Program-made: the position numbers and the translations under genes | Shown here: one piece after another, positions 1 through 64,000 of the stretch | Numbering within the stretch: position 1 is the stretch's first letter | Layout of the letters: each line of letters starts with the position of its first letter | Notes under the pieces: model-generated | The model's database searches: none | Told to the model about the DNA's origin: nothing | Seen by the model: the letters and a program-made list of their open reading frames with translations, nothing else | Assembly: GCA_026398275.1 (NCBI GenBank) | Contig: JAPLTF010000018.1 | Coordinates: 1-64,000, forward strand | Reading direction: 5' to 3' | DNA length: 64,000 nucleotides | Origin: Verrucomicrobiota bacterium | GTDB taxonomy: Bacteria; Verrucomicrobiota; Verrucomicrobiia; Chthoniobacterales; Terrimicrobiaceae

Positions 1-577
1 CCCGAGCAAGCACCGCCAAAAATCCACTCGCCACAAATAACCTCAAATCAAGCCCGGCTGTAGTGCCGACCTTTTGATGTCGATATCGCAAAATAGCGGT
101 TTTACAGCCATCCGACCCCTCCAGTCCGCGAAGTGGGGTTAAGCCATCCCCACGGGGCTTCCAAGTGCCACAGACCGTGGCGGAACTCCTGCACCGGTTC
201 GACAAGCAGCGCAGGCATCTGCCCATGCTTTTCCTATGACCAGCTTGGCCGCCATCTTCTGCCGATGATCGTCAAGCAGGTGGCCGTTGGCATGGAATGA
301 AGTTGCGGGCAGCTTGTTTTCCCGGCGGTCGCCACGGAGGATTTCCAGCGGGGTCTTGGCGTCGGCTAAATTGGAGCACGGCAGGCCGTCCACAGGTAAC
401 CGTAACATTTTCCGTTGCGAATTTGAAGACCCGGGATTTTGCGGTTGCGCGAATCCCGCGCCGCGATAAACTGCGCTCCATGTTCGCTTTTCATTTCAAT
501 GCCTTGCATGGAATTGCTCCAGCACAAACGCAAGGATCGCATGAGCTATGCGGTGTAAGTTGTTGATATTAAGGCAA
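1..577. other. gene-free leader region before tRNA-Leu
   Basis: I see no convincing gene here. The short open frames on both strands lack family resemblance and overlap one another. The one clear structure is a 43-bp segment at 278-320 that recurs inverted at 707-749 and includes a copy of the glucokinase start. The rest may be eroded DNA or untranslated leader; no terminator or promoter stands out. Confidence 0.5.
278..320 (-). repeat. left arm of a 43-bp inverted repeat flanking tRNA-Leu
   Basis: Reading the minus strand, this segment matches plus-strand 707-749 at 42 of 43 positions. It carries a copy of the glk leader, ATG and first few codons. The match stops abruptly at both ends, as for a duplicated or rearranged fragment rather than a chance hairpin. 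Confidence 0.85.
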
Positions 578-659
578 GCCGGCGTGGCGGAATTGGCAGA
601 CGCGCACGACTCAAAATCGTGTTCCTTCGGGAGTGTGGGTTCGAGACCCTCCGCCGGTA
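578..659 (+). tRNA. tRNA-Leu (anticodon CAA)
   Basis: The 82-nt sequence folds as a type II tRNA. The acceptor stem GCCGGCG pairs with CGCCGGT, with one G-T wobble. The anticodon stem CACGA/TCGTG closes a CTCAAAA loop with anticodon CAA at 612-614. A long variable arm follows, then a T arm with TTCGAGA in the loop. The discriminator base is A659 and CCA is not encoded. It reads UUG leucine codons. It lies between the two arms of a 43-bp inverted repeat and 74 bp before glk. Confidence 0.95.
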
Positions 660-706
660 ATTTGTAAAACATTTTCAGGTCTCACGGATAAAATCCATCC
701 GGCTTC

Positions 707-749
707 AAAACCAGCTGCCCGCAACTTCATTCCATGCCAACGGCCACCT
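707..749 (+). repeat. right arm of the 43-bp inverted repeat, spanning the glk start
   Basis: This is the partner of 278-320 (one mismatch). It covers 27 bp of leader and the first codons of glucokinase, whose ATG is at 734. This copy is probably the original, because it belongs to an intact gene, and the 278-320 copy the duplicate. Confidence 0.85.
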
Positions 750-1741
750 CCCCCTACATTCTTGCAGGCGACATCGGCGGAACAAAGTCGAACATCGCGA
801 CCTTCCGCGTCGTCGGGTGCGAGCTTCTCCTCGTCCGGAATCAGCGCTACACGAGCACCTCGTATGCCGGGCTGAATGCGATCCTCCGCAAATACCTGGC
901 CGAGGACGAGCGGCCGATCCTGGCGGCGTGCTTCGGCATCCCCGGCCCGGTCCACAACGGCCGGGCAAAGCCCACCAACCTGACCTGGGGGGTGGATGCC
1001 GCGGAGATCTCCGGGGAGTTTGATATCCCGCACGTCGCCGTTCTCAACGACCTCGAAGCAAATGCCTACGGGATCCCGCATCTCAAGGACTCGGATTTCG
1101 CCGTCGTGCAAAAGGGCGCTCCGGACGCATCGGGGAACCGCTGCGTGGTTTCCCCGGGAACCGGGCTCGGCGAGGCGGGAATGTATTGGGACGGCAAGCG
1201 CTACCATGTGTGGGCGTGCGAGGGCGGCCACGCCGACTTCGGCCCGCGCAGCCCGCTGGAGATCGCGCTGTTGGAATTTCTGATGAAGCAGTTCGGCCAC
1301 GTGAGCACCGAGCGCGTCGTCTCGGGAATGGGGATTGAAAATATTTACAAATTCCTCCGCGAGACCGGCCGGGGCAAGGAGCTCCCCGCCGTGGCGGCCG
1401 AGATGAAAAAGAACGACCCGAACAGGGTCATCTCGAAATTTGCGGATTCCGGCGACTGCCCGATGTGCGTGCAAACACTGGAGATTTTCGCCGGCTGCCT
1501 GGGTGCGGAGGCGAGCAACATGGCGCTCAAGACGATGGCCTCCGGCGGGGTTTATCTCGGAGGCGGGATCCCAGCAAAGATGCTGCAACGGATCCAGTCG
1601 GTCGGGTTTCTCCACGCTTTCAATGACAAGGGCCGCCTCTCGTCCATCATGGAGAGCACGCCGGTGATGGTGATCCTCAACGACCAGGCGGCGCTGATCG
1701 GGGCAGGGTATTATGCGCTGGAAGGAGCCGCGGCTTCTTGA
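734..1741 (+). CDS. glk: glucokinase (Glk family)
   Basis: A 335-aa cytoplasmic kinase that would phosphorylate glucose with ATP to glucose-6-phosphate at the head of glycolysis. The N-terminal phosphate loop DIGGTKSNIA starts at residue 13. The glucose-binding stretch TNLTW is at 81-85. LNDLEANAYG (104-113) contains the catalytic Asp106, GTGLGEA is at 142-148, and EGGHADF (163-169) supplies sugar-contacting Glu and His. These match the Glk branch (PF02685) rather than ROK kinases, and the length is typical. The start at 734 leaves about eight residues before the loop, as expected. No close Shine-Dalgarno site is visible, and the start lies in a duplicated 43-bp segment. aldose 1-epimerase lies nearby on the other strand. 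Confidence 0.93.
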   Translation: MPTATSPYILAGDIGGTKSNIATFRVVGCELLLVRNQRYTSTSYAGLNAILRKYLAEDERPILAACFGIPGPVHNGRAKPTNLTWGVDAAEISGEFDIPHVAVLNDLEANAYGIPHLKDSDFAVVQKGAPDASGNRCVVSPGTGLGEAGMYWDGKRYHVWACEGGHADFGPRSPLEIALLEFLMKQFGHVSTERVVSGMGIENIYKFLRETGRGKELPAVAAEMKKNDPNRVISKFADSGDCPMCVQTLEIFAGCLGAEASNMALKTMASGGVYLGGGIPAKMLQRIQSVGFLHAFNDKGRLSSIMESTPVMVILNDQAALIGAGYYALEGAAAS

Positions 1742-1782
1742 GCCTCAGGCCGGGGCGCGGCAACGACCCGCACCGATCTGCT

Positions 1783-2157
1783 AGCAGCCTGTCGAAGGAG
1801 ACCTGCCCGTCGCTCACTCCCAGGTCGGCGAGCATCTTCGTGCAAGCCTTGATCATCATCGGCGGTCCGCAGAGGTAAAACTCGACGGCTCCAATTGACG
1901 GGTGAGATTTGAGATAATTCTCCCGGACAACCTCGTGGATAAAGCCGGTCATTCCCGTCCACTGGTCATCGGGCAGAGGGGCGGATAGCGCCTGGTGGAA
2001 TTCGAAGTTGGGATGCGCCTGCGCGATGGCATAGAATTCGTCCCCATGGAAAAGCTCCTGCCGCGATCCCGCCCCATACCAGAAGCTGACTTTGCGCGGC
2101 GTCTTTTCCGTTTCGAAGAGGAGTAATCGAGGTGGGCGGGAGGTTTCAGGACGGTGT
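1783..2157 (-). pseudogene. nqrF: decayed C-terminal fragment of NqrF (Na+-NADH:quinone reductase subunit F)
   Basis: Minus-strand translation without a start codon gives a recognisable NqrF C-terminus: FETEKTPRKVSFWYGAGS, then HPNFEFHQALSAPLPDDQWTG, then TGFIHEVVRENYLKSHP and FYLCGPPMMIKACTKML. This is the FAD/NADH-binding reductase end of the subunit, about 115 of roughly 410 residues. The frame opens after a stop at about 2158-2160, and the usual short tail is replaced by unrelated Arg/Pro-rich sequence running into the 3' end of glk. The missing N-terminal ferredoxin and FAD regions show it is a remnant. It lies just downstream of galM. Confidence 0.8.
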
Positions 2158-2160
2158 CAC

Positions 2161-3213
2161 TCATGGCTCAATTCCTGGGTTCGTGGTGGAAAAGGCGTAG
2201 CGGGTGACCCGGCGTTGCGGCCGGCCGGGCTCGACAAGAATGCTTCCGAACTCCGGAAATTCGGCCCCCGCAGAATAGCCTTGGCACTCAAGACAACATC
2301 CAGCGAAAGGGAGATACGGATGCCCGGACTTTCCGGGATGGGGGCATTCGAGATAGGCCGCCGTGTAGAGCTGCAGGCAATGCTCGTTGGTCGAAACCGA
2401 TAGCGTCCGCCCGCTCACCGGATCGGCCAGCCGCGCCGCAAGATGCAAGGATTTGCCGCCGGGCAGAAGGTAGCAATCTCCATGCCTCGCGAACAGACCC
2501 GGAATCGCATCCCCCAACCGGCGGGGAGAAGAAAAGTCGGCCGCAGTCCCTGCGACGGATACCGCACGGCCGAGAGGGGTCAACAGCTCGTCCACCAACA
2601 ACGCCCTGTCGGCATGGACGGTCAGCTCGTGGTCAAAAACCTCGCCGCTCCCCTCACCCGCCAGGTTGAAATACGAGTGGTGGGTCAGGCAGATCGGAGT
2701 CAGACGATCGGTGGTCACCTCGCTTTCGATGATGAAAACATTGTCCTGGGTCAAAGTGTAATCCAGGCAAAAAAAAGCATTACCCGGATATCCCTCTTCT
2801 CCATCCGGGCTATGATAGGTCAGGCGAACCGAGTCGGCCCCATCGGCTCGCAGATTGGGCTTGGCGCTCCAAATCCGCTTGTCGAGGCCGCGGAGCCCGC
2901 CGTGCAGATGATTCGGGCCATCGTTTTGGACGAGCTGGCAAGTTTTTCCCTCCAGCGTGAATCGTCCTCCGGGGATTCGCCCCGCCACACGTCCGGCGAC
3001 CGCCCCGAAAAACGGATGGCCGGCCACATACGAATCCAAATTGTCAAAACCAAGAACGACATCCGCAATCCTGCCCTCACGGTCGGGGACGCACAGGGAT
3101 GTCACGATCCCGCCATAGCTCATGAAGCTGAGCGAGGCGCCTGCTCCGCCATGCAGCGTGCAGAGTTCGACGTCCTCTCCGGTCGGAAGTGATCCAAATT
3201 TTCGTTTCTGCAT
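2161..3213 (-). CDS. galM: aldose 1-epimerase (galactose mutarotase)
   Basis: A 350-aa beta-sandwich enzyme that interconverts alpha and beta anomers of hexoses. Visible motifs: NDGPNHLHGG (97-106), the segment around HSPDGEEGYPG, and LTHHSYFNLAG (176-186), which holds the catalytic acid His179. CCLECQG near residue 306-312 supplies the catalytic base Glu309. The length suits the family. No signal peptide is seen, so it is probably cytoplasmic. It begins 28 bp after the UroD-like gene on the same strand, so the two are probably cotranscribed. It would feed beta- or alpha-glucose into the neighbouring glucokinase step. Confidence 0.93.
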   Translation of the reverse strand: MQKRKFGSLPTGEDVELCTLHGGAGASLSFMSYGGIVTSLCVPDREGRIADVVLGFDNLDSYVAGHPFFGAVAGRVAGRIPGGRFTLEGKTCQLVQNDGPNHLHGGLRGLDKRIWSAKPNLRADGADSVRLTYHSPDGEEGYPGNAFFCLDYTLTQDNVFIIESEVTTDRLTPICLTHHSYFNLAGEGSGEVFDHELTVHADRALLVDELLTPLGRAVSVAGTAADFSSPRRLGDAIPGLFARHGDCYLLPGGKSLHLAARLADPVSGRTLSVSTNEHCLQLYTAAYLECPHPGKSGHPYLPFAGCCLECQGYSAGAEFPEFGSILVEPGRPQRRVTRYAFSTTNPGIEP

Positions 3214-3241
3214 AGTGGTGAAGCGGAATGCCGACCGGCTC

Positions 3242-4501
3242 TCAGGAATTCGATCCGTTGAACGCGCGGACCGCCTCGATCATCGCAACCACGTTTTCTG
3301 TCGGCGTCAGCGCCTGGACGTTGTGAATCGCATTGAACACGAACCCGCCTCCCGGCGCGAACGTCTCGCAGCGGTCGAGAACCTCCTGCCGCACCTCCTC
3401 GGGCGTGCCGAAGGGGAGCGTCTTCTGGGTGTTGACCCCGCCGCCCCAGAATGTGATGCGGTCGCCGTGGCGTTCCTTGAGGAGCCTGGCATCCATCCCT
3501 TTGGCCGAGCACTGGACCGGGTTGATGATGTCAAATCCGGCGTCGATGATGTTCGGAAGAAAGCCCTCGATGGCACCGCAGGAATGCTTGAACGTCTTCC
3601 AGGCCGTGTTCGCATGGATCCAGTCGTTGATCCTGCGGTAGCGAGGCTGCCAGATCCCGTCGAACGTGTTCCGCGAGCAGAACGTGGATTCCTGGGTTCC
3701 AAAGTCGGTTCCGCAGACGACCACGACATCGATCACATCGCCCGCAATCGCCTGCAGGCGGGCGAGATTTCCGAGCGCGATCTCCACCTGCCGGTCGAAG
3801 AGCTCCGCCACAAAGTCCGGGGAGGTGGCCACTGTCATATACCACTGCGCGATGTCGCGGACGCCTTTCGGAGCGGTCAGGAATGGCGCGGGCACGAGGG
3901 CGATGTCGCCGAGCGCGGTTCCGTTGAGGTGCGTGACGACCGCGCGGTCCGACCCGCGGAACAGTTCCGCCTGCTCCCGCCAATACGCCTCCTCGGCGGG
4001 CTTCATCGGGCCGAACTCCTCCATGTTCTCCTCGACCTTCAGGTTGTCCTCGTCGATCTCCCCCTGCCGGACGATGGAATCGAAGAAATACCCCGTCTTC
4101 GGCAGGTGGCCGCTCGGTGCGGCGGAGCGGTCGCCCTGAGGGTAGATGTAGGTTCCGTCCGGATTCTCATCCACCTCGAAATGCTCCGATACCAGCACAT
4201 CCTGCCCCCAGGGTGTCCTCCACGGCTTCCAGTTTTCGTTCACGAATCCGAAGATTGTGCGGTTGGGAAAAACCGGCGTGGCATCAATGCCCATCGCATC
4301 CTTGAGGTCGTCCTCGACGAGCCCGAGCATCTGGTAGGGCTCGCAGATTTTCACCGGATGAGGGTCGAGACCGTAATGGCGGCGCAGGTTTTCCACGACG
4401 CTGCAATGGACTCCGGTGATGAAGGATGCGCCGAAGTCCACGGGGACCCGGTCGGGTTGACGGTGCTCGATGGCGGCGCGGATGCGTTCTTTGGATGTCA
4501 T
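3242..4501 (-). CDS. uroporphyrinogen decarboxylase (URO-D) superfamily protein, substrate unknown
   Basis: A 419-aa TIM-barrel protein of the wide URO-D/MtaA superfamily. The N-terminus ERIRAAIEHRQPDRVPVDFG is the hallmark opening of distant URO-D-like proteins common in Planctomycetes and Verrucomicrobia. TFKHSCGAIEGFLP and the region with FWGGGVNTQ near the C-terminus also fit. It is longer than true HemE (about 350 aa) and sits among sugar genes rather than haem genes, so haem synthesis is unlikely. Methyltransfer or C-C lyase roles are possible but unproven. I chose the ATG at 4501 because the family begins MTxxERI; an upstream ATG at 4573 would add 24 unrelated residues and enter the divergent AraC promoter region. 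Confidence 0.8.
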   Translation of the reverse strand: MTSKERIRAAIEHRQPDRVPVDFGASFITGVHCSVVENLRRHYGLDPHPVKICEPYQMLGLVEDDLKDAMGIDATPVFPNRTIFGFVNENWKPWRTPWGQDVLVSEHFEVDENPDGTYIYPQGDRSAAPSGHLPKTGYFFDSIVRQGEIDEDNLKVEENMEEFGPMKPAEEAYWREQAELFRGSDRAVVTHLNGTALGDIALVPAPFLTAPKGVRDIAQWYMTVATSPDFVAELFDRQVEIALGNLARLQAIAGDVIDVVVVCGTDFGTQESTFCSRNTFDGIWQPRYRRINDWIHANTAWKTFKHSCGAIEGFLPNIIDAGFDIINPVQCSAKGMDARLLKERHGDRITFWGGGVNTQKTLPFGTPEEVRQEVLDRCETFAPGGGFVFNAIHNVQALTPTENVVAMIEAVRAFNGSNS

Positions 4502-4574
4502 TGGGCTCAAGGGGTGGTTGCGAGCATACAACTTAGCGGACAGGCACCCGCTATTCTTCTCGTCAGGCGACAAA

Positions 4575-5489
4575 ATGTTATCGTATTTTGCGCATGTGCT
4601 GCAGGATCTGAAACTTGATCCGGTCTACGACGGATTTCTCTTTTTGGCGGAGTCCGCCCGCAATCCGCCCTCTTTGAGGAGCCACCACCACGCCGAGCTC
4701 GAGCTCAACATCGTCGCCCGCGGCACGGTCACCTACGTGGCCGGAGGACAGCGGCTCACGTTCAGCCCGCGCTCACTGCTTTGGATGTTTCCGTCCCAGG
4801 AGCACCAACTCGTCGACCGGACCAACGACGCGCAGTATTACGTCGCGGTCTTCAAGCCGGACCTGATCGCGCGCTCCTGCCACGGGGAGGTTTACAAAGG
4901 GCTCAAGCGGAAAAAATCGGAGGGCGGCAGGGTTCTGCACACGGTCCTGGATCCGGAGACATTCGGCTTTTTGCGCAGAATGATGGCCGACATCATGGAT
5001 GGCTCGATCGACCCCGACATTCTGAACCGCGAGGCCGGGTTCGGCGTGGGATCGGATTTTCGCTACCGGCACGACGATCCGGACGGCCTGAACGCCGGCC
5101 TGCACCACCTGCTCCTCCTCTGCTGGCGCATTCAGCAATCCTGCACGACGAGGCAGAGCTCCGTCTCCCTGCATCCCTCCATTTCCAAGGCGATCACCCT
5201 GCTGGGCAACGACTCGTGGAGCGGATCACTCGGGCATCTGTCAAAGGAATGCGGTTTGAGCGAGGCGCATTTCAGCAGGATTTTTGCCCGGCAGGTGGGA
5301 GTCCCGCTCAGCCGCTACCGCAACTCGCTCCGCCTGGCGCGGTTTTGGGAGTATTTCCGAAGGCCCGCCAAGCCCACGATTCTCGAGGCCGTCTATGCCG
5401 CAGGATTCGGCAGCTACGCACAGTTCTACAAAGTGTTTGCCGACGCCTATGGGGAAGGCCCGAGGGCGTGCCTCAGGCTCAGGGATTAG
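4575..5489 (+). CDS. AraC-family transcriptional regulator
   Basis: A 304-aa regulator. The N-terminal half resembles a cupin sugar-sensing domain (HHHAELELNIVARGTVTYV, then SLLWMFPSQEHQLVD). The last 100 residues carry two helix-turn-helix motifs: LGHLSKECGLSEAHFSRIF and the AraC signature around ILEAVYAAGFGSYAQFYKVF. The start ATG 4575 places the cupin normally and leaves a 73-bp gap to the divergent URO-D-like gene. The likely target is therefore the URO-D-like/galM operon, with a sugar as effector, by inference from position. Its stop overlaps the stop of the convergent PAP2 gene by three bases. Confidence 0.88.
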   Translation: MLSYFAHVLQDLKLDPVYDGFLFLAESARNPPSLRSHHHAELELNIVARGTVTYVAGGQRLTFSPRSLLWMFPSQEHQLVDRTNDAQYYVAVFKPDLIARSCHGEVYKGLKRKKSEGGRVLHTVLDPETFGFLRRMMADIMDGSIDPDILNREAGFGVGSDFRYRHDDPDGLNAGLHHLLLLCWRIQQSCTTRQSSVSLHPSISKAITLLGNDSWSGSLGHLSKECGLSEAHFSRIFARQVGVPLSRYRNSLRLARFWEYFRRPAKPTILEAVYAAGFGSYAQFYKVFADAYGEGPRACLRLRD

Positions 5490-6160
5490 GCTGTTTTATC
5501 CGCAGGAAGCCGGAGGAGCTTTTCGATCCATGCGCCTCCGGACCCGCTCATCCAACGCCAGACGAACCAGGCAACAAAAAATGAAAGGATGATCGAAACG
5601 GTGACATCCGAGGGATGGTGGGCGCCAAGCGCGACGCTGGACCATGCCACAAGCCCGGCTCCGGCCACAGCGACAACACCCGCGGCCGGGCAGGCGAAGA
5701 GAAGGACGGCCGCCAGGCCGAATGCGGTGGCGGTATGGCCGGACGGAAAGGAATTGTAGGCGGATTTTCCGATGAGCAAGTGCCCGTCATGCCAGGGCCC
5801 GTAAAACCCCTGTTCGATTTTCGGACTCTCCCTCGGTCTGGTGCGCCCGGTGGTCAGCCGCGACACATTTCCCACCATCCCTGAGAGGGTCGAAGCGATC
5901 ATCGCGGCCGCGACCACCCGCATCCACCGCCGGCTTTTCAAAAGCCGGGACGCACCGAGGGCGACGAGGCACGCGGCCATCAACGGCGGCCAGTCGCCAA
6001 AAAGCCGCACGGCGGTGTGAAACCGATAGTCCGCAGATTTGCGCCAGTCCTTGTCATGGGATGCGACAACCGCCGCGCGCACGGGCGCATCGATTCGGAA
6101 CGCCCCCCAGATGAGAAGGCCGCAGACAGGGAGCAGAAGCCAGAGCAGTTTGCGCGACAT
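5486..6160 (-). CDS. PAP2-family membrane phosphatase
   Basis: A 224-aa polytopic protein with an N-terminal membrane segment and several later hydrophobic helices. The three phosphatase motifs are recognisable: RLTTGRTRPRE (101-111), PSGH (139-142) and SVALGAHHPSD (175-185), the last with the nucleophilic His. Two positions depart from the KxxxxxxRP/PSGH/SRxxxxxHxxxD consensus: Arg replaces the first Lys, and Val replaces the Arg after Ser175. It would hydrolyse lipid phosphates such as undecaprenyl pyrophosphate or phosphatidic acid at the membrane, but the substrate cannot be told. It starts 5 bp after rho on the same strand, which suggests cotranscription. Confidence 0.88.
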   Translation of the reverse strand: MSRKLLWLLLPVCGLLIWGAFRIDAPVRAAVVASHDKDWRKSADYRFHTAVRLFGDWPPLMAACLVALGASRLLKSRRWMRVVAAAMIASTLSGMVGNVSRLTTGRTRPRESPKIEQGFYGPWHDGHLLIGKSAYNSFPSGHTATAFGLAAVLLFACPAAGVVAVAGAGLVAWSSVALGAHHPSDVTVSIILSFFVAWFVWRWMSGSGGAWIEKLLRLPADKTA

Positions 6161-6165
6161 GAGGC

Positions 6166-7452
6166 TCAGACCCCGCGGAGCCCGGTCAGGAGAAGCTCGG
6201 CATTGGAGCGCGTGTGCAGGAGGTTGGAAGCAAGGATCTCCATGGCCTCGGCGGAGGGGAGTTCGGAGAGCTGACGCCGGAGCTGGACGACGCGCTCGTA
6301 TTCCTCGGGATGGAAGAGCAACTCCTCGCGGCGGGTGCCGGATTTCACGATGTGGATGGCGGGAAAGATCCGCAGCTCGGCGATGGATTTATCGAGATGG
6401 AGCTCCATGTTTCCCGTTCCCTTGAACTCCTCGAAAATCAGGTCGTCCATCCGGCTGCGGGTTTCGATGAGGGCGGTCCCGAGGATCGTCAGGCTCCCCC
6501 CTTCCTCCACGTTGCGGGCCGATCCGAAAAATCTCCTGGGTGTGGCGAGCGACTTGGCATCAACGCCACCGCTCATCGTCCGGCCTTTTTTGGGCTGGAT
6601 GTTGTTGTAGGCGCGGGCCATGCGGGTGATGGAATCGAGCAGGATGATGACATCTTTTCCCAGCTCGACGAGGCGCTGGGAGCGGTCGGACACGGCCTCG
6701 CAGATCTGGACGTGGCGGGTCACCGGCTCATCGAACGTCGAGGCATAGATTTCGCAATCCAGCGCGCGCCGCATATCCGTCACCTCCTCGGGACGCTCGT
6801 CGACGAGGAGAAGAATCAGCGCGGCATCCGGGTGGTTCGTCCGGATCGATCGGGCGAGGGTCTGCATCAGGATGGTTTTTCCGGCTCGCGGAGCAGCCGC
6901 GATGAGTCCCCGCTGGCCCATGCCCAGCGGCGCGATGAGGTCCACCGCCCTGGCCGCGAGCTCGGGGTTGGTCGGAGTCTCAAGAAAAATCCTCCGGTTC
7001 GGGAAGAGCGGTGTGAGTTTTTCAAATTCGAGGGGAGGTTTCCATTCGGCGACGGGAATTCCCTCGATCTTGATCAATGCCCCGGCCACCAGCCCGCGCT
7101 CGCGGTCCCTCGGCAGCCGGATTGTGAATTCCAGCATCAGGCCGGGCTCCAGCCGGTATTCGCGCATCATCCCGCCCGGCACATAAATATCCTCCGGCCC
7201 GGGGCGCAGGTCGGAAGCCGTCCAGCGGATCACCCCGGCGTCGCCGCTTTTTTCGAGCAGCCCCGTTCCGGTGAGCGCGCCCCCCTTCTGCAGCTGCTGG
7301 CGGGCCTGGTCGAGGACAAGATGGTGGCGGGTCGAATCCGGACGCACGCGCAGGTCGACCTCGGCGGCCCTGGCGATCAATTGGTCCAATGGCAGCCGCT
7401 GGAGATCGTTCAACACGAGCGGGGGAGGAGATGGGGCTTCAGGCGAAGACAT
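6166..7452 (-). CDS. rho: transcription termination factor Rho, divergent in its RNA-binding domain
   Basis: A 428-aa hexameric RNA helicase/ATPase of the Rho family. The ATPase core is intact: P-loop APRAGKT (187-193), [31 protein letters not shown], the SGGVDA loop, [16 protein letters not shown] and the conserved [15 protein letters not shown]. The N-terminus is short, and the cold-shock-type domain lacks the usual DGFGFLR primary-site motif. The aligned stretch reads [10 protein letters not shown], although PGPEDIYVP follows as normal. This may be the second Rho paralogue of the genome or one with altered RNA preference. The ATG at 7452 gives a normal start. PAP2 follows with a 5-bp gap. 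Confidence 0.9.
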
Positions 7453-7623
7453 GAAAAAAAGTCACTGGGTGTCGGCCGGATGATGGGGATCCCCTCATCG
7501 GCGTTTCGAGATAAACAAACGGCAGGGTCCTTCCTTACGCGCTGCGCCGGATGAAGCAAGAGCAAAATGTTTGCGGATTTTGCGCGTGCCGAACCCGCTG
7601 CGCATGGTGCAGATTGGCACCCT

Positions 7624-8721
7624 ATGAATCTTCTGGTCACCGGCGGAGCCGGATTTATCGGATCGAATTTTGTCCACCACTGGCGCGGGGCCCACCCCGG
7701 CGACCGGGTCGTCGTGCTCGACGCCCTCACGTATGCCGGAAACCGGTCGAGCCTTCCCCGGGATGACGATCATTTCCTGTTCGTGCATGGCGACATCCGC
7801 GACGCGGAACTCGTCTCGAAACTCCTCCGCGAAAATCCCATCTCCGTGCTGGCCCACTTCGCTGCGGAGAGCCACGTCGACCGCTCGATCCATTCCCCGG
7901 AGACTTTTTTGGACACCAACGTGACCGGCACGCTCCGGCTCCTTGAGGCAGCCCGCGGGTATGTCGCGTCGGGCGGGGCCCCCGCGGATTTCCGCTTCCA
8001 CCACGTCTCGACCGATGAGGTCTACGGATCGCTCGGCCCGGAGGATCCGGCATTCGAGGAAGCGACCCCCTACGCCCCGAACTCCCCCTACGCCGCCAGT
8101 AAAGCCGCCAGCGACCACCTCGTCCGCGCCTGGCATCACACCTACGGCCTGCCGGTCACCGTGACAAACTGCTCGAACAACTACGGCCCGTTCCACTTCC
8201 CCGAAAAGCTCATCCCGCTGATGCTGGTGAACATCCTCCACGCGCGCTCGCTCCCGGTTTACGGGGACGGGATGAACGTCCGCGACTGGCTCTACGTCAC
8301 CGATCACTGCCGCGGAATCGAACTCGCCATCCGCAAGGGCACGCCGGGCGAAGTTTACAACATCGGCGGCAACAACGAACGCCCGAACATCGAAATCATC
8401 CGCACGCTCTGCTCGCTCATCGTGGAGGAGTTCGCGTCGGATCCGGAACTCGCCGCCAGATTTCCCGATTGCCCCGCAGCCAAAGGCTCCGATCCCCTCA
8501 CCCTCGTCACCCATGTCACCGACCGACCGGGCCACGACCGGAGGTATGCGATCAACGCGGAAAAAGCAAAGCGCGAACTCGGCTACGAACCGCAGGAATC
8601 CCTCGCGTCGGGACTGAAAAAAACCGTCCGCTGGTATCTGGAAAATGAGCCCTGGTGGAAGGCGGTGATGGACGGTTCCTACCAGGATTGGATTTCTTCC
8701 AATTACGGGGAAGCGCGCTGA
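7624..8721 (+). CDS. rfbB: dTDP-glucose 4,6-dehydratase
   Basis: A 365-aa extended short-chain dehydrogenase converting dTDP-glucose to dTDP-4-keto-6-deoxyglucose for rhamnose or other deoxysugars of surface polysaccharide. TGGAGFIG (6-13) binds NAD. HFAAESHVDRSI, STDEVYGSL (with the catalytic Asp/Glu pair at 131-132) and the Tyr156-xxx-Lys160 pair are all present. NCSNNYGPFHFPEKLIP and GDGMNVRDWLYVTDHC are RmlB-specific. I chose ATG 7624 because the family starts directly with the Rossmann strand; an ATG at 7567 would add 19 unrelated residues. Partner genes (rfbA, C, D) are not beside it. Confidence 0.94.
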   Translation: MNLLVTGGAGFIGSNFVHHWRGAHPGDRVVVLDALTYAGNRSSLPRDDDHFLFVHGDIRDAELVSKLLRENPISVLAHFAAESHVDRSIHSPETFLDTNVTGTLRLLEAARGYVASGGAPADFRFHHVSTDEVYGSLGPEDPAFEEATPYAPNSPYAASKAASDHLVRAWHHTYGLPVTVTNCSNNYGPFHFPEKLIPLMLVNILHARSLPVYGDGMNVRDWLYVTDHCRGIELAIRKGTPGEVYNIGGNNERPNIEIIRTLCSLIVEEFASDPELAARFPDCPAAKGSDPLTLVTHVTDRPGHDRRYAINAEKAKRELGYEPQESLASGLKKTVRWYLENEPWWKAVMDGSYQDWISSNYGEAR

Positions 8722-8761
8722 AGCGGTTTGAAAAATGTCGTGACCGCACAAGCAACGCATT

Positions 8762-8845
8762 GTAGCCGCGTCCGTGTCGGACGCGACCCTGTGCGGCTCT
8801 CAGGACAAGGATCCCTGCCAACACGCCCGGCACGGGCGTGGCTAC
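8762..8845. repeat. REPIN-like inverted pair of REP palindromes (family 1)
   Basis: Two 24-bp arms, 8762-8785 and 8822-8845, stand inverted around a 36-bp spacer. Each arm is a GTAGC-type end plus a hairpin with an 8-bp stem and 3-nt loop: CGCGTCCG-TGT-CGGACGCG, and CACGCCCG-GCA-CGGGCGTG. The arms differ at paired stem positions, so base pairing is kept. The same REP occurs around the RAYT transposase at 42.3-43.0 kb. It fills the convergent gap between rfbB and folB. Confidence 0.85.
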
Positions 8846-8882
8846 ATCTTTGCTTAAACCGCCATAAAGCCGTGATCGCGGG

Positions 8883-9230
8883 TCAGCGCTCGAGCCGGCA
8901 GCGGGCGGCGACGTAGTCGGTTTCCGGCAGCACAAATTTCCGGACCTCGACGGTCACAGCCACCGCGTGGAACTCGTCGACAAGCAAACGGGAAATATCG
9001 GCAGCCAGCGTTTCAATGAGGTGGCGGGGCCCCTCGGCGGAGAGCCCCTGGACGCGGCGGGCCACCGCATCGTAGTCGATCGTGCGCATGATGTCGTCGT
9101 TCATGTAGGCGAACGGTGCCGGCGGCTGGATGCAGAGGTCGATGTGAAGCTCCTGCTCCTGCTGACGCTCCTCGGCTGCGACTCCCACCTGTGAGCGCAC
9201 CTTGAGTCCCTTGATCCAGATTTCGTTCAT
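8883..9230 (-). CDS. folB: dihydroneopterin aldolase
   Basis: A 115-aa enzyme of folate synthesis that cleaves 7,8-dihydroneopterin to 6-hydroxymethyl-dihydropterin and glycolaldehyde. The opening MNEIWIKGLKVRSQVGVAAE, the middle TIDYDAVARRVQGLSAEGP and HLIETLAADI follow the FolB pattern, and the C-terminus has VEVRKF as expected for the pterin pocket. The length is normal. Its ATG overlaps the stop of the preceding HAD gene as ATGA, indicating translational coupling. No other folate gene is adjacent. Confidence 0.92.
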   Translation of the reverse strand: MNEIWIKGLKVRSQVGVAAEERQQEQELHIDLCIQPPAPFAYMNDDIMRTIDYDAVARRVQGLSAEGPRHLIETLAADISRLLVDEFHAVAVTVEVRKFVLPETDYVAARCRLER

Positions 9231-9841
9231 AACATTCTGCGCAGGGCGGCCATGTCCCGCATGACAACTGTCGGCTGCGCAACCAGAAGCTTACCCACGG
9301 GATCAAACCCCGTCAAGACCGCGACGTCGAGAACTCCGCCATGCCGGGCGGTCTCGATATCATGCACCATGTCGCCGACAAACATCGTCTCCTGCGGGTC
9401 CAGGCCGTGAACCGCGAGGATTTCGCGGATCTTCTCCCGCTTGTCCATGATCTCCACGTAGCAGTGCTCGAAGAACCGCTTCACACCCAGCCGTCCGGCC
9501 TGCTCGTCAAAATGCGAGGCCTTGATCGTGCTGAGCAAAAACGTCCGTCTCCCGGTCGCGCGGCAGTGTTCCAAAAACTCCAGTGCTCCCGGCAGAAGCG
9601 GGATATCGTCCTGGAGCCCGAGAAAGAACCGCTCGTAAAGCGCCTCAAGCCCCTCGGAGGAAGCCTCCGGCAGAAACTCCGCGTAGAAGCCGGAGAACGG
9701 CAGGCGGAAATGTTGTCGGAATTCGTCGCGCGTGAATTCCTTCCGGCCAAACTCGCGGAAGATCGCATTCGTGGCGGTGAGCACCGCGGACAAATCGTCC
9801 GCCAGCGTGCCCGACCAGTCGAGGATCACGTTGCGGATCAT
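9227..9841 (-). CDS. HAD-superfamily hydrolase (phosphoglycolate phosphatase-like)
   Basis: A 204-aa HAD phosphatase. Motif I is DWSGTLADD with nucleophile Asp8, motif II LLSTI, the motif III lysine lies near DKREKIREIL, and motif IV is FVGDMVHDIETA. A helical cap lies between motifs I and II. The second Asp of the usual DxDGT is Ser10, as in DWAGT/DWSGT branches that include phosphonatase. The substrate is unknown. I chose ATG 9841 since HAD proteins begin at this strand; a longer frame to 9946 reads through a palindromic repeat. It is coupled to folB by an ATGA overlap and may supply a dephosphorylation step, by inference only. Confidence 0.82.
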   Translation of the reverse strand: MIRNVILDWSGTLADDLSAVLTATNAIFREFGRKEFTRDEFRQHFRLPFSGFYAEFLPEASSEGLEALYERFFLGLQDDIPLLPGALEFLEHCRATGRRTFLLSTIKASHFDEQAGRLGVKRFFEHCYVEIMDKREKIREILAVHGLDPQETMFVGDMVHDIETARHGGVLDVAVLTGFDPVGKLLVAQPTVVMRDMAALRRML

Positions 9842-9876
9842 CGCGGGGATTGAATACGTGGCAACCCCAATGCGGT

Positions 9877-9972
9877 TGATTTCAGGGGGAACGGGCGTCC
9901 CGCCCGTTTGGAGACTGAACATCGCGACAAAAACAGCGCCGAACACGGGCGGGACGCCCGTGCCCCCTGATT
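9877..9972. repeat. inverted pair of palindromic repeats (family 2)
   Basis: An arm at about 9877-9911 reads TTTCAGGGGGAACGGGCGTC and continues CCGCCCGTTT. Its inverted copy ends near 9972 with GGGACGCCCGTGCCCCCTGA. Each arm contains the core palindrome ACGGGCG-TCC-CGCCCGT. The pair sits in the leader of the HAD gene, between it and the upstream isomerase-like gene. In one frame it would encode a GGTPVPP peptide, but I treat it as non-coding. It resembles the REPIN at 8762-8845 in organisation, not in exact sequence. Confidence 0.75.
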
Positions 9973-9998
9973 TCCTTCGCAGTCAGCTGAATTGAGCC

Positions 9999-10961
9999 TC
10001 ACGCCCAGGTGACCTTGCCTTTTTTGTCGCGGATGACGACCGACTTCAAAAATTCGACGCCCTTGCTCAGCCCCTCGGCCGGGCTCATCAGGCTGTCCTC
10101 ATGCTCCATCGAGAGCGTTCCGTCGTAGCCGCAGAGCCGGAGCGTGCTCACGAAGTCGCACCAGAAGTCCGCGCCATGCCCGTAGCCGACGGTGCGGAAA
10201 ATCCAGGACCGGTTCATCTCATCGCCGTAGTGCTTGGTATCCAGATAGCCGTTCACGTCGGCGTTCACCGGGTAGAGGCCGGTGTCCTTGGCGTGGACGT
10301 GATGGATGGCGCCCTTCAGCGCGCGGACCGCCTTCACCGGATCGATCCCCTGCCAGAAAAAATGGCTCGGGTCGAAATTCGCGCCGATCACCGGCCCGCA
10401 CGCGGCGCGCATTTTCAGCATCGTCTCGGGGTTGTAAACCAAGAACCCCGGATGCGCCTCGAACGCGATCTTCACCCCGAGCGGCTTCGCGAACGCGGCC
10501 TGCCTTTTCCAATACGGAATCGCCACCTTGTCCCACTGCCAGTCGAGCACCTCCAAAAAGTCCGGCGGCCACGGGCAGGTGACCCAGTTCGGGGATTTTG
10601 CACCGGCATGGTCGCCCGGGCAGCCCGAGAACGTCGTCACGACCGGCACGCCGATCTCGGCCGCCAGCTTCACCGTGTTCTCAAAAACCTTGTGGTGCGC
10701 GGCCGCAAGCCTTTTGTCCGGATGCAGCGGATTGCCGTGGCACGAAAGCGAGCTGATCTCCAGCCCGCTGGCGGCGACGGTTTTGACAAAGGCATCCCGC
10801 TTGGTCTTGCTCGCGAGGAGTTCGGCCGGCTTGCAGTGCGCATCGCCGGGATACGCCCCGGTGCCGAGCTCGACGGTTTCGCAGCCCAGACCCGCAATGT
10901 GCGAGAGGGCTTTTTCAAGGGGGAGGTTGCTGAGGATCGCGGAGAAAACGCCAACTTTCAT
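9999..10961 (-). CDS. sugar phosphate isomerase/epimerase (xylose isomerase-like TIM barrel)
   Basis: A 320-aa protein of the AP-endonuclease-2/xylose isomerase-like barrel family (PF01261). Likely metal ligands are seen in order: FEAHPG (Glu), ANFDPSHFFWQ (Asp, His), HHVHAKD (His) and LSMEHED (Glu). GAYPGDAHCKP near the N-terminus is typical of the branch annotated as sugar isomerases in Verrucomicrobia and Planctomycetes. It has no signal peptide. It is first in a minus-strand run with the HAD and folB genes, but a 157-bp gap filled by a repeat separates them. It could be an inosose or ketose isomerase/epimerase; the substrate cannot be deduced. Confidence 0.85.
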   Translation of the reverse strand: MKVGVFSAILSNLPLEKALSHIAGLGCETVELGTGAYPGDAHCKPAELLASKTKRDAFVKTVAASGLEISSLSCHGNPLHPDKRLAAAHHKVFENTVKLAAEIGVPVVTTFSGCPGDHAGAKSPNWVTCPWPPDFLEVLDWQWDKVAIPYWKRQAAFAKPLGVKIAFEAHPGFLVYNPETMLKMRAACGPVIGANFDPSHFFWQGIDPVKAVRALKGAIHHVHAKDTGLYPVNADVNGYLDTKHYGDEMNRSWIFRTVGYGHGADFWCDFVSTLRLCGYDGTLSMEHEDSLMSPAEGLSKGVEFLKSVVIRDKKGKVTWA

Positions 10962-11322
10962 AAGGTCTCGAATTCACGTCGCCCGGCCCCCGCGTGTCGA
11001 GGAAAATCCCTATGAACTCGCAGAATCTTCCCCCCTTCAGCGCTGCTTCCTACGCATTACCAGCATGACGACCCCTTCGTTCTTTCTTATCGCGACGGCC
11101 TCGGCAAAGCGCGCCGTTTATGGGCGGAACCGGATAAAAATTGCTTGTCCGTATCCGTGTGCAATGGTTGTCTATGAGTATGAAAACCTTGACTGCCGCT
11201 TTCATGTCGGCATTGGGGTCCCGGAGATCGCTTCTGCCTGCGGCGGGAGAGCGTTTCACGCGGGAAAGAGTTTTTTTGACAAGTCAGGGAAGAACTGAGA
11301 GGATCGACCTTTCAGAAAAACC
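10962..11322. other. 361-bp region with no confident gene
   Basis: Base composition shifts here from about two-thirds GC to visibly AT-richer DNA that continues to about 12.2 kb. A 54-codon frame at 11174-11338 (MSMKTLTAAFMSALGSRRSL onward) could be a small gene, but it has no Shine-Dalgarno site or family. A TTGACA at 11276-11281 has no good -10 at 16-18 bp. This is the boundary between housekeeping genes and the defence island. Confidence 0.4.
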
Positions 11323-11361
11323 GTGGTTACAACGATAAACACACCAAATTGCGAGAAGACA

Positions 11362-11577
11362 ATGAGAACGATCAATGAGTTCACTTCTGCTCAAACGCGG
11401 AGAATCGAGGAATTGAACGCGAGGTTTGAAAGCAGGCTTGCTTCCAACCGGCCAGGCCAAATCAGGAACGAAGACTCGTTTGAGAAAGCGGGCCTTTTTG
11501 AGGTGCTGGTCCGGCAGCCGGAATTCCTCGAGGATTTCAGAAAACGCGCCGAAGCAAAGGTCGGCCCGAAGCCGTAA
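11362..11577 (+). CDS. small hypothetical protein
   Basis: A 71-aa charged, mostly helical protein beginning MRTINEFTSAQTRRIEELNA and ending in EDFRKRAEAKVGPKP. GAGAAG lies 4-9 bp before the ATG at 11362. An ATG at 11323 would add 13 residues. I recognise no family. The central NEDSFEKAGLFEVLVRQPEF looks like a folded helical segment. The gene is AT-richer than its surroundings and precedes another hypothetical in the same direction; both sit against the 3' end of the defence operon. It may be an accessory or chance frame. Confidence 0.45.
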   Translation: MRTINEFTSAQTRRIEELNARFESRLASNRPGQIRNEDSFEKAGLFEVLVRQPEFLEDFRKRAEAKVGPKP

Positions 11578-11658
11578 AGCCAGCTTTTCTGACGCGTTGT
11601 TTCTGCGAAGGCGCGGAGGCATTCTCCGCTGCCACTGCCCCTGTTTTATCGCGCTTTT

Positions 11659-12123
11659 ATGTCCAATTTTGATTTGCACCGACAGATTGATCTCCTTTTG
11701 ACGAATTGGGATACCGGGATTCGCGCTCTGAACATCGGCTGGGGCATGAAGTGCGAGAGACCATCCATCGATGAAATCCTCGATGTCATGGAAGACGTTT
11801 TGGATGACATCGAGGCCCACCAGTCCCGATACAACATCATGATGAGCAACTACGACTGCAACAAAATTACAAATTACGTTGCCTGGCATGTTTGGCAGAA
11901 GCACAAGGAAAAATACCCGACGGCCCCGCTCTTCTTCGGGCACCTCCACTTTTTGGACGAGAGCATCCGCACAGCCTCGTTGTTCAAAATCCCGAATCTT
12001 CCGCTGATTGCCGAAAATTTGCAGATTTTCCATCGGGACAACCATAAACTGGCCCCTTACACGTTTATCAAGGGAGTGGACCTCACCTTCACGTTTTGCT
12101 GCGGGGACGGCGGCAGTAATTGA
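11659..12123 (+). CDS. hypothetical protein, AT-richer than its neighbours
   Basis: A 154-aa protein starting MSNFDLHRQIDLLLTNWDTG. It is rich in acidic and aromatic residues (ILDVMEDVLDDIEAHQSRY, NYVAWHVWQKHKEKYPTAP), has no signal peptide or membrane span, and three Cys residues, two of them adjacent near the C-terminus (FTFCCGDGG). I do not recognise the family. Coding looks real: the frame is long, the composition protein-like, and nothing competes on the other strand with comparable quality. Lower GC and position beside a restriction-like operon suggest horizontal acquisition. It is convergent with the ATPase gene, ending 62 bp from it. Confidence 0.6.
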   Translation: MSNFDLHRQIDLLLTNWDTGIRALNIGWGMKCERPSIDEILDVMEDVLDDIEAHQSRYNIMMSNYDCNKITNYVAWHVWQKHKEKYPTAPLFFGHLHFLDESIRTASLFKIPNLPLIAENLQIFHRDNHKLAPYTFIKGVDLTFTFCCGDGGSN

Positions 12124-12185
12124 CGGCTGCGCTTCAAAGACACCTTGCTCCCTACCGTCGGGACAGTTGTCGGCTGGCTGTCTGT

Positions 12186-13730
12186 TTAAGGATCAAAGGG
12201 AACCGTGGTCGATTGAAAATCCTTCACCGTCGCAATGGCGGCGCGCACATCTGGATCATTCAAAGCTGGTGGCCCGGTGTGTGAAAGGCGATTGAGCACA
12301 GCGGACCGCACAGCGCTGATTCGCGGGATGAGTGTCGGATCAATAAATCGCTTGTTCTCCTCCTTTCGACGCTCCACGTGCCGACGCAGTAGCGCCGTCC
12401 AGAGTGCGTCGGCCTTCACATCATGCGGGTTCGGGTTGTAGCGAACCATGATGCCTTGCTCTTTGCACAAATTCCGAAATCGAGCTTCCAAGGCGGATCG
12501 GACATAGACGGCGGCGGCGCGGAGATCCCCATCCCGGTCCAGGTGGCGCTCGGCAACCGCAAGATCGGCCATGTTTCCTTTTAATCTCGGAATGTCGGGA
12601 AGGGTTGGTGCTGTTGTTTCCGCATGCAGGCTGAACGCTGCCCACTTTCCCCACTGCCCGGTGTGGCCTTTGGCGATGTCGAACCACACGCTGTCGTGGG
12701 TGAAGAGGAAGATCTGATGGTTGGGGAATTCCTGATGGAGCAGGTCGAGCAGGGGAACACGGTTGCTCAGGTCGAGGCCGATGAGCACGTCGTCGAGGAG
12801 GAGCACCCGCAGAGGTGCAGCGTCGGCCGGGTTTGAGTCGGCGAGTTTCACTGCGGCGAGAAATAGCGCGAGGCCGAGAGCGGTCAGGCGGGCCTCGTTC
12901 AAAAACTCCTCGTGCTTTGGAAGCACATGTCCGGCGTAGCTGATTTCCAGTTCGATCCGGTGACCGAGCAACTCCTTTGTGTCTGAGGAATACTGGCAGC
13001 CCGGATGGGCGAGCCGGATGATTTCCATGCGATGACCGGGAAAGAAGCTCAGCAGCCTGTTCGCTTCGACACGGATAGTTTCGAGAAATGGGCCGAGTTT
13101 GGAATTGAAAAAATCCGTGGCGCTTTTGGCGCGTCGTAACTGCCTCTTATATTTGTAGCGCGGCTTGGCCCCCTTCACTTCCGTCCAAAGATCTCCGAGC
13201 GTCCTGGCACCGCCATCGGGTTGGAATCCTGCGAGGAGGCATTCGACAAAGAGCGTGAAAAGCTGGGTGCCCAGATCGGCCTTGCCTTGCCGGAAGCTGG
13301 AGCGAAGGAGTGTGCGGTAGTCGAAGAATCCGGATTGGCGCGAGATGCCAGCGAGAATCTCGCGTTGCGGTTCTGTCGTGCTGGCAGGGGCCGAACCATC
13401 GTCGAGTTGCAGTGGATGGAGGTGGCCGGGCGACCATGCGATGGCTGCCGGGGGCGGAGCGGTGTCGAAATGCATTTCCACTCGCGGGGTGCGCGGAGGG
13501 ATGTTGCCAGTGACCGGGTCTGGTTGTGCGGCGAAGGCGTGGACAAACGGGTCCACGGGTCTCGGAAATGGGTGTTCGAGGCTTAGAAACTCGCGCAGGG
13601 CGGTGGCGAGGGAAGATTTCCCGGAACCGTTTTCCCCGTGGAGGAGGAGGTTGCAACCGTTCTTCAGCGGCAGATCGAAGGTGCCGGGGAAAGCGCGGAA
13701 ATCGTGCAGTGATAGGTGGACAATCCTCAT
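12186..13730 (-). CDS. AAA/ABC-type ATPase of the defence operon
   Basis: A 514-aa RecF/SMC-like ATPase. MRIVHLSLHDFRAFPGTFDL at the N-terminus and the P-loop GENGSGKSS (32-40) are typical of AAA_23-type proteins. A short middle segment replaces a long coiled coil. A signature-like NEARLTALGLALFLA is at 278-292, Walker B LRVLLLDDVLIGLD at 307-320 and the H-loop FLFTHDS at 341-347. The C-terminal 130 residues are helical and end with RSAVLNRLSHTGP, an Rx(n)H pattern that could be HEPN-like; that is only a suggestion. It overlaps the restriction-methyltransferase gene by ATGA, so the two products are probably made together. The role would be sensing or loading in the anti-phage complex. Confidence 0.8.
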   Translation of the reverse strand: MRIVHLSLHDFRAFPGTFDLPLKNGCNLLLHGENGSGKSSLATALREFLSLEHPFPRPVDPFVHAFAAQPDPVTGNIPPRTPRVEMHFDTAPPPAAIAWSPGHLHPLQLDDGSAPASTTEPQREILAGISRQSGFFDYRTLLRSSFRQGKADLGTQLFTLFVECLLAGFQPDGGARTLGDLWTEVKGAKPRYKYKRQLRRAKSATDFFNSKLGPFLETIRVEANRLLSFFPGHRMEIIRLAHPGCQYSSDTKELLGHRIELEISYAGHVLPKHEEFLNEARLTALGLALFLAAVKLADSNPADAAPLRVLLLDDVLIGLDLSNRVPLLDLLHQEFPNHQIFLFTHDSVWFDIAKGHTGQWGKWAAFSLHAETTAPTLPDIPRLKGNMADLAVAERHLDRDGDLRAAAVYVRSALEARFRNLCKEQGIMVRYNPNPHDVKADALWTALLRRHVERRKEENKRFIDPTLIPRISAVRSAVLNRLSHTGPPALNDPDVRAAIATVKDFQSTTVPFDP

Positions 13731-16700
13731 GCGCTGCCTTCGATGGTGCGGACAAGGTCGAGGGTCTGGAGCTGGTCAAGGGCGCGGCGAAGCGCGTGAC
13801 CGGGGGCGCTGAGATCATCCACGGTTTTGCGCATGTCGGCGAGTGTCGCCGCGGCATCCGCATCGGCGGCAGGGGACGAGGGGGCGAAGTCCTCGGTGAG
13901 CGGCAAAAAGCTCAGGCCCTTGGCTCGAAGTTCCTCGGGGAAGAAAAGTTCATAGACGAGTGCGTTCACCCAACGCTCGAACCACGCCGCCATCTGCGGA
14001 TCGCGCGGGTGATCTGATGTCGCCGCTCGCACGCTGGGCTGGCGGTTGAGGAAAAGGAGCCAGTCAACCAACCCAGTGATTGAATTCTGCACGTCAGGAG
14101 TCGGAGCTGGAATTGGTAACAGCGAAAGAAACTGCCGATTCGCCGAAAAAAAACCACCTCGAAAGGGCGCACTCACCTGTGGAAAAAACCAACCTATAAC
14201 TCGGCTATTCAGCAATGCGGCGAGATACTGAAGACCGAAATCTTTGTGTTCAGTTTTCCATGTGACGCCTCCAACATCGACGTTGTCGAGATAGTGTGTT
14301 CCATCAATGTCAATCCCGGCATGCAGCCTCGATACGAGACGGGGAACACACACCTTCGGCAGGCCCTGGCGGAGCATGTTCTTCATATAAATGTATCCAT
14401 GCCAATCGTCGCATGCCATTCGACCACTCTCTCGTTGTTCAAGTCGCTCCCGATTTTCGAGGAGGTAATTACCAAGCCGATGATACCGCTCGCACAATCG
14501 GTCGAACGGAATCAGAGTCGCGCGCTCATGGCTCACATCATAAGGAAATATTATGAATTGCCGCCTCGGCAGAGGAGCGAACCCTTTCACGTCTTCACCG
14601 CTGACTAGCGGATGAAGCATTGCCTTCTCAAGAACCACTTCGCGGTCAAGCACGCGGGACTTGAGTCGAATCGTCCGCGACTCCTCGCTGACTAGCTCAA
14701 GGATGAACACATCATCCGCGCTGGTTTGCAGACCTACAAACGCATCCGCCATTTCTCCGAGCATCTCGCCAGCATTCCCGATTCGCTCGAACAAGCCCGA
14801 GTTTTTTCCAACGGAAAAATTCCACTCTGCCGGAGTAATTTTTGTCCTTGGAATTTCGCCTTCGATGCCTTGTTGCGCAGCCAGCCAAATGCGGAGAACG
14901 TCAGCACGCACGAACCGGCAGTTTGCCGCTCCACCTCTCGAAAGGAAAAGCAAGCAGACGTAATTCGTTGCGCCGGGAAAGATCTGCTGGTCGCCGAAAT
15001 GAACAACATGGCGGAGATACCGTCCGGTGGCAATGAGTTCACGGAGCGGTTCGCCGTATTGGGCATTGAAGAATTTGTGAGGGACGATGAACGCGAGCTG
15101 ACCGTGATCGTGAAGAAGTCTCAGCGCACGTTCGATGAAAACGACGTAGAGGTCGTAATTACCTTTTTTCGCCGCAGCATAGTGTTCGCGATACCAGTCC
15201 ACGTCCTCGGGGGCGCTGCGTTTGAGCACTTGCAGACGGATATACGGCGGATTGCCAATCATCAGGTCGAAACCGGCGAGAGAAACGGTTGTTTGCTCTT
15301 CAAGCAATTCCCCGCGCGGTGCGGTCCGCTGGGAGCGATGGAAGACTTCGGCAAAGTCGAACTGCCAAACGAAGGTGGGTGCCTTCGGGTCTTCCCACCA
15401 TGTTCGGAGACGTTCGAGGGCATCCTCTTGGAATGTGGCCTTGAGCTTTTTCGCGGCATCGAGCTGGCGGCGAAGTTCACCGAGTGCGTGTTCAAGGAGG
15501 TCGAGGTGGGCGATGCGGGCGAGGATTTCCGGCGAATCGTCGAGGCCGAGGCCGAGTTCGCGCTTCATCCACGAAAGCTGGTGCTGCGCCAGTTCGGCGG
15601 TAGCCAGATAAATCCCAAACCGGAAGCGGCGTTTTTTTGCTGCGGTATCGGCAGTATAGAAGTCGTGCTTGGCTTCACGAAGCCTGTCGAGAACGAGAAG
15701 GATGCTCTTGTCCTGCTGCGGGCGCTCGATTCGGAGGCGCTGGCCGCGGATCGTATCCACGAGGGCGTTCGCGCGGCGGATTTTGAATTCGAGGTTTGGC
15801 AGGGGCTCGACTTTTTTCAGCGCAGTGGCAAAGGCTCGGCGGTCGCACTCGTCGGGGTCCACGCCGAGCTGATGGTCCACCATGAGCGAGAGCCAGAGGC
15901 GGAGTTTGCAGATTTCGAGGGCTTCCTCCTGGATGTCCGTGCCGTAGATGCAGCGCTCGACGAGGCGCTTTTTGTTGTCGTAGAGCCAGTCGGGGTCGGT
16001 TTCGCCGGGGTCCTTGCCGCGCGCGCGGGCATCCAGCAAGCGGGCGGCATTGAGGAGTTCGTGGAGGAGCCCGAGCGGGAACGCGCCGGAACCGACAGCA
16101 GGATCGCAGGAGCGGAGTTCGAAGAGGGCGTCCAGCGCGGTGGCGGCTTCGCTGGGGGTGAGGAGTTCGCGGAGCTTCGCCCATGTGTCGTCGTCGATCC
16201 CCACGGAACCGTCGAGCGCGAGCAGCGCATCCACGCAGGCTCGCGGGTCCGGTTTTGATGTGAATGGAGCCTGGTCGGCAAGCCACGCGGCGAGGGCCTC
16301 GCGGCAGTTGTAGCGGACGATGGGGCGCGGGGTGTAGTGGCTGCCGGTGTCGTGGCGGCGGGATTTCCCGCCGCTCTCGCTGTCTTCGGCGGTAAGAACC
16401 AGCTCCTCGAAGATGCGGCCGAGCATCTCGGGATCCACCGCGACCTCTGCGTCACGCTCCGAGTCCTCATGAATGGTGAAGTTGTAGCGCTCGAAAAGGT
16501 TCGTGAAGACGTGGTGGAAGACGGCGTTCCCGATTTTCAGCTCGCGGCGTCGGCGGACATTGTCATCCAGGCTCGCCAGTTCGTCGGAGAAGAGCCCGCC
16601 ATTCAGGAAGGGCAGGTCGTGGCGGTGAGGATTGTTCTCATCCAGGTGAGTTGTGATTTTTTCACGCTGTTTCCACTCGGTGCTCACGATGCCGAAGACG

Positions 16701-17500
16701 GGCACGAGGAATTTGGCGTAGAAGTCGGATCCCTCGGGGTCGCTGGCCTCCAAACGGTGAAAGGCGGCGGCGATGTAATCGCGCTGCCGGTTGAGCCAGC
16801 CTTTGCGTTGAAGGAAGCTGAGAAAAAGCAGCCGGTTTAAAATCGTTTGAGCCTCCGAGCGGGCATGGTCTTCCTGAAGTTTGCCGCGGGTATGAATCTC
16901 TTCCGTCAGCGAGGCACGGGCGCGGCAGAAGTCGGCGAAGAATTCCCTGTTCAGTTTCTCGACAGAAAATGCGTCGATGACATCCGCCAACGTGAGTTCC
17001 GGCCTGCGGTCCGCAAGGATGGAAAGCCGCTGTGCCGCCGTGCGTCGGCGTTCCCCTTCTCCAAGAACATAGGTGAAGCGTCTCGTGGCGGTTTCGCGGG
17101 TGGCGAGCTGAAGGTCGGGGGTAAAAACGCTCTCTCTCGCCGCAAAGGTGAGCCGGTAGAATCCGGCGTCGGGCTGATACGAGAATGCGAGCGCCGCATG
17201 CAACTCCACCTGATCAATCCACCGGGCAGCAAGCTGACGGAGACCGACACGGTTGCGGGCCAGATCGACACCGGGCTTCGCCTCAATGAGAAACAGTCCG
17301 ATGCTCTTTCCGTCCGCGAGCCGGGCTGTGCCGAATTGTTTCAGCGACTTGGCGACGGCACGCTCCGTTTCGCTTTGGATCGGGATGTCATGAAGCTCGA
17401 TGAAGAGGGAAAGTCCCGGAAGCAACGAAGGAAGCAATTCTCTCCACGCATCAAGGGCGAATGGTTTGCGGAGATCGGGTTCGAGTTCAGCCGGGGTCAT
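13727..17500 (-). CDS. type IIG-like restriction endonuclease/DNA adenine methyltransferase (Eco57I family)
   Basis: A 1257-aa fused enzyme. An N-terminal region with GLFLIEAK (68-75) is a plausible PD-(D/E)xK nuclease. A helical linker leads to the methyltransferase: SCDPAVGSGAF (464-474) is the AdoMet motif I, and LMIGNPPYIRL (746-756) holds the catalytic NPPY of N6-adenine enzymes. A TaqI-like target-recognition region follows. The size suits type IIG or BREX-PglX-like enzymes, but no pglZ or brxC is present. The region coding for the recognition part (about 13.95-14.95 kb) is AT-richer than the rest, as if exchanged. ATGA overlaps join it to the genes on both sides. It should methylate host sites and cut or block unmodified DNA. 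Confidence 0.88.
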   Translation of the reverse strand: MTPAELEPDLRKPFALDAWRELLPSLLPGLSLFIELHDIPIQSETERAVAKSLKQFGTARLADGKSIGLFLIEAKPGVDLARNRVGLRQLAARWIDQVELHAALAFSYQPDAGFYRLTFAARESVFTPDLQLATRETATRRFTYVLGEGERRRTAAQRLSILADRRPELTLADVIDAFSVEKLNREFFADFCRARASLTEEIHTRGKLQEDHARSEAQTILNRLLFLSFLQRKGWLNRQRDYIAAAFHRLEASDPEGSDFYAKFLVPVFGIVSTEWKQREKITTHLDENNPHRHDLPFLNGGLFSDELASLDDNVRRRRELKIGNAVFHHVFTNLFERYNFTIHEDSERDAEVAVDPEMLGRIFEELVLTAEDSESGGKSRRHDTGSHYTPRPIVRYNCREALAAWLADQAPFTSKPDPRACVDALLALDGSVGIDDDTWAKLRELLTPSEAATALDALFELRSCDPAVGSGAFPLGLLHELLNAARLLDARARGKDPGETDPDWLYDNKKRLVERCIYGTDIQEEALEICKLRLWLSLMVDHQLGVDPDECDRRAFATALKKVEPLPNLEFKIRRANALVDTIRGQRLRIERPQQDKSILLVLDRLREAKHDFYTADTAAKKRRFRFGIYLATAELAQHQLSWMKRELGLGLDDSPEILARIAHLDLLEHALGELRRQLDAAKKLKATFQEDALERLRTWWEDPKAPTFVWQFDFAEVFHRSQRTAPRGELLEEQTTVSLAGFDLMIGNPPYIRLQVLKRSAPEDVDWYREHYAAAKKGNYDLYVVFIERALRLLHDHGQLAFIVPHKFFNAQYGEPLRELIATGRYLRHVVHFGDQQIFPGATNYVCLLFLSRGGAANCRFVRADVLRIWLAAQQGIEGEIPRTKITPAEWNFSVGKNSGLFERIGNAGEMLGEMADAFVGLQTSADDVFILELVSEESRTIRLKSRVLDREVVLEKAMLHPLVSGEDVKGFAPLPRRQFIIFPYDVSHERATLIPFDRLCERYHRLGNYLLENRERLEQRESGRMACDDWHGYIYMKNMLRQGLPKVCVPRLVSRLHAGIDIDGTHYLDNVDVGGVTWKTEHKDFGLQYLAALLNSRVIGWFFPQVSAPFRGGFFSANRQFLSLLPIPAPTPDVQNSITGLVDWLLFLNRQPSVRAATSDHPRDPQMAAWFERWVNALVYELFFPEELRAKGLSFLPLTEDFAPSSPAADADAAATLADMRKTVDDLSAPGHALRRALDQLQTLDLVRTIEGSA

Positions 17501-18612
17501 CTGGGTTTCCTTCTGCGGGCGGCGGGTTGTCTCAGTTGGCGTGGCGGCTTATCCGGGACTGCCGGCTTGTTGGCAGGAGCGGCGAGCTGGTAAAACTCAT
17601 GCAGCTTGCGCTGGAGCAGCGCCTTGTCTGGCAGGGCGGTCTGGTATTCGGCGATCAGCGCGGGAGAGAGCGAGCGGGCCAGCGAATACTCCACGACTTC
17701 AAGATCCTTGGTGGCGCAGAGCAGAACGCCGATGGATGGCCGTTCGTGCGACTTGCGGATGTCGCGGTCGAGGGCTTCGAGGTAGAACTCCATTTTTCCA
17801 AGGTATTCGGGCTGGAACTCGTCGATCTTGAGATCGAAGGCAACAAGGCACTGAAGTTGTCGATGGAAAAACAGGAGGTCCAAACGGAAATCCCTGCCGC
17901 CGACCTGCAGAAGGTATTGCTCGCCGACAAACGCGAAGTCGCGCCCGAGCTCGATGAGGAATTTCTTGAGGTTCTCGACCAATCCGCGCTGCAAGTCGGC
18001 CTCGGAATGGCTGTTTGGAAGATCCAGGAAATCGAGCAGGTAAGTGTCTTTAAAAAGGGATTCGGCGGCGGGGTGAAGTTCTCGCACCGGCGGCGCGAGT
18101 TTTGGCGGGGAGAGAACGGTGCGCTCGAAAAGTGCTCCGGCAACCTGGCGTTCCAATTCGCGGGTGGGCCATTTTTCACGGGCACAAAGGCGAAGGTAAA
18201 ACTCGCGTTCCTCGCAGCGTTTCGCTCGCGCCATAATGATCAAGTTCTGTGTCCAACTCAATTCTCGCAGCAGTGCCGCGAGTTTTGGCTGGGCCGTGTA
18301 GGTCTCTTGAAACTGGCGCATCCGCCAGAGATTTGAAGCGGAAAACCCGCTGATACCAGGCCTTCGGGCGCGGATATACGCAGACAACTGTCCGACGGTA
18401 TTTCTCCCCCATCCAGCAGCGGCAATTTTTCCGCTGATGAACGCGCCGACGTGCCAATAAAGATCAATCAACTCGGTGTTGACCGCCTGAAATGTTCGGC
18501 CGCGGGCGGATTCAATCATCTCGAACACGGTTTGGAAGTCGGCTGCGTGCGACTTCACCGGCAAATGTTTTTTTGCCGCCGCTTTTCTCGAGTGGGATGG
18601 AAGTTTTCTCAT
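17497..18612 (-). CDS. DUF1016 (YhcG-like) PD-(D/E)xK nuclease-domain protein
   Basis: A 371-aa protein. The N-terminal domain (AVNTELIDLYWHVGAFISGK, then SASNLWRMRQFQETY and LSWTQNLIIM) is DUF1016_N. The C-terminal domain has FAFVGEQYLLQVGGRDFRLD then LLFFHRQLQCLVAFDLKIDE, the PD-(D/E)xK core with DLK in place of ELK. It ends in a basic tail. Such proteins are common beside restriction systems. I chose ATG 18612 because the family begins shortly before this; a frame to 18819 adds 69 residues lacking similarity and overlaps the helicase gene. It is coupled to the methyltransferase by ATGA and begins 7 bp after the helicase. It is probably a nuclease subunit or accessory of the defence operon. 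Confidence 0.85.
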   Translation of the reverse strand: MRKLPSHSRKAAAKKHLPVKSHAADFQTVFEMIESARGRTFQAVNTELIDLYWHVGAFISGKIAAAGWGRNTVGQLSAYIRARRPGISGFSASNLWRMRQFQETYTAQPKLAALLRELSWTQNLIIMARAKRCEEREFYLRLCAREKWPTRELERQVAGALFERTVLSPPKLAPPVRELHPAAESLFKDTYLLDFLDLPNSHSEADLQRGLVENLKKFLIELGRDFAFVGEQYLLQVGGRDFRLDLLFFHRQLQCLVAFDLKIDEFQPEYLGKMEFYLEALDRDIRKSHERPSIGVLLCATKDLEVVEYSLARSLSPALIAEYQTALPDKALLQRKLHEFYQLAAPANKPAVPDKPPRQLRQPAARRRKPR

Positions 18613-18619
18613 CGGGGAT

Positions 18620-21600
18620 TCAGGGCGCAGGGGTGATCCCGTCAAAAGTTTCAGAGAGAATGATTCGCGGAGCCAGCTCGGGCGGAATGCTGCTCGGGAT
18701 GGGGTTGGCGGGCACGTCCTCCTCGACCTCCAGCGGATAGGCGCGGAGGATTTCCATGAGTTTGTCCAGAAGCACGGCGGTCGAGACCGGCTGCTTGGCG
18801 ACCGCTTTTTGCAGGGCATTCAGTTTTCGCGGGAGTTCGCGGAATTTTGCGATCCGGATGGCATGCTGCGCGGCGACCAGCAATTTTTTCTCGGCTGTGG
18901 AGGAATTCGGCATTCCTTGGGCCGCAGCGAGCAGGCGGATCGCCTTCTGGTCATTCGGGCCAACGGTGTGGTCCACGGCACGTTGCCGGACGGCATCCGC
19001 CGCGAGTTTGGCTTGGAAGTCCTCCAATGCGGCCAAAACGTGATTGTGGTGGGCGTCATGGAGCGGCACGGCGGGCTCAGCGACTTCTGCGCGGAATCCA
19101 CGGGCCATTGCGACAAAGCTCACCTCATCCACGCTGCCATTCACCCGGTAAAACGCATCGCGCCGTTGGTCGCGAATGAAGACAAGCGACTGCCCGGCCT
19201 GAGCAGCATCCTTGCGTCCGCAGCGGGCACGGAGCGGGAGGTGGCGAATCCGGCGGAACTCATCCGGGTTGGCGTCCTTGAAATCGCGAAGTTCAGAAAG
19301 GAACCGGAGCCGTTCGTCGCGCTCCTCCTCGATGGCACGGTCAAAGAGGCCGAAGTTGTCCACTTCCTCGTCCGGCGAATAAATCTGGCTGTCCTCGCCG
19401 AGAGCGGAGTGGAATGCCTGGAGCTTCAGGAACGCCTTTCGGTGGAGGTCAATGTCGGAATCCACCTGAGCAGTGGGGTAGAAGTTGAAGACATGGATGG
19501 CGGCTGCGGTGCTGCCGATCCGGTTCACCCGACCGATCCGCTGCATGAGACGGGTCGAGTTCCAGGGGGTGTCGTAATTCACGATGACGTGGGCGCGGTG
19601 GAGGTTCACGCCCTCCGCCAGAACCTCGGTGGAGATGAGGATGTGATAGTCGTCCTTCCGGTGCGCGGCGTCGTGCGGAGCGTTGGCGTCGAAATTCGCA
19701 CGGACGACCGGCATGACCGACTTGCGGTTGTGCGAGTCCACCGTGAGGATCGGGCCGAACCCGGCAGCGGTGAGCTGCTCGGACAAGTGCATCGTCGTAT
19801 CTCGGGCCTCGGAAAAGATGACGAGCTTGCCGGTTTCATTGAACGGCTTGGCGAGCAGGTTTTCGCGGCCCCCATCGCCCCGCAGGCAGGCGAGGAATTC
19901 GTCGAGCTTGGGATCGCTATCGACTTGTTCCCAGGCGGCCACCAATTCGTCGAGGAGTTCTGCATCGTGTTGAAGTCCTTCCAGAAAACCGGGGAGGAAG
20001 TCCGCGGGCGTGCAAACTGTGATGGTGGGGTCGGTCTCGCTGGCCTCGGCAATGGCCTCGATGAGTTCGTCCTCGCGCCCCTCCAGGATGTAATCCGAGA
20101 CATGCAGGCTGGGCGCGATGTAGATCGTGCCACGCTCAAACATGGTGAGCATCGCGTGCGTGGCGTCGCGAAAGCGGCGGAGACTTTTCGTGAATGCCAG
20201 AAAGCTGCTGTCAATCCGCTTGACCAGCATCGTCTTCATGATCCGGGCGAGCTGCGTGGCGATGAGATCGGCGTGCTCGTATTTTTCCCTGAGCTTGGGG
20301 TTGCCCAAAAACGCGATGGCCCGGTAGCGGTTGTAAGTGAGCCCGCCCGACTCGGGGAGCGATAGCAACCGGATGGTGCGGTCGTAGAGGGCATCCAGCC
20401 CGTCGTCGAGTTTGTAAAAAATCGGGTGGGGCTTTTCGACTTTTGGAAAAATGATGCCCTGTGCGTCGAGGTCGGCTTTCCACCGCTTGTCCTCGACGAG
20501 ATCGGTGCGGGTGCGGCGGACAGTGAGCGGCTGGACGATCTGCTCGCGGATTTCCTGATAGATTCTTGCGACCGCAGCCTGGGCCTCCCGTGGGTCGTTG
20601 ATCCGGTGAGCGGCCTCGTATTCCTTGATGCGTTTGGCGAAGAAATGCTGGAGATTCCCGACGACGGTCGAGTCTTTGCCATCCTGGAACAGGAGAACCT
20701 GGTTGCGGATGTCCGCAGGGCGGTTGTTCAGCGGTGTGGCGGAAATGAGGATGACGCGCTTTTTCGCAAACTCGTCATTCGGCATGCGGTTTTTGGTGCG
20801 GGTCTTGCAGAGCTTCTGGAGCAGGTCGTAGCCATCGGCTGTGTCGTTGCGGAACTTGTGGGCCTCATCAATGATGATCAGATCGTATTTTTCCGGGTCG
20901 CGGATTTTGTGGAGGCTGCCGTTGTTCAAAACCCTGACGGCATCATCCAACCCGAACCGTTCCATTTCGGTCTCCCAGTTCTCCCGTAGAGCTGGTGGAG
21001 TGATGACGAGGATCCGGGAGCGGTGGGTTGGAAAACCGTTGTGGTAGTAAAATTTCTTGGCGATACGGGTGGCGACGATGGTTTTCCCCAAACCAACCAC
21101 GTCGGCGAGGAAAAAGCCGCCGTGCTTCTGGAGTTTGAGCCAGCCGTCGTTCACGGCATCGCCCTGGTAGCTCAGGGCTTTGACGCCTTTCGGCAGATCA
21201 GACTCGGCGTTGGGGTCGTATTCGATGGCCGGGCCGAAATATTCGATGAGGAATTTGAGGTAGAGTTCGAAGGGAGTAAGATCGTCGCGAAGGTAACTTT
21301 CGCGGACCACCCCGCTCACCGCTTCCGGCAGGACGGCAACGCCTTCTGCCCAGAGCTTTTCAAACTCATCGCGGGCAAAAACCACGTCGTCGTAGTCGTG
21401 GAGAAGGACGTTGAATTCGTAATTGCCGGCTGCATCCTCGACGCCAAGCCCGGCGGCGGTGAGATTCGACGATCCGGTGATGACCGCCCCCGGCTTGTGC
21501 TCGCAAAACCCACCGGGCAAAAAAATGTAGAGCTTCGCGTGGAGGCGTTTGATGGGATGGGCCTTCATTTGAACCCTCTTGGCCGCCACGTCTGCGATGA

Positions 21601-21937
21601 ACTGGCGGATGCCGTCTTCGACCTCCTTGCGGTAGGGCGCACCCTGCACGTCGGTCTCGATCTGTCTTCGCACGGCGGCCAGCGTCTTGTCGGCATCCCC
21701 AAGCAGAAGCAACCCCTTCCGATGCTGCTGGGCAAGCTGCGCATCGACATCGATACCGACCAAGATGCGGATGAGCGGGACTTTTTCCAAATGCGGCTGC
21801 AGCGCAAAATATCCGGAAGCACGGAGATAGCCGACAAGCGCATCGAATCGCTCGATATCGGGATTGTAGGCAAAAACGCCTGCAAATTTCTTCAGCAGGG
21901 TGTTGTCGCCCTCGTTGGTAAAAAATCGGGTGCTCAT
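18620..21937 (-). CDS. PLD-domain SF2 (SNF2-like) helicase
   Basis: A 1105-aa protein. Residues 1-200 form a phospholipase-D-type domain with RLHAKLYIF (HxK at 133-135) and GSSNLTAAG (155-163), a single HKD half. A superfamily 2 helicase follows: GLGKT (282-286), VITPPALRENWETE, IIIDEAH (354-360), ISATPLNNRP, and in the second lobe STEVLAEGVNLHRA and MQRIGRVNRIGS. The C-terminal 200 residues are helical. PLD-helicases of this kind occur in many restriction-linked islands and probably translocate on DNA and guide cleavage. It is preceded by a 49-aa ORF sharing an ATGA junction and followed after 7 bp by the DUF1016 gene, as second gene of the five-gene operon. Confidence 0.87.
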   Translation of the reverse strand: MSTRFFTNEGDNTLLKKFAGVFAYNPDIERFDALVGYLRASGYFALQPHLEKVPLIRILVGIDVDAQLAQQHRKGLLLLGDADKTLAAVRRQIETDVQGAPYRKEVEDGIRQFIADVAAKRVQMKAHPIKRLHAKLYIFLPGGFCEHKPGAVITGSSNLTAAGLGVEDAAGNYEFNVLLHDYDDVVFARDEFEKLWAEGVAVLPEAVSGVVRESYLRDDLTPFELYLKFLIEYFGPAIEYDPNAESDLPKGVKALSYQGDAVNDGWLKLQKHGGFFLADVVGLGKTIVATRIAKKFYYHNGFPTHRSRILVITPPALRENWETEMERFGLDDAVRVLNNGSLHKIRDPEKYDLIIIDEAHKFRNDTADGYDLLQKLCKTRTKNRMPNDEFAKKRVILISATPLNNRPADIRNQVLLFQDGKDSTVVGNLQHFFAKRIKEYEAAHRINDPREAQAAVARIYQEIREQIVQPLTVRRTRTDLVEDKRWKADLDAQGIIFPKVEKPHPIFYKLDDGLDALYDRTIRLLSLPESGGLTYNRYRAIAFLGNPKLREKYEHADLIATQLARIMKTMLVKRIDSSFLAFTKSLRRFRDATHAMLTMFERGTIYIAPSLHVSDYILEGREDELIEAIAEASETDPTITVCTPADFLPGFLEGLQHDAELLDELVAAWEQVDSDPKLDEFLACLRGDGGRENLLAKPFNETGKLVIFSEARDTTMHLSEQLTAAGFGPILTVDSHNRKSVMPVVRANFDANAPHDAAHRKDDYHILISTEVLAEGVNLHRAHVIVNYDTPWNSTRLMQRIGRVNRIGSTAAAIHVFNFYPTAQVDSDIDLHRKAFLKLQAFHSALGEDSQIYSPDEEVDNFGLFDRAIEEERDERLRFLSELRDFKDANPDEFRRIRHLPLRARCGRKDAAQAGQSLVFIRDQRRDAFYRVNGSVDEVSFVAMARGFRAEVAEPAVPLHDAHHNHVLAALEDFQAKLAADAVRQRAVDHTVGPNDQKAIRLLAAAQGMPNSSTAEKKLLVAAQHAIRIAKFRELPRKLNALQKAVAKQPVSTAVLLDKLMEILRAYPLEVEEDVPANPIPSSIPPELAPRIILSETFDGITPAP

Positions 21938-22083
21938 TTGAGCATAATTTCACACTCCAAGGATTCTCCAGAATCGCCGCATGCCTCAATCCTTCCCGCA
22001 ACGTCACGGCGGAGGTATTTCGACAGGATGTCGATTTCGGTGAGGTGTTTCGTGTTCTGAACTCCGGAGGTCGCCTCAGCCAT
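21934..22083 (-). CDS. 49-aa ORF opening the defence operon
   Basis: The reading frame MAEATSGVQNTKHLTEIDIL, then SKYLRRDVAGRIEACGDSGE, ends SLECEIMLK. Its TGA overlaps the helicase ATG as ATGA, the same junction used between other genes of this operon. That arrangement, plus protein-like composition, supports a real gene. No clear Shine-Dalgarno site is visible upstream. LTEIDILSKYLRRDVAGRI looks amphipathic and could be a short helix for binding a partner. I recognise no family. It could be an antitoxin-like or regulatory peptide, or a leader ensuring helicase translation. Confidence 0.55.
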   Translation of the reverse strand: MAEATSGVQNTKHLTEIDILSKYLRRDVAGRIEACGDSGESLECEIMLK

Positions 22084-22182
22084 AAAGCAGGAAGACTGTA
22101 GGAAGCAGGCGGCGCGTGCGAGCCGAAAAACAGGAAGAAATCCGAATCCTCCGGCATTGCCCGATTTTTTCAGGCCGAGCCC

Positions 22183-22332
22183 CTACTCCACCAGCGCGAT
22201 CTGCCCGCGCTCGCGCAGGATGATCCGGCGGCGTCCATCGTGATCACTGACTTCTCCCTCGATGCGAACCTTTCGTGCGGGAAAGAATTGTCTTTGGCGG
22301 CGTGCGCGGCATGATCCGCTGGATGGGTCGGT
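22183..22332 (-). pseudogene. possible 3' fragment of an OB-fold-type protein
   Basis: A 49-codon minus-strand frame without a start codon ends in VRIEGEVSDHDGRRRIILRE and RGQIALVE before TAG. The pattern (V-x-G-x-V, GR-x-x-I-x-L, QI-x-L-V-E) recalls C-termini of small OB-fold nucleic-acid-binding domains. It opens after an in-frame stop inside the 5' end of the BrkB gene. It could be a relic, or chance; evidence is thin. Confidence 0.25.
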
Positions 22333-23207
22333 TCATGAAAGAGCTGCGGGAGTGTCCCAGGATTGCGTGGGAAGCAGTGAAAACGTTCTCGGAGATCGAC
22401 GGCGAGCAGCGCGCGGCGTCGTTCGCCTACTATGCACTTTTCTCCCTGGTCCCGCTTTTCGCCCTGATGCTCACGGTGGGGTCCTCGTTTTTTGATTCGC
22501 AGGATGTGATCCGGTCGGTCGAGCGCTATTTCCCGATGGGCGAGCCCCAGCAGGCGTTCATGTGGCAGATGGTGGCCTCATTGGAAAAATCCCGCGGCAG
22601 CGTCACGATCGTGTCGTTTGTCATTCTGATCTGGTGCTCGCTGAGATTTTTCCAGGCCCTCGTCCGTGGGGTAAACCGGGCGTGGCACACGGTGGAAATC
22701 CCGTGGTGGCAGCTCCCGCTCAAAAACCTTCTCATGATCGCTGTGCTGGCGAGCGCCCTCCTGATCGGCCTGCTGGCCCCCGCGCTTCTGCAGGGCGCAA
22801 AGAAAATTGCGGTGGCGTTCAAAGATTTTTTGGAATCCCAGATCCCGGCGCTCAACCTGGAGGCTCTGGTCGGGCTTTTCGATCTCAGTCGCTACGCGCT
22901 TGCGGGCGCGGTGCTGTTCTATTCCTTCACCCTTCTCTACATGCTGGCGCCGCGGAGGCGGGTGTTTTTCAAGCAGGTCTGGGTCCCGGCGCTCCTGGTG
23001 ACGCTCGCCCTGCAGTTCTGCCAGAACGCCTTCGTCAACTACCTCCCGCGCTTCGTGAACTACAACGCGATTTACGGAACAGTCGGAGTCATGATGCTCC
23101 TCATGCTCTGGGTCTACATCACCGGGGTCATCATCTTTCTGGGCGCCTGCTTCTGCTCGGCCGCCGCAAAAATCCACGGGGACGAAAACTCTATTCCATC
23201 CAGTTGA
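22311..23207 (+). CDS. YihY/BrkB-family inner-membrane protein
   Basis: A 298-aa protein with about six membrane helices. ASFAYYALFSLVPLFALML is the conserved first segment of the BrkB (UPF0761) family, and YNAIYGTVGVMMLLMLWVY near the C-terminus is its other hallmark. The function of the family is not settled; roles in envelope transport or serum resistance have been proposed. The start is uncertain: ATG 22311 (used), ATGs at 22323 and 22335, or a GTG at 22275 are all in frame. The C-terminus overlaps the convergent 49-aa membrane-protein gene by 17 bp. Confidence 0.85.
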   Translation: MIRWMGRFMKELRECPRIAWEAVKTFSEIDGEQRAASFAYYALFSLVPLFALMLTVGSSFFDSQDVIRSVERYFPMGEPQQAFMWQMVASLEKSRGSVTIVSFVILIWCSLRFFQALVRGVNRAWHTVEIPWWQLPLKNLLMIAVLASALLIGLLAPALLQGAKKIAVAFKDFLESQIPALNLEALVGLFDLSRYALAGAVLFYSFTLLYMLAPRRRVFFKQVWVPALLVTLALQFCQNAFVNYLPRFVNYNAIYGTVGVMMLLMLWVYITGVIIFLGACFCSAAAKIHGDENSIPSS

Positions 23208-23340
23208 GAAAATTGAAATTCAGCGAGATCATGACCTCCACGACCGCGGCGAAGGCGAGGATTCCCAAAACGGCAGCGCTAGCAGCGGAAAGAAGAATCA
23301 CTTTGATCTGACGGTCCTCGGGGTCGTTGGTGTCAAGCAT
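23191..23340 (-). CDS. small single-span membrane protein
   Basis: A 49-aa protein starting MLDTNDPEDRQIKVILLSAA with one hydrophobic segment (about residues 13-38) and a short tail NFNFLNWME. A frame to 23376 adds 12 residues, but ATG 23340 gives the cleaner start. It begins 37 bp after the LolC/E-like gene on the same strand, so it may be cotranscribed. It could assist the permease. No family is recognised. Confidence 0.6.
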   Translation of the reverse strand: MLDTNDPEDRQIKVILLSAASAAVLGILAFAAVVEVMISLNFNFLNWME

Positions 23341-23377
23341 GCCTGAAGATATCGCGGGGTCGTAACGATTTGTCAAA

Positions 23378-24667
23378 TCACTCGTAGCGCAGGGCCTTCA
23401 CCGGGTCGAGGCGGGCGGCGAACCAGGCCGGGATCAGCGCGGCCAGAGAGCAGATCAGAAACGCGCTCACGCAGATGATCGCCACATCGGACGGGATGAC
23501 CTGCGCGGGGATCTCGCTGAATTGGTAGATGCCCGGTGGGAAAATATCGATCCCGAAAGCCGATCTCAGGAGTTTGCTGACCTCATTGCGCCATTGAACC
23601 ATACTGATCCCCAGCGCCAGTCCGGTGATCGTTCCGAAGACGCCGACAACCATTCCCTGCGCAAGAAAAATCCCGATGATCTGGTGGGTCCTCGCACCCA
23701 GCGCCTTCATCACCCCGATTTCCCGGGTCTTCTGGACGGTCACCGTGATCAGCGTGTTCATGATCCCGAACGCCGCCACCAGCACGATGAACATGAGCAG
23801 GAAGAACATGACATTCCGCTCCATCCGGATCGCATCGAAGATCTGCTTGTTCATGTCGATCCATGTCAGCGCGTATTCCGGCGAAGGAAGCTTACTGTTA
23901 AGCGAATCCCTCACCTCGGGGGCCAGGTAGGGATCGGTGGTCTTCAGCGCCAGTCCGTGCACCGCATCGCCAAGTGTGTAGAGCTCCTGGCCAATGTGCA
24001 GCGGAACCAAAAGAAATTCGCTGTCGTATTGATACCGCCCGCTCTCAAAAATCCCGCTGACCTCGAGCTCCCGGGGAAGGATCATCTGCTTCAGGGCACC
24101 GGCATCGGCCGCCGTTCCTCCTTCCTTTTCCATGCGGTCCAACTGGTCGAGGATCCGGCCGATGTTGCCCGGAGAATAAATGGTGACCTTGTCCCCCACC
24201 CTGGCACCAAGCGTCGCTGCCAACTCGGAGCCAAGCACCGTCTTGTCTCCTTCAAGATCGTAGCTGCCCTCCTTCATGAATTTCGCGACATCCACCACGT
24301 TCTTTTCCAGATCGGGCTCGATCCCCCGGATTTTCGGAGCGAGCCGGCGGTTCTGAAACTCGATGATCACCGGCCCCTGCACAAACGGCGCCACGGCGGT
24401 CACATGCGGCTCCTTCTTGCAAATCTCCATGCTCTCCGCCCAGTCCTCCATGACGGCCTGGTTGCTCACCACCAGGTGGGCATCAAACCCGATCACCTTC
24501 CGCCGGAGCTCCTGCTCGAATCCCGTCATCACCGAGATGACCAGGATCAGCACCATGATCCCGAGCGTGACCCCCAGAATCGAAATGAGCGTAATGATCG
24601 ATACGAACGTCCGCTTGGGCTTCAGGTAGCGCAGCGCGAGAAACAGACTGAAATGGTTCTTCAACAT
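23378..24667 (-). CDS. LolC/LolE-type ABC transporter permease
   Basis: A 429-aa FtsX/MacB-type permease. One N-terminal membrane span (FVSIITLISILGVTLGIMVL) precedes a large periplasmic domain with SGIFESGRYQYDSEFLLVPL. Three C-terminal spans include VQKTREIGVMKALGARTHQI, the FtsX signature, and the ending PAWFAARLDPVKALRYE. This suits the lipoprotein-releasing complex that moves lipoproteins from the inner membrane towards LolA. No LolD ATPase is adjacent. ATG 24667 (MLKNHFSLFLALRYLKP) is the family start; upstream in-frame sequence lies antisense to the divergent VOC gene and is not coding. Confidence 0.92.
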   Translation of the reverse strand: MLKNHFSLFLALRYLKPKRTFVSIITLISILGVTLGIMVLILVISVMTGFEQELRRKVIGFDAHLVVSNQAVMEDWAESMEICKKEPHVTAVAPFVQGPVIIEFQNRRLAPKIRGIEPDLEKNVVDVAKFMKEGSYDLEGDKTVLGSELAATLGARVGDKVTIYSPGNIGRILDQLDRMEKEGGTAADAGALKQMILPRELEVSGIFESGRYQYDSEFLLVPLHIGQELYTLGDAVHGLALKTTDPYLAPEVRDSLNSKLPSPEYALTWIDMNKQIFDAIRMERNVMFFLLMFIVLVAAFGIMNTLITVTVQKTREIGVMKALGARTHQIIGIFLAQGMVVGVFGTITGLALGISMVQWRNEVSKLLRSAFGIDIFPPGIYQFSEIPAQVIPSDVAIICVSAFLICSLAALIPAWFAARLDPVKALRYE

Positions 24668-24754
24668 GGACGCCCTCCCGTATATCAGCCCGCCGCCGGT
24701 CGGAAATATATTTTCCTCTTTCACTGCGGCCCCGTGCTGGCTAGGCTCCCGGCG

Positions 24755-25141
24755 ATGGTCAAAAAGCTCCTCCACACCCGATTCCGGGTCGCCGACCTGG
24801 ATAAAACCATTTCGTTCTACAAGGACGTTCTGGGCCTCGAAGAAGTGCGGAGAAGCACAAGCGGCCGCGGATCGCAGCTCGTCTTTCTGAAAGCCCCCGA
24901 GAGCGAGGAGCTGATCGAAATCTGCAAATTCGACGAGAGCGGGCCCGTGCAGGTCGGCCCGGATCTCACGCACCTGGCCTTTGAGGTTGACGATCTGGAC
25001 GCGTTTGCCGCGCACGCCGCCTCGCTCGGATATCCGCTCAGCGATGGCCCGCACCGGGCTTCCAGCGGATCGGCGATCGCATTTATCGATGCACCGGAAG
25101 GCTACGAAATCGAGCTGATCCAACACGCGAAAGGCAACTGA
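24755..25141 (+). CDS. VOC-family protein (glyoxalase I-like)
   Basis: A 128-aa single VOC module pair. LLHTRFRVADLDKTISFY and VLGLEEVRR open the first beta-alpha-beta-beta-beta unit, LTHLAFEVDDLDAFAAH the second, and EGYEIELIQH ends it. His and Glu positions resemble glyoxalase I (methylglyoxal plus glutathione to lactoylglutathione), but other VOC activities are possible. It is divergent from the LolC/E gene across an 87-bp AT-rich gap that likely holds both promoters. Its TGA shares a base with the ATG of the BrnT-like gene (TGATG), so the three downstream genes may be one transcript. Confidence 0.85.
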   Translation: MVKKLLHTRFRVADLDKTISFYKDVLGLEEVRRSTSGRGSQLVFLKAPESEELIEICKFDESGPVQVGPDLTHLAFEVDDLDAFAAHAASLGYPLSDGPHRASSGSAIAFIDAPEGYEIELIQHAKGN

Positions 25142-25422
25142 TGGAATTTGACTGGACAGAAAATTCGTTCGTCCCCAAGGACATCTCCCTGAAGGAGATC
25201 GAGGAGACTTTTGAGGACCCGTTCAGCATCCGGATCATGCCCGAAATCGACGAGATCGCAGGCCGTGAAGCCAGGTATTTCATCCTCGGCCGCGCGATCT
25301 CGAACCGCGCGATCTTCTCGGTCTTCTGGACGGACGGGAAGCGCTACCGCGTGATCTTCTCGCGGCTGATGACTCCCGAAGAGGAGACGTTTTACGACAG
25401 GAAAAATTCCGAGGCCAACTGA
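25141..25422 (+). CDS. brnT: BrnT-family toxin
   Basis: A 93-aa protein with the BrnT/RelE-like pattern. FDWTENSF near the start, EIEETFEDPFSI, RYFILGRAISNRAIFSVF, KRYRVIFSRLMTPEEETFY near the end. BrnT is a ribonuclease that arrests translation until bound by BrnA. It starts on the last base of the VOC stop and is followed after 2 bp by the BrnA-like gene, the usual toxin-antitoxin order. N-terminal residues are less conserved than in typical BrnT (no clear K-x-x-x-H before DIS), so activity is uncertain. Confidence 0.8.
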   Translation: MEFDWTENSFVPKDISLKEIEETFEDPFSIRIMPEIDEIAGREARYFILGRAISNRAIFSVFWTDGKRYRVIFSRLMTPEEETFYDRKNSEAN

Positions 25423-25424
25423 TC

Positions 25425-25691
25425 ATGCGAGTTCTCACAAAATGGAAAGATCTGCCGGCATTCTCCGGCGAGCAGGAGGAGATGGATTTCTGGAAGCAGA
25501 CCGCCCTCGACCCCCGGCTGATGAACGGCTCGATCCTCAAGACCGACAACCGTGACTCCACCACGATCACCCTCCGTTTCGACCCCCGCATGCTCGCGCG
25601 CATCAAGCGCCTCGCCCGCTCCCGCTACCTCAACTACCAGAGCATGATCAAGCAGTGGCTCAGCGAGCGGATGGAAAAAGAGATCCAGTAG
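25425..25691 (+). CDS. brnA: BrnA-family antitoxin (ribbon-helix-helix)
   Basis: An 88-aa protein. EQEEMDFWKQTALD matches the N-terminal toxin-binding part of BrnA. TTITLRFDPRMLARIKRLAR then YLNYQSMIKQWLSERM is a ribbon-helix-helix DNA-binding domain that would dimerise, neutralise BrnT and repress the operon. The length is typical. It starts 2 bp after brnT and ends 19 bp before the convergent histidine-kinase gene. Confidence 0.83.
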   Translation: MRVLTKWKDLPAFSGEQEEMDFWKQTALDPRLMNGSILKTDNRDSTTITLRFDPRMLARIKRLARSRYLNYQSMIKQWLSERMEKEIQ

Positions 25692-25710
25692 CGCTGGAGG
25701 ATTCGAAAAA

Positions 25711-27129
25711 TCACGGGGCGCCCATCGGGGTCTGACCCGCCAGGCGGACTGCCGCGCGCAGTCGCACAATGAATGTCGTGCCCATGCCCGGCTCACTCGC
25801 GACCTCAATGCTGCCGCCATGCTTTTCGACGATGGCTTTCGTGATCGACAGTCCAAGTCCGGAATGCTCCTGTCCGGCAGAACGCGCCTTTTCGGCGCGG
25901 TAGAAGCGCTCAAAAACATGAGGGAGATCGTCCGGAGGGATGCCCTGGCCGCTATCGGCTACGGTGAGGATCGCGCCATCGGCTTCCCGGCGGACCTCCA
26001 CCCGCACGCTGCCGCCGGGGCGGTTGTAGTGGATCGCATTGCCCACGATGTTGCCAACGGCCTGCGCGAGCTGCCCGGCGTTGCCTTCGCAACAGGCCGG
26101 GGCGACCTCCACGGAAATGTGAACATCTTTTGCCTCCGCCAAGGGCTTCAGCAAAGCAACGGAATCCGTGACGATGCGAGCCAAGTCGCAGAGCTCCATG
26201 GCCTCCGGCGCTTCGCACGAGTCGAACCTTGCAAGCACCAGCAGGGATTCGATCATCCCGCGCATGCGCCGGGCGGCACGCTGGCAGGCCGCAAGGCTTT
26301 CCCGGTATTCATCGGCCGGACGTTCCCTGGCAAGCGCGGACTGGGTCTGCGTGAGGATCACGGTGACAGGGGTGCGAAGCTCGTGCGAGGCGTCGGCGGT
26401 GAATTGGGCCTGCCGGGCGAAGGCGTCATCGAGCCGGGAGAATGTGTTATTGAGGTCGCGGGCGAGTTGGCCCAACTCGCTCTTGCTGTCGGCCGGTCGG
26501 ATGCGCTGGGAGAGATCGCCGGTCGAGATCTTCGCCGCGGTCGCGGTGATCCCCGCGATCGGGCTCAGGGCGCGGGCCGCAATCCACCATCCGCCTGCCA
26601 GCCCAAGCAGGAACACCGCTCCGCCGGATCCCCCCAGCAGCCACGCGGTGCGCCGGCTGCCCGCGATCTCCTCCCCGATGTCGCGACCCACGAGAACGCA
26701 TTCCCCCCCCGGGGTGTCGTGAAAGCTCTCGCGGAAGTTTCCGCGTGACCGGAATACCGGTGGCCCGGGAATCCGCTCAGGTTGAGGGATTTCGGACGGG
26801 GCAGACGCGGAAGCGTCACCCTGCCTCCCATCGCGCTGCCAGATGACATAATAAAACTCCTGCCCCGGCATGCCGGCGAAAAGGTTCTGCTCACGCGCCG
26901 TCCACCGCGGTTTGTCCGGCGGAGGAGGACTACCGGGGCCCGCGCCGTTGCGGGGGAGAAGGGAGGCCTCGACAAGGCCCATGCGCTGCTCCAGTTCATG
27001 GTCGGTGCGGTTCATCTGGTTCGCCCGTTGCAGTTGCCACGCAGTGAATCCGAAGCCCGCAAGCACGAGCGCGAGCAGTAGCCCGTGCCAGAGCTGCAGC
27101 CGCCAGCGGATGGAGTGGAAAAATTTCAT
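25711..27129 (-). CDS. sensor histidine kinase (QseC/PmrB-like)
   Basis: A 472-aa membrane kinase. A first membrane span lies at about 15-33. The periplasmic domain (34-160) has an unusual G/P-rich stretch, PRNGAGPGSPPPPDKPRW. A second span at about 162-185 leads to a HAMP region, HisKA with DASHELRTPV (phosphoacceptor His249), and a HATPase domain with VGNAIHYN, DSGQGIP and GLGLSI. It overlaps the response-regulator gene by ATGA. The system likely controls the divergent secreted-protein genes through the repeated CTTAAGGTT boxes. The signal is unknown; its P/G-rich sensor resembles tracts in the exported proteins it may regulate. Confidence 0.92.
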   Translation of the reverse strand: MKFFHSIRWRLQLWHGLLLALVLAGFGFTAWQLQRANQMNRTDHELEQRMGLVEASLLPRNGAGPGSPPPPDKPRWTAREQNLFAGMPGQEFYYVIWQRDGRQGDASASAPSEIPQPERIPGPPVFRSRGNFRESFHDTPGGECVLVGRDIGEEIAGSRRTAWLLGGSGGAVFLLGLAGGWWIAARALSPIAGITATAAKISTGDLSQRIRPADSKSELGQLARDLNNTFSRLDDAFARQAQFTADASHELRTPVTVILTQTQSALARERPADEYRESLAACQRAARRMRGMIESLLVLARFDSCEAPEAMELCDLARIVTDSVALLKPLAEAKDVHISVEVAPACCEGNAGQLAQAVGNIVGNAIHYNRPGGSVRVEVRREADGAILTVADSGQGIPPDDLPHVFERFYRAEKARSAGQEHSGLGLSITKAIVEKHGGSIEVASEPGMGTTFIVRLRAAVRLAGQTPMGAP

Positions 27130-27776
27130 CCAATACAGTAGCCGTGGCCGCGGCGGGTCTCGATCAGCCCATGGCCGAGCTTTTTGCGCAGGTTGGAGAC
27201 ATGCACGTCGAGCAGGTTCGAGAGCGAGTCTTCGTCCTCGTCAAAAAGGTGTTCGTAAAGAGCGGTGCGCGTGACCGTCTCACCGCGGTGCATGGCAAGA
27301 AATTCCAACAGGCAATACTCGCGCGCTGTGAGCTCGACGGAGTGTCCGTCAAGCTTGACCCGGCGGGCTGCGGTATCGATGGCCACACCGCCGACTTCGA
27401 TGACGTTCACCGTTTGTCCGGCCGCCCGCCGGATGATCGCCCGGAGCCGGGCGAACAGTTCCTCCAGATCAAAAGGCTTCACCAGATAATCGTCGGCGCC
27501 GGCGTCGAGTCCTCGCACGCGATCCTGCGCGGCATCGCGTGCAGTGAGCATGAGCACGGGCGTCCTCCTCGACTCCCGCAGGCGCTCGAGGACTTTCCAC
27601 CCATCCAGGAGCGGCAGCATGACGTCGAGCACGATCGCGTCATACGCGACCTCCGTCGATTTGTAGAGCCCCTCTTCGCCGTCCGCTGCGGCATCGACCG
27701 CATAGCCCTCCTCGCGCAAGGCTCTGGCCAGGCTTGTCAGGAGATCGACTTCGTCTTCGATCAGCAGGATTCTCAT
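27126..27776 (-). CDS. OmpR-family response regulator (QseB/PmrA-like)
   Basis: A 216-aa regulator. Receiver: acidic pair in LIEDEVD (Glu7, Asp8), phosphoacceptor Asp51 in VLDVMLPLLDG, Lys100 in DDYLVKPFDLEE. A winged-helix output follows with LTAREYCLLEFLAMHRGETV and LDVHVSNLRKKLG. This branch includes QseB and PmrA, which bind direct repeats of CTTAAGGTT-like half-sites. Three such boxes stand in front of nearby divergent genes. It is first in the two-gene operon with its kinase, 112 bp upstream of the nearest box on the opposite strand. Confidence 0.93.
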   Translation of the reverse strand: MRILLIEDEVDLLTSLARALREEGYAVDAAADGEEGLYKSTEVAYDAIVLDVMLPLLDGWKVLERLRESRRTPVLMLTARDAAQDRVRGLDAGADDYLVKPFDLEELFARLRAIIRRAAGQTVNVIEVGGVAIDTAARRVKLDGHSVELTAREYCLLEFLAMHRGETVTRTALYEHLFDEDEDSLSNLLDVHVSNLRKKLGHGLIETRRGHGYCIG

Positions 27777-27888
27777 GTTGTCAGCGCGAGATTACAACAG
27801 GGCGGCGGCATTTGGACAGAGCTGGCATGTGAAAATCCTGCCTGAAGCAACCTGAAGATGAGATGAAGAGAACCCCGCTTTTGTGCCC

Positions 27889-27908
27889 CTTCACGTTCCC
27901 TTAAGGTT
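27889..27908 (+). promoter_or_regulatory. box 1: putative response-regulator site before the membrane-protein gene
   Basis: CTTCACGTT-CC-CTTAAGGTT: two 9-bp half-sites with an 11-bp period, as for PmrA/QseB-type regulators. A weak -10 (CATGTT, 27917-27922) follows 8 bp downstream, and the assigned ATG is at 27951. The same box recurs at 29595 and 31907. Confidence 0.75.
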
Positions 27909-27950
27909 CCTTCGCGCATGTTTCCTCCGAAACGTCGGAGCACACTGAAA

Positions 27951-29561
27951 ATGGAGACACAAAAATGCAGAGCACTGATTGCGGATGACGGGCCGCCAAA
28001 CCGGCAAGGGTGGCCTATTGCGCTCGTGATCCTCGCCGCGGGCATCCTCAGGGGGAGCCTTCTTTTCGGCACCGCGCTCATGCCCGGGATGAACGGGGCC
28101 TATTACCTCGTCCAGGCGAGAGCGGTGCTCACCCACGGAACGCTGGGGCTTCCGGATCTGCCGCTCATATTCTACCTGCAGGCATCACTGGCGCGGGCCC
28201 TGCAGTGGATTTCCCGACGTGACCTTGAACCGTGCATCCTTTTCGCGGTGAAGCTGACGGATGCGATTCTTCCCGCATTGGTGGCGTTGCCCGTGGCATT
28301 GCTCGTGCGGCGCTGGACCAAAGCCGCGGGCGCTCCCGCCTGGATCGCTCCGACAGCCGCAGCCGCCGTGACGCTCAGCTCCCCGATATTGGGCATGGTC
28401 GGCAACTTTGAAAAAAACTCCCTCGCCCTGCTGTGGCTCTGCCTGCTCCTTCTCTTCATCCATCTGTGGCTGACGCGTCCGACTTTTCCAAGTGCGGTGG
28501 GGGTGCTTTGCTTCTGGGGGTTGGCCGCCCTGACGCACATCGGCGTGTTTGGAGCCACGGTGCTGTTCAGCGGTCTGGCGATCGCACTTTTCCTTGCGCT
28601 GCAACGTGGTCCGGAATGGCGCAAGATCTGGCCGCTGCTAGCCGCCGCCCTCGCCGTCGGCTCGATCGCGGCAGGGATCGTGATGTGGAAATTTGACGCC
28701 GCCCGTATCCAAAGGCTCGCGGAAGCGCTGATCCATCCCGCGGACTACCTGGCAGGCAGCAAAATGGGGCCTGGCCGCCCGGGTGGCAGCCACTCCCCAT
28801 TTTTCATTCTGCTGCAGGCCGGACCTTCATTGGTTTTTGCCGTCGCATCCATCGCGGCCCTGCTGACCTGCTGGCGGCGGCGGGCCGTGCTTCCGCCGGC
28901 GGATCTCTGCGTGGCGGGCGCGTGCGCGGTCGGAGTTCTGGTGATGACGGGGCCGTGGGTGCAGGGGGACAAGGCGCCCCGGTTTTTCCTCATTGCAATC
29001 GCTCCCGCAGTCATGGCTGCGGCTTTTGCCTTGATCCACTTCAATCACCGCCGGCTGCGTGCCGGGCTGGCCATCCTCGGCGCGGCCTGCATGATCGCCC
29101 CGTCAATTTTTGTGATCTGCGATGGCGGGAAGCCGGTCGTCAGCGAGGATGGCCTGAGCGAGCTGCGTTCGCTCGCCCCGATGATCGCCAATCCCAACAA
29201 AACGCTGATAGTAGCCAGGCATGGGATGGAATGGTGGACGGCTTGGGCACTGCACACCCATATCTCCCAAGTCCCCGCGTTGAGGAGCGCGGACTGGCAG
29301 AATTTCGAGGCCATCTATTTTCTCAGGTCCAAAATCGATAACCGTCCCGTGCCTGGTAGAGGACCCGGGGGATTTTCCATGCCTGGTATGTTCGGCGGCC
29401 CTCCGCCTCCGGGAGGCCGCCCCCCTGGAGGCCCCGCGCACAACGCGAATCCGATGGAAGACCCGGAGATTCCCCGGGATGCCGAGACCGTCCATGACGG
29501 GGACCAGTTTATCTTCTCCCGCGTCAGCGCGCCGCCGGGATTTGTTGCCGGGCAACCGTGA
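27951..29561 (+). CDS. polytopic membrane protein, glycosyltransferase-39/ArnT-like in layout
   Basis: A 536-aa protein with about ten hydrophobic helices. The first periplasmic loop has GMNGAYYLVQARAVLTHGTL and LPDLPLIFYLQASLARAL, the layout of C-type polyprenol-linked glycosyltransferases, though no sure catalytic Asp pair is seen. The C-terminal 60 residues are soluble and very rich in Gly and Pro (PGRGPGGFSMPGMFGGPPPP). ATG 27951 is preferred: GGAG lies upstream and the -10 of box 1 makes a start at 27918 too close to the transcription start. It is probably activated by the divergent two-component system. Confidence 0.7.
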   Translation: METQKCRALIADDGPPNRQGWPIALVILAAGILRGSLLFGTALMPGMNGAYYLVQARAVLTHGTLGLPDLPLIFYLQASLARALQWISRRDLEPCILFAVKLTDAILPALVALPVALLVRRWTKAAGAPAWIAPTAAAAVTLSSPILGMVGNFEKNSLALLWLCLLLLFIHLWLTRPTFPSAVGVLCFWGLAALTHIGVFGATVLFSGLAIALFLALQRGPEWRKIWPLLAAALAVGSIAAGIVMWKFDAARIQRLAEALIHPADYLAGSKMGPGRPGGSHSPFFILLQAGPSLVFAVASIAALLTCWRRRAVLPPADLCVAGACAVGVLVMTGPWVQGDKAPRFFLIAIAPAVMAAAFALIHFNHRRLRAGLAILGAACMIAPSIFVICDGGKPVVSEDGLSELRSLAPMIANPNKTLIVARHGMEWWTAWALHTHISQVPALRSADWQNFEAIYFLRSKIDNRPVPGRGPGGFSMPGMFGGPPPPGGRPPGGPAHNANPMEDPEIPRDAETVHDGDQFIFSRVSAPPGFVAGQP

Positions 29562-29594
29562 CTGCCGCAGAAAATTCCCCGGATTATTTTTTGT

Positions 29595-29626
29595 CTTCAC
29601 ATTCCCTTAAGGTTCGTCCGCATAAA
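29595..29626 (+). promoter_or_regulatory. box 2 with -10: regulated promoter of the first LTxxQ secreted protein
   Basis: CTTCACATT-CC-CTTAAGGTT at 29595-29614, then 6 bp, then CATAAA as -10 at 29621-29626. The box replaces the -35 element, the arrangement of an OmpR-family activated promoter. The gene starts at 29657. Confidence 0.8.
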
Positions 29627-29656
29627 CTGCAGCCAGTGAAAAACGATAAAGGCACC

Positions 29657-31210
29657 ATGAAAACACTGACACCCATTGCAATCGCGCTGGCACTGGCCGC
29701 GCTACCAACCAACGCCTCCGCGCAGCAGGGCGACCGCCAAGGACCGCCGCCCGGCGGAAAAGCGGAAGCGCTAACGGACGTGCAGGTGAAGCAGGTCGGC
29801 AGCATCCTTGCCGGATACGATGCGCAGACGCTCACCGCCGAACAGGCGCGAGCCATCCACGAGGCCTTTCACCAGGCCGGCCTCCCGGGCGGCCACGCGA
29901 TCAACGAGGCGGTCGCTGCGGCGGGCTTCAGCCCCGACAAGTTGCGCGACCTCGACCCTCCGCCGTCGGCACCCGGCGGAGGAGGCGGCCAGCACGCGGC
30001 GAAAAGCGTCGAGGAGAAACCTCCGCAGGGTGGCAAGGCAGGCGGGCCGCAGCAGTATTCCATCGAGCAGGCGGCGTCCGACAATGCGCAGCTCCACACG
30101 ATCGCGTTCAACGGGCTGGCGTTTGTCACCGGGGACTTCGGGGCCGACACGTTCCTGCCTCCGGGCAAGGTGTGCGACTTTTTCGGGTTCCAATATATGC
30201 GGGATATCGATGCCGCGCACAAGGGCCACAACCCGGTGTTTCTCGACCGCGTCGCGGGAAACGTATTGCAGGTCCTCACTGACGAGCAGCGCGCCGTGTT
30301 TGAAAAAGCCGCGCAGCAGGAGGCGGCGGAATTGCGATCGCTCGCCGAGAAGCGCCTGCCGCTCATCAAGGCGTTTTGCCGGCAGCTCGCCGGGGACATT
30401 CCCGCCGGAAGCCAGGGGCTGAACAAGGCTGCGGTGATAAAATACGTGGGCGACATCTTTGCCGCCGACGCGAAGGTGAGCTACCAACGCGCCCAGGTGT
30501 TCGGCCAGGTGGCATCCTCCTTGACCACGCAGCAGAAGGAATACCTCGCAAAAATGACGTTCGGCGACTTCAGCACATGGCCCGCCGTGGACATGGAGAA
30601 ATACAAGCTGCCCCGTGGCACGGAGAAGATGGTCAACGTCGCCTACATGACCTTCGCCAGCGAGTTCTTCAGCTGGTATGCGGGCTCGGTCAAGGCGGAC
30701 ACCTATTTCTGCCCGGAGCGTCACGGCACCTACTTCGGCGGGTTTTACATGAAGGACATGCCCGCGATGGGCAAGCGCGACTTCGACATCAGCACGTCCG
30801 TGACCGGCGACAGCGGCAAGGAGTTCCTCAACATCCTGACCGAAGACCAGCGCAAGCACATCACCGCCATCCCCGACCTGCAGCGCAAAGATCTTCAGGA
30901 AATCATCGGCGTGCGCGAATCTATCTCCAAGGAACTGCGCAAGTTTCTCAGCGGCGGCCAGGCGGACAAAACGACGGTGCTCGCGCTCGGGCGGCATTAC
31001 GGCGAACTCGATGGCGAGATGTCCTATTATTATGCGACCGCATTCGCGAAGGCGAACCGGACATTGACCGCCGACCAGCGCCAGTGCCTCGTCAAGCTGC
31101 GCAACCTCGACGGCTACACCAGCGCCCCGGCCTACATCTATTCGGACCCCGTCACCGAGCCGCCCAATCTGCCCGCGACGGATTTCTTCTTCTTTCCTCC
31201 AACAAGTTGA
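29657..31210 (+). CDS. large secreted protein with six LTxxQ motifs, family not recognised
   Basis: A 517-aa protein with a signal peptide (MKTLTPIAIALALAALPTNA, cut near SAQQ). LTxxQ-type motifs occur at 39, 59, 207, 289, 394 and 470 (LTDVQ, LTAEQ, LTDEQ, LTTQQ, LTEDQ, LTADQ), the pattern known from Spy/CpxP periplasmic chaperones, which are much shorter. G/P-rich tracts fill 25-35 and 100-132. A conserved block FFSWYAGSVKAD, YFCPERHGTYFGGFYMKDMP (337-370) is shared with the paralogue at 31972. Its promoter carries box 2. The PEBP gene overlaps its stop (TGATG). I infer an envelope role under the adjacent two-component system. Confidence 0.7.
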   Translation: MKTLTPIAIALALAALPTNASAQQGDRQGPPPGGKAEALTDVQVKQVGSILAGYDAQTLTAEQARAIHEAFHQAGLPGGHAINEAVAAAGFSPDKLRDLDPPPSAPGGGGGQHAAKSVEEKPPQGGKAGGPQQYSIEQAASDNAQLHTIAFNGLAFVTGDFGADTFLPPGKVCDFFGFQYMRDIDAAHKGHNPVFLDRVAGNVLQVLTDEQRAVFEKAAQQEAAELRSLAEKRLPLIKAFCRQLAGDIPAGSQGLNKAAVIKYVGDIFAADAKVSYQRAQVFGQVASSLTTQQKEYLAKMTFGDFSTWPAVDMEKYKLPRGTEKMVNVAYMTFASEFFSWYAGSVKADTYFCPERHGTYFGGFYMKDMPAMGKRDFDISTSVTGDSGKEFLNILTEDQRKHITAIPDLQRKDLQEIIGVRESISKELRKFLSGGQADKTTVLALGRHYGELDGEMSYYYATAFAKANRTLTADQRQCLVKLRNLDGYTSAPAYIYSDPVTEPPNLPATDFFFFPPTS

Positions 31211-31863
31211 TGGGCTTAACCCCAAAATCAAATCCGGCACCACGCTCATCCACGGCAGCGTTAAAGATTTTCCTGACAGCCGCCATGATCGCCGGGCAGC
31301 TGGTCGGCCCGATGGCGGCGCAGGATCCCGGGCCGGCCCGGTTTGTGCTCCGCAGCCCCGAGGTGGCCGACGGCGGAATTCTGCCCGTGGATTTCACCGG
31401 CGACGGCAGCGGCGCGACGCTCCCTTTGGAGTGGGACGGGGTGCCGCAGGGAACCGCGAGCTTCGCGGTGATCATGCACCACGTGGATCCGGAGGGAATG
31501 ACGAAGTGGTATTGGACGCTCTACAACATTCCGGCGGACGTCCGCAGTCTGCCAAAAAATGTCAAGGGCGTCGGAACGCTTGGCAACAACAGCGTCAATG
31601 GCCGGACCGCATACGCGCCCCCTCACTCCAGGGGGCCGGGAGAAAAGACCTATATCTACACCGTCTATGCGCTGTCCGCGCCGCCGCAACTCGGAGTCGA
31701 GCCGGCGAATGTCAGCCGCGAGGTTCTGCTTGCCGCCATCAAGGACAGCATTCTCGCCAGCGCGGAACTGAAGGTCGTTTACACGCGCCAGGGCGCTCAG
31801 GGAGCGCATGACGGTGGCTCGGGCGATGGCCGGGGCGTGCCGCCGCCTCCGCGCGGGCGGTGA
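31210..31863 (+). CDS. exported PEBP-family protein (YbhB/YbcL-like)
   Basis: A 217-aa protein with an N-terminal signal or anchor (AALKIFLTAAMIAGQLVGPM). The phosphatidylethanolamine-binding fold is shown by LPLEWDGVPQGTASFAVIMH, HVDPEG, WYWTLYNIPADVRSLP and GRTAYAPPHSRGPGEKTYIY with the family's GP-x-x-x-H-like pocket partly changed. It ends in a Gly/Pro-rich tail (GRGVPPPPRGR). Bacterial members bind small anionic or lipid head groups; their role is unclear. ATG 31210 shares one base with the preceding TGA, so translation is coupled to the LTxxQ protein. Confidence 0.85.
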   Translation: MGLTPKSNPAPRSSTAALKIFLTAAMIAGQLVGPMAAQDPGPARFVLRSPEVADGGILPVDFTGDGSGATLPLEWDGVPQGTASFAVIMHHVDPEGMTKWYWTLYNIPADVRSLPKNVKGVGTLGNNSVNGRTAYAPPHSRGPGEKTYIYTVYALSAPPQLGVEPANVSREVLLAAIKDSILASAELKVVYTRQGAQGAHDGGSGDGRGVPPPPRGR

Positions 31864-31906
31864 GGACGCTTCCGACGCTTCCGTTTTGCGGATTTCCCCT
31901 CATCGT

Positions 31907-31938
31907 CTTCACGTTCCCTTAAGGTTCCCCCGCATAAA
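31907..31938 (+). promoter_or_regulatory. box 3 with -10: regulated promoter of the second LTxxQ secreted protein
   Basis: CTTCACGTT-CC-CTTAAGGTT at 31907-31926, then 6 bp, then CATAAA at 31933-31938. Spacing and -10 are the same as in box 2. The gene starts at 31972. Confidence 0.8.
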
Positions 31939-31971
31939 GTGGGGCCACAAACTAGAACGCTTCCGCACCCG

Positions 31972-33684
31972 ATGAAAAAACTCATCCCTTTTCTTGTGGC
32001 GGCCATCTCCGTCTGCACCGGGCAGACCGGCAGCGGCACGACCCCGCCTGCCTTCACGATGGAGCAAAGCATCTCCGACGGGGCGCAGCGCGCGACGCTC
32101 GCGTTTGCCGGGCTCGCCATGATGACCGGGAACCTGCCAGCCCAGTCGTTCTTTCCCCCCGGCAAGGTGGCCGACTACACGGGCTTCCAGTATCTGCGCG
32201 ACAACGACCCCGACAATATGGGCCACAACACGAGCTTCCTGACGAGGGTCGCCAATAACGTCCTCTACATTTTGAGCGACAGCCAGCTCGCCCAGCTGAA
32301 AACGCTCGCCCTGGCGCAGCAGGATCAGATCACCCTTTACGGCTACAAGCGGTTCGCGCTGATGAAGGCATTCCGCCGGCTCCTCGACGGTGACGTCCCC
32401 GCCGGTGCGACCGGACTCGATCTCCTGGCCGTGAAGCAGGCATCGAAAGAGCTCTACCGCATCGACGGCCAGATCAGCTTCGACCGCGCCCTGCTCTACG
32501 CCTCGATCTTCAGCTCCATGAATTTCACACAGACGGCATATCTCGACGCGATGAAGGGCAAGGGATTCAACTCCTGGCCGGACATTTCGAACGACTTGGT
32601 CCGGGAAAAAACGAAGGGTCTGAGCCAGGGTGAAGCGGTCGCCGTGATGACCTATGCCGGCGACCTCTTTAGCTGGTATGCTGGTTCGCTGGATGCGGAT
32701 GTCTATTTCTGTCCGGAGCGCCACGGGACGTATTTCGGATCGTTCTACATCAAGGACGCGCCCGCGATCGGCCACGAGGGATACAGCATCGACGAGCAGC
32801 TCACCGCGACAGCGGGCGCCGCCCTTTGTGACAGCTCGAAGGGATACGTCACCGCCGGCCAGGCGAGCGCGATGTCGAGCCTCGTGAGCGCGCAGCGAAA
32901 CAACCTTTATGCCGGAACCACCAGCATTGTTTCCATCAGGACGCAAATCGCCTCCCTGCTGCGCGGCCTCATGGTTTCGACCGCTTCGAGCGCCAGCGTC
33001 AACGCCCAGGTCCTCGCGCTTTCGGAGATCTATGGAGGGCTCGACGGCGAGAACAACTTCAACTACGCGACCGTCTTCGCTTCTGTTTACAGCACGCTCA
33101 CCGACGCCCAGTTGGCCGGCCTCGCGGCCCTTCGGAAATCCATCATGTCCGGGACATACTCCGATGGAACCGCATTCGATTTTTCGGTCTGCACAACACC
33201 GTTCCTCTACTCCGCCGCCATCACGGATCAGTCCGTCCTCGCCCCCTACATCGCCGACACCGGCTATCTGTTTTCATCGGCACTTGGGTCCGCCGCTCCC
33301 TGGCGGCAGCAATATTTCGGGACAGCCGAAAATGCCGGATCCGCCGCCGATTCGTCCGATCCTGATGGCGACGGCCTTACGAACGCCAGGGAATACGCGT
33401 TGGGCACCGACCCCACGACCTCCGATACGGGCGGGCTCCTTGGCCTGGCACCTGCCGCCAATAATCTCTCGCTCACATTTTTCGGGCGGCAAGCCGCCGG
33501 GGCTGGCTATGTCGGATTCACCCGGCACTACTGCGTGGAAGGCACCGGCAATCTGGCCGACCCCGCTTCCTGGACGCCCGTTATAGGCTTTGCTGACATC
33601 GTTGGCTCGGACCGAGCCGTGACCCTGAAGCAGCCCATCACCGGAACCAAATACTTTTTCCGCCTACGGGTTTGGCTGCAATAA
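31972..33684 (+). CDS. large secreted protein, paralogue of the 29657 gene, with Ca-binding-type tail
   Basis: A 570-aa protein with signal peptide MKKLIPFLVAAISVCTGQTG. It shares with the upstream paralogue TMEQSISDG, FFPPGKVADYTGFQYLRDND, GHNTSFL, and the block LFSWYAGSLDAD, YFCPERHGTYFGSFYIKDAP. LTxxQ-like motifs are fewer (LSDSQ, LTDAQ). A C-terminal extension contains SSDPDGDGLTNAREYALGTD, a thrombospondin-3-like acidic repeat common at C-termini of PVC-group exported proteins, then a beta-rich domain ending YFFRLRVWLQ. The G/P-rich tracts of the paralogue are missing. ATG 31972 gives a perfect signal peptide; a frame from 31939 would start at the expected transcript start. Confidence 0.72.
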   Translation: MKKLIPFLVAAISVCTGQTGSGTTPPAFTMEQSISDGAQRATLAFAGLAMMTGNLPAQSFFPPGKVADYTGFQYLRDNDPDNMGHNTSFLTRVANNVLYILSDSQLAQLKTLALAQQDQITLYGYKRFALMKAFRRLLDGDVPAGATGLDLLAVKQASKELYRIDGQISFDRALLYASIFSSMNFTQTAYLDAMKGKGFNSWPDISNDLVREKTKGLSQGEAVAVMTYAGDLFSWYAGSLDADVYFCPERHGTYFGSFYIKDAPAIGHEGYSIDEQLTATAGAALCDSSKGYVTAGQASAMSSLVSAQRNNLYAGTTSIVSIRTQIASLLRGLMVSTASSASVNAQVLALSEIYGGLDGENNFNYATVFASVYSTLTDAQLAGLAALRKSIMSGTYSDGTAFDFSVCTTPFLYSAAITDQSVLAPYIADTGYLFSSALGSAAPWRQQYFGTAENAGSAADSSDPDGDGLTNAREYALGTDPTTSDTGGLLGLAPAANNLSLTFFGRQAAGAGYVGFTRHYCVEGTGNLADPASWTPVIGFADIVGSDRAVTLKQPITGTKYFFRLRVWLQ

Positions 33685-33779
33685 CCGTGCTCGCCGGCAT
33701 GAAATCACACGGAAAAACTCTGCGACGAATGCCCTGCCGCGGGGTTCAAACAATTATCCGGCCGATCAGGAGCCAATTC

Positions 33780-35108
33780 ATGAAAAGATCCCTCGCTATT
33801 GTTGTTCTCGCCTCCGGTTTTGCGTTTGCCGGCGATGTCTCTTATCCCGTCGTCGGAACCGGGCAGTCCAAGTGCTACGACGATCAAAGTGAAATCCCTC
33901 CGCCGCAGCCCGGGCAGCCGTTCTTCGGGCAGGACGCCCAGCAGCACAGCCCGCAGGCTTCCTATGCGCTCGGTGCGGATGGCCGGACGGTTCAGGACAA
34001 AATCACCGGACTCACCTGGCAGCGGAGCCCGGACACGAATGGCGACGGCAAGCTCGACCGCAGCGACAAGCTGACATTGGCGCAGGCTCAGGCGTTGCCA
34101 GCGAAGCTCAACGCGGCGAAGTTCGGCGGGTTCGACGACTGGCGGCTGCCGTCGATCAAGGAACTGTATTCGCTCTTCGACGCGCGCGGGACCGATCCCA
34201 GCGGGCCATCCAATGCGGATACTTCCTCGCTCGCGCCGTTCATCGACACGAAGTTTTTCCAGTTCGCCTACGGGGACACGGGCAAAGGCGAGCGCGTCAT
34301 CGATTCCCAATACGCCTCGTCCACGAAGTATGTCGGCAAGGGAGCCCGCGGGTTCGACAAGCTCTTCGGCGTGAATTTCGCGGACGGACGGATCAAGGGA
34401 TACGACCTGTTCATGCCGGGCGGACGCGAGGAAAAGACATTTTTCGTGCAGTGCCTGCGAGGGAATTCCGGCTACGGGAAAAATGATTTTCACGACAGCG
34501 GCGACGGCACGGTCACCGACCGGGCCACCGGCCTGATGTGGTCGAAGGACGACAGCGGCACCGGCATGAACTGGCGCGACGCGCTCGCCCGGGTGGAAAA
34601 AATGAACGCGGAGAAATTTCTCGGCCACGGCGACTGGCGGCTCCCGGACGTGAAGGAATTGCAGAGCATCGTGGACTACTCGCGTTCGCCCGACACGACG
34701 GGTTCACCCGCGATCGACCCCGTCCTTCAATGCACGGCGATCACCAACGAGGACGGCAAGGCGGACTTCCCGTTCTACTGGTCGGCGACGACGCATGCCG
34801 GGCTCCATGGCGGCGGGGCCGCGATGTATGTGGCCTTCGGGCAGGCGGCGGGATGGATGTCTCCGCGCGCCCAGGCAGGCGGACCGCCGCCGGAACGGCC
34901 CGGCTTTCCGCCCGGCCCTCCGCCGCAGCAGGGGAACGAAGCCGGCCCCTATCACTTCGTCGATGTCCACGGCGCCGGCGCGCAGCGCAGCGATCCGAAG
35001 TCCGGCGATCCCGCGATGTTCCCGCACGGGCGCGGCCCGCAGGGAGACGTCATCCGCATCAACAACTTCATCCGCATCGTCCGAAATGTGGAGGGTTCTG
35101 CCCCATAA
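33780..35108 (+). CDS. secreted protein with two DUF1566 (Lcl C-terminal) domains
   Basis: A 442-aa protein. Signal peptide MKRSLAIVVLASGFAFAGDV. Two copies of the DUF1566 module are clear: TVQDKITGLTWQRSPDTNGD with FDDWRLPSIKELYSLFD, and GTVTDRATGLMWSKDD with HGDWRLPDVKELQSIVDYSR. A Gly/Pro-rich insert (GGPPPERPGFPPGPPPQQ) precedes the C-terminus. A good ribosome site (GGAG, 7 bp upstream) fixes ATG 33780. It follows the LTxxQ paralogue by 95 bp without its own box, so it may read from box 3. DUF1566 is a lectin-like adhesion-type fold of unknown ligand. Confidence 0.85.
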   Translation: MKRSLAIVVLASGFAFAGDVSYPVVGTGQSKCYDDQSEIPPPQPGQPFFGQDAQQHSPQASYALGADGRTVQDKITGLTWQRSPDTNGDGKLDRSDKLTLAQAQALPAKLNAAKFGGFDDWRLPSIKELYSLFDARGTDPSGPSNADTSSLAPFIDTKFFQFAYGDTGKGERVIDSQYASSTKYVGKGARGFDKLFGVNFADGRIKGYDLFMPGGREEKTFFVQCLRGNSGYGKNDFHDSGDGTVTDRATGLMWSKDDSGTGMNWRDALARVEKMNAEKFLGHGDWRLPDVKELQSIVDYSRSPDTTGSPAIDPVLQCTAITNEDGKADFPFYWSATTHAGLHGGGAAMYVAFGQAAGWMSPRAQAGGPPPERPGFPPGPPPQQGNEAGPYHFVDVHGAGAQRSDPKSGDPAMFPHGRGPQGDVIRINNFIRIVRNVEGSAP

Positions 35109-35116
35109 AAACAGCG

Positions 35117-36646
35117 ATGAACCCGCCATTCTTTGTAGAAAACACATCGTGGCATGGGCATCTTGCCCATGTCTTGCTGGATTGTTACGCATGGGCAGGA
35201 TGCCCATGCCACGGGAGCAGACCTTCCCGCAAACCTCTGATCGATGGTTTCTACCGGGTAGCCCCGTCACTGTTCGCTCTCATTATTCCACTCATTTTCC
35301 TGGCCGCAAGCCTTCCGCTCGCAGCGAAGCCGCCGAACTTTGTCGTCGTCCTTGGCGAAGGTCACGGATGGAGCAGCACGTCGGTGCAGATGGACGACGC
35401 CGTGCCCTCATCGAAGAGCGCGGACGTCGTCACACCGAACCTCGAAACTCTCGCGCAGGGCGGAATGCGGTTCGCGAATTTCTACGCGGCCTCGCCGCGA
35501 TGCACGCCATCGCGGGCCGCGATCTTCACCGGAAAGAGCCCGGCGGCATTGCACATGACATTTGTCGGCGAGGGAAAGGCGGACAACCGGGGAGCGGCGA
35601 ACGGCCGGGTCATCCCCCCCGACTGCTCGATCGAACTTCCCGCCGGAGAAACAACGATCGCCGAATTCCTGAAAGCGGACGGCTATGCGACCGCCCACTT
35701 CGGGAAATGGCATGTCGGGCGCGCGGACCCGTCGCTCCATGGGTTTGACGAAAGCGACGGCCCGACGAACAACGGCGGGCCGGAAAATGTCCCGCATCCC
35801 CATCCGAAGCAGCTCTTCGGAATGACCGAACGCGGCATGGATTTCATGGCCCGCCAGGTCAAGGCCGGCAAGCCGTTCTACCTCCAGCTCTCGCACTACG
35901 CGTTCCGGCACGCGGAGGGCGGCAGGCGGGAAGCGGCGAAGCCCGAAGATTCTGCATCGCAGGATCCCGCCCAGGCGGAGGCCGACCTCGATGTCGCGTT
36001 CGGGGTGCTTCTAAAAAAACTCGCCGGGCTCGGCATCGCGGCCAACACCTACGTCATCTTCACGACCGATCACGGCTCGCCGGGAAGGAACCCTCCGCTG
36101 GCCGGAGGCAAGGGAACGGTTTCCGAGGGCGGGCTGCGCGTGCCGTTCATCATCCGCGGGCCGGGGATCCAGCCCGGCACATGCTCGCATGTCCGGGCGG
36201 AGGACGAGGACATTTTTCCAACGATCGCCGCGCTCGCGGGCATCACGCGGGCGCTGCCAGTGGGCATCGAAGGCAGCAGCCTGACCGCCGTTCTCCACGA
36301 CGCGGACAAGGGCGTGGTGAAGCGCCCGCGCGAGGAGTTCGTCGTCCACTTTCCGCACTACGACAAAGATTCCGCCGGCCCGGCGTCTGCGATCCTGCTG
36401 GGCGATTTCAAGCTCGTCCGCATTTACGAGACCGGCGCGCTGCGGCTCTACAACATCGCGCAGGATCCCGGCGAACGCCGCGACCTCGCCGCCGAAATGC
36501 CGGAAAAATCCAAGGAACTGAATGCGCGGCTCACCGCCTACCTCGATTCCGTCCGCGCCCAGATGCCGGTCCCGAATCCGAATTACGATCCCTCGAAGCC
36601 GGCGGACGCCCCGCGCGGCGGCGGAAAAGGAAGGCCGCAGTCATGA
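35117..36646 (+). CDS. exported sulfatase of a variant subfamily
   Basis: About 509 aa. The core matches type I sulfatases: FYAASPRCTPSRAAIFTGK with the formylglycine Cys129 in C-x-P-S-R, HFGKWHVGRADP, FTTDHGSPGRNPPLAGGKGT and EGGLRVPFIIRGPG. The first metal-binding motif, normally an Asp pair in LxxDDxG, reads VVVLGEGHGWSST, so both Asp are absent; a subfamily of this type exists in Planctomycetes. No maturase is adjacent. The start is uncertain: ATG 35117 makes the first 36 residues run through a palindromic repeat, ahead of the real signal segment (SLFALIIPLIFLAASLPLAA). A non-ATG start after the repeat is possible. Confidence 0.8.
   Translation: MNPPFFVENTSWHGHLAHVLLDCYAWAGCPCHGSRPSRKPLIDGFYRVAPSLFALIIPLIFLAASLPLAAKPPNFVVVLGEGHGWSSTSVQMDDAVPSSKSADVVTPNLETLAQGGMRFANFYAASPRCTPSRAAIFTGKSPAALHMTFVGEGKADNRGAANGRVIPPDCSIELPAGETTIAEFLKADGYATAHFGKWHVGRADPSLHGFDESDGPTNNGGPENVPHPHPKQLFGMTERGMDFMARQVKAGKPFYLQLSHYAFRHAEGGRREAAKPEDSASQDPAQAEADLDVAFGVLLKKLAGLGIAANTYVIFTTDHGSPGRNPPLAGGKGTVSEGGLRVPFIIRGPGIQPGTCSHVRAEDEDIFPTIAALAGITRALPVGIEGSSLTAVLHDADKGVVKRPREEFVVHFPHYDKDSAGPASAILLGDFKLVRIYETGALRLYNIAQDPGERRDLAAEMPEKSKELNARLTAYLDSVRAQMPVPNPNYDPSKPADAPRGGGKGRPQS
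35148..35213. repeat. inverted pair of palindromic repeats (family 3)
   Basis: Arms 35148-35171 and 35190-35213 are inverted copies differing at one of 24 positions. Each contains the hairpin CATGGGCA-TCT-TGCCCATG or its near copy. The pair lies in frame with the 5' end of the sulfatase, so it would encode HGHLAHVLLDCYAWAGCPCH if the ATG at 35117 is used. Confidence 0.85.
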
Positions 36647-36665
36647 ACTGGAAAAAACAGAAGAG

Positions 36666-36793
36666 GCCCGCGAATAACGCAAAAGGACGCGAATGAGAGG
36701 GCTTTGGAACTTGCCGGATTCAAACTGCGGGGGATTCCGTAATTCTGCCTGTCTGCCCGAATATATTCGCGTTCATTCGCGTAATTCGCGGGC
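36666..36793. repeat. inverted repeat with CGCGAAT units
   Basis: The left arm GCCCGCGAATAACGC... (36666-36696) and right arm ...GCGTAATTCGCGGGC (36766-36793) are inverted copies with a changed centre. Units of CGCGAAT-type sequence recur at about 10-11 bp within each arm. It fills the gap before the metallophosphatase gene. The organisation matches the CGCAGAT repeats at 54-59 kb although the core differs. Confidence 0.7.
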
Positions 36794-36809
36794 AAATGCC
36801 GGATTGAGA

Positions 36810-38216
36810 ATGCGGTTTTTGCTGTTCGCTTTGCTGGCGGTCGCGTTTGTTGCGCGAGCTGAGGACGCGCCTCCCGGACGCGCCGGCGGGCCGCGCATGC
36901 CGGCACAAGAATCGAGATGCAACGATGTGCCGGCCCATCCGTTCGACATCGTCCTCGGCCGGCCCGAAGCAGGTTCGGTCACGGCCAGCGTTCTTTGCTA
37001 CGCGGATGACAGAGGATTCATCGCCTACGGAACCGAACCGGGAAAACTCACCTCCAAGACGCCCGCTCAAACATTCAAAAATGGCGAGCCCGCAGAAATC
37101 GTATTGTCGGCGCTCAAGCCGGACACCCGATATTACTACGAGCTGCATCTCGGCCAAACCGTTAGCCCGGAGTTTTCGTTCCAGACCGCGAGGCCGCCAG
37201 GCAAAGCCTTCACGTTCACGGTCACGGCGGACTCCCACCTCGACTCCAATACGGATCCCGCCACCTACCAAAACACCCTCGCCAACGCGCTCGCGGACAA
37301 GCCGGATTTTCACGTCGACCTCGGCGATACTTTCATGAGCGAAAAGCACGGGAACCGCGAAGCCGCCGCCAAACAATACCTCGCCCAGCGCTACTATTTC
37401 GGACGGCTCTGCGGCTCCGCGCCGCTGTTTTTCGTGCTCGGAAACCACGACGGAGAAAGCCTGCGCGGGCGGGGCGACGAAGGCCTTGCCGTCTGGTCGG
37501 CCCTTACGCGCAAGCGCTATTTTCCAAATCCCGTTCCCGACAAATTCTACTCGGGCGACGGATTCCAGCAGGCCGAAGCCGGCCTGCTGCAGGACTACTA
37601 TGCGTGGGAATGGGGCGACGCCCTCTTCGTTGTGCTCGATCCGTTTTGGTTTACGCAAAAGGGACACGGCCGCGGCGACAACTGGAGGCGCTCGCTCGGC
37701 ATCGACCAATACCTGTGGCTCAAGCGCACGCTTGAAGCCAGCCGCGCCAAATTCAAATTCGTCTTCATCCACCATCTCGTTGGTGGAGCCGACGACCAAT
37801 GCCGCGGCGGCGCGGAAGCGGCGCCGTTCTATGAATGGGGAGGAAAGAACGCCGACGGCTCCGACGGCTTCGCGCAGAACCGCCCCGGCTGGCCCGCGCC
37901 GATCCACGAGCTTCTGAAGAAGAACCATGTCTCCATCGTGTTCCACGGCCACGACCACCTCTACGCGAAACAGGACCTCGACGGGATCGTTTACCAGGAA
38001 GTCCCGCAGCCCGGCTGCCCGGGCGACGGCAGGCCCCCGCGCTCGGCCGCCGATTACGGCTACGCAAGCGGCACCATCCTCGGAAGCTCAGGATACATGC
38101 GTATCACCGTCTCGCCGCAAGCAACCGAGGTTGGTTATGTCCGCTCCATTTTACCAAAGGATGAAGCCGGAGCGCTCCAAAACGGATCACTCGCGGACCA
38201 TTACAAGCTCCGGTGA
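36810..38216 (+). CDS. exported purple-acid-phosphatase-like metallophosphoesterase
   Basis: A 468-aa protein with signal peptide MRFLLFALLAVAFVARAEDA. A fibronectin-III-like N-terminal domain (ADDRGFIAYGTEPGKLTSKT, IVLSALKPDTRYYYELHLG) precedes the catalytic domain. Metal ligands are seen in order: TADSHLD, VDLGDTF, VLGNHDGES, FIHHLVGGA and FHGHDHLYA. This is the classic dinuclear metallophosphatase set. The region after the signal peptide is Gly/Pro-rich (PPGRAGGPRMP). ATG 36810 fits the signal peptide; 39 extra codons upstream run through an inverted repeat. It lies 163 bp after the sulfatase and is convergent with the large membrane-protein gene. Confidence 0.87.
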   Translation: MRFLLFALLAVAFVARAEDAPPGRAGGPRMPAQESRCNDVPAHPFDIVLGRPEAGSVTASVLCYADDRGFIAYGTEPGKLTSKTPAQTFKNGEPAEIVLSALKPDTRYYYELHLGQTVSPEFSFQTARPPGKAFTFTVTADSHLDSNTDPATYQNTLANALADKPDFHVDLGDTFMSEKHGNREAAAKQYLAQRYYFGRLCGSAPLFFVLGNHDGESLRGRGDEGLAVWSALTRKRYFPNPVPDKFYSGDGFQQAEAGLLQDYYAWEWGDALFVVLDPFWFTQKGHGRGDNWRRSLGIDQYLWLKRTLEASRAKFKFVFIHHLVGGADDQCRGGAEAAPFYEWGGKNADGSDGFAQNRPGWPAPIHELLKKNHVSIVFHGHDHLYAKQDLDGIVYQEVPQPGCPGDGRPPRSAADYGYASGTILGSSGYMRITVSPQATEVGYVRSILPKDEAGALQNGSLADHYKLR

Positions 38217-38225
38217 CCAAACCTG

Positions 38226-41200
38226 CTACGCCGGCGGGTCAAGCGGCGGCGGGACGGGCGTCGTCTTCTTCGACCAACCCCGGAAGCACCCGCCTGTGCT
38301 GAAGCGCACCCATGCGAGGCGCAGCCAGCGGAGCAGTGAGGCCGCCAGCCACAACGCCCAGGCCAGCATGAGCAGTCGGAACCACCAGATCGAAACCGAC
38401 AGACAACCGGGCTGCGGAAGGATCTCGCCACACCGGGCCTGATACCAGCGCAGCGCGCTGCGCGTTGATCCGTTGCCGGCGATGAACATCTCGGGATTTC
38501 CCAGAAGCCCCTCGGCTACGACCGCCACGAAGACCCCCAGCGCAATGGCAGTCAGCGCGATCAGCACCACCTGCAATAAATTGAATCCCCACGTCGGCAG
38601 GCGGATGAACGAATCCGTTCCGCGCCACGAGAGATAAAACAGCCAGCCGACCACGAGCAGCGCCGCAGGCAGCGGCACCTGAGTGAGCCCGATCCCGAGG
38701 AGCATCCACTCAGCAATTCCCAGCGGGGAAAATACGAGCCGGCCAAGCATCCAGGCCGCAAGGAGCGAACAGGCCAGCACGGTCCAGAACCGCACCGCCG
38801 GCCCCCGCAGCGGACCATCTGCCCACAGAACCCAGCGGCTGTCGGGGATATTGATCACGGTGTTGATGTTCGCGCTGCCGACCGGAAGCTTCACCTCCTC
38901 GACGCGCGAGCGGATCCCCGACGGCGCGTTGGTTTTCCATTCGACCTGAACGGCCTGCTCGCCCGGACGGAGCGGGACGATCAGGTTGCGCGAATCCATC
39001 CTCGCGGGAATGGCGGCCCCGTTCAGCGTGAGCGAGGTGACCTCCGCATCGGTGGGCAGCGTGATCGAAAAATCCTCTCCCAGACTGCAGCGCAGGCCGA
39101 GGCTCAATACCGAGGTCATCTGCCGCATGCCGGGCGTGACCTCGTGCGTGGCTTTTTCCACGGTGACGGTCGCCCCCGGAATCGCCTCCGGACGGCTGAT
39201 CCCGAGCTTCACGCTTTCGCCCGGCCAGGGATGCCACACAGGCACGAGGTCCGGATTGCCGGGTTCAAACACGGGCGCAAGACCGGATATCGAAACATTC
39301 CAGACAGGCGATGCAACAAGCTGCCAGACTTCAACCCAGGAATCCGCGGCGCCCGCGGCGAGAGACAGCGACGCAGAAGGGCTCAGCTCGCTCTCCCACT
39401 GAAACGCCTCCTGCTGGGCACCGAGCCGGACCTCGATGAGCCCGTCCTTGATTTGTGCGTTCGAGGTCAGCACATTCTCGCCCTCGAGCAGCGGAACGCG
39501 CAGCGCGATCGCCTTGCCGCCGGGCGAGAGCCGGGTCACCGTCGTGCGCACCTGCCAGACCAAGCCGAGCTCGATCCGGCGTTCGACCGAGGCCAGCGCC
39601 GTGAAATCCTGCCGGTCGTAGGCGGCCTCGCCGGGGGTTGATTTCAGGATCTTCGTGAAAAACACCTGCTGGTCCGGAACGCCTTCCGCAGAAACGCCGT
39701 TGACCGTCCACTCAGGCGCCTCGATGACCACCGAGCGCGGCTTGAGAAGAAACGTCCACTCCCAGTCCGGCACATCGGAGAGCAGGCCCGTCACCTTCAC
39801 CTGGTGCACCCCCTGCGGCACGGGAATCCAAAGGTAGCCATCATCGCGGCGCAACGCGGCCGCTGGCTTTCCATCGAGCAGAACCGATCCCGGCGACCAT
39901 GCGGGCAGGCGTCCGGGAAGCGGCACTGCAACGGCAATCGTGGCATTGACCTCGACGTCCATCTCCATGCGGTTGCCCGCGAGTCGCAACGTCGCGCGTG
40001 GAATCGCGGCGGCATTGGGATACGCATCGGAATTCTCCGTGAGCCGGGTGCGCAGAGTGTTGAGTAGCTGCTCGTCCGGCAGCTGGGCATTCGCCGTGGG
40101 TAGAAAAATCAGGAATGCCAGCAGGGCAGCAGGCCGCCCCACGGACGGAACCGCCACGCGCCCCCCGCGCAGCAACAGCCCCGCAAGCCCGAGAACCAAC
40201 GCCACACGCAGGACCGCGAGCAGGCGCTCCAGAGCAATCGGCACCATGACCGGTCGGATGACCTGCGCCGCGGTCACCGGACCGTTCCATCCGAACGACA
40301 CGCTGCGCCATGTCCAGTCCGGAACCCCCGGGCCGGTTTGGATGCGTGCCTTCGTGTCGTAGGTGAGGTTTGACGTGTCTTTTGCTTTATCGGCTCGTCC
40401 CGCCACATTCCTTGACAAAAAATCATAGGAGGAATCACCGGCTACCGGGGCAGCGGGCATGGCCTCGGCGAGAGCCTGATTTGCAACCTCTCCCCGCAAA
40501 GCCACCGGAGCGTCCACAAGCGACGGATGCTCCATCTGCGGATAAATCGCCTGCTGGATCTGGCGGGAGGCGAACGGAACAACGATGAAAATGAAGGCGG
40601 CGATGATGATCCATTTTCCTGCGAGGAGGATCCGTCTCCCCCAGCCTCCCCTGACGACGCGCAACAGCGCGAGCGGGATCAGCAGCCAGAGCCAGATGTA
40701 GCGCGGGGCGCAGGGCTCGTGGTAGGCAAGGCCGAAGGCGACAAAGGCAAGGACCGCCACCCGCCAGCCCCAGAGCTTCCCAACGGCGAGAGAGAAAATC
40801 AGGAGCAGAAAAAGATCGAGGAGCGTCCAGGCAGTCAGCCAGTCGCCCTGGACCCAATCCGCGCCGAAGAGCGCGAACAGCCGCCATCCGGGAGGAAGGT
40901 TCAATGTCACGCGGAGCGCGTCGGCATCGGTCTGCCATCCGCTCGCGGAGATTTTTCCGGTGCGCTCCATGCGGCCCGTCGCCTCGAGGTTGACCGCCCG
41001 GGAACGGATCTCCACACCCGGGGCATCATTCACCGGGCTGCGCGTGATCAACTGCCCGCTGCCATCGCTGCGCACGGATCCGAGGTCCTGTCCTTTGGTG
41101 ACATCGAGCCTCCAGATTTCCTGCATCTGCCCGGTGAGCCGGTCGCGAAATGTGAAAGCCTTTCCATCTTCGTCGAGCCACCACTCGCGGGCAATGCTCA

Positions 41201-42242
41201 GCCCCGCGGGCTTCTGCAGCCCCATACCGCGCATGCGCTCGTCGATGCGGAACGGGGTCGACGTGTCCCAGCGGTAAACCGGGAGCTCGCGCCACTGCTC
41301 GGGAAAGGCAATCTGCGAAACATCCACCGACGGGCTTCCGACGATCTCGACCATGCGGAAATCCGGGCGCGAACGGAACGCGATCAGCTCGTCCGCCGCT
41401 GCGGGTTCGATGCCGGGCGCAAAACCGAATTCCTTCGGGTTATCGAGCCGGAACGCAGAAAATTTCACCGTCCACTTTCCCGGGCGCACCTGCGCCTTCA
41501 TCCGCCCGTCCTCGTCCACGGCCACAGGAATCGGCCCTTCGAGCGAGGCCAGCTTCCAGCCCTGCGGCAGCACGGCGCCCAGCGCCTCCTCGCGGCTTTT
41601 GCCGGAGACGATCAGCTCGACCTCGCCGCGCAGCCAGAGCGGGATCCCGTCCTCGAGCTCAGCGAAGAGCTTCACGGAAAGAAAGTCCTTGTCGGCCTCG
41701 CCGCTCGAGGCATTGCGCTCGAGCCAGAGCTGGCCGGAGGCGTCCCAGAGCGGGTTCTCAACCGGCTTGCCGTCGAGCGTGAGCGTGATGATTCCGACCG
41801 ACACCGGAAGCGCGAGCTTCTGCGGGATCTTTTTCCACTCGATCCCGCCCTCGATCCGGTGGATCCCCGGCTGAAGCTTGACCTCCGGGCGCCCGTCGTG
41901 TTCGACCACCGCCACCGCCGCCCCGTCGGACTTCACACCCTGCGGCCAATGGCCGCCACCTCCCGGAAGCGGAACCCACGACTCGCTGAACACCGATACC
42001 GAAAAATCAAATCGCGCGCCGGTCGTTCCCACGTCGAGCGAGAGCTTCGACGGCCAGAGGCACAGGTGCTTGTCCGCATCATTATACGGAGTCGGGCAGG
42101 GGCGGTGATCCTGCCCCCAGAGCACCCATCCCTCCCATGCGCGGAGCGGCTCGGGTATCCGGGGGTCGGAAGATGTTGCGGCGGATACCACACCGCAAGC
42201 CGCCAGGAGGATCAGAACCGGTGAAAAAACGGAGAGTTTCAT
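38226..42242 (-). CDS. very large multi-domain membrane protein, function unknown
   Basis: A 1338-aa protein. It has a lipoprotein-like or cleavable signal (MKLSVFSPVLILLAACGVVS). About 430 residues of beta-rich extracytoplasmic domain follow (for example YRWDTSTPFRIDERMRGMGL). A group of four or five membrane helices lies near 460-560 and another near 670-715. A second extracytoplasmic beta-rich part is followed by C-terminal helices from about 1160 onward. The Cys in LAAC could be a lipobox. I recognise no named family; similar giant proteins occur beside envelope genes. No partner is adjacent: it is convergent with the metallophosphatase and divergent from the transposase. ATG 42242 gives the signal sequence directly. 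Confidence 0.75.
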   Translation of the reverse strand: MKLSVFSPVLILLAACGVVSAATSSDPRIPEPLRAWEGWVLWGQDHRPCPTPYNDADKHLCLWPSKLSLDVGTTGARFDFSVSVFSESWVPLPGGGGHWPQGVKSDGAAVAVVEHDGRPEVKLQPGIHRIEGGIEWKKIPQKLALPVSVGIITLTLDGKPVENPLWDASGQLWLERNASSGEADKDFLSVKLFAELEDGIPLWLRGEVELIVSGKSREEALGAVLPQGWKLASLEGPIPVAVDEDGRMKAQVRPGKWTVKFSAFRLDNPKEFGFAPGIEPAAADELIAFRSRPDFRMVEIVGSPSVDVSQIAFPEQWRELPVYRWDTSTPFRIDERMRGMGLQKPAGLSIAREWWLDEDGKAFTFRDRLTGQMQEIWRLDVTKGQDLGSVRSDGSGQLITRSPVNDAPGVEIRSRAVNLEATGRMERTGKISASGWQTDADALRVTLNLPPGWRLFALFGADWVQGDWLTAWTLLDLFLLLIFSLAVGKLWGWRVAVLAFVAFGLAYHEPCAPRYIWLWLLIPLALLRVVRGGWGRRILLAGKWIIIAAFIFIVVPFASRQIQQAIYPQMEHPSLVDAPVALRGEVANQALAEAMPAAPVAGDSSYDFLSRNVAGRADKAKDTSNLTYDTKARIQTGPGVPDWTWRSVSFGWNGPVTAAQVIRPVMVPIALERLLAVLRVALVLGLAGLLLRGGRVAVPSVGRPAALLAFLIFLPTANAQLPDEQLLNTLRTRLTENSDAYPNAAAIPRATLRLAGNRMEMDVEVNATIAVAVPLPGRLPAWSPGSVLLDGKPAAALRRDDGYLWIPVPQGVHQVKVTGLLSDVPDWEWTFLLKPRSVVIEAPEWTVNGVSAEGVPDQQVFFTKILKSTPGEAAYDRQDFTALASVERRIELGLVWQVRTTVTRLSPGGKAIALRVPLLEGENVLTSNAQIKDGLIEVRLGAQQEAFQWESELSPSASLSLAAGAADSWVEVWQLVASPVWNVSISGLAPVFEPGNPDLVPVWHPWPGESVKLGISRPEAIPGATVTVEKATHEVTPGMRQMTSVLSLGLRCSLGEDFSITLPTDAEVTSLTLNGAAIPARMDSRNLIVPLRPGEQAVQVEWKTNAPSGIRSRVEEVKLPVGSANINTVINIPDSRWVLWADGPLRGPAVRFWTVLACSLLAAWMLGRLVFSPLGIAEWMLLGIGLTQVPLPAALLVVGWLFYLSWRGTDSFIRLPTWGFNLLQVVLIALTAIALGVFVAVVAEGLLGNPEMFIAGNGSTRSALRWYQARCGEILPQPGCLSVSIWWFRLLMLAWALWLAASLLRWLRLAWVRFSTGGCFRGWSKKTTPVPPPLDPPA

Positions 42243-42307
42243 GGCCCCGACATTGAACATCCCCCAGAGTCCAGATGCCAGTGGAATTTCCGCTTCGTCA
42301 CGCGACT

Positions 42308-42331
42308 GCAGCAGCGCCCGTGTCGGGCGCT
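42308..42331 (+). repeat. single REP palindrome (family 1) upstream of the RAYT gene
   Basis: GCAGC followed by AGCGCCCG-TGT-CGGGCGCT, an 8-bp stem with a 3-nt loop. It is the same REP type as at 8762, 42898 and 42948, and lies 70 bp before the assigned RAYT start. Confidence 0.8.
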
Positions 42332-42400
42332 TGGATTTCAGACCGCTTCAGTGTATTCTTTCATTGCCTGTCGCGGCATTCGTTCGACAGACATTTCCGT

Positions 42401-42859
42401 ATGTTGCGAAGATTCCCAAGCCGGCCGCCACGTTTGACGCTTTTTCAAAATGTGCACCCATTTTATTTCATCACCTTCAACACACGTCATCGGAAACCGG
42501 CATTGGCAAACGACTCCATCCACCAGGCATTTTTGCAGTTTTGCCTTCGCGCGGAGTCGGAGCATGCCATTGCTGTCGGACGATATGTCATCATGCCGGA
42601 TCACATTCATTTTTTTGTTTTTCTTCCTGATCAGGGAATTCGCCTGTCCCGCTGGGTAGGTCAGCTCAAGCGGGCGATAGGGGTTTCATCTATCGACCCC
42701 TTTCAATGGCAGGAAGGATTCTTCGATCACATCTTACGCAGCGCGGAGAGCTACTCGCAAAAATGGGATTACGTGAGGCGTAATCCGGAGCGCGCAGGAT
42801 TGTGTGACAATGCGGATGATTGGCCATGGCAGGGGGAAATTGTGAGGGTTGAGTTCTGA
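42401..42859 (+). CDS. REP-associated tyrosine transposase (RAYT, Y1/HUH family)
   Basis: A 152-aa protein. PFYFITFNTRHR opens the Y1 fold. VIMPDHIHFFV (63-73) holds the HxH metal site (His68, His70). WDYVRRNPERAGLC (122-135) carries the candidate catalytic Tyr124. RAYTs nick and rejoin REP hairpins as single strands and are thought to spread REP and REPIN elements. Palindromic REPs flank the gene (42308-42331 and 42898-42971). The gene is AT-richer than its surroundings. ATG 42401 is chosen because the fold starts soon after; an ATG at 42275 would read through the upstream REP. Confidence 0.88.
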   Translation: MLRRFPSRPPRLTLFQNVHPFYFITFNTRHRKPALANDSIHQAFLQFCLRAESEHAIAVGRYVIMPDHIHFFVFLPDQGIRLSRWVGQLKRAIGVSSIDPFQWQEGFFDHILRSAESYSQKWDYVRRNPERAGLCDNADDWPWQGEIVRVEF

Positions 42860-42897
42860 GGAGGGAGAATGTCGAATTTGTATAGCTATCCTCCGGC

Positions 42898-42971
42898 ACG
42901 CCCGGCACGGGCGTGGCTACAGCCCCCCGCACGCGCCCAGCGCGATGTAGCAACGCCCGTGTCGGGCGCTC
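42898..42971. repeat. inverted REP pair (family 1) downstream of the RAYT gene
   Basis: Arm 42898-42921 is CACGCCCG-GCA-CGGGCGTG plus GCTAC. Arm 42948-42971 is GTAGC, A, ACGCCCG-TGT-CGGGCGC, T. The GTAGC ends face each other, the opposite arrangement to the pair at 8762. Both make strong hairpins and could also end transcription of the convergent RAYT and methyltransferase genes. Confidence 0.85.
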
Positions 42972-42986
42972 GGATTTCCTTCCTCC

Positions 42987-43907
42987 CTACTTCGCCGCCA
43001 TCACCAGCAGCGTCTGAAAATGCGGTGCCTCGGGCTCCCGGGAGACAATCGATGACTGGATCTTTGAAAATCCCGCCCGCTTGAGCATCTGGTGAAGCTC
43101 GATCTCGACGAACCCCAGCCAGACGTGCGCGTAAAGCTCGCGGGCCTGCTCGAAGGTGTGGCTGGCGAGATCGAGGATCACAATCCGGCCTCCGGGTTTC
43201 AGCGCACGGCATGCGGCCGCCAGTGCCCGCGCCGGGTTCGGCACGTGGTGCAGCACCTGGCTGAATATCACGAGGTCGACCGACTTGGGCTCCACCGGAG
43301 GATCTTCCACATCCCCGAGCCGGTAATCGATGTTCTTGAACCCGTGCTCGCGCGCCAGCGAGGATCCGAACTCGACCATCTTTTCGGAGTTGTCCACCGC
43401 AATCACCTTTTTCGCCGTGCGCGCCAGCAGCTGCGCCAGCGTCCCCTCGCCCGCCCCCATGTCGGCGATCACCATCGGGGGCAGCAGTCCGAGCAGCGCG
43501 TGGGAGAGCGCCTCCCACGACCGCCCGGGCACGTAAACCCTGCCGAAGCGCCCGGCCAGCTTGTTGAAATACTCGGAGGCGCGGTCCTTGCGCTTTCTCA
43601 TCGTCAGCGCCAACGCCGACAGGTCCCGCTGCGCCTCACGGACCTCGGACCGGGCACATTTCAGGATCCCCCCGACCATTCCGCCGGATTCCTCCTTCGC
43701 GGAATAAAAAATATTTTTTCCCACCCGGCGGTCGGCGGCGAGCCCCTCGCGCTTCAGCTGGCCGAGGCTCGCCGAGATCCGCGACTGCGCCATGCCGAGG
43801 ATCTCCTGCAACTCCGCCACGGTCAGCTCCTCCTCGACGAGCAGCAGCATGAGCCGCAGCCTCGTCGGGTCGGACAGCACGCGCAGAGAATTTATTGTTG
43901 ACGCCAT
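42987..43907 (-). CDS. ArsR-type regulator fused to an AdoMet-dependent methyltransferase
   Basis: A 306-aa fusion. Residues 1-90 are an ArsR winged helix (LRVLSDPTRLRLMLLLVEEE, LTVAELQEILGMAQSRISAS, LGQLKREGLAADRRVGKNIF). Residues about 115-300 are a class I methyltransferase with VIADMGAGEGTLAQLLA (motif I), VDLVIFSQVLHHVPNPARAL and LKPGGRIVILDL. It is divergent from metK-ahcY across 62 bp holding a palindrome, so I infer it senses AdoMet or AdoHcy through the methyltransferase-like domain and represses the AdoMet cycle, as SahR-type regulators do in Proteobacteria. Whether it keeps catalytic activity is unknown. Confidence 0.87.
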   Translation of the reverse strand: MASTINSLRVLSDPTRLRLMLLLVEEELTVAELQEILGMAQSRISASLGQLKREGLAADRRVGKNIFYSAKEESGGMVGGILKCARSEVREAQRDLSALALTMRKRKDRASEYFNKLAGRFGRVYVPGRSWEALSHALLGLLPPMVIADMGAGEGTLAQLLARTAKKVIAVDNSEKMVEFGSSLAREHGFKNIDYRLGDVEDPPVEPKSVDLVIFSQVLHHVPNPARALAAACRALKPGGRIVILDLASHTFEQARELYAHVWLGFVEIELHQMLKRAGFSKIQSSIVSREPEAPHFQTLLVMAAK

Positions 43908-43932
43908 TCAACCCATGAATATATTGCAATAT
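43898..43932 (+). promoter_or_regulatory. metK promoter with overlapping 12-bp palindromic operator
   Basis: A -35 TTGACG (43898-43903), 16-bp spacer and -10 TATATT (43920-43925) point to metK at 43970. The perfect palindrome ATATTGCAATAT (43921-43932) lies on the -10, as expected for an ArsR-type repressor site. The -35 lies inside the start of the divergent regulator gene. Confidence 0.65.
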
Positions 43933-43969
43933 CTCGATACGTAAAGATCAACCTCAACACAAACCCATC

Positions 43970-45166
43970 ATGTCACGCCGTTATATTTTTTCCTCCGAAT
44001 CCGTTGGCGAAGGCCATCCCGACAAAGTTTGCGACACCATCTCCGACGCCATCCTCGACGCCTGCCTCTCCCTCGACCGCACGAGCCGGGTCGCCTGCGA
44101 AACCTTTGTCAAAAGCAACATGGTCGTGGTCGGCGGCGAGATCACGGTGCCCCGCCTGAAGGGGGCCTCGCTGGACTCCGCCCTCAACATCGGCCAGATC
44201 ATCCGCAAGGCCATCCGCGAAATCGGATACGTCAACGACGATGACGTCTTCCACGCGGACCGGGTCTTCATCAACAACTACCTCACCAGCCAGAGCCCGG
44301 ACATCGCCCAGGGCGTCGACGCCAAAGCCGCGGCCGGCAAGGGCACCGAGGAGCAGGGCGCGGGAGACCAGGGCCTCATGTTCGGCTACGCCTGCAATGA
44401 GACTCCGGAGCTCATGCCGGCCCCGATCATGTTCGCCCACCGCCTCGGTCGCGAGCTCACCCGCATCCGCAAGAGCGGCAAGGTCAAATGGCTCCGCCCC
44501 GACGCGAAGAGCCAGGTCTCGGTCCTTTACCAGGACGGCAGGCCCGTCCGCGTGACGAACGTCGTCATCTCGACCCAGCACACCGACGACGTGAAGAACG
44601 ACGAGATCCGCCGGTTCCTCATCGCCAACGTCATCCGCAAGGTCATCCCGAAGGATTTCCTCGATGCCACGACCGAATTTCTGATCAACCCGACCGGACG
44701 GTTCGTGGTCGGTGGCCCGCAGGGCGACTCCGGGCTCACCGGACGCAAGATCATCGTGGACACCTACGGCGGCATGGGCCGTCACGGCGGAGGAGCGTTC
44801 TCCGGAAAGGATCCTTCAAAAGTCGACCGCAGCGCCGCCTACATGGGCCGCTATGTTGCGAAGAACGTTGTGGCCGCCGGCCTCGCAGACCGCTGCGAGG
44901 TCCAGTTCGCCTACGCGATTGGACACCCGAATCCCGTGAGCATCCACATCGACACGTTTGGCACACACAAGGTGGACGAGGAGAAAATCGAGCGCGCCGT
45001 CTCGTCGGTCTTCAGCTTCAAGCCGGCCGACATCGTGAAGCAGCTCAGCCTCCTCCGCCCGATCTACTCCAGGACCACGAACTACGGACACTTCGGCAAA
45101 GACGATCCCTACATCACCTGGGAACGCACCGACAAGGTCTCGGCCTTGAAGAAGAGTATTAAGTAA
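43970..45166 (+). CDS. metK: S-adenosylmethionine synthetase
   Basis: A 398-aa enzyme making AdoMet from methionine and ATP. The opening [20 protein letters not shown] contains the catalytic His and Asp. [12 protein letters not shown] (residues about 129-140) is signature 1, and the glycine-rich [20 protein letters not shown] is signature 2. [20 protein letters not shown] is also typical. Length is normal. It precedes ahcY by 6 bp, forming an AdoMet-cycle operon, and is probably controlled by the divergent ArsR-methyltransferase through the palindrome at 43921. Confidence 0.97.
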
Positions 45167-45172
45167 GTTTTT

Positions 45173-46675
45173 ATGAAAAAATCCCGCTCCGCCACAGCTG
45201 CGGCCGTCCTCGCCGAGGTCGCTGCCGCCACCGCCAATCTCGCCAAATATTCCGCCGCCACGCCGGCCGGAAAGGACTACATCGTCTCCGACATCGCGCT
45301 CGCCGACTGGGGCCGCAAAGAAATCAGCGTGGCCGAGCACGAGATGCCGGGCCTGGTTTCGCTCCGCAAAAAATATGGCAGGGAGCAGCCGCTGAAAGGC
45401 GTCCGGATCACCGGCTCTCTGCACATGACAATCCAGACGGCGGTCCTCATCGAGACGCTGGTTTCCCTCGGGGCAACCGTCCGCTGGGCAAGCTGCAACA
45501 TCTTCTCCACGCAGGACCACGCCGCAGCGGCGATCGCCGCGACGGGCACGCCGGTCTTTGCCTGGAAGGGCGAGAGCCTTGAGGAATACTGGGAGCTCAC
45601 GCTCAAAGCCGTCACCTTCCCCGGCAACCTTGGCCCGCAGCTCGTCGTCGATGACGGCGGAGATGTGACGCTCCTGATCCACAAAGGCTACGAGCTCGAA
45701 AAAGGCGACAAGTGGGCCTATCAGCCGAGCGACAACCACGAGGTCTCGGTGATCAAAGCCCTGCTCCGCCGGGTGGCCAAGGAGCGCCCCGGCTTCTGGA
45801 CCAAGGTCGCCAAAGCCTGGAAGGGCGTCTCCGAAGAGACGACGACCGGCGTCCACCGACTCTACCAGATCGCCGAACAGGGCAAGCTCCTCGTCCCGGC
45901 GATCAACGTCAACGACTCGGTCACCAAATCGAAATTCGACAACCTCTACGGCTGCCGCGAATCGCTGGCGGACGGACTCAAGCGCGCGACCGACGTGATG
46001 ATCGCGGGCAAGGTCGCCGTCGTCTGCGGATACGGCGACGTCGGCAAGGGCAGCGCCCACTCGCTGCGCGCCTACGGGGCCCGTGTCATCGTGACCGAGA
46101 TCGACCCGATCAACGCCTTGCAGGCCGCGATGGAGGGCTTCGAGGTCAACACGATCGAGAGCACGCTCGGGGTCGGCGACATCTATGTCACCACGACCGG
46201 CAACAAGGACATCATCACCCTCGAGCACATGCTCGCCATGAAGGACCAGGCGATCGTCTGCAACATCGGGCACTTCGACAACGAGATCCAGGTGGACCAG
46301 CTCAACAAGTGCAAAGGTGTCCGCCGCGTCACCATCAAGCCGCAATACGACCGCTACTTCCTGCCCGGCGGCAAGAAGAGCATCTACATGCTCGCCGAAG
46401 GACGCCTCGTGAACCTCGGCTGCGCGACCGGCCACCCGAGCTTCGTGATGTCGAACTCGTTCACCAACCAGACCCTCGCGCAGATCGACCTCTGGCAGAA
46501 CAAGGACAAATACAAGAAGACCGTCTATCGCCTGCCCAAGAAGCTCGACGAGGAAGTCGCCCGCCTCCACCTCGGCAAAATCGGGGTCGTCCTCACAAAG
46601 CTTTCGAAGTCGCAGGCCGAATACCTCGGCGTGCCGCTCGAAGGCCCCTACAAGCCCGAGCATTACCGGTATTGA
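45173..46675 (+). CDS. ahcY: adenosylhomocysteinase
   Basis: A 500-aa NAD-dependent enzyme that splits S-adenosylhomocysteine into adenosine and homocysteine, removing the product inhibitor of methyltransferases. [20 protein letters not shown] opens it. [20 protein letters not shown] lies in the insert typical of the longer form. [20 protein letters not shown] binds [17 protein letters not shown] and the C-terminal KPEHYRY are hallmark ends. The first 25 residues ([20 protein letters not shown]) are an extra Ala-rich leader; a later start is possible. It is cotranscribed with metK. Confidence 0.96.
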
Positions 46676-46784
46676 CCGGAATGCTTTGATCCGCTTGAAG
46701 TGATCAACCGTCAGGGGGGACGAATATGTCTGATAAAAAGACTATTTTTAAATCCCGTGGCGGTTTGAGCCCGCATTCCAGCCC

Positions 46785-47975
46785 ATGAGAAAACAGTCCT
46801 CCGGGCACCCCTCCGCGCTTGGTCCGACCTCGGCCGGAATCCGTCCGCCGGGGCGATCCGGCCACATCGCCAAGCGGATTGTCGCGGCGAGCGCCAAGCC
46901 TCCGGCCCCGGAGTTCTCGTTCCGGCTCAAACCGCAGGAGGTGTCCCGCCATCTGAGCCGGTTTGTCATCGGGCAAGCGGAGGCGAAAAAGGTGCTGAGC
47001 GTGGCGCTGTGCGATCATTTTCAGCATGTCCGGCTCACGCTCGCCGGCAAGCCAGCCCCGTTCTATCAAAAGCAGAACGTCCTGATCCTCGGGCCGACGG
47101 GCGTCGGAAAGACCCACCTGATCCGCTCGGCGGCGGATTTGATCGGCGTGCCGTTTGTGAAGGCCGACGCCACAAAGTTCAGCGAGACCGGCTACGTCGG
47201 CGGGGACGTGGACGACCTCGTGCGCGATCTGGTGCGGCGTGCCGGCGGGGACGTGAAGCGCGCCTCGCATGGCATCATCTATGTGGATGAGATTGACAAG
47301 CTCGCCACGCGGTCCGGGGGCGGGGGCCGCGACGTCTCCGGCCGGGGTGTCCAGACGAATCTGCTGAAGCTCATGGAGGATGGTGATATCCCGCTCATCT
47401 CGCCCAACGATGTGAACGCGCAGATGCAGGCCGCGATGTCGGCGGCCCGCGGGCATTCGCCGGGCGGGCCGGACACCATTTCCACCAGCAGCATCCTCTT
47501 CATCGCAAGCGGGGCGTTTTCCGGCATCGAGAGCCTCATCCGGAAACGCACGAACCGGTCCCCGGCCGGGGCCCTGCTTTCCTCCGTCACAACAGCCGAC
47601 CTGATCGCCTTCGGGCTCGAACCCGAATTCATCGGACGCCTCCCCGTGCGAGTCGCCTGCCACGGGCTCGATGAGGACGCCCTCTTCGATGTCCTGCAAA
47701 AAAGCGAGAGCAGCCTCATCCACCAGTACGTCCGCGCTTTCGCGGCTTACGGCATCACCCTGCGCTTTCAAAACGATGCCCTGCGCGCGCTGGCAGCGCT
47801 CGCTAAAACCGAGGAGACCGGTGCACGCGGGCTCATGACCGTCATGGAGCGCGTTTTCCGCGATCTCAAGTTCCGCCTCCCCTCCACCCTCATCCGCAGG
47901 CTGACCGTGACGGCAGCGCTGGTGGCCGATCCTGCGGGCGGGCTGCGCGAACTCCTGCGCAAGACAAGAGCCTGA
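46785..47975 (+). CDS. ClpX-like AAA+ unfoldase lacking the zinc domain and ClpP loop
   Basis: A 396-aa AAA+ protein. [17 protein letters not shown] (Walker A 103-110), pore loop GYVGGDVDD (136-144), [15 protein letters not shown] (Walker B), [12 protein letters not shown] (278-288) and sensor 2 [14 protein letters not shown] all match ClpX. The N-terminal C4 zinc domain is absent, replaced by a 45-residue basic Ser/Pro-rich leader. Between [12 protein letters not shown] and [16 protein letters not shown] about 20 residues are missing where ClpX carries the IGF loop that docks ClpP. It probably remodels proteins without feeding ClpP. It is a separate transcript after ahcY (109-bp gap). Confidence 0.85.
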
Positions 47976-47977
47976 TA

Positions 47978-48340
47978 CTACAGGCCGGTCAGCTGCCGCA
48001 GATTTTCCTTTGGCATCGCCCCAACCCCGCGATTGACCTCCTTGCCGTCACGCGTGACGACAAAGCACGGGATGCTCCGGACATTGTATTGGCGCGCCAG
48101 ATCCGGGCTCTGATCGACGTTGACCTCCAGGACATTCACCTGGCCGCGCAGCTCCGTGGCCAGTTCGTGCACCACAGGCTTCATCATCTTGCACGGCCCG
48201 CACCAGTCGGCATAGAAATCCATCAGGACCGTCGTGCCCCCCGCCGGTGAGACCTGCGGCTTCATGCCGCTCCAGACGATCCAGCCGATCACCGCCGCCA
48301 GAACGAGAAGAAACAGGGAGCCAATGATGTTGCCCTTCAT
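47978..48340 (-). CDS. membrane-anchored thioredoxin-family protein
   Basis: A 120-aa protein. One N-terminal span (IIGSLFLLVLAAVIGWIVW) tethers a thioredoxin fold with MDFYADWCGPCKMMKPVVHE (active site WCGPC near residue 47-51) and a cis-Pro in VRSIPCFVV. It would face the periplasm and reduce or exchange disulfides. It starts 9 bp after the permease-kinase gene on the same strand, so the two are probably cotranscribed and may be linked through redox sensing, which is inference. It is convergent with the ClpX-like gene, 2 bp apart. Confidence 0.9.
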   Translation of the reverse strand: MKGNIIGSLFLLVLAAVIGWIVWSGMKPQVSPAGGTTVLMDFYADWCGPCKMMKPVVHELATELRGQVNVLEVNVDQSPDLARQYNVRSIPCFVVTRDGKEVNRGVGAMPKENLRQLTGL

Positions 48341-48349
48341 TGTAAAAAA

Positions 48350-51300
48350 TTATGCACCCTCCGGTCGGACGCGCTGGAGCACCTCCGCAAGATCTTCGAC
48401 CCGCAGCGGCTTTGAAAGGATGTGGTCCATGCCGACGTCCATGCAGGCGTCACGGTCGCGTTTCATGACATTGGCGGTGAGCGCGCAGATGAACGTGCGG
48501 GCATTCTTGCTGCCGGATTTTTCGCGCCTGCGGATTTCCCGGGTGGCCATGAAGCCGTCAACCTCCGGCATGTGCAGGTCCATGAAAATAATATCGTAGG
48601 CATTTTTCCGCGTCTGCTCGAGGCATTCGCGGCCGTTGGCGGCCTTGTCCGCGCGGTGGCCGAAGTCCGAAAGCAGGCGGAGCGTCAGCACCTGGTTCAT
48701 GGGAATATCCTCGACCACGAGGATCCGCAATGCCTGCCGGGAGGACAGATCCGACTTCAATTCCGAGGCGGCGGATGTCGTCTGAAGCATCGGCGGCGGC
48801 GCGGCCTGCGCAGGCAGGGTGAAGTGGAATGTCGATCCCGTTCCCTCCACGCTCTCGGCCCAGATTCCCCCCCCCATGAGCGAGATCAGGCTCTTGCAGA
48901 TGGCGAGCCCGAGCCCTGTGCCGCCGTATTGCCGGGTGGAGGAAGCATCGACCTGACTGAAGGGCTTGAAGAGCGAGTCCAATTTATCCGGAGGGATGCC
49001 GATCCCCGTGTCGGTGACAGAGAACCTCAAAAGCTGATCGCCGGGGTTCGCGTCGTCCGGAGCCGGTTCAACACCGACGCGAATCTCCACCGAACCGGTC
49101 TCGGTGAACTTCACCGCATTGCCAATCAGGTTGATGAGGATTTGCCGCACACGGGTATAGTCCGCGGTGATCCACTCCGGAACCGCCGGGTCAACGACGG
49201 CGGTCAAGCCGATGGGCCTGAGCCGCTCGGGTGCGCAGAGTGCGACCGCCTCATCGACACAGTCGCGCAGCTCGAATGGCCGGGGATCGAGCTTGAACAT
49301 GCCGGACTCGATCTTCGAAAAATCGAGGATGTCGTTGATGATGACGAGCAGGGCCTCTCCGCTCGTGCAGATCGTCTGGACGAACTCCATCTGCTCCTCG
49401 CTGAGCGGTGTGGATTTCAGGATGTTCGCAAACCCGAGCACTCCATTCATGGGGGTGCGAATTTCGTGGCTCATCACGGCGAGGAACTCGCTTTTTGCGA
49501 GGTCCGCAGCCTCCGCCGCCTCCTTGGCCTGCCGCAGTTGGATTTCCACCCTCTGGCGCTCGAGGAGCGAGGCGGCCAGATCGTTCACCCGCTGCTCCAG
49601 GCTCTGGTTCACCTCGGTAAGGTCTTTCCTGGCCTCCCGCAGTCCTTCGCGCGCATGGCCCAGCCCGTCGGCCCCGCGGGCGATCTCGGTCTGGAGAATA
49701 TTGAAGCTCTCCGCCATCTCCCCGACCTCATCCCGGGAATTTGCGACCACCGGCTGGATATCCACCCGGGCATGGGCGGCATCCAGATCGCCGCGTCCCA
49801 GCGCCTGCATCGCGCTGGAAAAATCCGCCACCGTTCCGGAGGCGAGCCGCCTGGCTGCGGCGGACACCTCAACGGCCGAGTGCGCGATCATTCCGGGCAG
49901 CACGAGCCCGACCGAGATCGTGAGCATCGCCACCGCCACGAAAATGTCCTCGAGCGCCGCCAGTTGCGACAGGTCCGAGGGATCCACGCTCTTCACTGCG
50001 ATCAGATAGCCGACACCGTCGAGGATCAGGACCAGAAGCATCGCCCCGGTGAGCTTGATATGGAGCGAGCGGGCGATTCCGGGCAGGCCGGCTTTGCGCC
50101 GGTCGGAATATTTTCTCCACGCGTAGAGAGCAGCGCCCGAATAGGCGAAGACCAGGCCGATCAGCACGGTGGGCAGGCCGAACTGCTGGAACCCCAGGAT
50201 GGCGGTCACGCCCCAGATGCACGCCGCCAGAACGCCGAGCCCGATAAAACCGCGCGGAGCCCGGTAGGGCCGGCGCATCCCGGGCTGGTCTCCGCGCAGC
50301 AGCCAAACCGCCACGCTGGGCAGTCCGATGCTGATCAGATACGTGAAGTTGGCGGAGGCGATCAGCCAGATCGGATCGCCGATCAGTAAAAACCAAATGG
50401 CGAACGCCGCGGTCAGGCAGGTCGCCGTCCATGGCACGTCGGTGCGGGATCGCCAGCTGAGAAACTCGGGGAGCAGGCCGTCTTCGGAAAGCTGGGAGAG
50501 CGTTCGCGAGGCTCCGGCCAGCGGCTGCAGCGTGCCGTGAAACATGTTGAACATCATGAACCAGATCGCCGCCGCCTTGGCCGCGCTGCCCAGCACCGGC
50601 GCGAAGGTGGGCCCCAGCACGAGCATCAGATCCTTGCCAAGCTCCTCCGGCCCAAGGACACCCAGCCAGACGACCGGCAACACGATAAAATAGACGGCGG
50701 CCATCAGTGCGCTGGCCAGCATCGCGCGCGGCACATTTTTCTCCGGATCAATCGTCTCGCCCACGTGGCAGGTGGCGGCCTCGAATGCCGGCGCGGCAAA
50801 GCCGATCAGGTAGAGCCCGGCCATCGCGCTCGTCAGGGCCCCGAACCATCCGGGAAACGGAAGCGTGAGGTGAAACGTGCTGGCCTGGTGCCAGTCCACC
50901 TTTCCGGCGAACACCGGAGCAAGGGACGAAATAAACGCGAGCATCGCGGACATGGCGGCGATGGGGATCGCCAGCCGCGCAGCCCACTGCACCCCCATCA
51001 GGTTGACGCCGGTAAACAGGAGCACGATGCCGCAGGCCATCACCGGGACCGGGATGCCGGGCAGATACCATTCGTGAATCGCCGCGGAGGAAAGCAGCGC
51101 GGTCAGCCCGCAGGTCGGCACCCATCCCCACCAGTAGCAGACGCCCGTGAGGTTCGCCAGCACCGGGCTGTAGGGCTTGAAAGCCTGGGAGCAGGTCGCC
51201 GCAATTCCGCCGACACGGTTCGGATACATCATCACGAGCTCCAGCCAGCCGGGAGCGGCGGCCCAACTCAGCAGCAGCCCCACAATCAACAATGGCACAG

Positions 51301-51559
51301 CCGCGCTCCCCTGACCGGAGATGGCTCCCTGGCCGACAAACAGCGCAGTGATTAAAAAAAGGCTTTGATTGCTGCCGCCCATTGCCAGCGACGTCGTGCC
51401 GACCCAGCCGATCCGGTGCGGATGCGGGCGTTGCACCTCAGGAGGCAGATCCGATCCGGCAGACACTGGGTTTGGTTGCGTGGGTCCGTGGTTCACAGTG
51501 CGGGGATCGTTCCGATCACGGGGATCCGTGGTTTTTCTTCTCCACATCCCCCGGAACAT
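48350..51559 (-). CDS. APC-superfamily amino-acid permease fused to a hybrid sensor histidine kinase
   Basis: A 1069-aa fusion. Residues about 50-480 form an amino-acid/polyamine permease with 12 or so helices (WVGTTSLAMGGSNQSLFLI, FAAPAFEAATCHVGETIDPE, GASRTLSQLSEDGLLPEFLS). Two more helices at 500-560 lead to a HAMP-like linker and coiled coil (565-690). Then HisKA with VMSHEIRTPMNG (His698), HATPase with NLIGNAVKFTE, DTGIGIPPDK and GTGLGLAICKSL, and a receiver with acidic ILVVEDI and phosphoacceptor Asp994 in IFMDLHMPEVDG. It probably senses an amino acid by transport or binding. No separate output regulator is adjacent. The N-terminal 45 residues are polar and the true start may be later. 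Confidence 0.9.
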   Translation of the reverse strand: MFRGMWRRKTTDPRDRNDPRTVNHGPTQPNPVSAGSDLPPEVQRPHPHRIGWVGTTSLAMGGSNQSLFLITALFVGQGAISGQGSAAVPLLIVGLLLSWAAAPGWLELVMMYPNRVGGIAATCSQAFKPYSPVLANLTGVCYWWGWVPTCGLTALLSSAAIHEWYLPGIPVPVMACGIVLLFTGVNLMGVQWAARLAIPIAAMSAMLAFISSLAPVFAGKVDWHQASTFHLTLPFPGWFGALTSAMAGLYLIGFAAPAFEAATCHVGETIDPEKNVPRAMLASALMAAVYFIVLPVVWLGVLGPEELGKDLMLVLGPTFAPVLGSAAKAAAIWFMMFNMFHGTLQPLAGASRTLSQLSEDGLLPEFLSWRSRTDVPWTATCLTAAFAIWFLLIGDPIWLIASANFTYLISIGLPSVAVWLLRGDQPGMRRPYRAPRGFIGLGVLAACIWGVTAILGFQQFGLPTVLIGLVFAYSGAALYAWRKYSDRRKAGLPGIARSLHIKLTGAMLLVLILDGVGYLIAVKSVDPSDLSQLAALEDIFVAVAMLTISVGLVLPGMIAHSAVEVSAAARRLASGTVADFSSAMQALGRGDLDAAHARVDIQPVVANSRDEVGEMAESFNILQTEIARGADGLGHAREGLREARKDLTEVNQSLEQRVNDLAASLLERQRVEIQLRQAKEAAEAADLAKSEFLAVMSHEIRTPMNGVLGFANILKSTPLSEEQMEFVQTICTSGEALLVIINDILDFSKIESGMFKLDPRPFELRDCVDEAVALCAPERLRPIGLTAVVDPAVPEWITADYTRVRQILINLIGNAVKFTETGSVEIRVGVEPAPDDANPGDQLLRFSVTDTGIGIPPDKLDSLFKPFSQVDASSTRQYGGTGLGLAICKSLISLMGGGIWAESVEGTGSTFHFTLPAQAAPPPMLQTTSAASELKSDLSSRQALRILVVEDIPMNQVLTLRLLSDFGHRADKAANGRECLEQTRKNAYDIIFMDLHMPEVDGFMATREIRRREKSGSKNARTFICALTANVMKRDRDACMDVGMDHILSKPLRVEDLAEVLQRVRPEGA

Positions 51560-51739
51560 CGGGCAGGGGGCGTAACAGCGGCGGAAAAAGGGGCGTCTTC
51601 ATATCGGCGACAAATCCAACCACCAGACACCGCTAAACGATCGCTCAGAATTAAGCGATAAAAAATCCCGCGCACCGATCCAGGGCGGCCAACCAGCGAA
51701 AAAAACTGTTTTCCCTCCCCAGTGTGATAAAGGAACCCG

Positions 51740-52441
51740 ATGGAGATCCAACCTGTCCGCGCCTCGGGCTTGATTGTTGCCGCCGGCGCAAGCCGCCGAA
51801 TGGGATTCGACAAAATCACGGCCCCGCTTGCGGGTCGCCCACTCGTGGCCTGGTCGCTCGCAGCGTTCGAGGCCTGCGACGACATCGGGCCCTGCGTCCT
51901 CGTCTGCGCGGAGTCGCGGGTCGCGGAGTTCACGGCACTCGCCGCGCCCTACAAAAAATTCCAAACGGTCGTCCCGGGCGGGAGCGAGCGCGCGCAGTCG
52001 GTCCTGAATGGCCTCCGGGCGCTCGGACCCCAAGGCCCCGCGCTGGTCGCGGTGCACGATGCGGCGCGCCCGCTGGTCACTCCGGCCATGATTTCGCGGG
52101 TGGTTGCCGCAGCTGCGGAATGGGGGGCAGCCGTGGCGGCCGAGCCGGTCAGCGATTCCCTCCACCGGGCCGCCGGCGCTGATCACCTGGTGGAAACGGT
52201 CTCCCGCAACAACCTCTGGGCCATGCAAACACCGCAGGTGGCCGGACTGTCCGCCCTTCGCGAGGCCCTCGAAACCGCCAGATCCTCGGGACGCGACATC
52301 ACGGACGAAATTTCAGCGCTGATCCAGGCGGGATTCCGTCCGCGCGTTGTGCCTCACGGCGGGTTCAATTTCAAAATCACTTTCCCCCGCGACCTCCTGC
52401 TCGCCGAAGCCGTCGTGAATTCCCCCGACACACCCCGGTGA
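51740..52441 (+). CDS. ispD: 2-C-methyl-D-erythritol 4-phosphate cytidylyltransferase
   Basis: A 233-aa nucleotidyltransferase of the MEP isoprenoid pathway (MEP plus CTP to CDP-ME). GLIVAAGASRRMGFDKITAP binds CTP, VPGGSERAQSVLNGL follows, and VAVHDAARPLVTPAMI is the signature. AMQTPQVAGLSALREAL and DITDEISALIQAG are also typical. The expected ribosome site AAGGA lies 6 bp before ATG 51740. A 180-bp gap separates it from the divergent permease-kinase gene. No ispF is seen. Confidence 0.94.
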   Translation: MEIQPVRASGLIVAAGASRRMGFDKITAPLAGRPLVAWSLAAFEACDDIGPCVLVCAESRVAEFTALAAPYKKFQTVVPGGSERAQSVLNGLRALGPQGPALVAVHDAARPLVTPAMISRVVAAAAEWGAAVAAEPVSDSLHRAAGADHLVETVSRNNLWAMQTPQVAGLSALREALETARSSGRDITDEISALIQAGFRPRVVPHGGFNFKITFPRDLLLAEAVVNSPDTPR

Positions 52442-52486
52442 AAAACACCCGGAAACCGGCCGGCATTCTGCGGCGACACCTGCCGA

Positions 52487-52951
52487 TCAGCCCTCTTCGC
52501 CCTCGGACGACTGCGCTTCCTGGAGTTGGCGGAGAAGCTCGGACGTGTCCTCGACCTCCTCCCACACAACCCCGCTCACATAGATCGGCGCCTTCTGCTG
52601 CGCAGCCATCGCCATGCAGTCACTGGGGCGCGCGTCCAGCTCGATGATCTTCTTCTGCTGAAGCTCGTTCTCCGCGGACAGAATCAACCTGCCAAAATAC
52701 GTGCCGTTTTTCAGATCGTTGATCACCACCCGCTCGACCCTGGCACCGACAGCAGCGAGAACATGCGCGAGCAGGTCGTGCGTGAGCGGGCGCTCCTTGT
52801 CGGCTCCGCTCAGAAACATCCCGATCGCCGCTCCGACCCCCTGGTCCACATAGATGACAAAGACTTTTTCGGCGTTCCCGAGAAAAACTGCGCAGCCCGC
52901 GTTCGTCGGAATCAGTGCGCGGATCTGAACAGGAACGACAGTCTTTTCCAT
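52487..52951 (-). CDS. BFN-domain protein (DUF151, bifunctional nuclease family)
   Basis: A 154-aa protein. AVFLGNAEKVFVIYVDQGVG then AAIGMFLSG, RPLTHDLLAHVLAAVGARVE, RVVINDLKNGTYFGRLIL and ELDARPSDCMAMAAQQKAPI are the conserved order of the BFN/DUF151 family, some members of which have nuclease activity. An acidic tail (EEVEDTSELL onward, SSEGEEG) is added. ATG 52951 fits the family start; a frame to 53101 reads into the divergent porin leader. It is convergent with ispD, 45 bp apart. Confidence 0.88.
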   Translation of the reverse strand: MEKTVVPVQIRALIPTNAGCAVFLGNAEKVFVIYVDQGVGAAIGMFLSGADKERPLTHDLLAHVLAAVGARVERVVINDLKNGTYFGRLILSAENELQQKKIIELDARPSDCMAMAAQQKAPIYVSGVVWEEVEDTSELLRQLQEAQSSEGEEG

Positions 52952-53136
52952 GCGCCAACTATAAACGAATTCCGCGACTGGGCGAGGAAGATAGTAAACA
53001 GAAAGCCCGCGAGCGGCTCTCCCGCTCCGGCGGGTGCCGCCGGACAGGATTCCTTGACCCGCGTCAAAGGTGGCGCCGATGCCGCGGGAATGCGCTTGCA
53101 TCAGCCTTCGGCACGGCTCATGAATCCCGCAATCCT

Positions 53137-54420
53137 ATGCGCCGCTCCCTCCTGGTCGTTGCCGGTCTGCTTCTTGCGTGTTCGTTGAGCCATGCGGAAA
53201 CCAAGGACTGGACGGCGTTTCCAAACTGGATCGAGGCGGAGTTCGGCAAGGCGGGAGACAAGGGGGTCACCCCGTTTTTCAGCTACTGGGGGATCTTTCA
53301 GGGCAACCCGGTCGGTGGAAATTCGCAGGAGGTCGCGTATGCCCACGAGATGCTCTTCGGCGCAACGTTCGACATGGAGAAACTGGTGGACTGGAAGGGG
53401 GCCTCGTTCAAAATCTCCGGCTCGGCGAACAGCGGACGAAACCTCTCCACATCGATCGGCAACGTCTTTGACACCGCAGAGTCCTACGTCTGCCCAACCG
53501 GGATGTTTTACGAAATGTATTACGCCCAGAAGCTTTTCGACGACTTCCTGGAATTCCGCATCGGGCGGATGGTGGCGGCGGACCAGTTCTGCGTGCTGCC
53601 GGCGTTCGGGCTGCAGGTGAGCGGCGGGATCGATGGAAATCCCACGAGCCTCTTCCTGAACTCCAACTTCACAAGCTCGCCGAATGCCACATGGGGTGCG
53701 ACCATCAAGGTCAACCCGACCCCGATCGTCTACGTGGAGTCGGGGATCTACCAGGCCACAAACCGCCTCGGCAAGGTCGCCTACCACGGGCTCGATTTTT
53801 CGATCCGCCCGGACGACGGAATCCTGATGTTCGCAGAGACGGGATGGAGCCCGACGTTCGGTGCCAAGCCGGCGGACACCGTTCACGACAAGGACGGAAA
53901 GAAGACCGTGGCTCCTGCGGAGGCCGGCCTGCCGGGCGTTTATAAATTCGGCGGATATTTCTCGACGTTTCCCTATGCCGGATTCCTCGGTGGCTCCCAG
54001 CAGAATACGTATGGATTTTATCTGATCGGCCAGCAGACGGTCTGGCAGAGCGCTAAGAATGCGAACCACAACCTGGCCCTGTGGGCCGGGGTCACCTACT
54101 CGCCCCAATACCAGGTCGCCCAGATGCCGGTGATGGGATTCGGCGGCACCGTCTGGCAGGGGATCATCCCCACGCGCGATCAAGACCAGTTTCTCTGCAC
54201 ATGGATGACTGGCGCGTTCAGCTCCGCCTATGCGGACTCCCAGGCAAAAGGAGGGTTCGCGCGTCCGACGGCGGAAACCGTTTTCGATATCAGCTACATC
54301 ATCAACCTCACCCCGACGGTCTTCATCCAGCCGGACATCCAATACATCATCCAGCCGAACGGTGTCGGCACCACCCCGAACGCCCTCGTCATCGGCGCAC
54401 AGTTCGGATGCAACTTCTGA
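53137..54420 (+). CDS. OprB-family carbohydrate-selective outer-membrane porin
   Basis: A 427-aa outer-membrane beta-barrel. Signal peptide MRRSLLVVAGLLLACSLSHA. Repeated amphipathic strands with aromatic girdles, DDFLEFRIGRMVAADQFCVL, VYVESGIYQA, FGGYFSTFPYAGFLGG, and the C-terminal NALVIGAQFGCNF ending in Phe as required for barrel assembly. It would admit sugars or other small solutes. ATG 53137 gives the signal peptide; a longer frame from 52915 overlaps the BFN gene. It stands alone before the repeat that leads into the decarboxylase modules. Confidence 0.85.
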   Translation: MRRSLLVVAGLLLACSLSHAETKDWTAFPNWIEAEFGKAGDKGVTPFFSYWGIFQGNPVGGNSQEVAYAHEMLFGATFDMEKLVDWKGASFKISGSANSGRNLSTSIGNVFDTAESYVCPTGMFYEMYYAQKLFDDFLEFRIGRMVAADQFCVLPAFGLQVSGGIDGNPTSLFLNSNFTSSPNATWGATIKVNPTPIVYVESGIYQATNRLGKVAYHGLDFSIRPDDGILMFAETGWSPTFGAKPADTVHDKDGKKTVAPAEAGLPGVYKFGGYFSTFPYAGFLGGSQQNTYGFYLIGQQTVWQSAKNANHNLALWAGVTYSPQYQVAQMPVMGFGGTVWQGIIPTRDQDQFLCTWMTGAFSSAYADSQAKGGFARPTAETVFDISYIINLTPTVFIQPDIQYIIQPNGVGTTPNALVIGAQFGCNF

Positions 54421-54446
54421 TCCGGAACAAATCACAGAACTGACTT

Positions 54447-54602
54447 CGGCCGCAGATTCACGCAGATGATCGCAGATTTTTCAGAAGGCAGGACGAAAGA
54501 ACCATGCGGCCATCGGCACTCCCACTCATCCCACCCACACAAACGCCTCCTTCTTTCAAAACAATAATCTGCGTTCATCTGCGTTAATCTGCGGCTAAAA
54601 CC
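54447..54602. repeat. CGCAGAT inverted repeat, copy A (complete)
   Basis: The left arm has CGCAGATTCA, CGCAGATGAT, CGCAGATTTT in 10-bp phase (54451-54480), then TCAGAAGGCAGG. The right arm has ATAATCTGCG, TTCATCTGCG, TTAATCTGCG, GCTAAAA (54563-54600). Copy B at 58530 has the same arms with a diverged centre. It stands between the porin and the first decarboxylase and forms that gene's leader. Confidence 0.85.
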
Positions 54603-54606
54603 TCTT

Positions 54607-54620
54607 CCCCCCCCCCCCCC
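54607..54620 (+). repeat. C14 homopolymer tract abutting a start codon
   Basis: Fourteen consecutive C residues end directly at the ATG (54621) of the first decarboxylase gene. No Shine-Dalgarno site is present. The tract could vary in length by slipped pairing and change leader spacing, or be a sequencing length error. Confidence 0.8.
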
Positions 54621-56924
54621 ATGATCGAACGAACAAATCCCCGGCTCAAGAAGCGCGTTCTGATTGTCGATGACAAGCTGGCAACCCCGCACTCCGCAGG
54701 CGGGCGGGCGGTCCGCGAGCTCGCCGACGAATTTACCGGACGCGCGATCGATGTGGTCGAGGCGGCCACGATCGATGATGGCGAGGCTGTGATCCTCTCG
54801 GACGCCTCGGTCCTCTGCGTTTTTGTGGATTGGACCATCGGGGCCAATGACGACTCGACGCACGCGGCGGCGGAGGCGCTGCTCAGGACCATCCGCTCGC
54901 GGCGGGCGAATGTCCCGGTGTTCCTGATGGGCGACCGCTCGCGGAACCATACGCCCGGTGTCGAGGTCATGTCGCTGGCCAACGAGTTCGTGTGGATGCT
55001 GGAAGATACGGCCCCCTTCGTGGCCGGACGCGCCCTCGCGGCGATGCACCGCTATCTCGAGAACCTGCTCCCGCCGTTCACCAAGGCGCTCCTCGCCTAC
55101 ACGGCAACGCGCGAGCATTCGTGGGCCGCGCCGGGGCATCAGGGCGGCGTCGCGTTTACAAAAACTCCCGAAGGCCGCATCTTCTTCGACTATTTCGGCG
55201 AGAACCTTTTCCGCACGGACACCGGCATCGAGCGCACGCCGCTGGGATCGTTGCTGGATCACGAGGGCGCGATCGGCGAGGCGGAAAAATATGCGGCCCG
55301 CGTCTTCGGGTCGCACCTCAGCTACTCGGTCCTCAACGGCACATCGGGCTCGAACCGCTCGATCATGTCGGCGGTTATCAACGACAACCAGCTCGCGCTC
55401 TGCGACCGCAACTGCCACAAATCGATCGAGCAGGGGCTCGTCATCAGCGGCGGCATCCCGGTCTTCTTCCTCCCGACCCGCAACCGCTACGGCATCATCG
55501 GCCCGATCCCGCCGAAGGAGTTCTCGCCGGAATCGATCCAACAAAAAATTGCGGCCCATCCGCTCAAGTCGCTGGCCGTCTCCGAGACCCCGGTCTATGC
55601 CGTGGTGACGAACTGCACTTACGACGGCATGTGCTACCACGCGGCCGACGCGCAGGGCCTGCTGGAGAAAAGCGTGGACACGATCCACTTCGACGAGGCC
55701 TGGTATGCCTACGCCCGGTTCAACCCGATGTATCGCGACCGCCACGCGATGCGCGGAGACCCGAAGGACCACCCGGCGGACGGCCCGACCGTCTTCGCCA
55801 CCCACTCGACCCACAAGCTCCTCGCCGCGCTTTCGCAGTCGTCCTATATCCACATCCGCAACGGCCGGCGTCCGATCGTCCACAGCCGGTTCAACGAGGC
55901 CTACATGGCCCAGGCGAGCACTTCGCCGCTCTACGCGATCATCTCCTCGAACGAAATCGGCGCGGCGATGATGGACGGCCCGGCAGGGCTCTCGCTCACA
56001 AACGATGTCATCCATGAGGCGGTGGACTTCCGCCAGGCCCTCGCCCGCGCCCACCGCGAGTTCGCAAAAAAATCCGACTGGTTCTTCTGGCCGTGGAACG
56101 CCCCGGAAGTCCGCGATCCCTCGACCGGCGAAAATGTCCCGTTCGCCGACGCCGACGCCGGGCTCCTTGCGACCGATCCGAATTGCTGGATCCTCCACCC
56201 GGGAGAAAAGTGGCACGGCTTCGACGGCATCCCCGACGGCTGGTGCATGCTCGATCCCATCAAGGCGGGCATCGTCTGCCCGGGCATGGGCGACAATGGC
56301 GAGCTTGAGGAAAATGGCATCCCGGCCGCGGTCCTCAGCAGTTTCCTCTACCGTCGCGGCATCATCCCCTCGCGCACCACGGATTTCATGGTCCTCTGCC
56401 TGTTCTCGGTCGGCATCACCAAGGGCAAATGGGGCACGCTCATCAACACCCTCCTCAACTTCAAGGATTCCTACGACCGCAATGAGCCGCTGGAAACGAT
56501 GCTCCCCGACCTCGTCAAATCCGCTCCGGCCCGCTACGGCGCAATGGGCGTCAAGGATCTCTGCGACGAAATGTTCGCCCGCATGAAAACCAGCGCGATG
56601 GACAAGGCCCAGGCGGCCGCGTTCGGAAACCTACCCACCCCTGTCATGCCCCCGCGCGCGGCCAACGCGAAACTCATGTCGGGCGAGGTCGAACTCCTCG
56701 CTCTCGACGCGATGCCCGGACGCACGATCGCCGTCGGCGCGATCCCCTACCCTCCGGGAATCCCGGTCCTCATGCCGGGCGAAAACATCGGCCCCGCCGA
56801 CGGTCCCTGGCTCACGTTTCTCCGCTCGATGGAAGACTGGGGCCGCGAGTTCCCCGGCTTCGAAAAAATCGTCGAGGGCGCAGTCGTCGAGGACGGCAAA
56901 TACCACTTCTGGTGTGCCAGATGA
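54621..56924 (+). CDS. adiA: biodegradative arginine decarboxylase, AdiA-like
   Basis: A 767-aa fold-type I PLP enzyme. The N-terminal receiver-like wing (1-130) has RVLIVDDKLA and LCVFVDWTIG. The core has HSWAAPGHQGGVAFTKTPEG, GENLFRTDTGIERTPLGSLL, LNGTSGSNRSIMSAV, DRNCHKSIEQGL, TIHFDEAWYAYARF (Asp358) and VFATHSTHKLLAALSQSSYI with PLP Lys399. These stretches follow E. coli AdiA from memory more closely than CadA. It would convert arginine plus a proton to agmatine and CO2. It is paired with an AdiC-like antiporter 75 bp downstream. Repeat copy A and the C14 tract form its leader. Confidence 0.9.
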   Translation: MIERTNPRLKKRVLIVDDKLATPHSAGGRAVRELADEFTGRAIDVVEAATIDDGEAVILSDASVLCVFVDWTIGANDDSTHAAAEALLRTIRSRRANVPVFLMGDRSRNHTPGVEVMSLANEFVWMLEDTAPFVAGRALAAMHRYLENLLPPFTKALLAYTATREHSWAAPGHQGGVAFTKTPEGRIFFDYFGENLFRTDTGIERTPLGSLLDHEGAIGEAEKYAARVFGSHLSYSVLNGTSGSNRSIMSAVINDNQLALCDRNCHKSIEQGLVISGGIPVFFLPTRNRYGIIGPIPPKEFSPESIQQKIAAHPLKSLAVSETPVYAVVTNCTYDGMCYHAADAQGLLEKSVDTIHFDEAWYAYARFNPMYRDRHAMRGDPKDHPADGPTVFATHSTHKLLAALSQSSYIHIRNGRRPIVHSRFNEAYMAQASTSPLYAIISSNEIGAAMMDGPAGLSLTNDVIHEAVDFRQALARAHREFAKKSDWFFWPWNAPEVRDPSTGENVPFADADAGLLATDPNCWILHPGEKWHGFDGIPDGWCMLDPIKAGIVCPGMGDNGELEENGIPAAVLSSFLYRRGIIPSRTTDFMVLCLFSVGITKGKWGTLINTLLNFKDSYDRNEPLETMLPDLVKSAPARYGAMGVKDLCDEMFARMKTSAMDKAQAAAFGNLPTPVMPPRAANAKLMSGEVELLALDAMPGRTIAVGAIPYPPGIPVLMPGENIGPADGPWLTFLRSMEDWGREFPGFEKIVEGAVVEDGKYHFWCAR

Positions 56925-56943
56925 GACCCAATACAAACGCCTT

Positions 56944-56997
56944 GTCCGTTCCAAAACATAATCTGCGAAAATCTGCGTCAATCTGCGGCTAAAAAAC
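56944..56997. repeat. CGCAGAT repeat, right arm only (copy C)
   Basis: CGTTCCAAAACATAATCTGC followed by phased ATCTGCG units and GCGGCTAAAAA. It lacks the left arm of copies A and B and lies directly before the antiporter ATG at 57000. Confidence 0.8.
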
Positions 56998-56999
56998 AT

Positions 57000-58304
57000 A
57001 TGAGCTCACCATCCAAAAAAGTCGGAGTCATCGCCGCGACCCTTATGGTCGCGGGCAACATCATGGGTTCGGGGGTCTTCATGCTCCCGGCCAACCTCGC
57101 CGCCACCGGCGGCATCGCGATCTACGGATGGGCGGTCACGATCACCGGCGCGATCTGCCTCGCCATGGTCTATGCCAAGATGGCGTCGATCGACGACAGC
57201 GCGGGCGGATCCTACGCATATGCGAGGAGGGCGTTCGGGCCGTTCATCGGCTACCAGACCAACCTTCTGTATTGGCTCGCCGGCTGGATCGGCAACGTCG
57301 CGCTGGCGGTCGTCGGCGTCGGCTATTTGAGCTACTTCTTCCCCGCGCTCAAGGAACCCTACGTCCTCGCAGCCGTATGCGTGGGCATGATCTGGCTGTT
57401 CACGTTCCTCAACATCCTCGGCCCGCGCATCACGACCCAGGTCCAGTCGGTCACCACGATCCTCGCGCTCGTAGCCATCGTCGGCGTCGCGATCGTCGGA
57501 TGGTTCAAGTTCAGCCTCACGACTTACATGGGCTCGTGGAACGTCAGCGGCCACGACACATTCGGAGCGATCCAGGGCGTCCTCAACGTCACGCTCTGGT
57601 CGTTCATCGGCGTCGAGACCGCCGCGGTCGCCGCCGGCGTCGTGGACAACCCGAAAAAAAATGTCCCGATCGCCACGATCGGCGGCGTCCTCCTCGCCGC
57701 CGTCACCTACGTCCTCTCCTGCACCGCCATCATGGGCGCGATCCCGAATGATGTGCTGGTCAAATCCGCCGCGCCGTTTGCCGACTGCGCGAAGCTCGCC
57801 CTCGGAAACACCGGCGGCGCGATCGTCTCGTTCTGCGCGGCAGCCGGATGCCTCGGGTCGCTCGGCGGATGGGTCCTCGCCACCGCGCAGACCGCCAAGG
57901 CGGCTGCCAACGATGGCCTCTTCCCGAAGATCTTCGGCGACTCGAACCAGCATGACGTGCCGGTGAAAAACCTCATCATCACCGGCTTCCTCATGACCGG
58001 CGCCCAGCTCCTCACGATCTCGCCGACCGCCTCGAAGGAATTCGGCGTCATCTCCTCGATCGCCGTCCTCATGACCCTCGTCGCCTACGTCTACGTGGCC
58101 GCCGCCCTCGTCTGGATCGCCAAAAAGGTCGGTATCGGCCTCGGCCTGATGATCGGCGTCACCACCGTGTATTGCCTGTGGGCGGTGCTCGGCTCGGATC
58201 CAAAACAGGTCATCTGGCTCGCGATCACGCTCCTGCTCAGCGCCGTCTGCTACACGATAAACCAGGTGACCCACAAAAAACCCGCCCCCGAAAAACCCGC
58301 CTGA
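57000..58304 (+). CDS. adiC: arginine/agmatine antiporter, AdiC-like
   Basis: A 434-aa APC transporter with 12 helices. [60 protein letters not shown] and [20 protein letters not shown] correspond closely to AdiC from memory, including the GSG stretch of helix 1, the gate Trp-x-x-x-x-x-Glu of helix 6 and the Trp of helix 8. It would exchange external arginine for internal agmatine, completing arginine-dependent acid resistance with the upstream decarboxylase. The leader is copy C of the CGCAGAT repeat; no Shine-Dalgarno site is visible. Confidence 0.9.
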
Positions 58305-58308
58305 TCCC

Positions 58309-58518
58309 ATGCGCCCGATCCTCATTATTTTCCTCGTCTTCGCCGCCGGCATCTTCCTGGGCCACGAATACTGGCCGGACTCCCACCCTGACCCTGCCTG
58401 GCACTTCCGGTTCCACCGCGGCAAAATCCCCGGCACCATCGCGCAGCCGGAAACCACCAACAAGCCTCCCGCCCCACACGGCCGCATCCTGCACCAACCG
58501 GCACCACAGACAAACTGA
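58309..58518 (+). CDS. small membrane-anchored protein between the two modules
   Basis: A 69-aa protein: one N-terminal span (MRPILIIFLVFAAGIFLGHE) and a basic, His/Pro-rich tail (AWHFRFHRGKIPGTI, NKPPAPHGRILHQPAP). It starts 4 bp after the adiC stop, so it is probably coupled. Several His residues would titrate near acidic pH; a role in the acid response is a guess. No family is recognised. Confidence 0.6.
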   Translation: MRPILIIFLVFAAGIFLGHEYWPDSHPDPAWHFRFHRGKIPGTIAQPETTNKPPAPHGRILHQPAPQTN

Positions 58519-58529
58519 ACAGAAAAGTT

Positions 58530-58702
58530 GGCCGCAGATTAACGCAGATGATCGCAGATTTTTCAGAAGGCAGGTCGGATAAGAGATCCTGAAACCTACG
58601 CGATCATCGGTACTGCCATGTCTGCCCATCCCACCAAACCGAACACCTCGTCCTTTCCAAAAAATAATCTGCGCAAATCTGCGTCAATCTGCGGCTAAAA
58701 AA
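58530..58702. repeat. CGCAGAT inverted repeat, copy B (complete)
   Basis: The left arm GCCGCAGATTAACGCAGATG continues to CGCAGATTTTTCAGAAGGCA as in copy A; the right arm is AATAATCTGCG units ending GCGGCTAAAAAACC. The centre differs from copy A. It forms the leader of the second decarboxylase, 8 bp before its ATG. Confidence 0.85.
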
Positions 58703-58710
58703 CCACTCCT

Positions 58711-60960
58711 ATGATCGAACGTCGTTCCAAAATCCTCCGCCACCGCGTCCTCCTCGTCGAGGACGACCTCGAACTGTCCAGCGCCGAGGGCCGGGCGGCG
58801 CTGATGCTCAAATCCGAGCTCGAACTCAACGACATCGATGTCGTCTGCGCGCCGGGCGCGGCTGACGGGCGCGGGTTGTTCCTCTCCGACGCCGGACTCC
58901 ACGGGGTCCTCGTGGACTGGACGCTCGGCAGCAATCCCGACGACCCGCACTCCGCCGCGCTCGACCTCATCCGGTTCATCCGCTCGCGGAATGAAAAAAT
59001 CCCCGTCTTCCTCCTCACCGACCGTGGCCGCAGCTCCGGGCTTTCCGAGGATGTGCTCACGATGGTCAGCGAGCTGGTGTGGCTGATGGAGGACAGCGTG
59101 CCATTTGTCGGAGGGCGCGTCGAAGCGGCCGTGAAGACGTATGCGCGCAGCCTGCTCGGGCCGATGGCCTCGGCGCTGATCGAGTTCGATCTCGTGCATG
59201 AATATTCCTGGCACACTCCCGGACACACCGGGGGAACCGCATTTCAGAAGTCTCCCGCGGGCCGGCAGTTTTACGACTACTTCGGCGAGGCGATGTTCCG
59301 CAGCGACCTCTCGATCAGCGTCGGCGAGCTGGGATCTCTCCTCGACCACAGCGGCCCGATCGGCGAGGGGGAAAAGTATGCGGCCAAGGTCTTCGGCGCG
59401 CACCGCACGTATTCGGTGACGAACGGGACCTCGACATCGAACCGAATCATCTGGATGGCCAGCGTCGGGCGCGGACAGAAAATCTGGGTCGACCGCAATT
59501 GCCACAAGTCGAACGAGCAGGGGATCACAATGACGGGAGCGGTCCCCCATTACCTGATGCCGACCCGCAACCGCTACGGCATCATCGGCCCGATCCCTCC
59601 GGAAAATCTCGCGGCTGACAAGCTCACTGCGGGCGGACGCCCGGTCCATGCGGTCATCACGAATTCCACCTATGACGGCCTCACCTACAATGTGGAGCGG
59701 GTCCTCGAAGTCATCGGCGACTCGCTCGACCGGATCCACTTCGACGAGGCCTGGTATGGATACGCGCGGTTCCATCCGCTCTACCGCGGACGCTTCGCCA
59801 TGCGCGGGGAGCCGTCGGACCATCCGGCCGGCGGCCCCACGATCTTTGCGACCCATTCGACCCACAAGCTCCTCGCCGCGCTCTCCCAAGCCTCGTTCAT
59901 CCACATCCGCGACGGACGCAATCCGATCGACCACACGCGGTTCAACGAGTCGTTCATGATGCATGGTTCGACGTCACCGTTCTACCCGATCATCGCATCG
60001 AACGACGTGAGCGCCTCGATGATGGACGGCAAAGGCGGCGAGGTCCTCGTCGAGGAATCGATCCGCGAGGCGATCGCATTCCGCCAGATGGTCACCCGCC
60101 TCTGGCGCGAACACGACGACAGCGGCGACTGGTTTTTCCAGACCTGGAACCCGACCCATGTCCAGAACCCGCACACCGGAAAACAGGAGGCGTTCGAGCT
60201 GGCCAGCCCCGACCTCCTGGTCAGCGAGCCATCCTGCTGGGTCCTTCATCCGGGCGAGTCCTGGCATGGGTTCGACCTCGAGGACGACTACTGCATGCTC
60301 GATCCGATCAAGGTCTCGGTCGTCACGCCGGGAGTGAACCCGGACGGCTCGATCGCGGAGAAAGGCTTTCCGGCAACGCTCCTCACCGCCTATCTCGACG
60401 CGCGGGGCATCGTCGTCGAAAAGACCAGCGACTACGCGATCCTGTTCCTGTTCTCACTCGGCATCACGAACGCGAAATGGAGCACGCTCGTGCATGCCCT
60501 GCTCGCCTTCAAGCGCGACTACGACGCCAACGCACCCCTCGCCGAATGCATCCCCGCCATCGCCGGATTCTACCCCGGCACCGGCCTCCGCGATGTCGCC
60601 GACAAAATGCAGTCGCACCTGCGCGCCAGCGGACAGCTTCAGGCCCAGGCGAGCGCGTTTTCCGTGCTGCCGGAAATGGCGATGACGCCCGCGGATTGCT
60701 ACCAGAAGCTCATCGCCAACGAGGTCGAGCGGATCGCGGTGGATGACGCCGCCGGCCGCACCGCCGCCACCGGGCTCGTCCCCTACCCTCCGGGCATCCC
60801 GATGGTCATGCCGGGCGAAAAGCTCGGCACCAACGACGAGCCGTTCCTCGCCTACCTCCGCGCGATCCAGGCCTGGGACCGGGTGTTCCCCGGCTTCGCC
60901 CACGACACGCACGGCATCGAAAGCGAAGAGGGAGTTTATAAACTTCTGGTCCTGAAGTGA
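58711..60960 (+). CDS. second amino-acid decarboxylase, lysine/ornithine-type by motif
   Basis: A 749-aa PLP enzyme of the same fold. The wing domain has RVLLVEDDLEL and GVLVDWTLG. The core reads YSWHTPGHTGGTAFQKSPAG, FRSDLSISVGELGSLLDHSG, TNGTSTSNRIIWMAS, VHAVITNSTYDGLTYNVERV and FATHSTHKLLAALSQASFIH with PLP Lys386. The SDLSISVxELGSLLDHSGP and TNGTST stretches resemble lysine decarboxylase CadA, while the Lys segment resembles AdiA. I infer lysine or ornithine as substrate, giving cadaverine or putrescine. The antiporter gene starts within its stop (GTGA). It is clearly diverged from the first decarboxylase. Confidence 0.85.
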   Translation: MIERRSKILRHRVLLVEDDLELSSAEGRAALMLKSELELNDIDVVCAPGAADGRGLFLSDAGLHGVLVDWTLGSNPDDPHSAALDLIRFIRSRNEKIPVFLLTDRGRSSGLSEDVLTMVSELVWLMEDSVPFVGGRVEAAVKTYARSLLGPMASALIEFDLVHEYSWHTPGHTGGTAFQKSPAGRQFYDYFGEAMFRSDLSISVGELGSLLDHSGPIGEGEKYAAKVFGAHRTYSVTNGTSTSNRIIWMASVGRGQKIWVDRNCHKSNEQGITMTGAVPHYLMPTRNRYGIIGPIPPENLAADKLTAGGRPVHAVITNSTYDGLTYNVERVLEVIGDSLDRIHFDEAWYGYARFHPLYRGRFAMRGEPSDHPAGGPTIFATHSTHKLLAALSQASFIHIRDGRNPIDHTRFNESFMMHGSTSPFYPIIASNDVSASMMDGKGGEVLVEESIREAIAFRQMVTRLWREHDDSGDWFFQTWNPTHVQNPHTGKQEAFELASPDLLVSEPSCWVLHPGESWHGFDLEDDYCMLDPIKVSVVTPGVNPDGSIAEKGFPATLLTAYLDARGIVVEKTSDYAILFLFSLGITNAKWSTLVHALLAFKRDYDANAPLAECIPAIAGFYPGTGLRDVADKMQSHLRASGQLQAQASAFSVLPEMAMTPADCYQKLIANEVERIAVDDAAGRTAATGLVPYPPGIPMVMPGEKLGTNDEPFLAYLRAIQAWDRVFPGFAHDTHGIESEEGVYKLLVLK

Positions 60961-62261
60961 TCGCTAAGAAAAAAATGGGGCTGGCGATGGCCACGGTCCT
61001 CGTGCTCGTCAACATGGTCGGCACCGGGATCTTTCTTCTGCCGGTGAGCATGGCTTCGGTCGGGAGCATCTCGATCCTCGGCTGGGTCGTGGCGGGCGTC
61101 GGCGCCGGGGCGATCGGCCTCATGTTTGCCATGCTGGGTGCGGTCAAGCCGGAGGCGGGCGGACCCTACGCCTACGCCCGCGAGGCGCTCGGACCCTATC
61201 TCGGATTCCAGACGAACTACATCTACTGGTCGGCGAACCTCGTCGGGAACATCGCCGTCGCCACCACGGTCACCGGGTATTTCACCGAGCTCATCCCCGC
61301 GCTCGGCGGCACCGGGCGCGAGGCGATGTTCACGATCATCGTGGTCTGGGTGGCGACCGCGATCAACCTCGGCGGCCCACGGCTGGTCGGATTTTTCACC
61401 GGCTGGGGAACCGTGCTGGCCATGATCCCGCTTCTGGCGATCGCCGTCTTCGGATGGATCTGGTTCAACCCGCAAACGTTTTTCGGAAGCTGGAACCCGC
61501 ACCATCAGTCCGAATGGGACGCTGTCTCGACCAGCGCCGCATTTGCCCTCTGGGCGTTCATGGGCGTCGAGAGCGCGGCGGTCGCATCGGATGTCATCGA
61601 GAACCCGAAACGCAATGTCCCGCTCGCCACGATGATCGGCCTCGTGATCGCGGGCATCCTCTACATCGCCACCTGCACGGTCCTCATGGGGATCATGCCG
61701 GCCGAGGAGCTCGCAAAATCCTCCGCCCCGTTCGCCGACGCCGCCGCAAAGGTCATCGGTCCGGCGGGCGCGGTCGTCATCGCCCTCTGCGCGATCTTCA
61801 AGGCCGGATCCTCGCTCGTCGGCTGGACGCTCACGATCAGCCAGTCCGCCGCGGCCGCGGCCAACGACGGGCTTTTCCCGAAAATCTTCGGACGCCTCGA
61901 CGCCCGCGGAATCCCGAGCCTCAATTTTCTGATCACCGGCATCCTGATGACCCTCATCGTGGTCGCGACCGCCTCCCCGACCCTCGCCAAGCAGTTCAAC
62001 GAGATCATCGACATGGCGATCATCCTCACGATCCTCCCCTACATGTATACCGGGATCGCGTTCCTGAAGATCGGAAAGCTCGCCCGAACGAACCGCTGGC
62101 ACCACTACCTCGTGGTCTCAATCGTCGCCGTGGTCAGCATCTACTGCCTCTGGGTCGTCGCGGGCTCCGATGCGACCCTCACCCGCAACGCGATGATCAT
62201 CCTCTTCGCCAGCGTCCCCCTCTACCCGATGATCGCAAAGGGATTTGAAGAGGAGAGTTGA
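60957..62261 (+). CDS. amino-acid/polyamine antiporter, CadB/PotE-like
   Basis: A 434-aa APC transporter. MATVLVLVNMVGTGIFLLPV, GGPYAYAREALGPYLGFQTN, FALWAFMGVESAAVASDVIE and NPKRNVPLATMIG resemble CadB/PotE more than AdiC. It would exchange the amine product of the upstream decarboxylase for its amino acid. The GTG at 60957 overlaps the decarboxylase TGA (GTGA), giving coupling; an ATG at 60975 is the alternative. It ends the four-gene acid-resistance run. Confidence 0.87.
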   Translation: MIAKKKMGLAMATVLVLVNMVGTGIFLLPVSMASVGSISILGWVVAGVGAGAIGLMFAMLGAVKPEAGGPYAYAREALGPYLGFQTNYIYWSANLVGNIAVATTVTGYFTELIPALGGTGREAMFTIIVVWVATAINLGGPRLVGFFTGWGTVLAMIPLLAIAVFGWIWFNPQTFFGSWNPHHQSEWDAVSTSAAFALWAFMGVESAAVASDVIENPKRNVPLATMIGLVIAGILYIATCTVLMGIMPAEELAKSSAPFADAAAKVIGPAGAVVIALCAIFKAGSSLVGWTLTISQSAAAAANDGLFPKIFGRLDARGIPSLNFLITGILMTLIVVATASPTLAKQFNEIIDMAIILTILPYMYTGIAFLKIGKLARTNRWHHYLVVSIVAVVSIYCLWVVAGSDATLTRNAMIILFASVPLYPMIAKGFEEES

Positions 62262-62576
62262 GAATATTACCGCCGAAGGTTTGGCCGCAGATTAACAGGA
62301 TTTGCACGGATTTCCGACTTGCCGTCAGGTCAAGCCCTGTGAATCCGCGCCTGTGCGAGCTTGGATTCCTTGCGTTCCTTTGCCGTGCCGGGCGAAACCC
62401 CAGTTGGCGGAGACGGGCATCGAACTCGGCTTCCGTTGGAAACGGTCCGCGCAGCAACGGGACGTTGACCATGCGCGACTTGCTGGCCTTTTTTGTAGGT
62501 GCGCAGGTAGTGCTCATGGTTTTCCAGAATGTCGAAGTAAGCCGCCTCAAATGCAAGGGTGAGGGCTGTAGCGATT
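62262..62576. other. 315-bp gap with a repeat arm and no confident gene
   Basis: At 62282-62306 a GGCCGCAGATTAACAGGATT arm resembles the CGCAGAT repeats. CCTGTGAATCCGCGCCTGTG at 62335-62354 may be its worn partner. A minus-strand frame without a start codon (TLAFEAAYFDILENHEHYLR near 62500) looks protein-like and overlaps the end of the GIY-YIG gene in another frame; it may be a gene relic. Confidence 0.45.
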
Positions 62577-63446
62577 TTATTCCTCCCCCGCCCCCTGCCG
62601 CTTCACCGCATCAAGTGTTTTTCCACCTTTGGTTTTCCATTCAGTCCACCCGTTGGCGGTTCGGCCGAGGAGAGATTGGGCGGCCATGCTCGCGGAGCTA
62701 AAAAGATGATCCTTCTCGAAGATTAAGGATTTGCCTTTTTTCTTCATCACGCCGGCTTCGATGAGCTTTTGGCGTCTCAGGTAGCCGCCGGTTCCGATAT
62801 AGTGAGGCACGCATTTAAGGCGAGCGACAGAAGCTTTTAGAACAACGAATCCCTCGGCTGAATAGATCCCCCGCCCATCCGCTCCCGGGCCTTTGCAATA
62901 AAACATCTCGTCCCCCTTCGTTCCGGCCACCGGCTTTGCCACGGCATCGAAAAGCGGATATCCGAGCGTCGCGAGCAGATCCCTCCCGGTCTCAAAGATT
63001 TCCACGCACTCCGCATGGAGTGGCGCGAGCGTGTGGGGTTTACCCGGACAGTTTCCGTTGGCATCCGCATAACGCGCGGCCTTCCGGACCTCCTGCAGGC
63101 AGTGCCACTCTAAAAATTGCGCGTGTGTTTGCGTGAGGCTTTGGGTGCGGGAAATCAGAACCAGCGCGCGCTCCCAGAATCCTTTTTCCTTGTTATGATT
63201 GCCCAACCGCGCCCGCAGGTCACTGGTTTGACCGACATAGACTTTTGACTCGGCTCCGTCCTCCGATTCGCCAAAAAGAAAATACACGGCCACCTGCCCG
63301 CTCTCCGGCATTTTGAGAAATTCCCCCAGTAGGCTTCGCGGCACTTCGAGGACTTGAACAATCCGCGTCGTGACTTCAGCCACACGGATCCCGCGCGGAT
63401 CACCTCCGGGAAGAAAAATTTGAATTGTCTTTGGGGTTAAGCTCAT
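62577..63446 (-). CDS. GIY-YIG nuclease-type protein with DUF4357
   Basis: A 289-aa protein. VAVYFLFGESEDGAESKVYV and VGQTSDLRARLGNHNKEKGF are a GIY-YIG core with changed motif (VYF/VYVG). The C-terminal SASMAAQSLLGRTANGWTEW is DUF4357. Such proteins accompany restriction systems. ATG 63446 overlaps the stop of the upstream Res-like gene as ATGA; a frame to 63515 would add residues antisense to nothing but lacking similarity. It is probably an accessory nuclease of the locus that continues beyond the window. Confidence 0.82.
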   Translation of the reverse strand: MSLTPKTIQIFLPGGDPRGIRVAEVTTRIVQVLEVPRSLLGEFLKMPESGQVAVYFLFGESEDGAESKVYVGQTSDLRARLGNHNKEKGFWERALVLISRTQSLTQTHAQFLEWHCLQEVRKAARYADANGNCPGKPHTLAPLHAECVEIFETGRDLLATLGYPLFDAVAKPVAGTKGDEMFYCKGPGADGRGIYSAEGFVVLKASVARLKCVPHYIGTGGYLRRQKLIEAGVMKKKGKSLIFEKDHLFSSASMAAQSLLGRTANGWTEWKTKGGKTLDAVKRQGAGEE

Positions 63447-64000
63447 CCGTTGCCCTCCACCAACTTGGCCTCGATCCAATCCCAGCGTTTGTCTTTGACC
63501 ATCACGAAAAGGCATTTCCCTTCGCTGAGTTCCGCCCAGAGCTCGCCGACTTTGCGGTCGGGTTCGGCATTGAGCCAGCGATCTCCCCCCTTATATTCGA
63601 CAACGAGCGTCCGCCCGTCGGGCAGGCGGCAGAGAAAGTCCGGGTAGAATGGCCCCGTCGCCGTGGGCAGGAAGAACGAGCAGGTGGGTTTGCGGACGAG
63701 GTTCCGCACCCAGAACCGGATGAGTCCCTTTTGCGCCGCGCGGTCGAGCCATTGGGCGCAGGCCTCCTCCTCCGCGCTGTCGAAGTCGCCGACGCGCGGG
63801 TAGTAGTGCTTGTGAAATTCCCCCGCCCTCGGGTAGTCGCGGCTGGGTGCATAGGCGTCAGGATGAAATTCAAACTCAAATTCCTGCCCGACGGTGGCGC
63901 GATCCTTCACGCCATCCGAAAACAGGAACTGCTGGTAAGCCGCACCGACGGCCTGCCTGCGGAGCGCGCCGATTTTTTGTTCGAGAATCGTGCGGAGTAG
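63443..64000 (-). CDS. C-terminal part of a type III restriction (Res-like) DEAD/DEAH helicase, cut by the window edge
   Basis: Only the last 185 codons are in the window; the frame stays open to position 64000 and continues beyond. LLRTILEQKIGALRRQ and AAYQQFLFSDG precede EFEFEFHPDAYAPSRDY, then FWVRNLVRKPTCSFFLP, FYPDFLCRLPDGRTLVVEYK. The YPDF...VVEYKG set is the PD-(D/E)xK endonuclease end of type III Res subunits. The gene overlaps the GIY-YIG gene by ATGA. A GTG at 63910 is internal, not the start. The Mod subunit is presumably upstream, outside the window. Confidence 0.8.
   Translation of the reverse strand, partial: LLRTILEQKIGALRRQAVGAAYQQFLFSDGVKDRATVGQEFEFEFHPDAYAPSRDYPRAGEFHKHYYPRVGDFDSAEEEACAQWLDRAAQKGLIRFWVRNLVRKPTCSFFLPTATGPFYPDFLCRLPDGRTLVVEYKGGDRWLNAEPDRKVGELWAELSEGKCLFVMVKDKRWDWIEAKLVEGNG

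Follow-up and report, generated by a model that had tools for sequence, protein, structure and literature searches.

The window analysed here, a stretch of 64,000 nucleotides from a member of the Verrucomicrobiota, carries the same direct repeat upstream of several genes for exported or membrane proteins, beside the genes of a two-component system (TCS), and the question that it raises is whether these repeats make up a regulon of that system. Our answer is that the OmpR-family regulator encoded there, together with its partner kinase, probably binds the repeats, switches on three operons for envelope proteins and also regulates the operon of the TCS itself (we put the probability of this reading at roughly 0.84). 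Binding by the regulator, activation rather than repression and the extents of the operons are what we infer; Table 1 lists the features of the locus.

Table 1. Features of the candidate regulon, in window coordinates
Feature	Position	Strand	Basis or remark
Sensor histidine kinase (HAMP, HisKA, HATPase_c), overlaps regulator gene	25711..27129	-	domain search
OmpR-family response regulator, proposed box-binding protein	27126..27776	-	domain search; PmrA-like recognition helix SLSNLLDVHVSNLRKK
Box 4, CTTCATCTCATCTTCAGGTT, upstream of response-regulator gene	27849..27868	-	half-site relaxation; proposed autoregulation
Box 1, CTTCACGTTCCCTTAAGGTTC, upstream of membrane-protein (glycosyltransferase-like) gene	27889..27909	+	exact pattern match
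Target 1, membrane protein with about 10 transmembrane segments	27951..29561	+	transmembrane segment count
Box 2, CTTCACATTCCCTTAAGGTTC, upstream of G4-PEBP pair	29595..29615	+	exact pattern match
CATAAA, -10-like element of box 2	29621..29626	+	read from sequence
Target 2 (G4), exported, tandem duplication of LTxxQ/Spy-like helical domain	29657..31210	+	weak LTXXQ match
PEBP (YbhB/YbcL) family protein; start overlaps G4 stop	31210..31863	+	domain search
Box 3, CTTCACGTTCCCTTAAGGTTC, upstream of G6, then Lcl_C, sulfatase and phosphatase genes	31907..31927	+	exact pattern match
CATAAA, -10-like element of box 3	31933..31938	+	read from sequence
Target 3 (G6), exported G4 paralogue, C-terminal TSP3-like repeat	31972..33684	+	41% identity to G4
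Lcl_C-domain protein, without a box of its own	33780..35108	+	domain search
Sulfatase-domain ORF; true start further in	34538..36646	+	domain search
Purple-acid-phosphatase-like metallophosphoesterase	36693..38216	+	domain search

The first-pass annotation of this DNA had described three boxes upstream of genes for exported or membrane proteins, two of them with a CATAAA 6 bp after GGTT, and an OmpR-family regulator gene divergent from box 1, and each of these points holds. The pattern CTTCACRTTCCCTTAAGGTTC has three exact matches within the window (boxes 1 to 3), all intergenic, and none in 100 dinucleotide shuffles even with three mismatches allowed (0 expected); the window box is laid out as CTTCAC-GTTCC-CTTAAG with an 11-bp period. 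Box 1 precedes the membrane-protein gene and boxes 2 and 3 precede genes for proteins with signal-peptide-like N-termini, the CATAAA element is present at boxes 2 and 3 and absent from box 1, and domain annotation identifies the divergent gene as that of an OmpR-family regulator. The extent of the regulon had been drawn from these three boxes, and relaxing the half-sites revealed a diverged fourth copy (box 4) that had been missed, as had the occurrence of the system in other phyla; box 4 lies 20 bp from box 1 and faces the response-regulator gene. The shorter consensus TTCAY-N6-TTCAY, with one mismatch allowed, occurs 5 times in the window against 9.4 expected, which is no excess over chance, and so it carries information only at promoters and when loci are compared with one another.

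The same annotation had proposed a scan of the genome and had named random genome-wide occurrence of the pattern as the outcome that would speak against a regulon; no such occurrence was seen. With up to two mismatches, the degenerate 20-mer finds only the four window boxes and one poor site on another contig of the 4.66-Mb genome, and a second pattern finds the three boxes and one poor site. Among 57 other genomes near that of the window, G4 is present in a single one (same genus, 90% identity), and the locus L018, which lies on the same contig of that genome (G001 C151) and does not represent a second independent genome, has boxes at the matching places upstream of the membrane-protein gene and of G4 (boxes 1 and 2). 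The box upstream of G4 is also conserved in a third genome (L019). In alignments with these relatives, the box and the -10 region form a conserved island in diverged intergenic flanks, the -10 position of box 2 reading CGTAAT in two aligned relatives. At the promoter of the L018 regulator no box was seen, and other ORFs intervene there between the regulator and box 1; the extra ORFs relative to the window (L018 2650-3430) include, by eye, one that is topoisomerase zinc-finger-like and one that resembles an S23-like four-helix bundle.

It is very improbable that the boxes are alike merely through copying of promoters, for example in the duplication that gave G4 and G6, and have no present regulatory role. 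The two genes are indeed paralogues (41% identity) and boxes 2 and 3 share a few flanking letters, but the gene behind box 1 is unrelated to them, the box is kept between species where its flanks have diverged, and boxes 2 and 3 remain one base apart although the paralogous coding sequences have fallen to 41% identity.

Of 388 genomes of the phylum, 7 contain exact window-type patterns, which outside the genome of the window lie in unrelated contexts, so that the module cannot be recognised by the pattern alone. Elsewhere in the phylum, further genomes (L115, L116, L117, L118 and L121, four of these from one genus) carry perfect and even triple CTTAAGGTT repeats with an 11-bp period upstream of unrelated genes, and these are probably another PmrA-like regulon. 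The genome of locus L075 (G058) has two further window-type boxes, a short distance apart, near a phosphatase gene (contig C6, 1509-1819; L099 and L100), on a different contig from its G4 module.

The regulator consists of receiver and Trans_reg_C domains and is encoded next to a kinase, as in TCSs of the OmpR/PhoB family, and the boxes, with head-to-tail half-sites of 11-bp period near the promoter core, have the form of a direct-repeat regulon of that family, for which head-to-tail sites are typical (PMC8041468). They share with OmpR/PhoB-family operators in general the arrangement of half-sites, the period and a -10 shortly downstream, and differ in the particular half-site and in the set of targets. 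Among the closest known systems is PmrA/BasR of Salmonella, Klebsiella and Acinetobacter, whose box consists of CTTAAG/CTTAAT-type direct hexamers with a 5-bp gap (PMC3973317), also given as TTTAAG-N5-TTTAAG (PMC10927774). Compared with a YTTAAK-type hexamer-N5-hexamer site, the spacing and the second half-site (CTTAAG, a PmrA half-site) fit, and the first half-site, CTTCAC, differs. BasR/PmrA is among the best structurally known matches of the regulator, and of the DNA-contacting residues of PmrA (PMC3973317) the recognition helix keeps N188, H193 and N196, with T187S, K153R and H195S changed.

The description of the regulator as PmrA/QseB-type stands for PmrA in geometry and, in part, in half-sites and recognition helix, and falls short at the equivalog cutoffs of both proteins: the regulator scores 215.7 bits against the PmrA model NF007928 (cutoff 330) and 182.7 bits against that of QseB (cutoff 345). 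It would thus work like PmrA, yet by the NCBIfam cutoff does not count as a PmrA orthologue. The targets in the window are not among the known lipid A modification genes, so no polymyxin-type function follows. The regulator and kinase are also similar to the heavy-metal systems CzcRS/CopRS, both below cutoff (214.8 bits against 279.2 for TIGR01387, and 280.3 bits against 292.55 for the heavy-metal kinase subfamily model), and the operator in the window is a direct repeat, not an inverted one as in those systems. From the LTxxQ domains and the heavy-metal-type similarity of the kinase we would guess that the signal is envelope or metal stress.

The position of the boxes relative to the promoter bears on the sign of the regulation. 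With the second half-sites of 33 direct-repeat boxes (most of them collected by script, several by eye) placed in register, agreement with TATAAT was highest 10 bp further on (3.2 of 6 positions on average), with at least four matches at that distance in 16 of the 33 and most of the others at 8, 9 or 11 bp; the repeat therefore occupies the place of the -35. The -10 of boxes 2 and 3 lies 9 bp past the second half-site, and the -10 candidates of boxes 1 and 4 match poorly (3 of 6), that of box 4 being CAGGAT at 11 bp. A fixed distance to the -10, with the box replacing the -35, is the geometry of activators, as at PhoB and PmrA promoters. The adjacent regulator might instead bind the boxes as a repressor, covering the -35 region and blocking polymerase until a signal relieves it, and the overlap of the box with the expected -35 position would suit this; we regard it as unlikely, since we see no good -35 in the sequence that the boxes occupy, and we take the fixed distance to be that of -35-replacing activators. 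With the regulator as an activator, the partner kinase would phosphorylate it, the phosphorylated protein would bind CTTCAC-N5-CTTAAG as a head-to-tail dimer with an 11-bp period and substitute for the -35, and RNA polymerase would use a -10 about 9-11 bp downstream. Box 1 would then serve the membrane-protein gene, box 2 the G4-PEBP pair and box 3 the G6-Lcl-sulfatase-phosphatase series, with box 4 placing the TCS operon under its own regulator.

The membrane protein of target 1 has no Pfam or NCBIfam match; taken by eye, it would be a GT-C/PMT-like glycosyltransferase. The two halves of G4 align with each other (E 1e-10) and contain six LTxxQ motifs, and its predicted model is largely helical (mean pLDDT 80). 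G4 had no sequence match in the PDB, and a Foldseek search found no solved relative (the top hit had an E of 0.098, and TM-scores of about 0.14 are meaningless). The G4 family has a near-invariant motif, F-C-P-E-R-H-G-T-Y-F-G, besides the duplicated LTxxQ architecture. No boxes precede the sulfatase and purple-acid-phosphatase-like genes; convergent with the latter is a minus-strand gene for a 1344-aa membrane protein (38226-42260).

Searching with G4 gave 80 loci in more than 10 phyla (45-90% identity), which share the G4/G6, phosphatase, PEBP and Lcl genes in varying order; many are contigs of metagenome-assembled genomes (MAGs), and related loci are not independent. About 30 of the 80 have an OmpR-type TCS inside the fetched stretch. 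In a search for an 11-bp period that was free of any given letters, these TCS loci were found to carry matched direct repeats upstream of the regulator and of module genes, and module loci with an OmpR-type TCS carry matched boxes of their own, either TTCAY-N6-TTCAY or TTAC-N6-GTAA. Among TTCAY pairs in upstream sequence, one spacing stands out sharply: the 30 TCS loci have 14 pairs 11 bp apart and no more than 0-3 at each of the other spacings, while the antisense strand gives 3 and the 51 loci without a TCS give 1. Loci without a TCS have mostly neither direct nor inverted repeats; L087 has a box and no TCS.

In Clostridium magnum (L077), the layout matches that of the window, with three boxes, upstream of the regulator, of a GT2-GtrA-YkcB glycosyltransferase operon and of G4. 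The box preceding this operon recalls YkoGH-ykoST of Bacillus subtilis, where a TCS controls a membrane glycosyltransferase pair (PMC5836110); exported LTxxQ, phosphatase and PEBP genes are not reported there. Serine-recombinase-like and integrase-like ORFs (by eye; L077 495-1913 and 13105-14240) flank the C. magnum module and are consistent with mobility. On the G4 tree the phylum label has to change 23 times, where 13 would be the minimum, which suggests transfer between phyla, an excess that MAG binning errors and paralogues can also produce.

Other module loci have in common an upstream inverted repeat, ATTACAANNTTGTAAT-like (TTAC-N6-GTAA), and it is in these loci and not elsewhere that TTAC..GTAA pairs show a peak, at a spacing of exactly 10 bp. 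Operators resembling ATTACAA-NN-TTGTAAT lie near the regulator and module promoters of L023, L026, L027, L034, L048, L055, L059, L061 and L072. The regulators of the inverted-repeat loci form one clade (100/100 support) and those of the direct-repeat loci several other deep clades; the regulators of the window and of L018 pair together. With the clade label taken from the regulator tree, inverted repeats are found in 7 of 10 loci of the clade and in 0 of 16 other TCS loci, and direct repeats in 0 of 10 and 7 of 16, respectively (Fisher p 0.0002 and 0.017, both optimistic given the relatedness of the loci). The type of operator thus goes with the clade of the regulator, and nothing else argues as strongly for the box being read by the adjacent regulator.

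The boxes could nevertheless be operators of another OmpR-family regulator elsewhere in the genome, the neighbouring TCS being incidental; the genome does encode at least four more OmpR-like regulators of full length, of which the most similar shares 49% identity with that of the window, and L075 has window-type boxes without a TCS within the fetched stretch. We consider this quite unlikely, given box 4 at the TCS promoter, the near absence of the box elsewhere in the genome, the match of operator type to the clade of the adjacent regulator in other loci, and the three paralogues checked, whose recognition helices differ and whose upstream sequences lack the box. The local regulon of the adjacent TCS proposed in the first-pass annotation is thus upheld, as a prediction, by near-exclusive boxes, box 4, footprint-like conservation, the distance to the -10 and the agreement of clade and operator.

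A wider reading, which we hold tentatively and would rate somewhat below even odds, is that this envelope module (the duplicated LTxxQ protein, the purple-acid-phosphatase-like enzyme, PEBP and the Lcl_C protein) has repeatedly been placed under different OmpR-family TCSs while spreading across phyla, with operators rewritten to suit each. If so, the window would be one outcome, with a PmrA-like operator, of recurrent replacement of regulator and operator.

This type of regulon is already known; in a literature search covering few subscription journals we could not find a published description of the module or anything relevant on the TTCAC-type repeat. A complete candidate regulon, comprising regulator, operator and four promoters, can here be assigned, purely from sequence, to a TCS whose lineage is uncultured, and the loci in many phyla permit regulator clade to be compared with operator. 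The set of clades and operators would offer a natural experiment in how DNA specificity changes within the OmpR family, and the regulated promoters may give a handle on a widespread module of exported proteins.

Follow-up and report, generated by a model that had tools for sequence, protein, structure and literature searches.

The window, that is, the whole stretch of 64,000 nucleotides analysed, encodes a ClpX-like AAA+ ATPase belonging to a group of proteins referred to below as clade A. The gene lies downstream of an ORF resembling ahcY and of another that we take to be metK. The features of the locus are as follows:

43970..45166, forward strand: S-adenosylmethionine synthetase-like ORF, presumably metK
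45173..46675, forward strand: S-adenosylhomocysteine hydrolase-like ORF (ahcY), 110 bp upstream of the ClpX-like gene
46785..47975, forward strand: ClpX-like AAA+ ATPase of clade A, 396 aa; whole gene including the stop codon, with the ATG at 46785
46818..46838, forward strand: leader motif LGPTSAG (residues 12-18), conserved in clade A; pLDDT below 50
47091..47114, forward strand: Walker A, GPTGVGKT (residues 103-110)
47190..47201, forward strand: pore-1 loop, GYVG (residues 136-139)
47286..47300, forward strand: Walker B, DEIDK (residues 168-172)
47328..47354, forward strand: pore-2 loop region, RDVSGRGVQ (residues 182-190)
47412..47447, forward strand: predicted helix (residues 210-221) where ClpX has its RKH loop; also present in clade B
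47520..47606, forward strand: shortened loop (residues 246-274), the site of the IGF ClpP-docking motif in ClpX and clade B
47625..47639, forward strand: EFIGR with the box VII arginine (residues 281-285)
47820..47828, forward strand: sensor 2, GAR (residues 346-348; context GARGL)

Several other ORFs of the window were also noted. On the reverse strand, 48353-51559 encodes a transporter-sensor fusion of 1069 aa (amino-acid permease, HAMP, histidine kinase and receiver). The ORF at 42990-43907 on the same strand, divergent from metK-ahcY, encodes an ArsR-type HTH fused to a methyltransferase domain, and members of its cluster also lie beside metK at the clade A loci L050 and L054. The reverse-strand ORF at 38229-42260 (1344 aa) looks by eye like a membrane protein and has no Pfam match at 1e-5, and a forward-strand ORF at 42275-42859 resembles, again by eye, a small transposase of the REP-associated type.

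In profile searches the window protein scored 271.5 bits against TIGR00382 (clpX), under the curated cut-off of 370.75, and 299.4 bits against NF003745, where the cut-off of 359 was not reached; its Pfam match was AAA_2. The solved relatives closest to it are ClpX chains. An AlphaFold2 model built on a 60-row alignment had a mean pLDDT of 87.4, with values below 50 for residues 1-4 and 7-39, indicating a leader predicted to be disordered. ClpX chains came first among the structure matches of this model (the top row, with Z 37.3, being an integrative model); crystal ClpX chains matched with Z of about 35 and an rmsd of about 2 over about 300 residues, and HslU followed with Z of about 29. An identity as HslU was rejected, as the score against TIGR00390 (hslU; 201.5 bits, split in three stretches) is far below the cut-off of 362.45 and no match to the HslV/proteasome family (PF00227, E 0.001) was found in the genome, in a search where 10 of 14 controls matched.

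The genome of the window (G000; 98.7% complete, 117 contigs) also contains a standard clpP-clpX locus on contig C52, in which a canonical clpX (610 bits) directly follows clpP; the ORF ahead of this pair ends in what looks like, and presumably is, trigger factor. The window gene is therefore a paralogue, and the concern of the first-pass annotation that it might be the only clpX does not hold for this genome. The PF07724 matches of the genome are other Clp ATPases, none of them a closer relative. A second, weaker ClpP-family ORF of 200 aa (L015, G000:C90:7799-8293) adjoins an ORF that resembles a conjugation-type ATPase by eye.

Three classes were distinguished among the relatives: A, like the window protein; B, about 40-60% identical; and C, the canonical ClpX, to the rows of which A is about 35-42% identical. 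Clade A comprises 27 loci in Verrucomicrobiota, and the B proteins come from Verrucomicrobiota, Desulfobacterota-type genomes, Calditrichota and one Desantisbacteria MAG. The best 12 of the best 80 loci kept from a wider contig scan belong to MAGs with Verrucomicrobiota-type titles (one is titled "bacterium", and several Akkermansia titles are doubtful), with 61-73% identity. A match was present in 25 of the 26 genomes searched in the family of the window, in 107/117 genomes of the order survey (E 1e-40 or better) and in 108/383 genomes of the phylum survey (E 1e-85 or better). To judge from score and open-frame length, an A-type gene is present in just two of these 108 genomes, G000 and G016. 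The A type is rare, the B type common.

The motor appears complete throughout clade A. Walker A and B, the GYVG pore, EFIGR and GAR are kept in all 28 A rows counted together with L159, a deeper relative, and the initial description of the pore loop, Walker motifs and sensor 2 of the window protein as intact was borne out. The N-terminal zinc domain is missing: the open frame of the window gene encodes no cysteine among its first 70 residues, Pfam gave no zinc-domain match, and the protein aligns to TIGR00382 only from profile position 68 and to NF003745 only from position 60. An overlooked upstream zinc domain was ruled out, as the open frame extends just 11 codons upstream of the ATG. No cysteine pair upstream of the core was found in the A rows (L023 and L032, ended by the contig, being excluded). 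For B, the absence of the domain was read from translations and from the Pfam matches of four proteins. The basic Ser/Pro leader reported in place of the C4 domain was found to hold, in addition, a conserved motif, [LPI]GPx[TSA]xG, in 25/27 A rows, the remaining two of which end at contig ends. Such a short conserved motif in a stretch predicted to be disordered suggests a docking peptide.

Both A and B also differ from canonical ClpX at the RKH loop. RKHP was found in 20/20 canonical rows, in none of the same 28 A rows, in none of 43 B rows and not in L163, a B protein described below; in A and B more residues occupy this site, and a helix is predicted there (residues 210-221 in the window protein and 185-198 in a B model). 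According to the available text of one study, E. coli ClpX with RKH mutated to AAA failed to support the degradation of a substrate carrying ssrA (PMC7112951). By analogy with this mutant, A and B proteins would probably not recognise the ssrA tag in the manner usual for ClpX.

The ClpP-docking loop was examined by multiple alignment and between motif anchors (GAF and EF[IVM]GR), because the phmmer pairwise alignment breaks or slides at the loop; a misalignment artefact was thereby rejected as the source of the missing IGF. The pattern [ILVMT]GF was present in the loop of 20/20 canonical ClpX and 43/44 B proteins (the exception being L163) and in none of the 27 A rows, nor in L159. The first-pass annotation had described the loop of the window protein as lacking IGF and about 20 residues shorter; the lack of the motif and the shortening stand, and the difference is smaller, 14-16 residues, the segment from AF to EFIGR having 42 residues in the window protein, 56 in the canonical ClpX of the same genome and, counted by hand on an alignment, 58 in E. 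coli ClpX. The loop is 37-44 residues long in B and 40-47 in canonical ClpX, and ranges from 23 to 67 in A, a spread suggesting that the constraint on length has gone along with the motif. Variants of the IGF residues and altered loop length are described as weakening ClpP binding in the accessible part of the same E. coli study (PMC7112951). With these counts, and with dN far below dS in close pairs (see below), the absence of IGF from the window protein is neither chance nor decay.

Another difference between A and B lies at the C-terminus. After EF[IVM]GR there are 197-278 residues in complete B proteins, 108-122 in A, 109 in L159, 107 in L163 and 113-120 in canonical ClpX (n=3). With hhalign, the extra part of B proved to be a repeat, in tandem, of the small AAA+ lid domain, both in its shorter form (probability 98.0, E 2e-13 over 80 columns) and in its longer form (probability 97.3, E 1.6e-11). 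B proteins thus lack RKH and, in the rows as aligned, the zinc domain, and they keep the [ILMV]GF loop and carry a second lid. The first-pass annotation had joined the loss of the C4 domain with that of IGF; these are separate events, as B, which has neither C4 nor RKH, still carries IGF.

The docking motif and the second lid occur together or not at all. Of 97 rows compared, L079 is ended by the contig and could not be scored; the two traits agree in 96/96 scorable rows, with 67 having both, 29 neither (28 distinct, L058 being identical to L021 in the region) and none mixed. The B rows from the phylum survey are its best-scoring loci out of the 108 genomes, and places already counted were left out (L180-L182, L187, L188, L196, L197, and L051, which is the place of L028). 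A frameshifted remnant of the extension behind the A genes or L163 was also considered, and nothing was found directly downstream; tblastn with eight extension sequences returned mainly the own lid domain of the proteins, plus scattered weak matches.

Two genomes, G123 and G124 (L161 and L162; single contigs of about 0.916 Mb, 99% complete), which we take to resemble the nematode symbiont Xiphinematobacter, encode ClpP together with two large Clp ATPases and a single B-type protein, which has VGF, and no canonical ClpX was found in them. As B is the sole ClpX-type protein found there beside ClpP, it is a testable ClpP partner, and the B lineage is a probable one. Separately, genomes G107 and G108 have ClpP and no ClpX-type match at E 1e-15.

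In quick trees, from which the loop and the C-terminal extension were left out, A and B form one clade against canonical ClpX (SH-aLRT 100). Within it, A and L159 form a clade (SH-aLRT 99), although L159 is a long branch and its placement is unsure, and the sister of this clade is L184 (support 91), which is of the B type and has the motif as well as the second lid. Since A is nested beside a protein with both features, their loss in A is derived. L163 is placed among B proteins of its order; among 40 genomes of its family, only G039, G040 and G136 also match at E 1e-75, and all three keep the motif and the extension. Two changes on the tree are needed for each trait, that is, two joint losses; a paired test of motif and lid has only one or two independent pairs, so that significance is not attainable. 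Clade A lost IGF later than the zinc domain and RKH, and together with the second lid. The pairing of the two traits and the tree together suggest that loss of docking is secondary and that the ancestor was probably a partner of ClpP. That the docking motif disappeared secondarily and throughout the lineage, in concert with the second lid, goes beyond what had been noted for the single gene.

The motor of clade A is under purifying selection. Close pairs gave dN/dS of about 0.04-0.12 (NG86), with dN and dS of 0.026/0.215 for L047/L048, 0.007/0.170 for L019/L021, 0.034/0.686 for L022/L025 and 0.014/0.376 for L028/L030. For the window protein against L018, L019, L047 and L049 the values were 0.156/1.29, 0.211/1.54, 0.209/0.95 and 0.265/2.87, with dS near or past saturation, and against L022 dS was not computable. 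A pseudogene was rejected on these ratios.

Most genomes with an A gene also have canonical ClpX. A match over the clpX cut-off was found in 8/11 named A-bearing records; in the remaining three MAGs, G512, G513 and G514 (of L049, L050 and L052), only the A copy was found, a pattern that would fit either a takeover of ClpX work by A or incomplete MAGs. In the family of the window, the family search found a canonical row or fragment in all 16 A-bearing genomes but G024 (G018 and G022 partial), and a separate search of G024, which is 64% complete, found a short N-terminal fragment of canonical ClpX. A, B and canonical ClpX are all present in G013 and G016. Among 16 genomes, one ClpP copy was counted in G004 and G013, both A-bearing, and two in G005 (B, no A) and G016 (A and B).

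Gene order around A is variable. The ahcY gene lies directly upstream in the window, in L050 (about 80 bp) and in L054 and L057 (a gap of about 12 bp with the start taken here for A), and 2.3 kb upstream in L049, that is, in four (five with L049) of 23 A rows viewed; metK precedes it in the window, L050 and L054, and the L054 homologue is AdoHcyase by Pfam. By this gene order alone, AhcY is a candidate operon partner or client. The A genes of L128, L129 and L135 have a HIT-family gene immediately beside them and a divergent hemB, and L058 has hemB in the vicinity of A; ALAD was confirmed by Pfam in L064 and L129 and HIT in L129, other neighbour names being read by eye. L050 is the one locus where the gene after A encodes an M61 peptidase. 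No neighbour common to the whole clade was found, and gene order therefore points to no client.

The neighbours of B are of another kind. In Verrucomicrobiota, B adjoins a gene for an adenylate-cyclase-like membrane protein (9 rows) or a protein kinase (5 rows), and in L137 and L139-L142 it lies between the two. In nine Desulfobacterota-type loci (L064, L067-L072, L077 and L078) hemB is directly 3' of B, most of them following a two-component pair that we take to be NtrYX-like. ClpX is linked to heme in mitochondria through ALAS. A heme link of A through hemB is not claimed, because the window gene does not adjoin hemB, and the four A cases are few and closely related.

Taken together, the window protein is probably an unfoldase or remodelling machine that works without ClpP. 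The first-pass annotation had proposed an unfoldase acting alone or with another partner; to this can be added that the loss of the docking motif appears specific, lineage-wide and secondary, in a motor kept under selection. A zinc-less ClpX-like lineage (B), with an [ILMV]GF loop and second lid, would have given rise to clade A by joint loss of both. The hexamer, by homology with ClpX, would thread clients through the GYVG pore with no stable ClpP contact, might choose them by means of GPx[TSA]xG in the leader and of the helix replacing RKH rather than by the ssrA tag, and would release a remodelled or disassembled client instead of peptides. It counts against this reading that loss of a short motif is still compatible with ClpP contact through the pore-2 loops or another surface, and many bacterial ClpX paralogues could be redundant. 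The three MAGs that show A alone also speak against it, and against the simple picture of a spare paralogue.

It is unlikely that A still works with ClpP, or with the second ClpP-family protein of the window's genome, through contacts other than the IGF loop. Such use would be consistent with the retained pore-2 motif, with the two ClpP-family ORFs of the window's genome and with the three MAGs in which canonical ClpX was not seen, but both motif and loop length have been lost and no dedicated ClpP travels with A, as the ClpP counts above indicate. It is also distinctly unlikely that A works with a different protease or effector, bound at the leader motif or at the remodelled loop: the conserved leader motif and the helix at the RKH site could serve such docking, whereas the proteasome/HslV family was not found in the genome and no peptidase is a conserved neighbour. 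Mixed hexamers of A with canonical ClpX, in which fewer docking loops would tune or block ClpXP, are very unlikely, as low identity to the canonical rows and the MAGs with A only speak against them, although fold and motor are those of ClpX and both proteins occur in one genome. A decaying or non-functional paralogue, to which the lost and variable loop might point, is hardly credible with dN well below dS in all pairs with computable dS and every tested motor motif retained.

A wider scheme may be put forward tentatively. A second ATPase partner of ClpP would have become a protease-free remodeller at least twice (in clade A with L159, and in L163), the docking loop and the second lid disappearing together in both cases, so that the second lid would be a part of protease coupling. 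Clade A might then be a bacterial counterpart of yeast Mcx1 that binds a client or adaptor through a leader motif of its own, and might serve the SAM cycle (AhcY) at loci where that gene is adjacent. On a single scaffold, the three classes make up a natural series: canonical ClpX with zinc domain, RKH and IGF, B with IGF and a second lid but no RKH, and A with neither IGF nor the second lid. The A, B and canonical ClpX proteins of one genome could be used to separate the parts of a ClpX-type motor that serve proteolysis from those that serve remodelling, and clade A allows the role of ClpX in the absence of ClpP to be studied in bacteria. A literature search found no report of a bacterial ClpX paralogue lacking IGF, or of a tandem lid, which is no proof of absence.

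Among known systems, canonical bacterial ClpX (TIGR00382; 8e91, 4i34, 3hws) has the same fold as the window protein, which differs in lacking the zinc domain, RKH and IGF and in lying outside the clpP-clpX locus. HslU is more distant both in profile score and in structure. B-type proteins share with A the absence of RKH, the helix replacing it and a common clade against canonical ClpX, but have the [ILMV]GF motif and tandem second lid that A lacks. Myxococcus xanthus ClpX3 (MXAN_2743) is described, in the available part of its report, as an extra ClpX without the N-terminal domain and RKH, the deletion of which impairs growth at 36 degrees C (PMC11423568); compared by this published description, it may be related to B. 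Yeast mitochondrial Mcx1, likewise without IGF, is thought to be purely an unfoldase, according to the available passages of two papers (PMC10886707; PMC8361296). The window protein shares with Mcx1, as described there, a ClpX-type motor without IGF, which in Mcx1 is read as ClpP-free, and would follow a similar logic. However, the organism of Mcx1 has no ClpP and its Mcx1 activates ALAS, whereas the genome of the window has both ClpP and canonical ClpX, and Mcx1 and clade A are presumably of independent origin.
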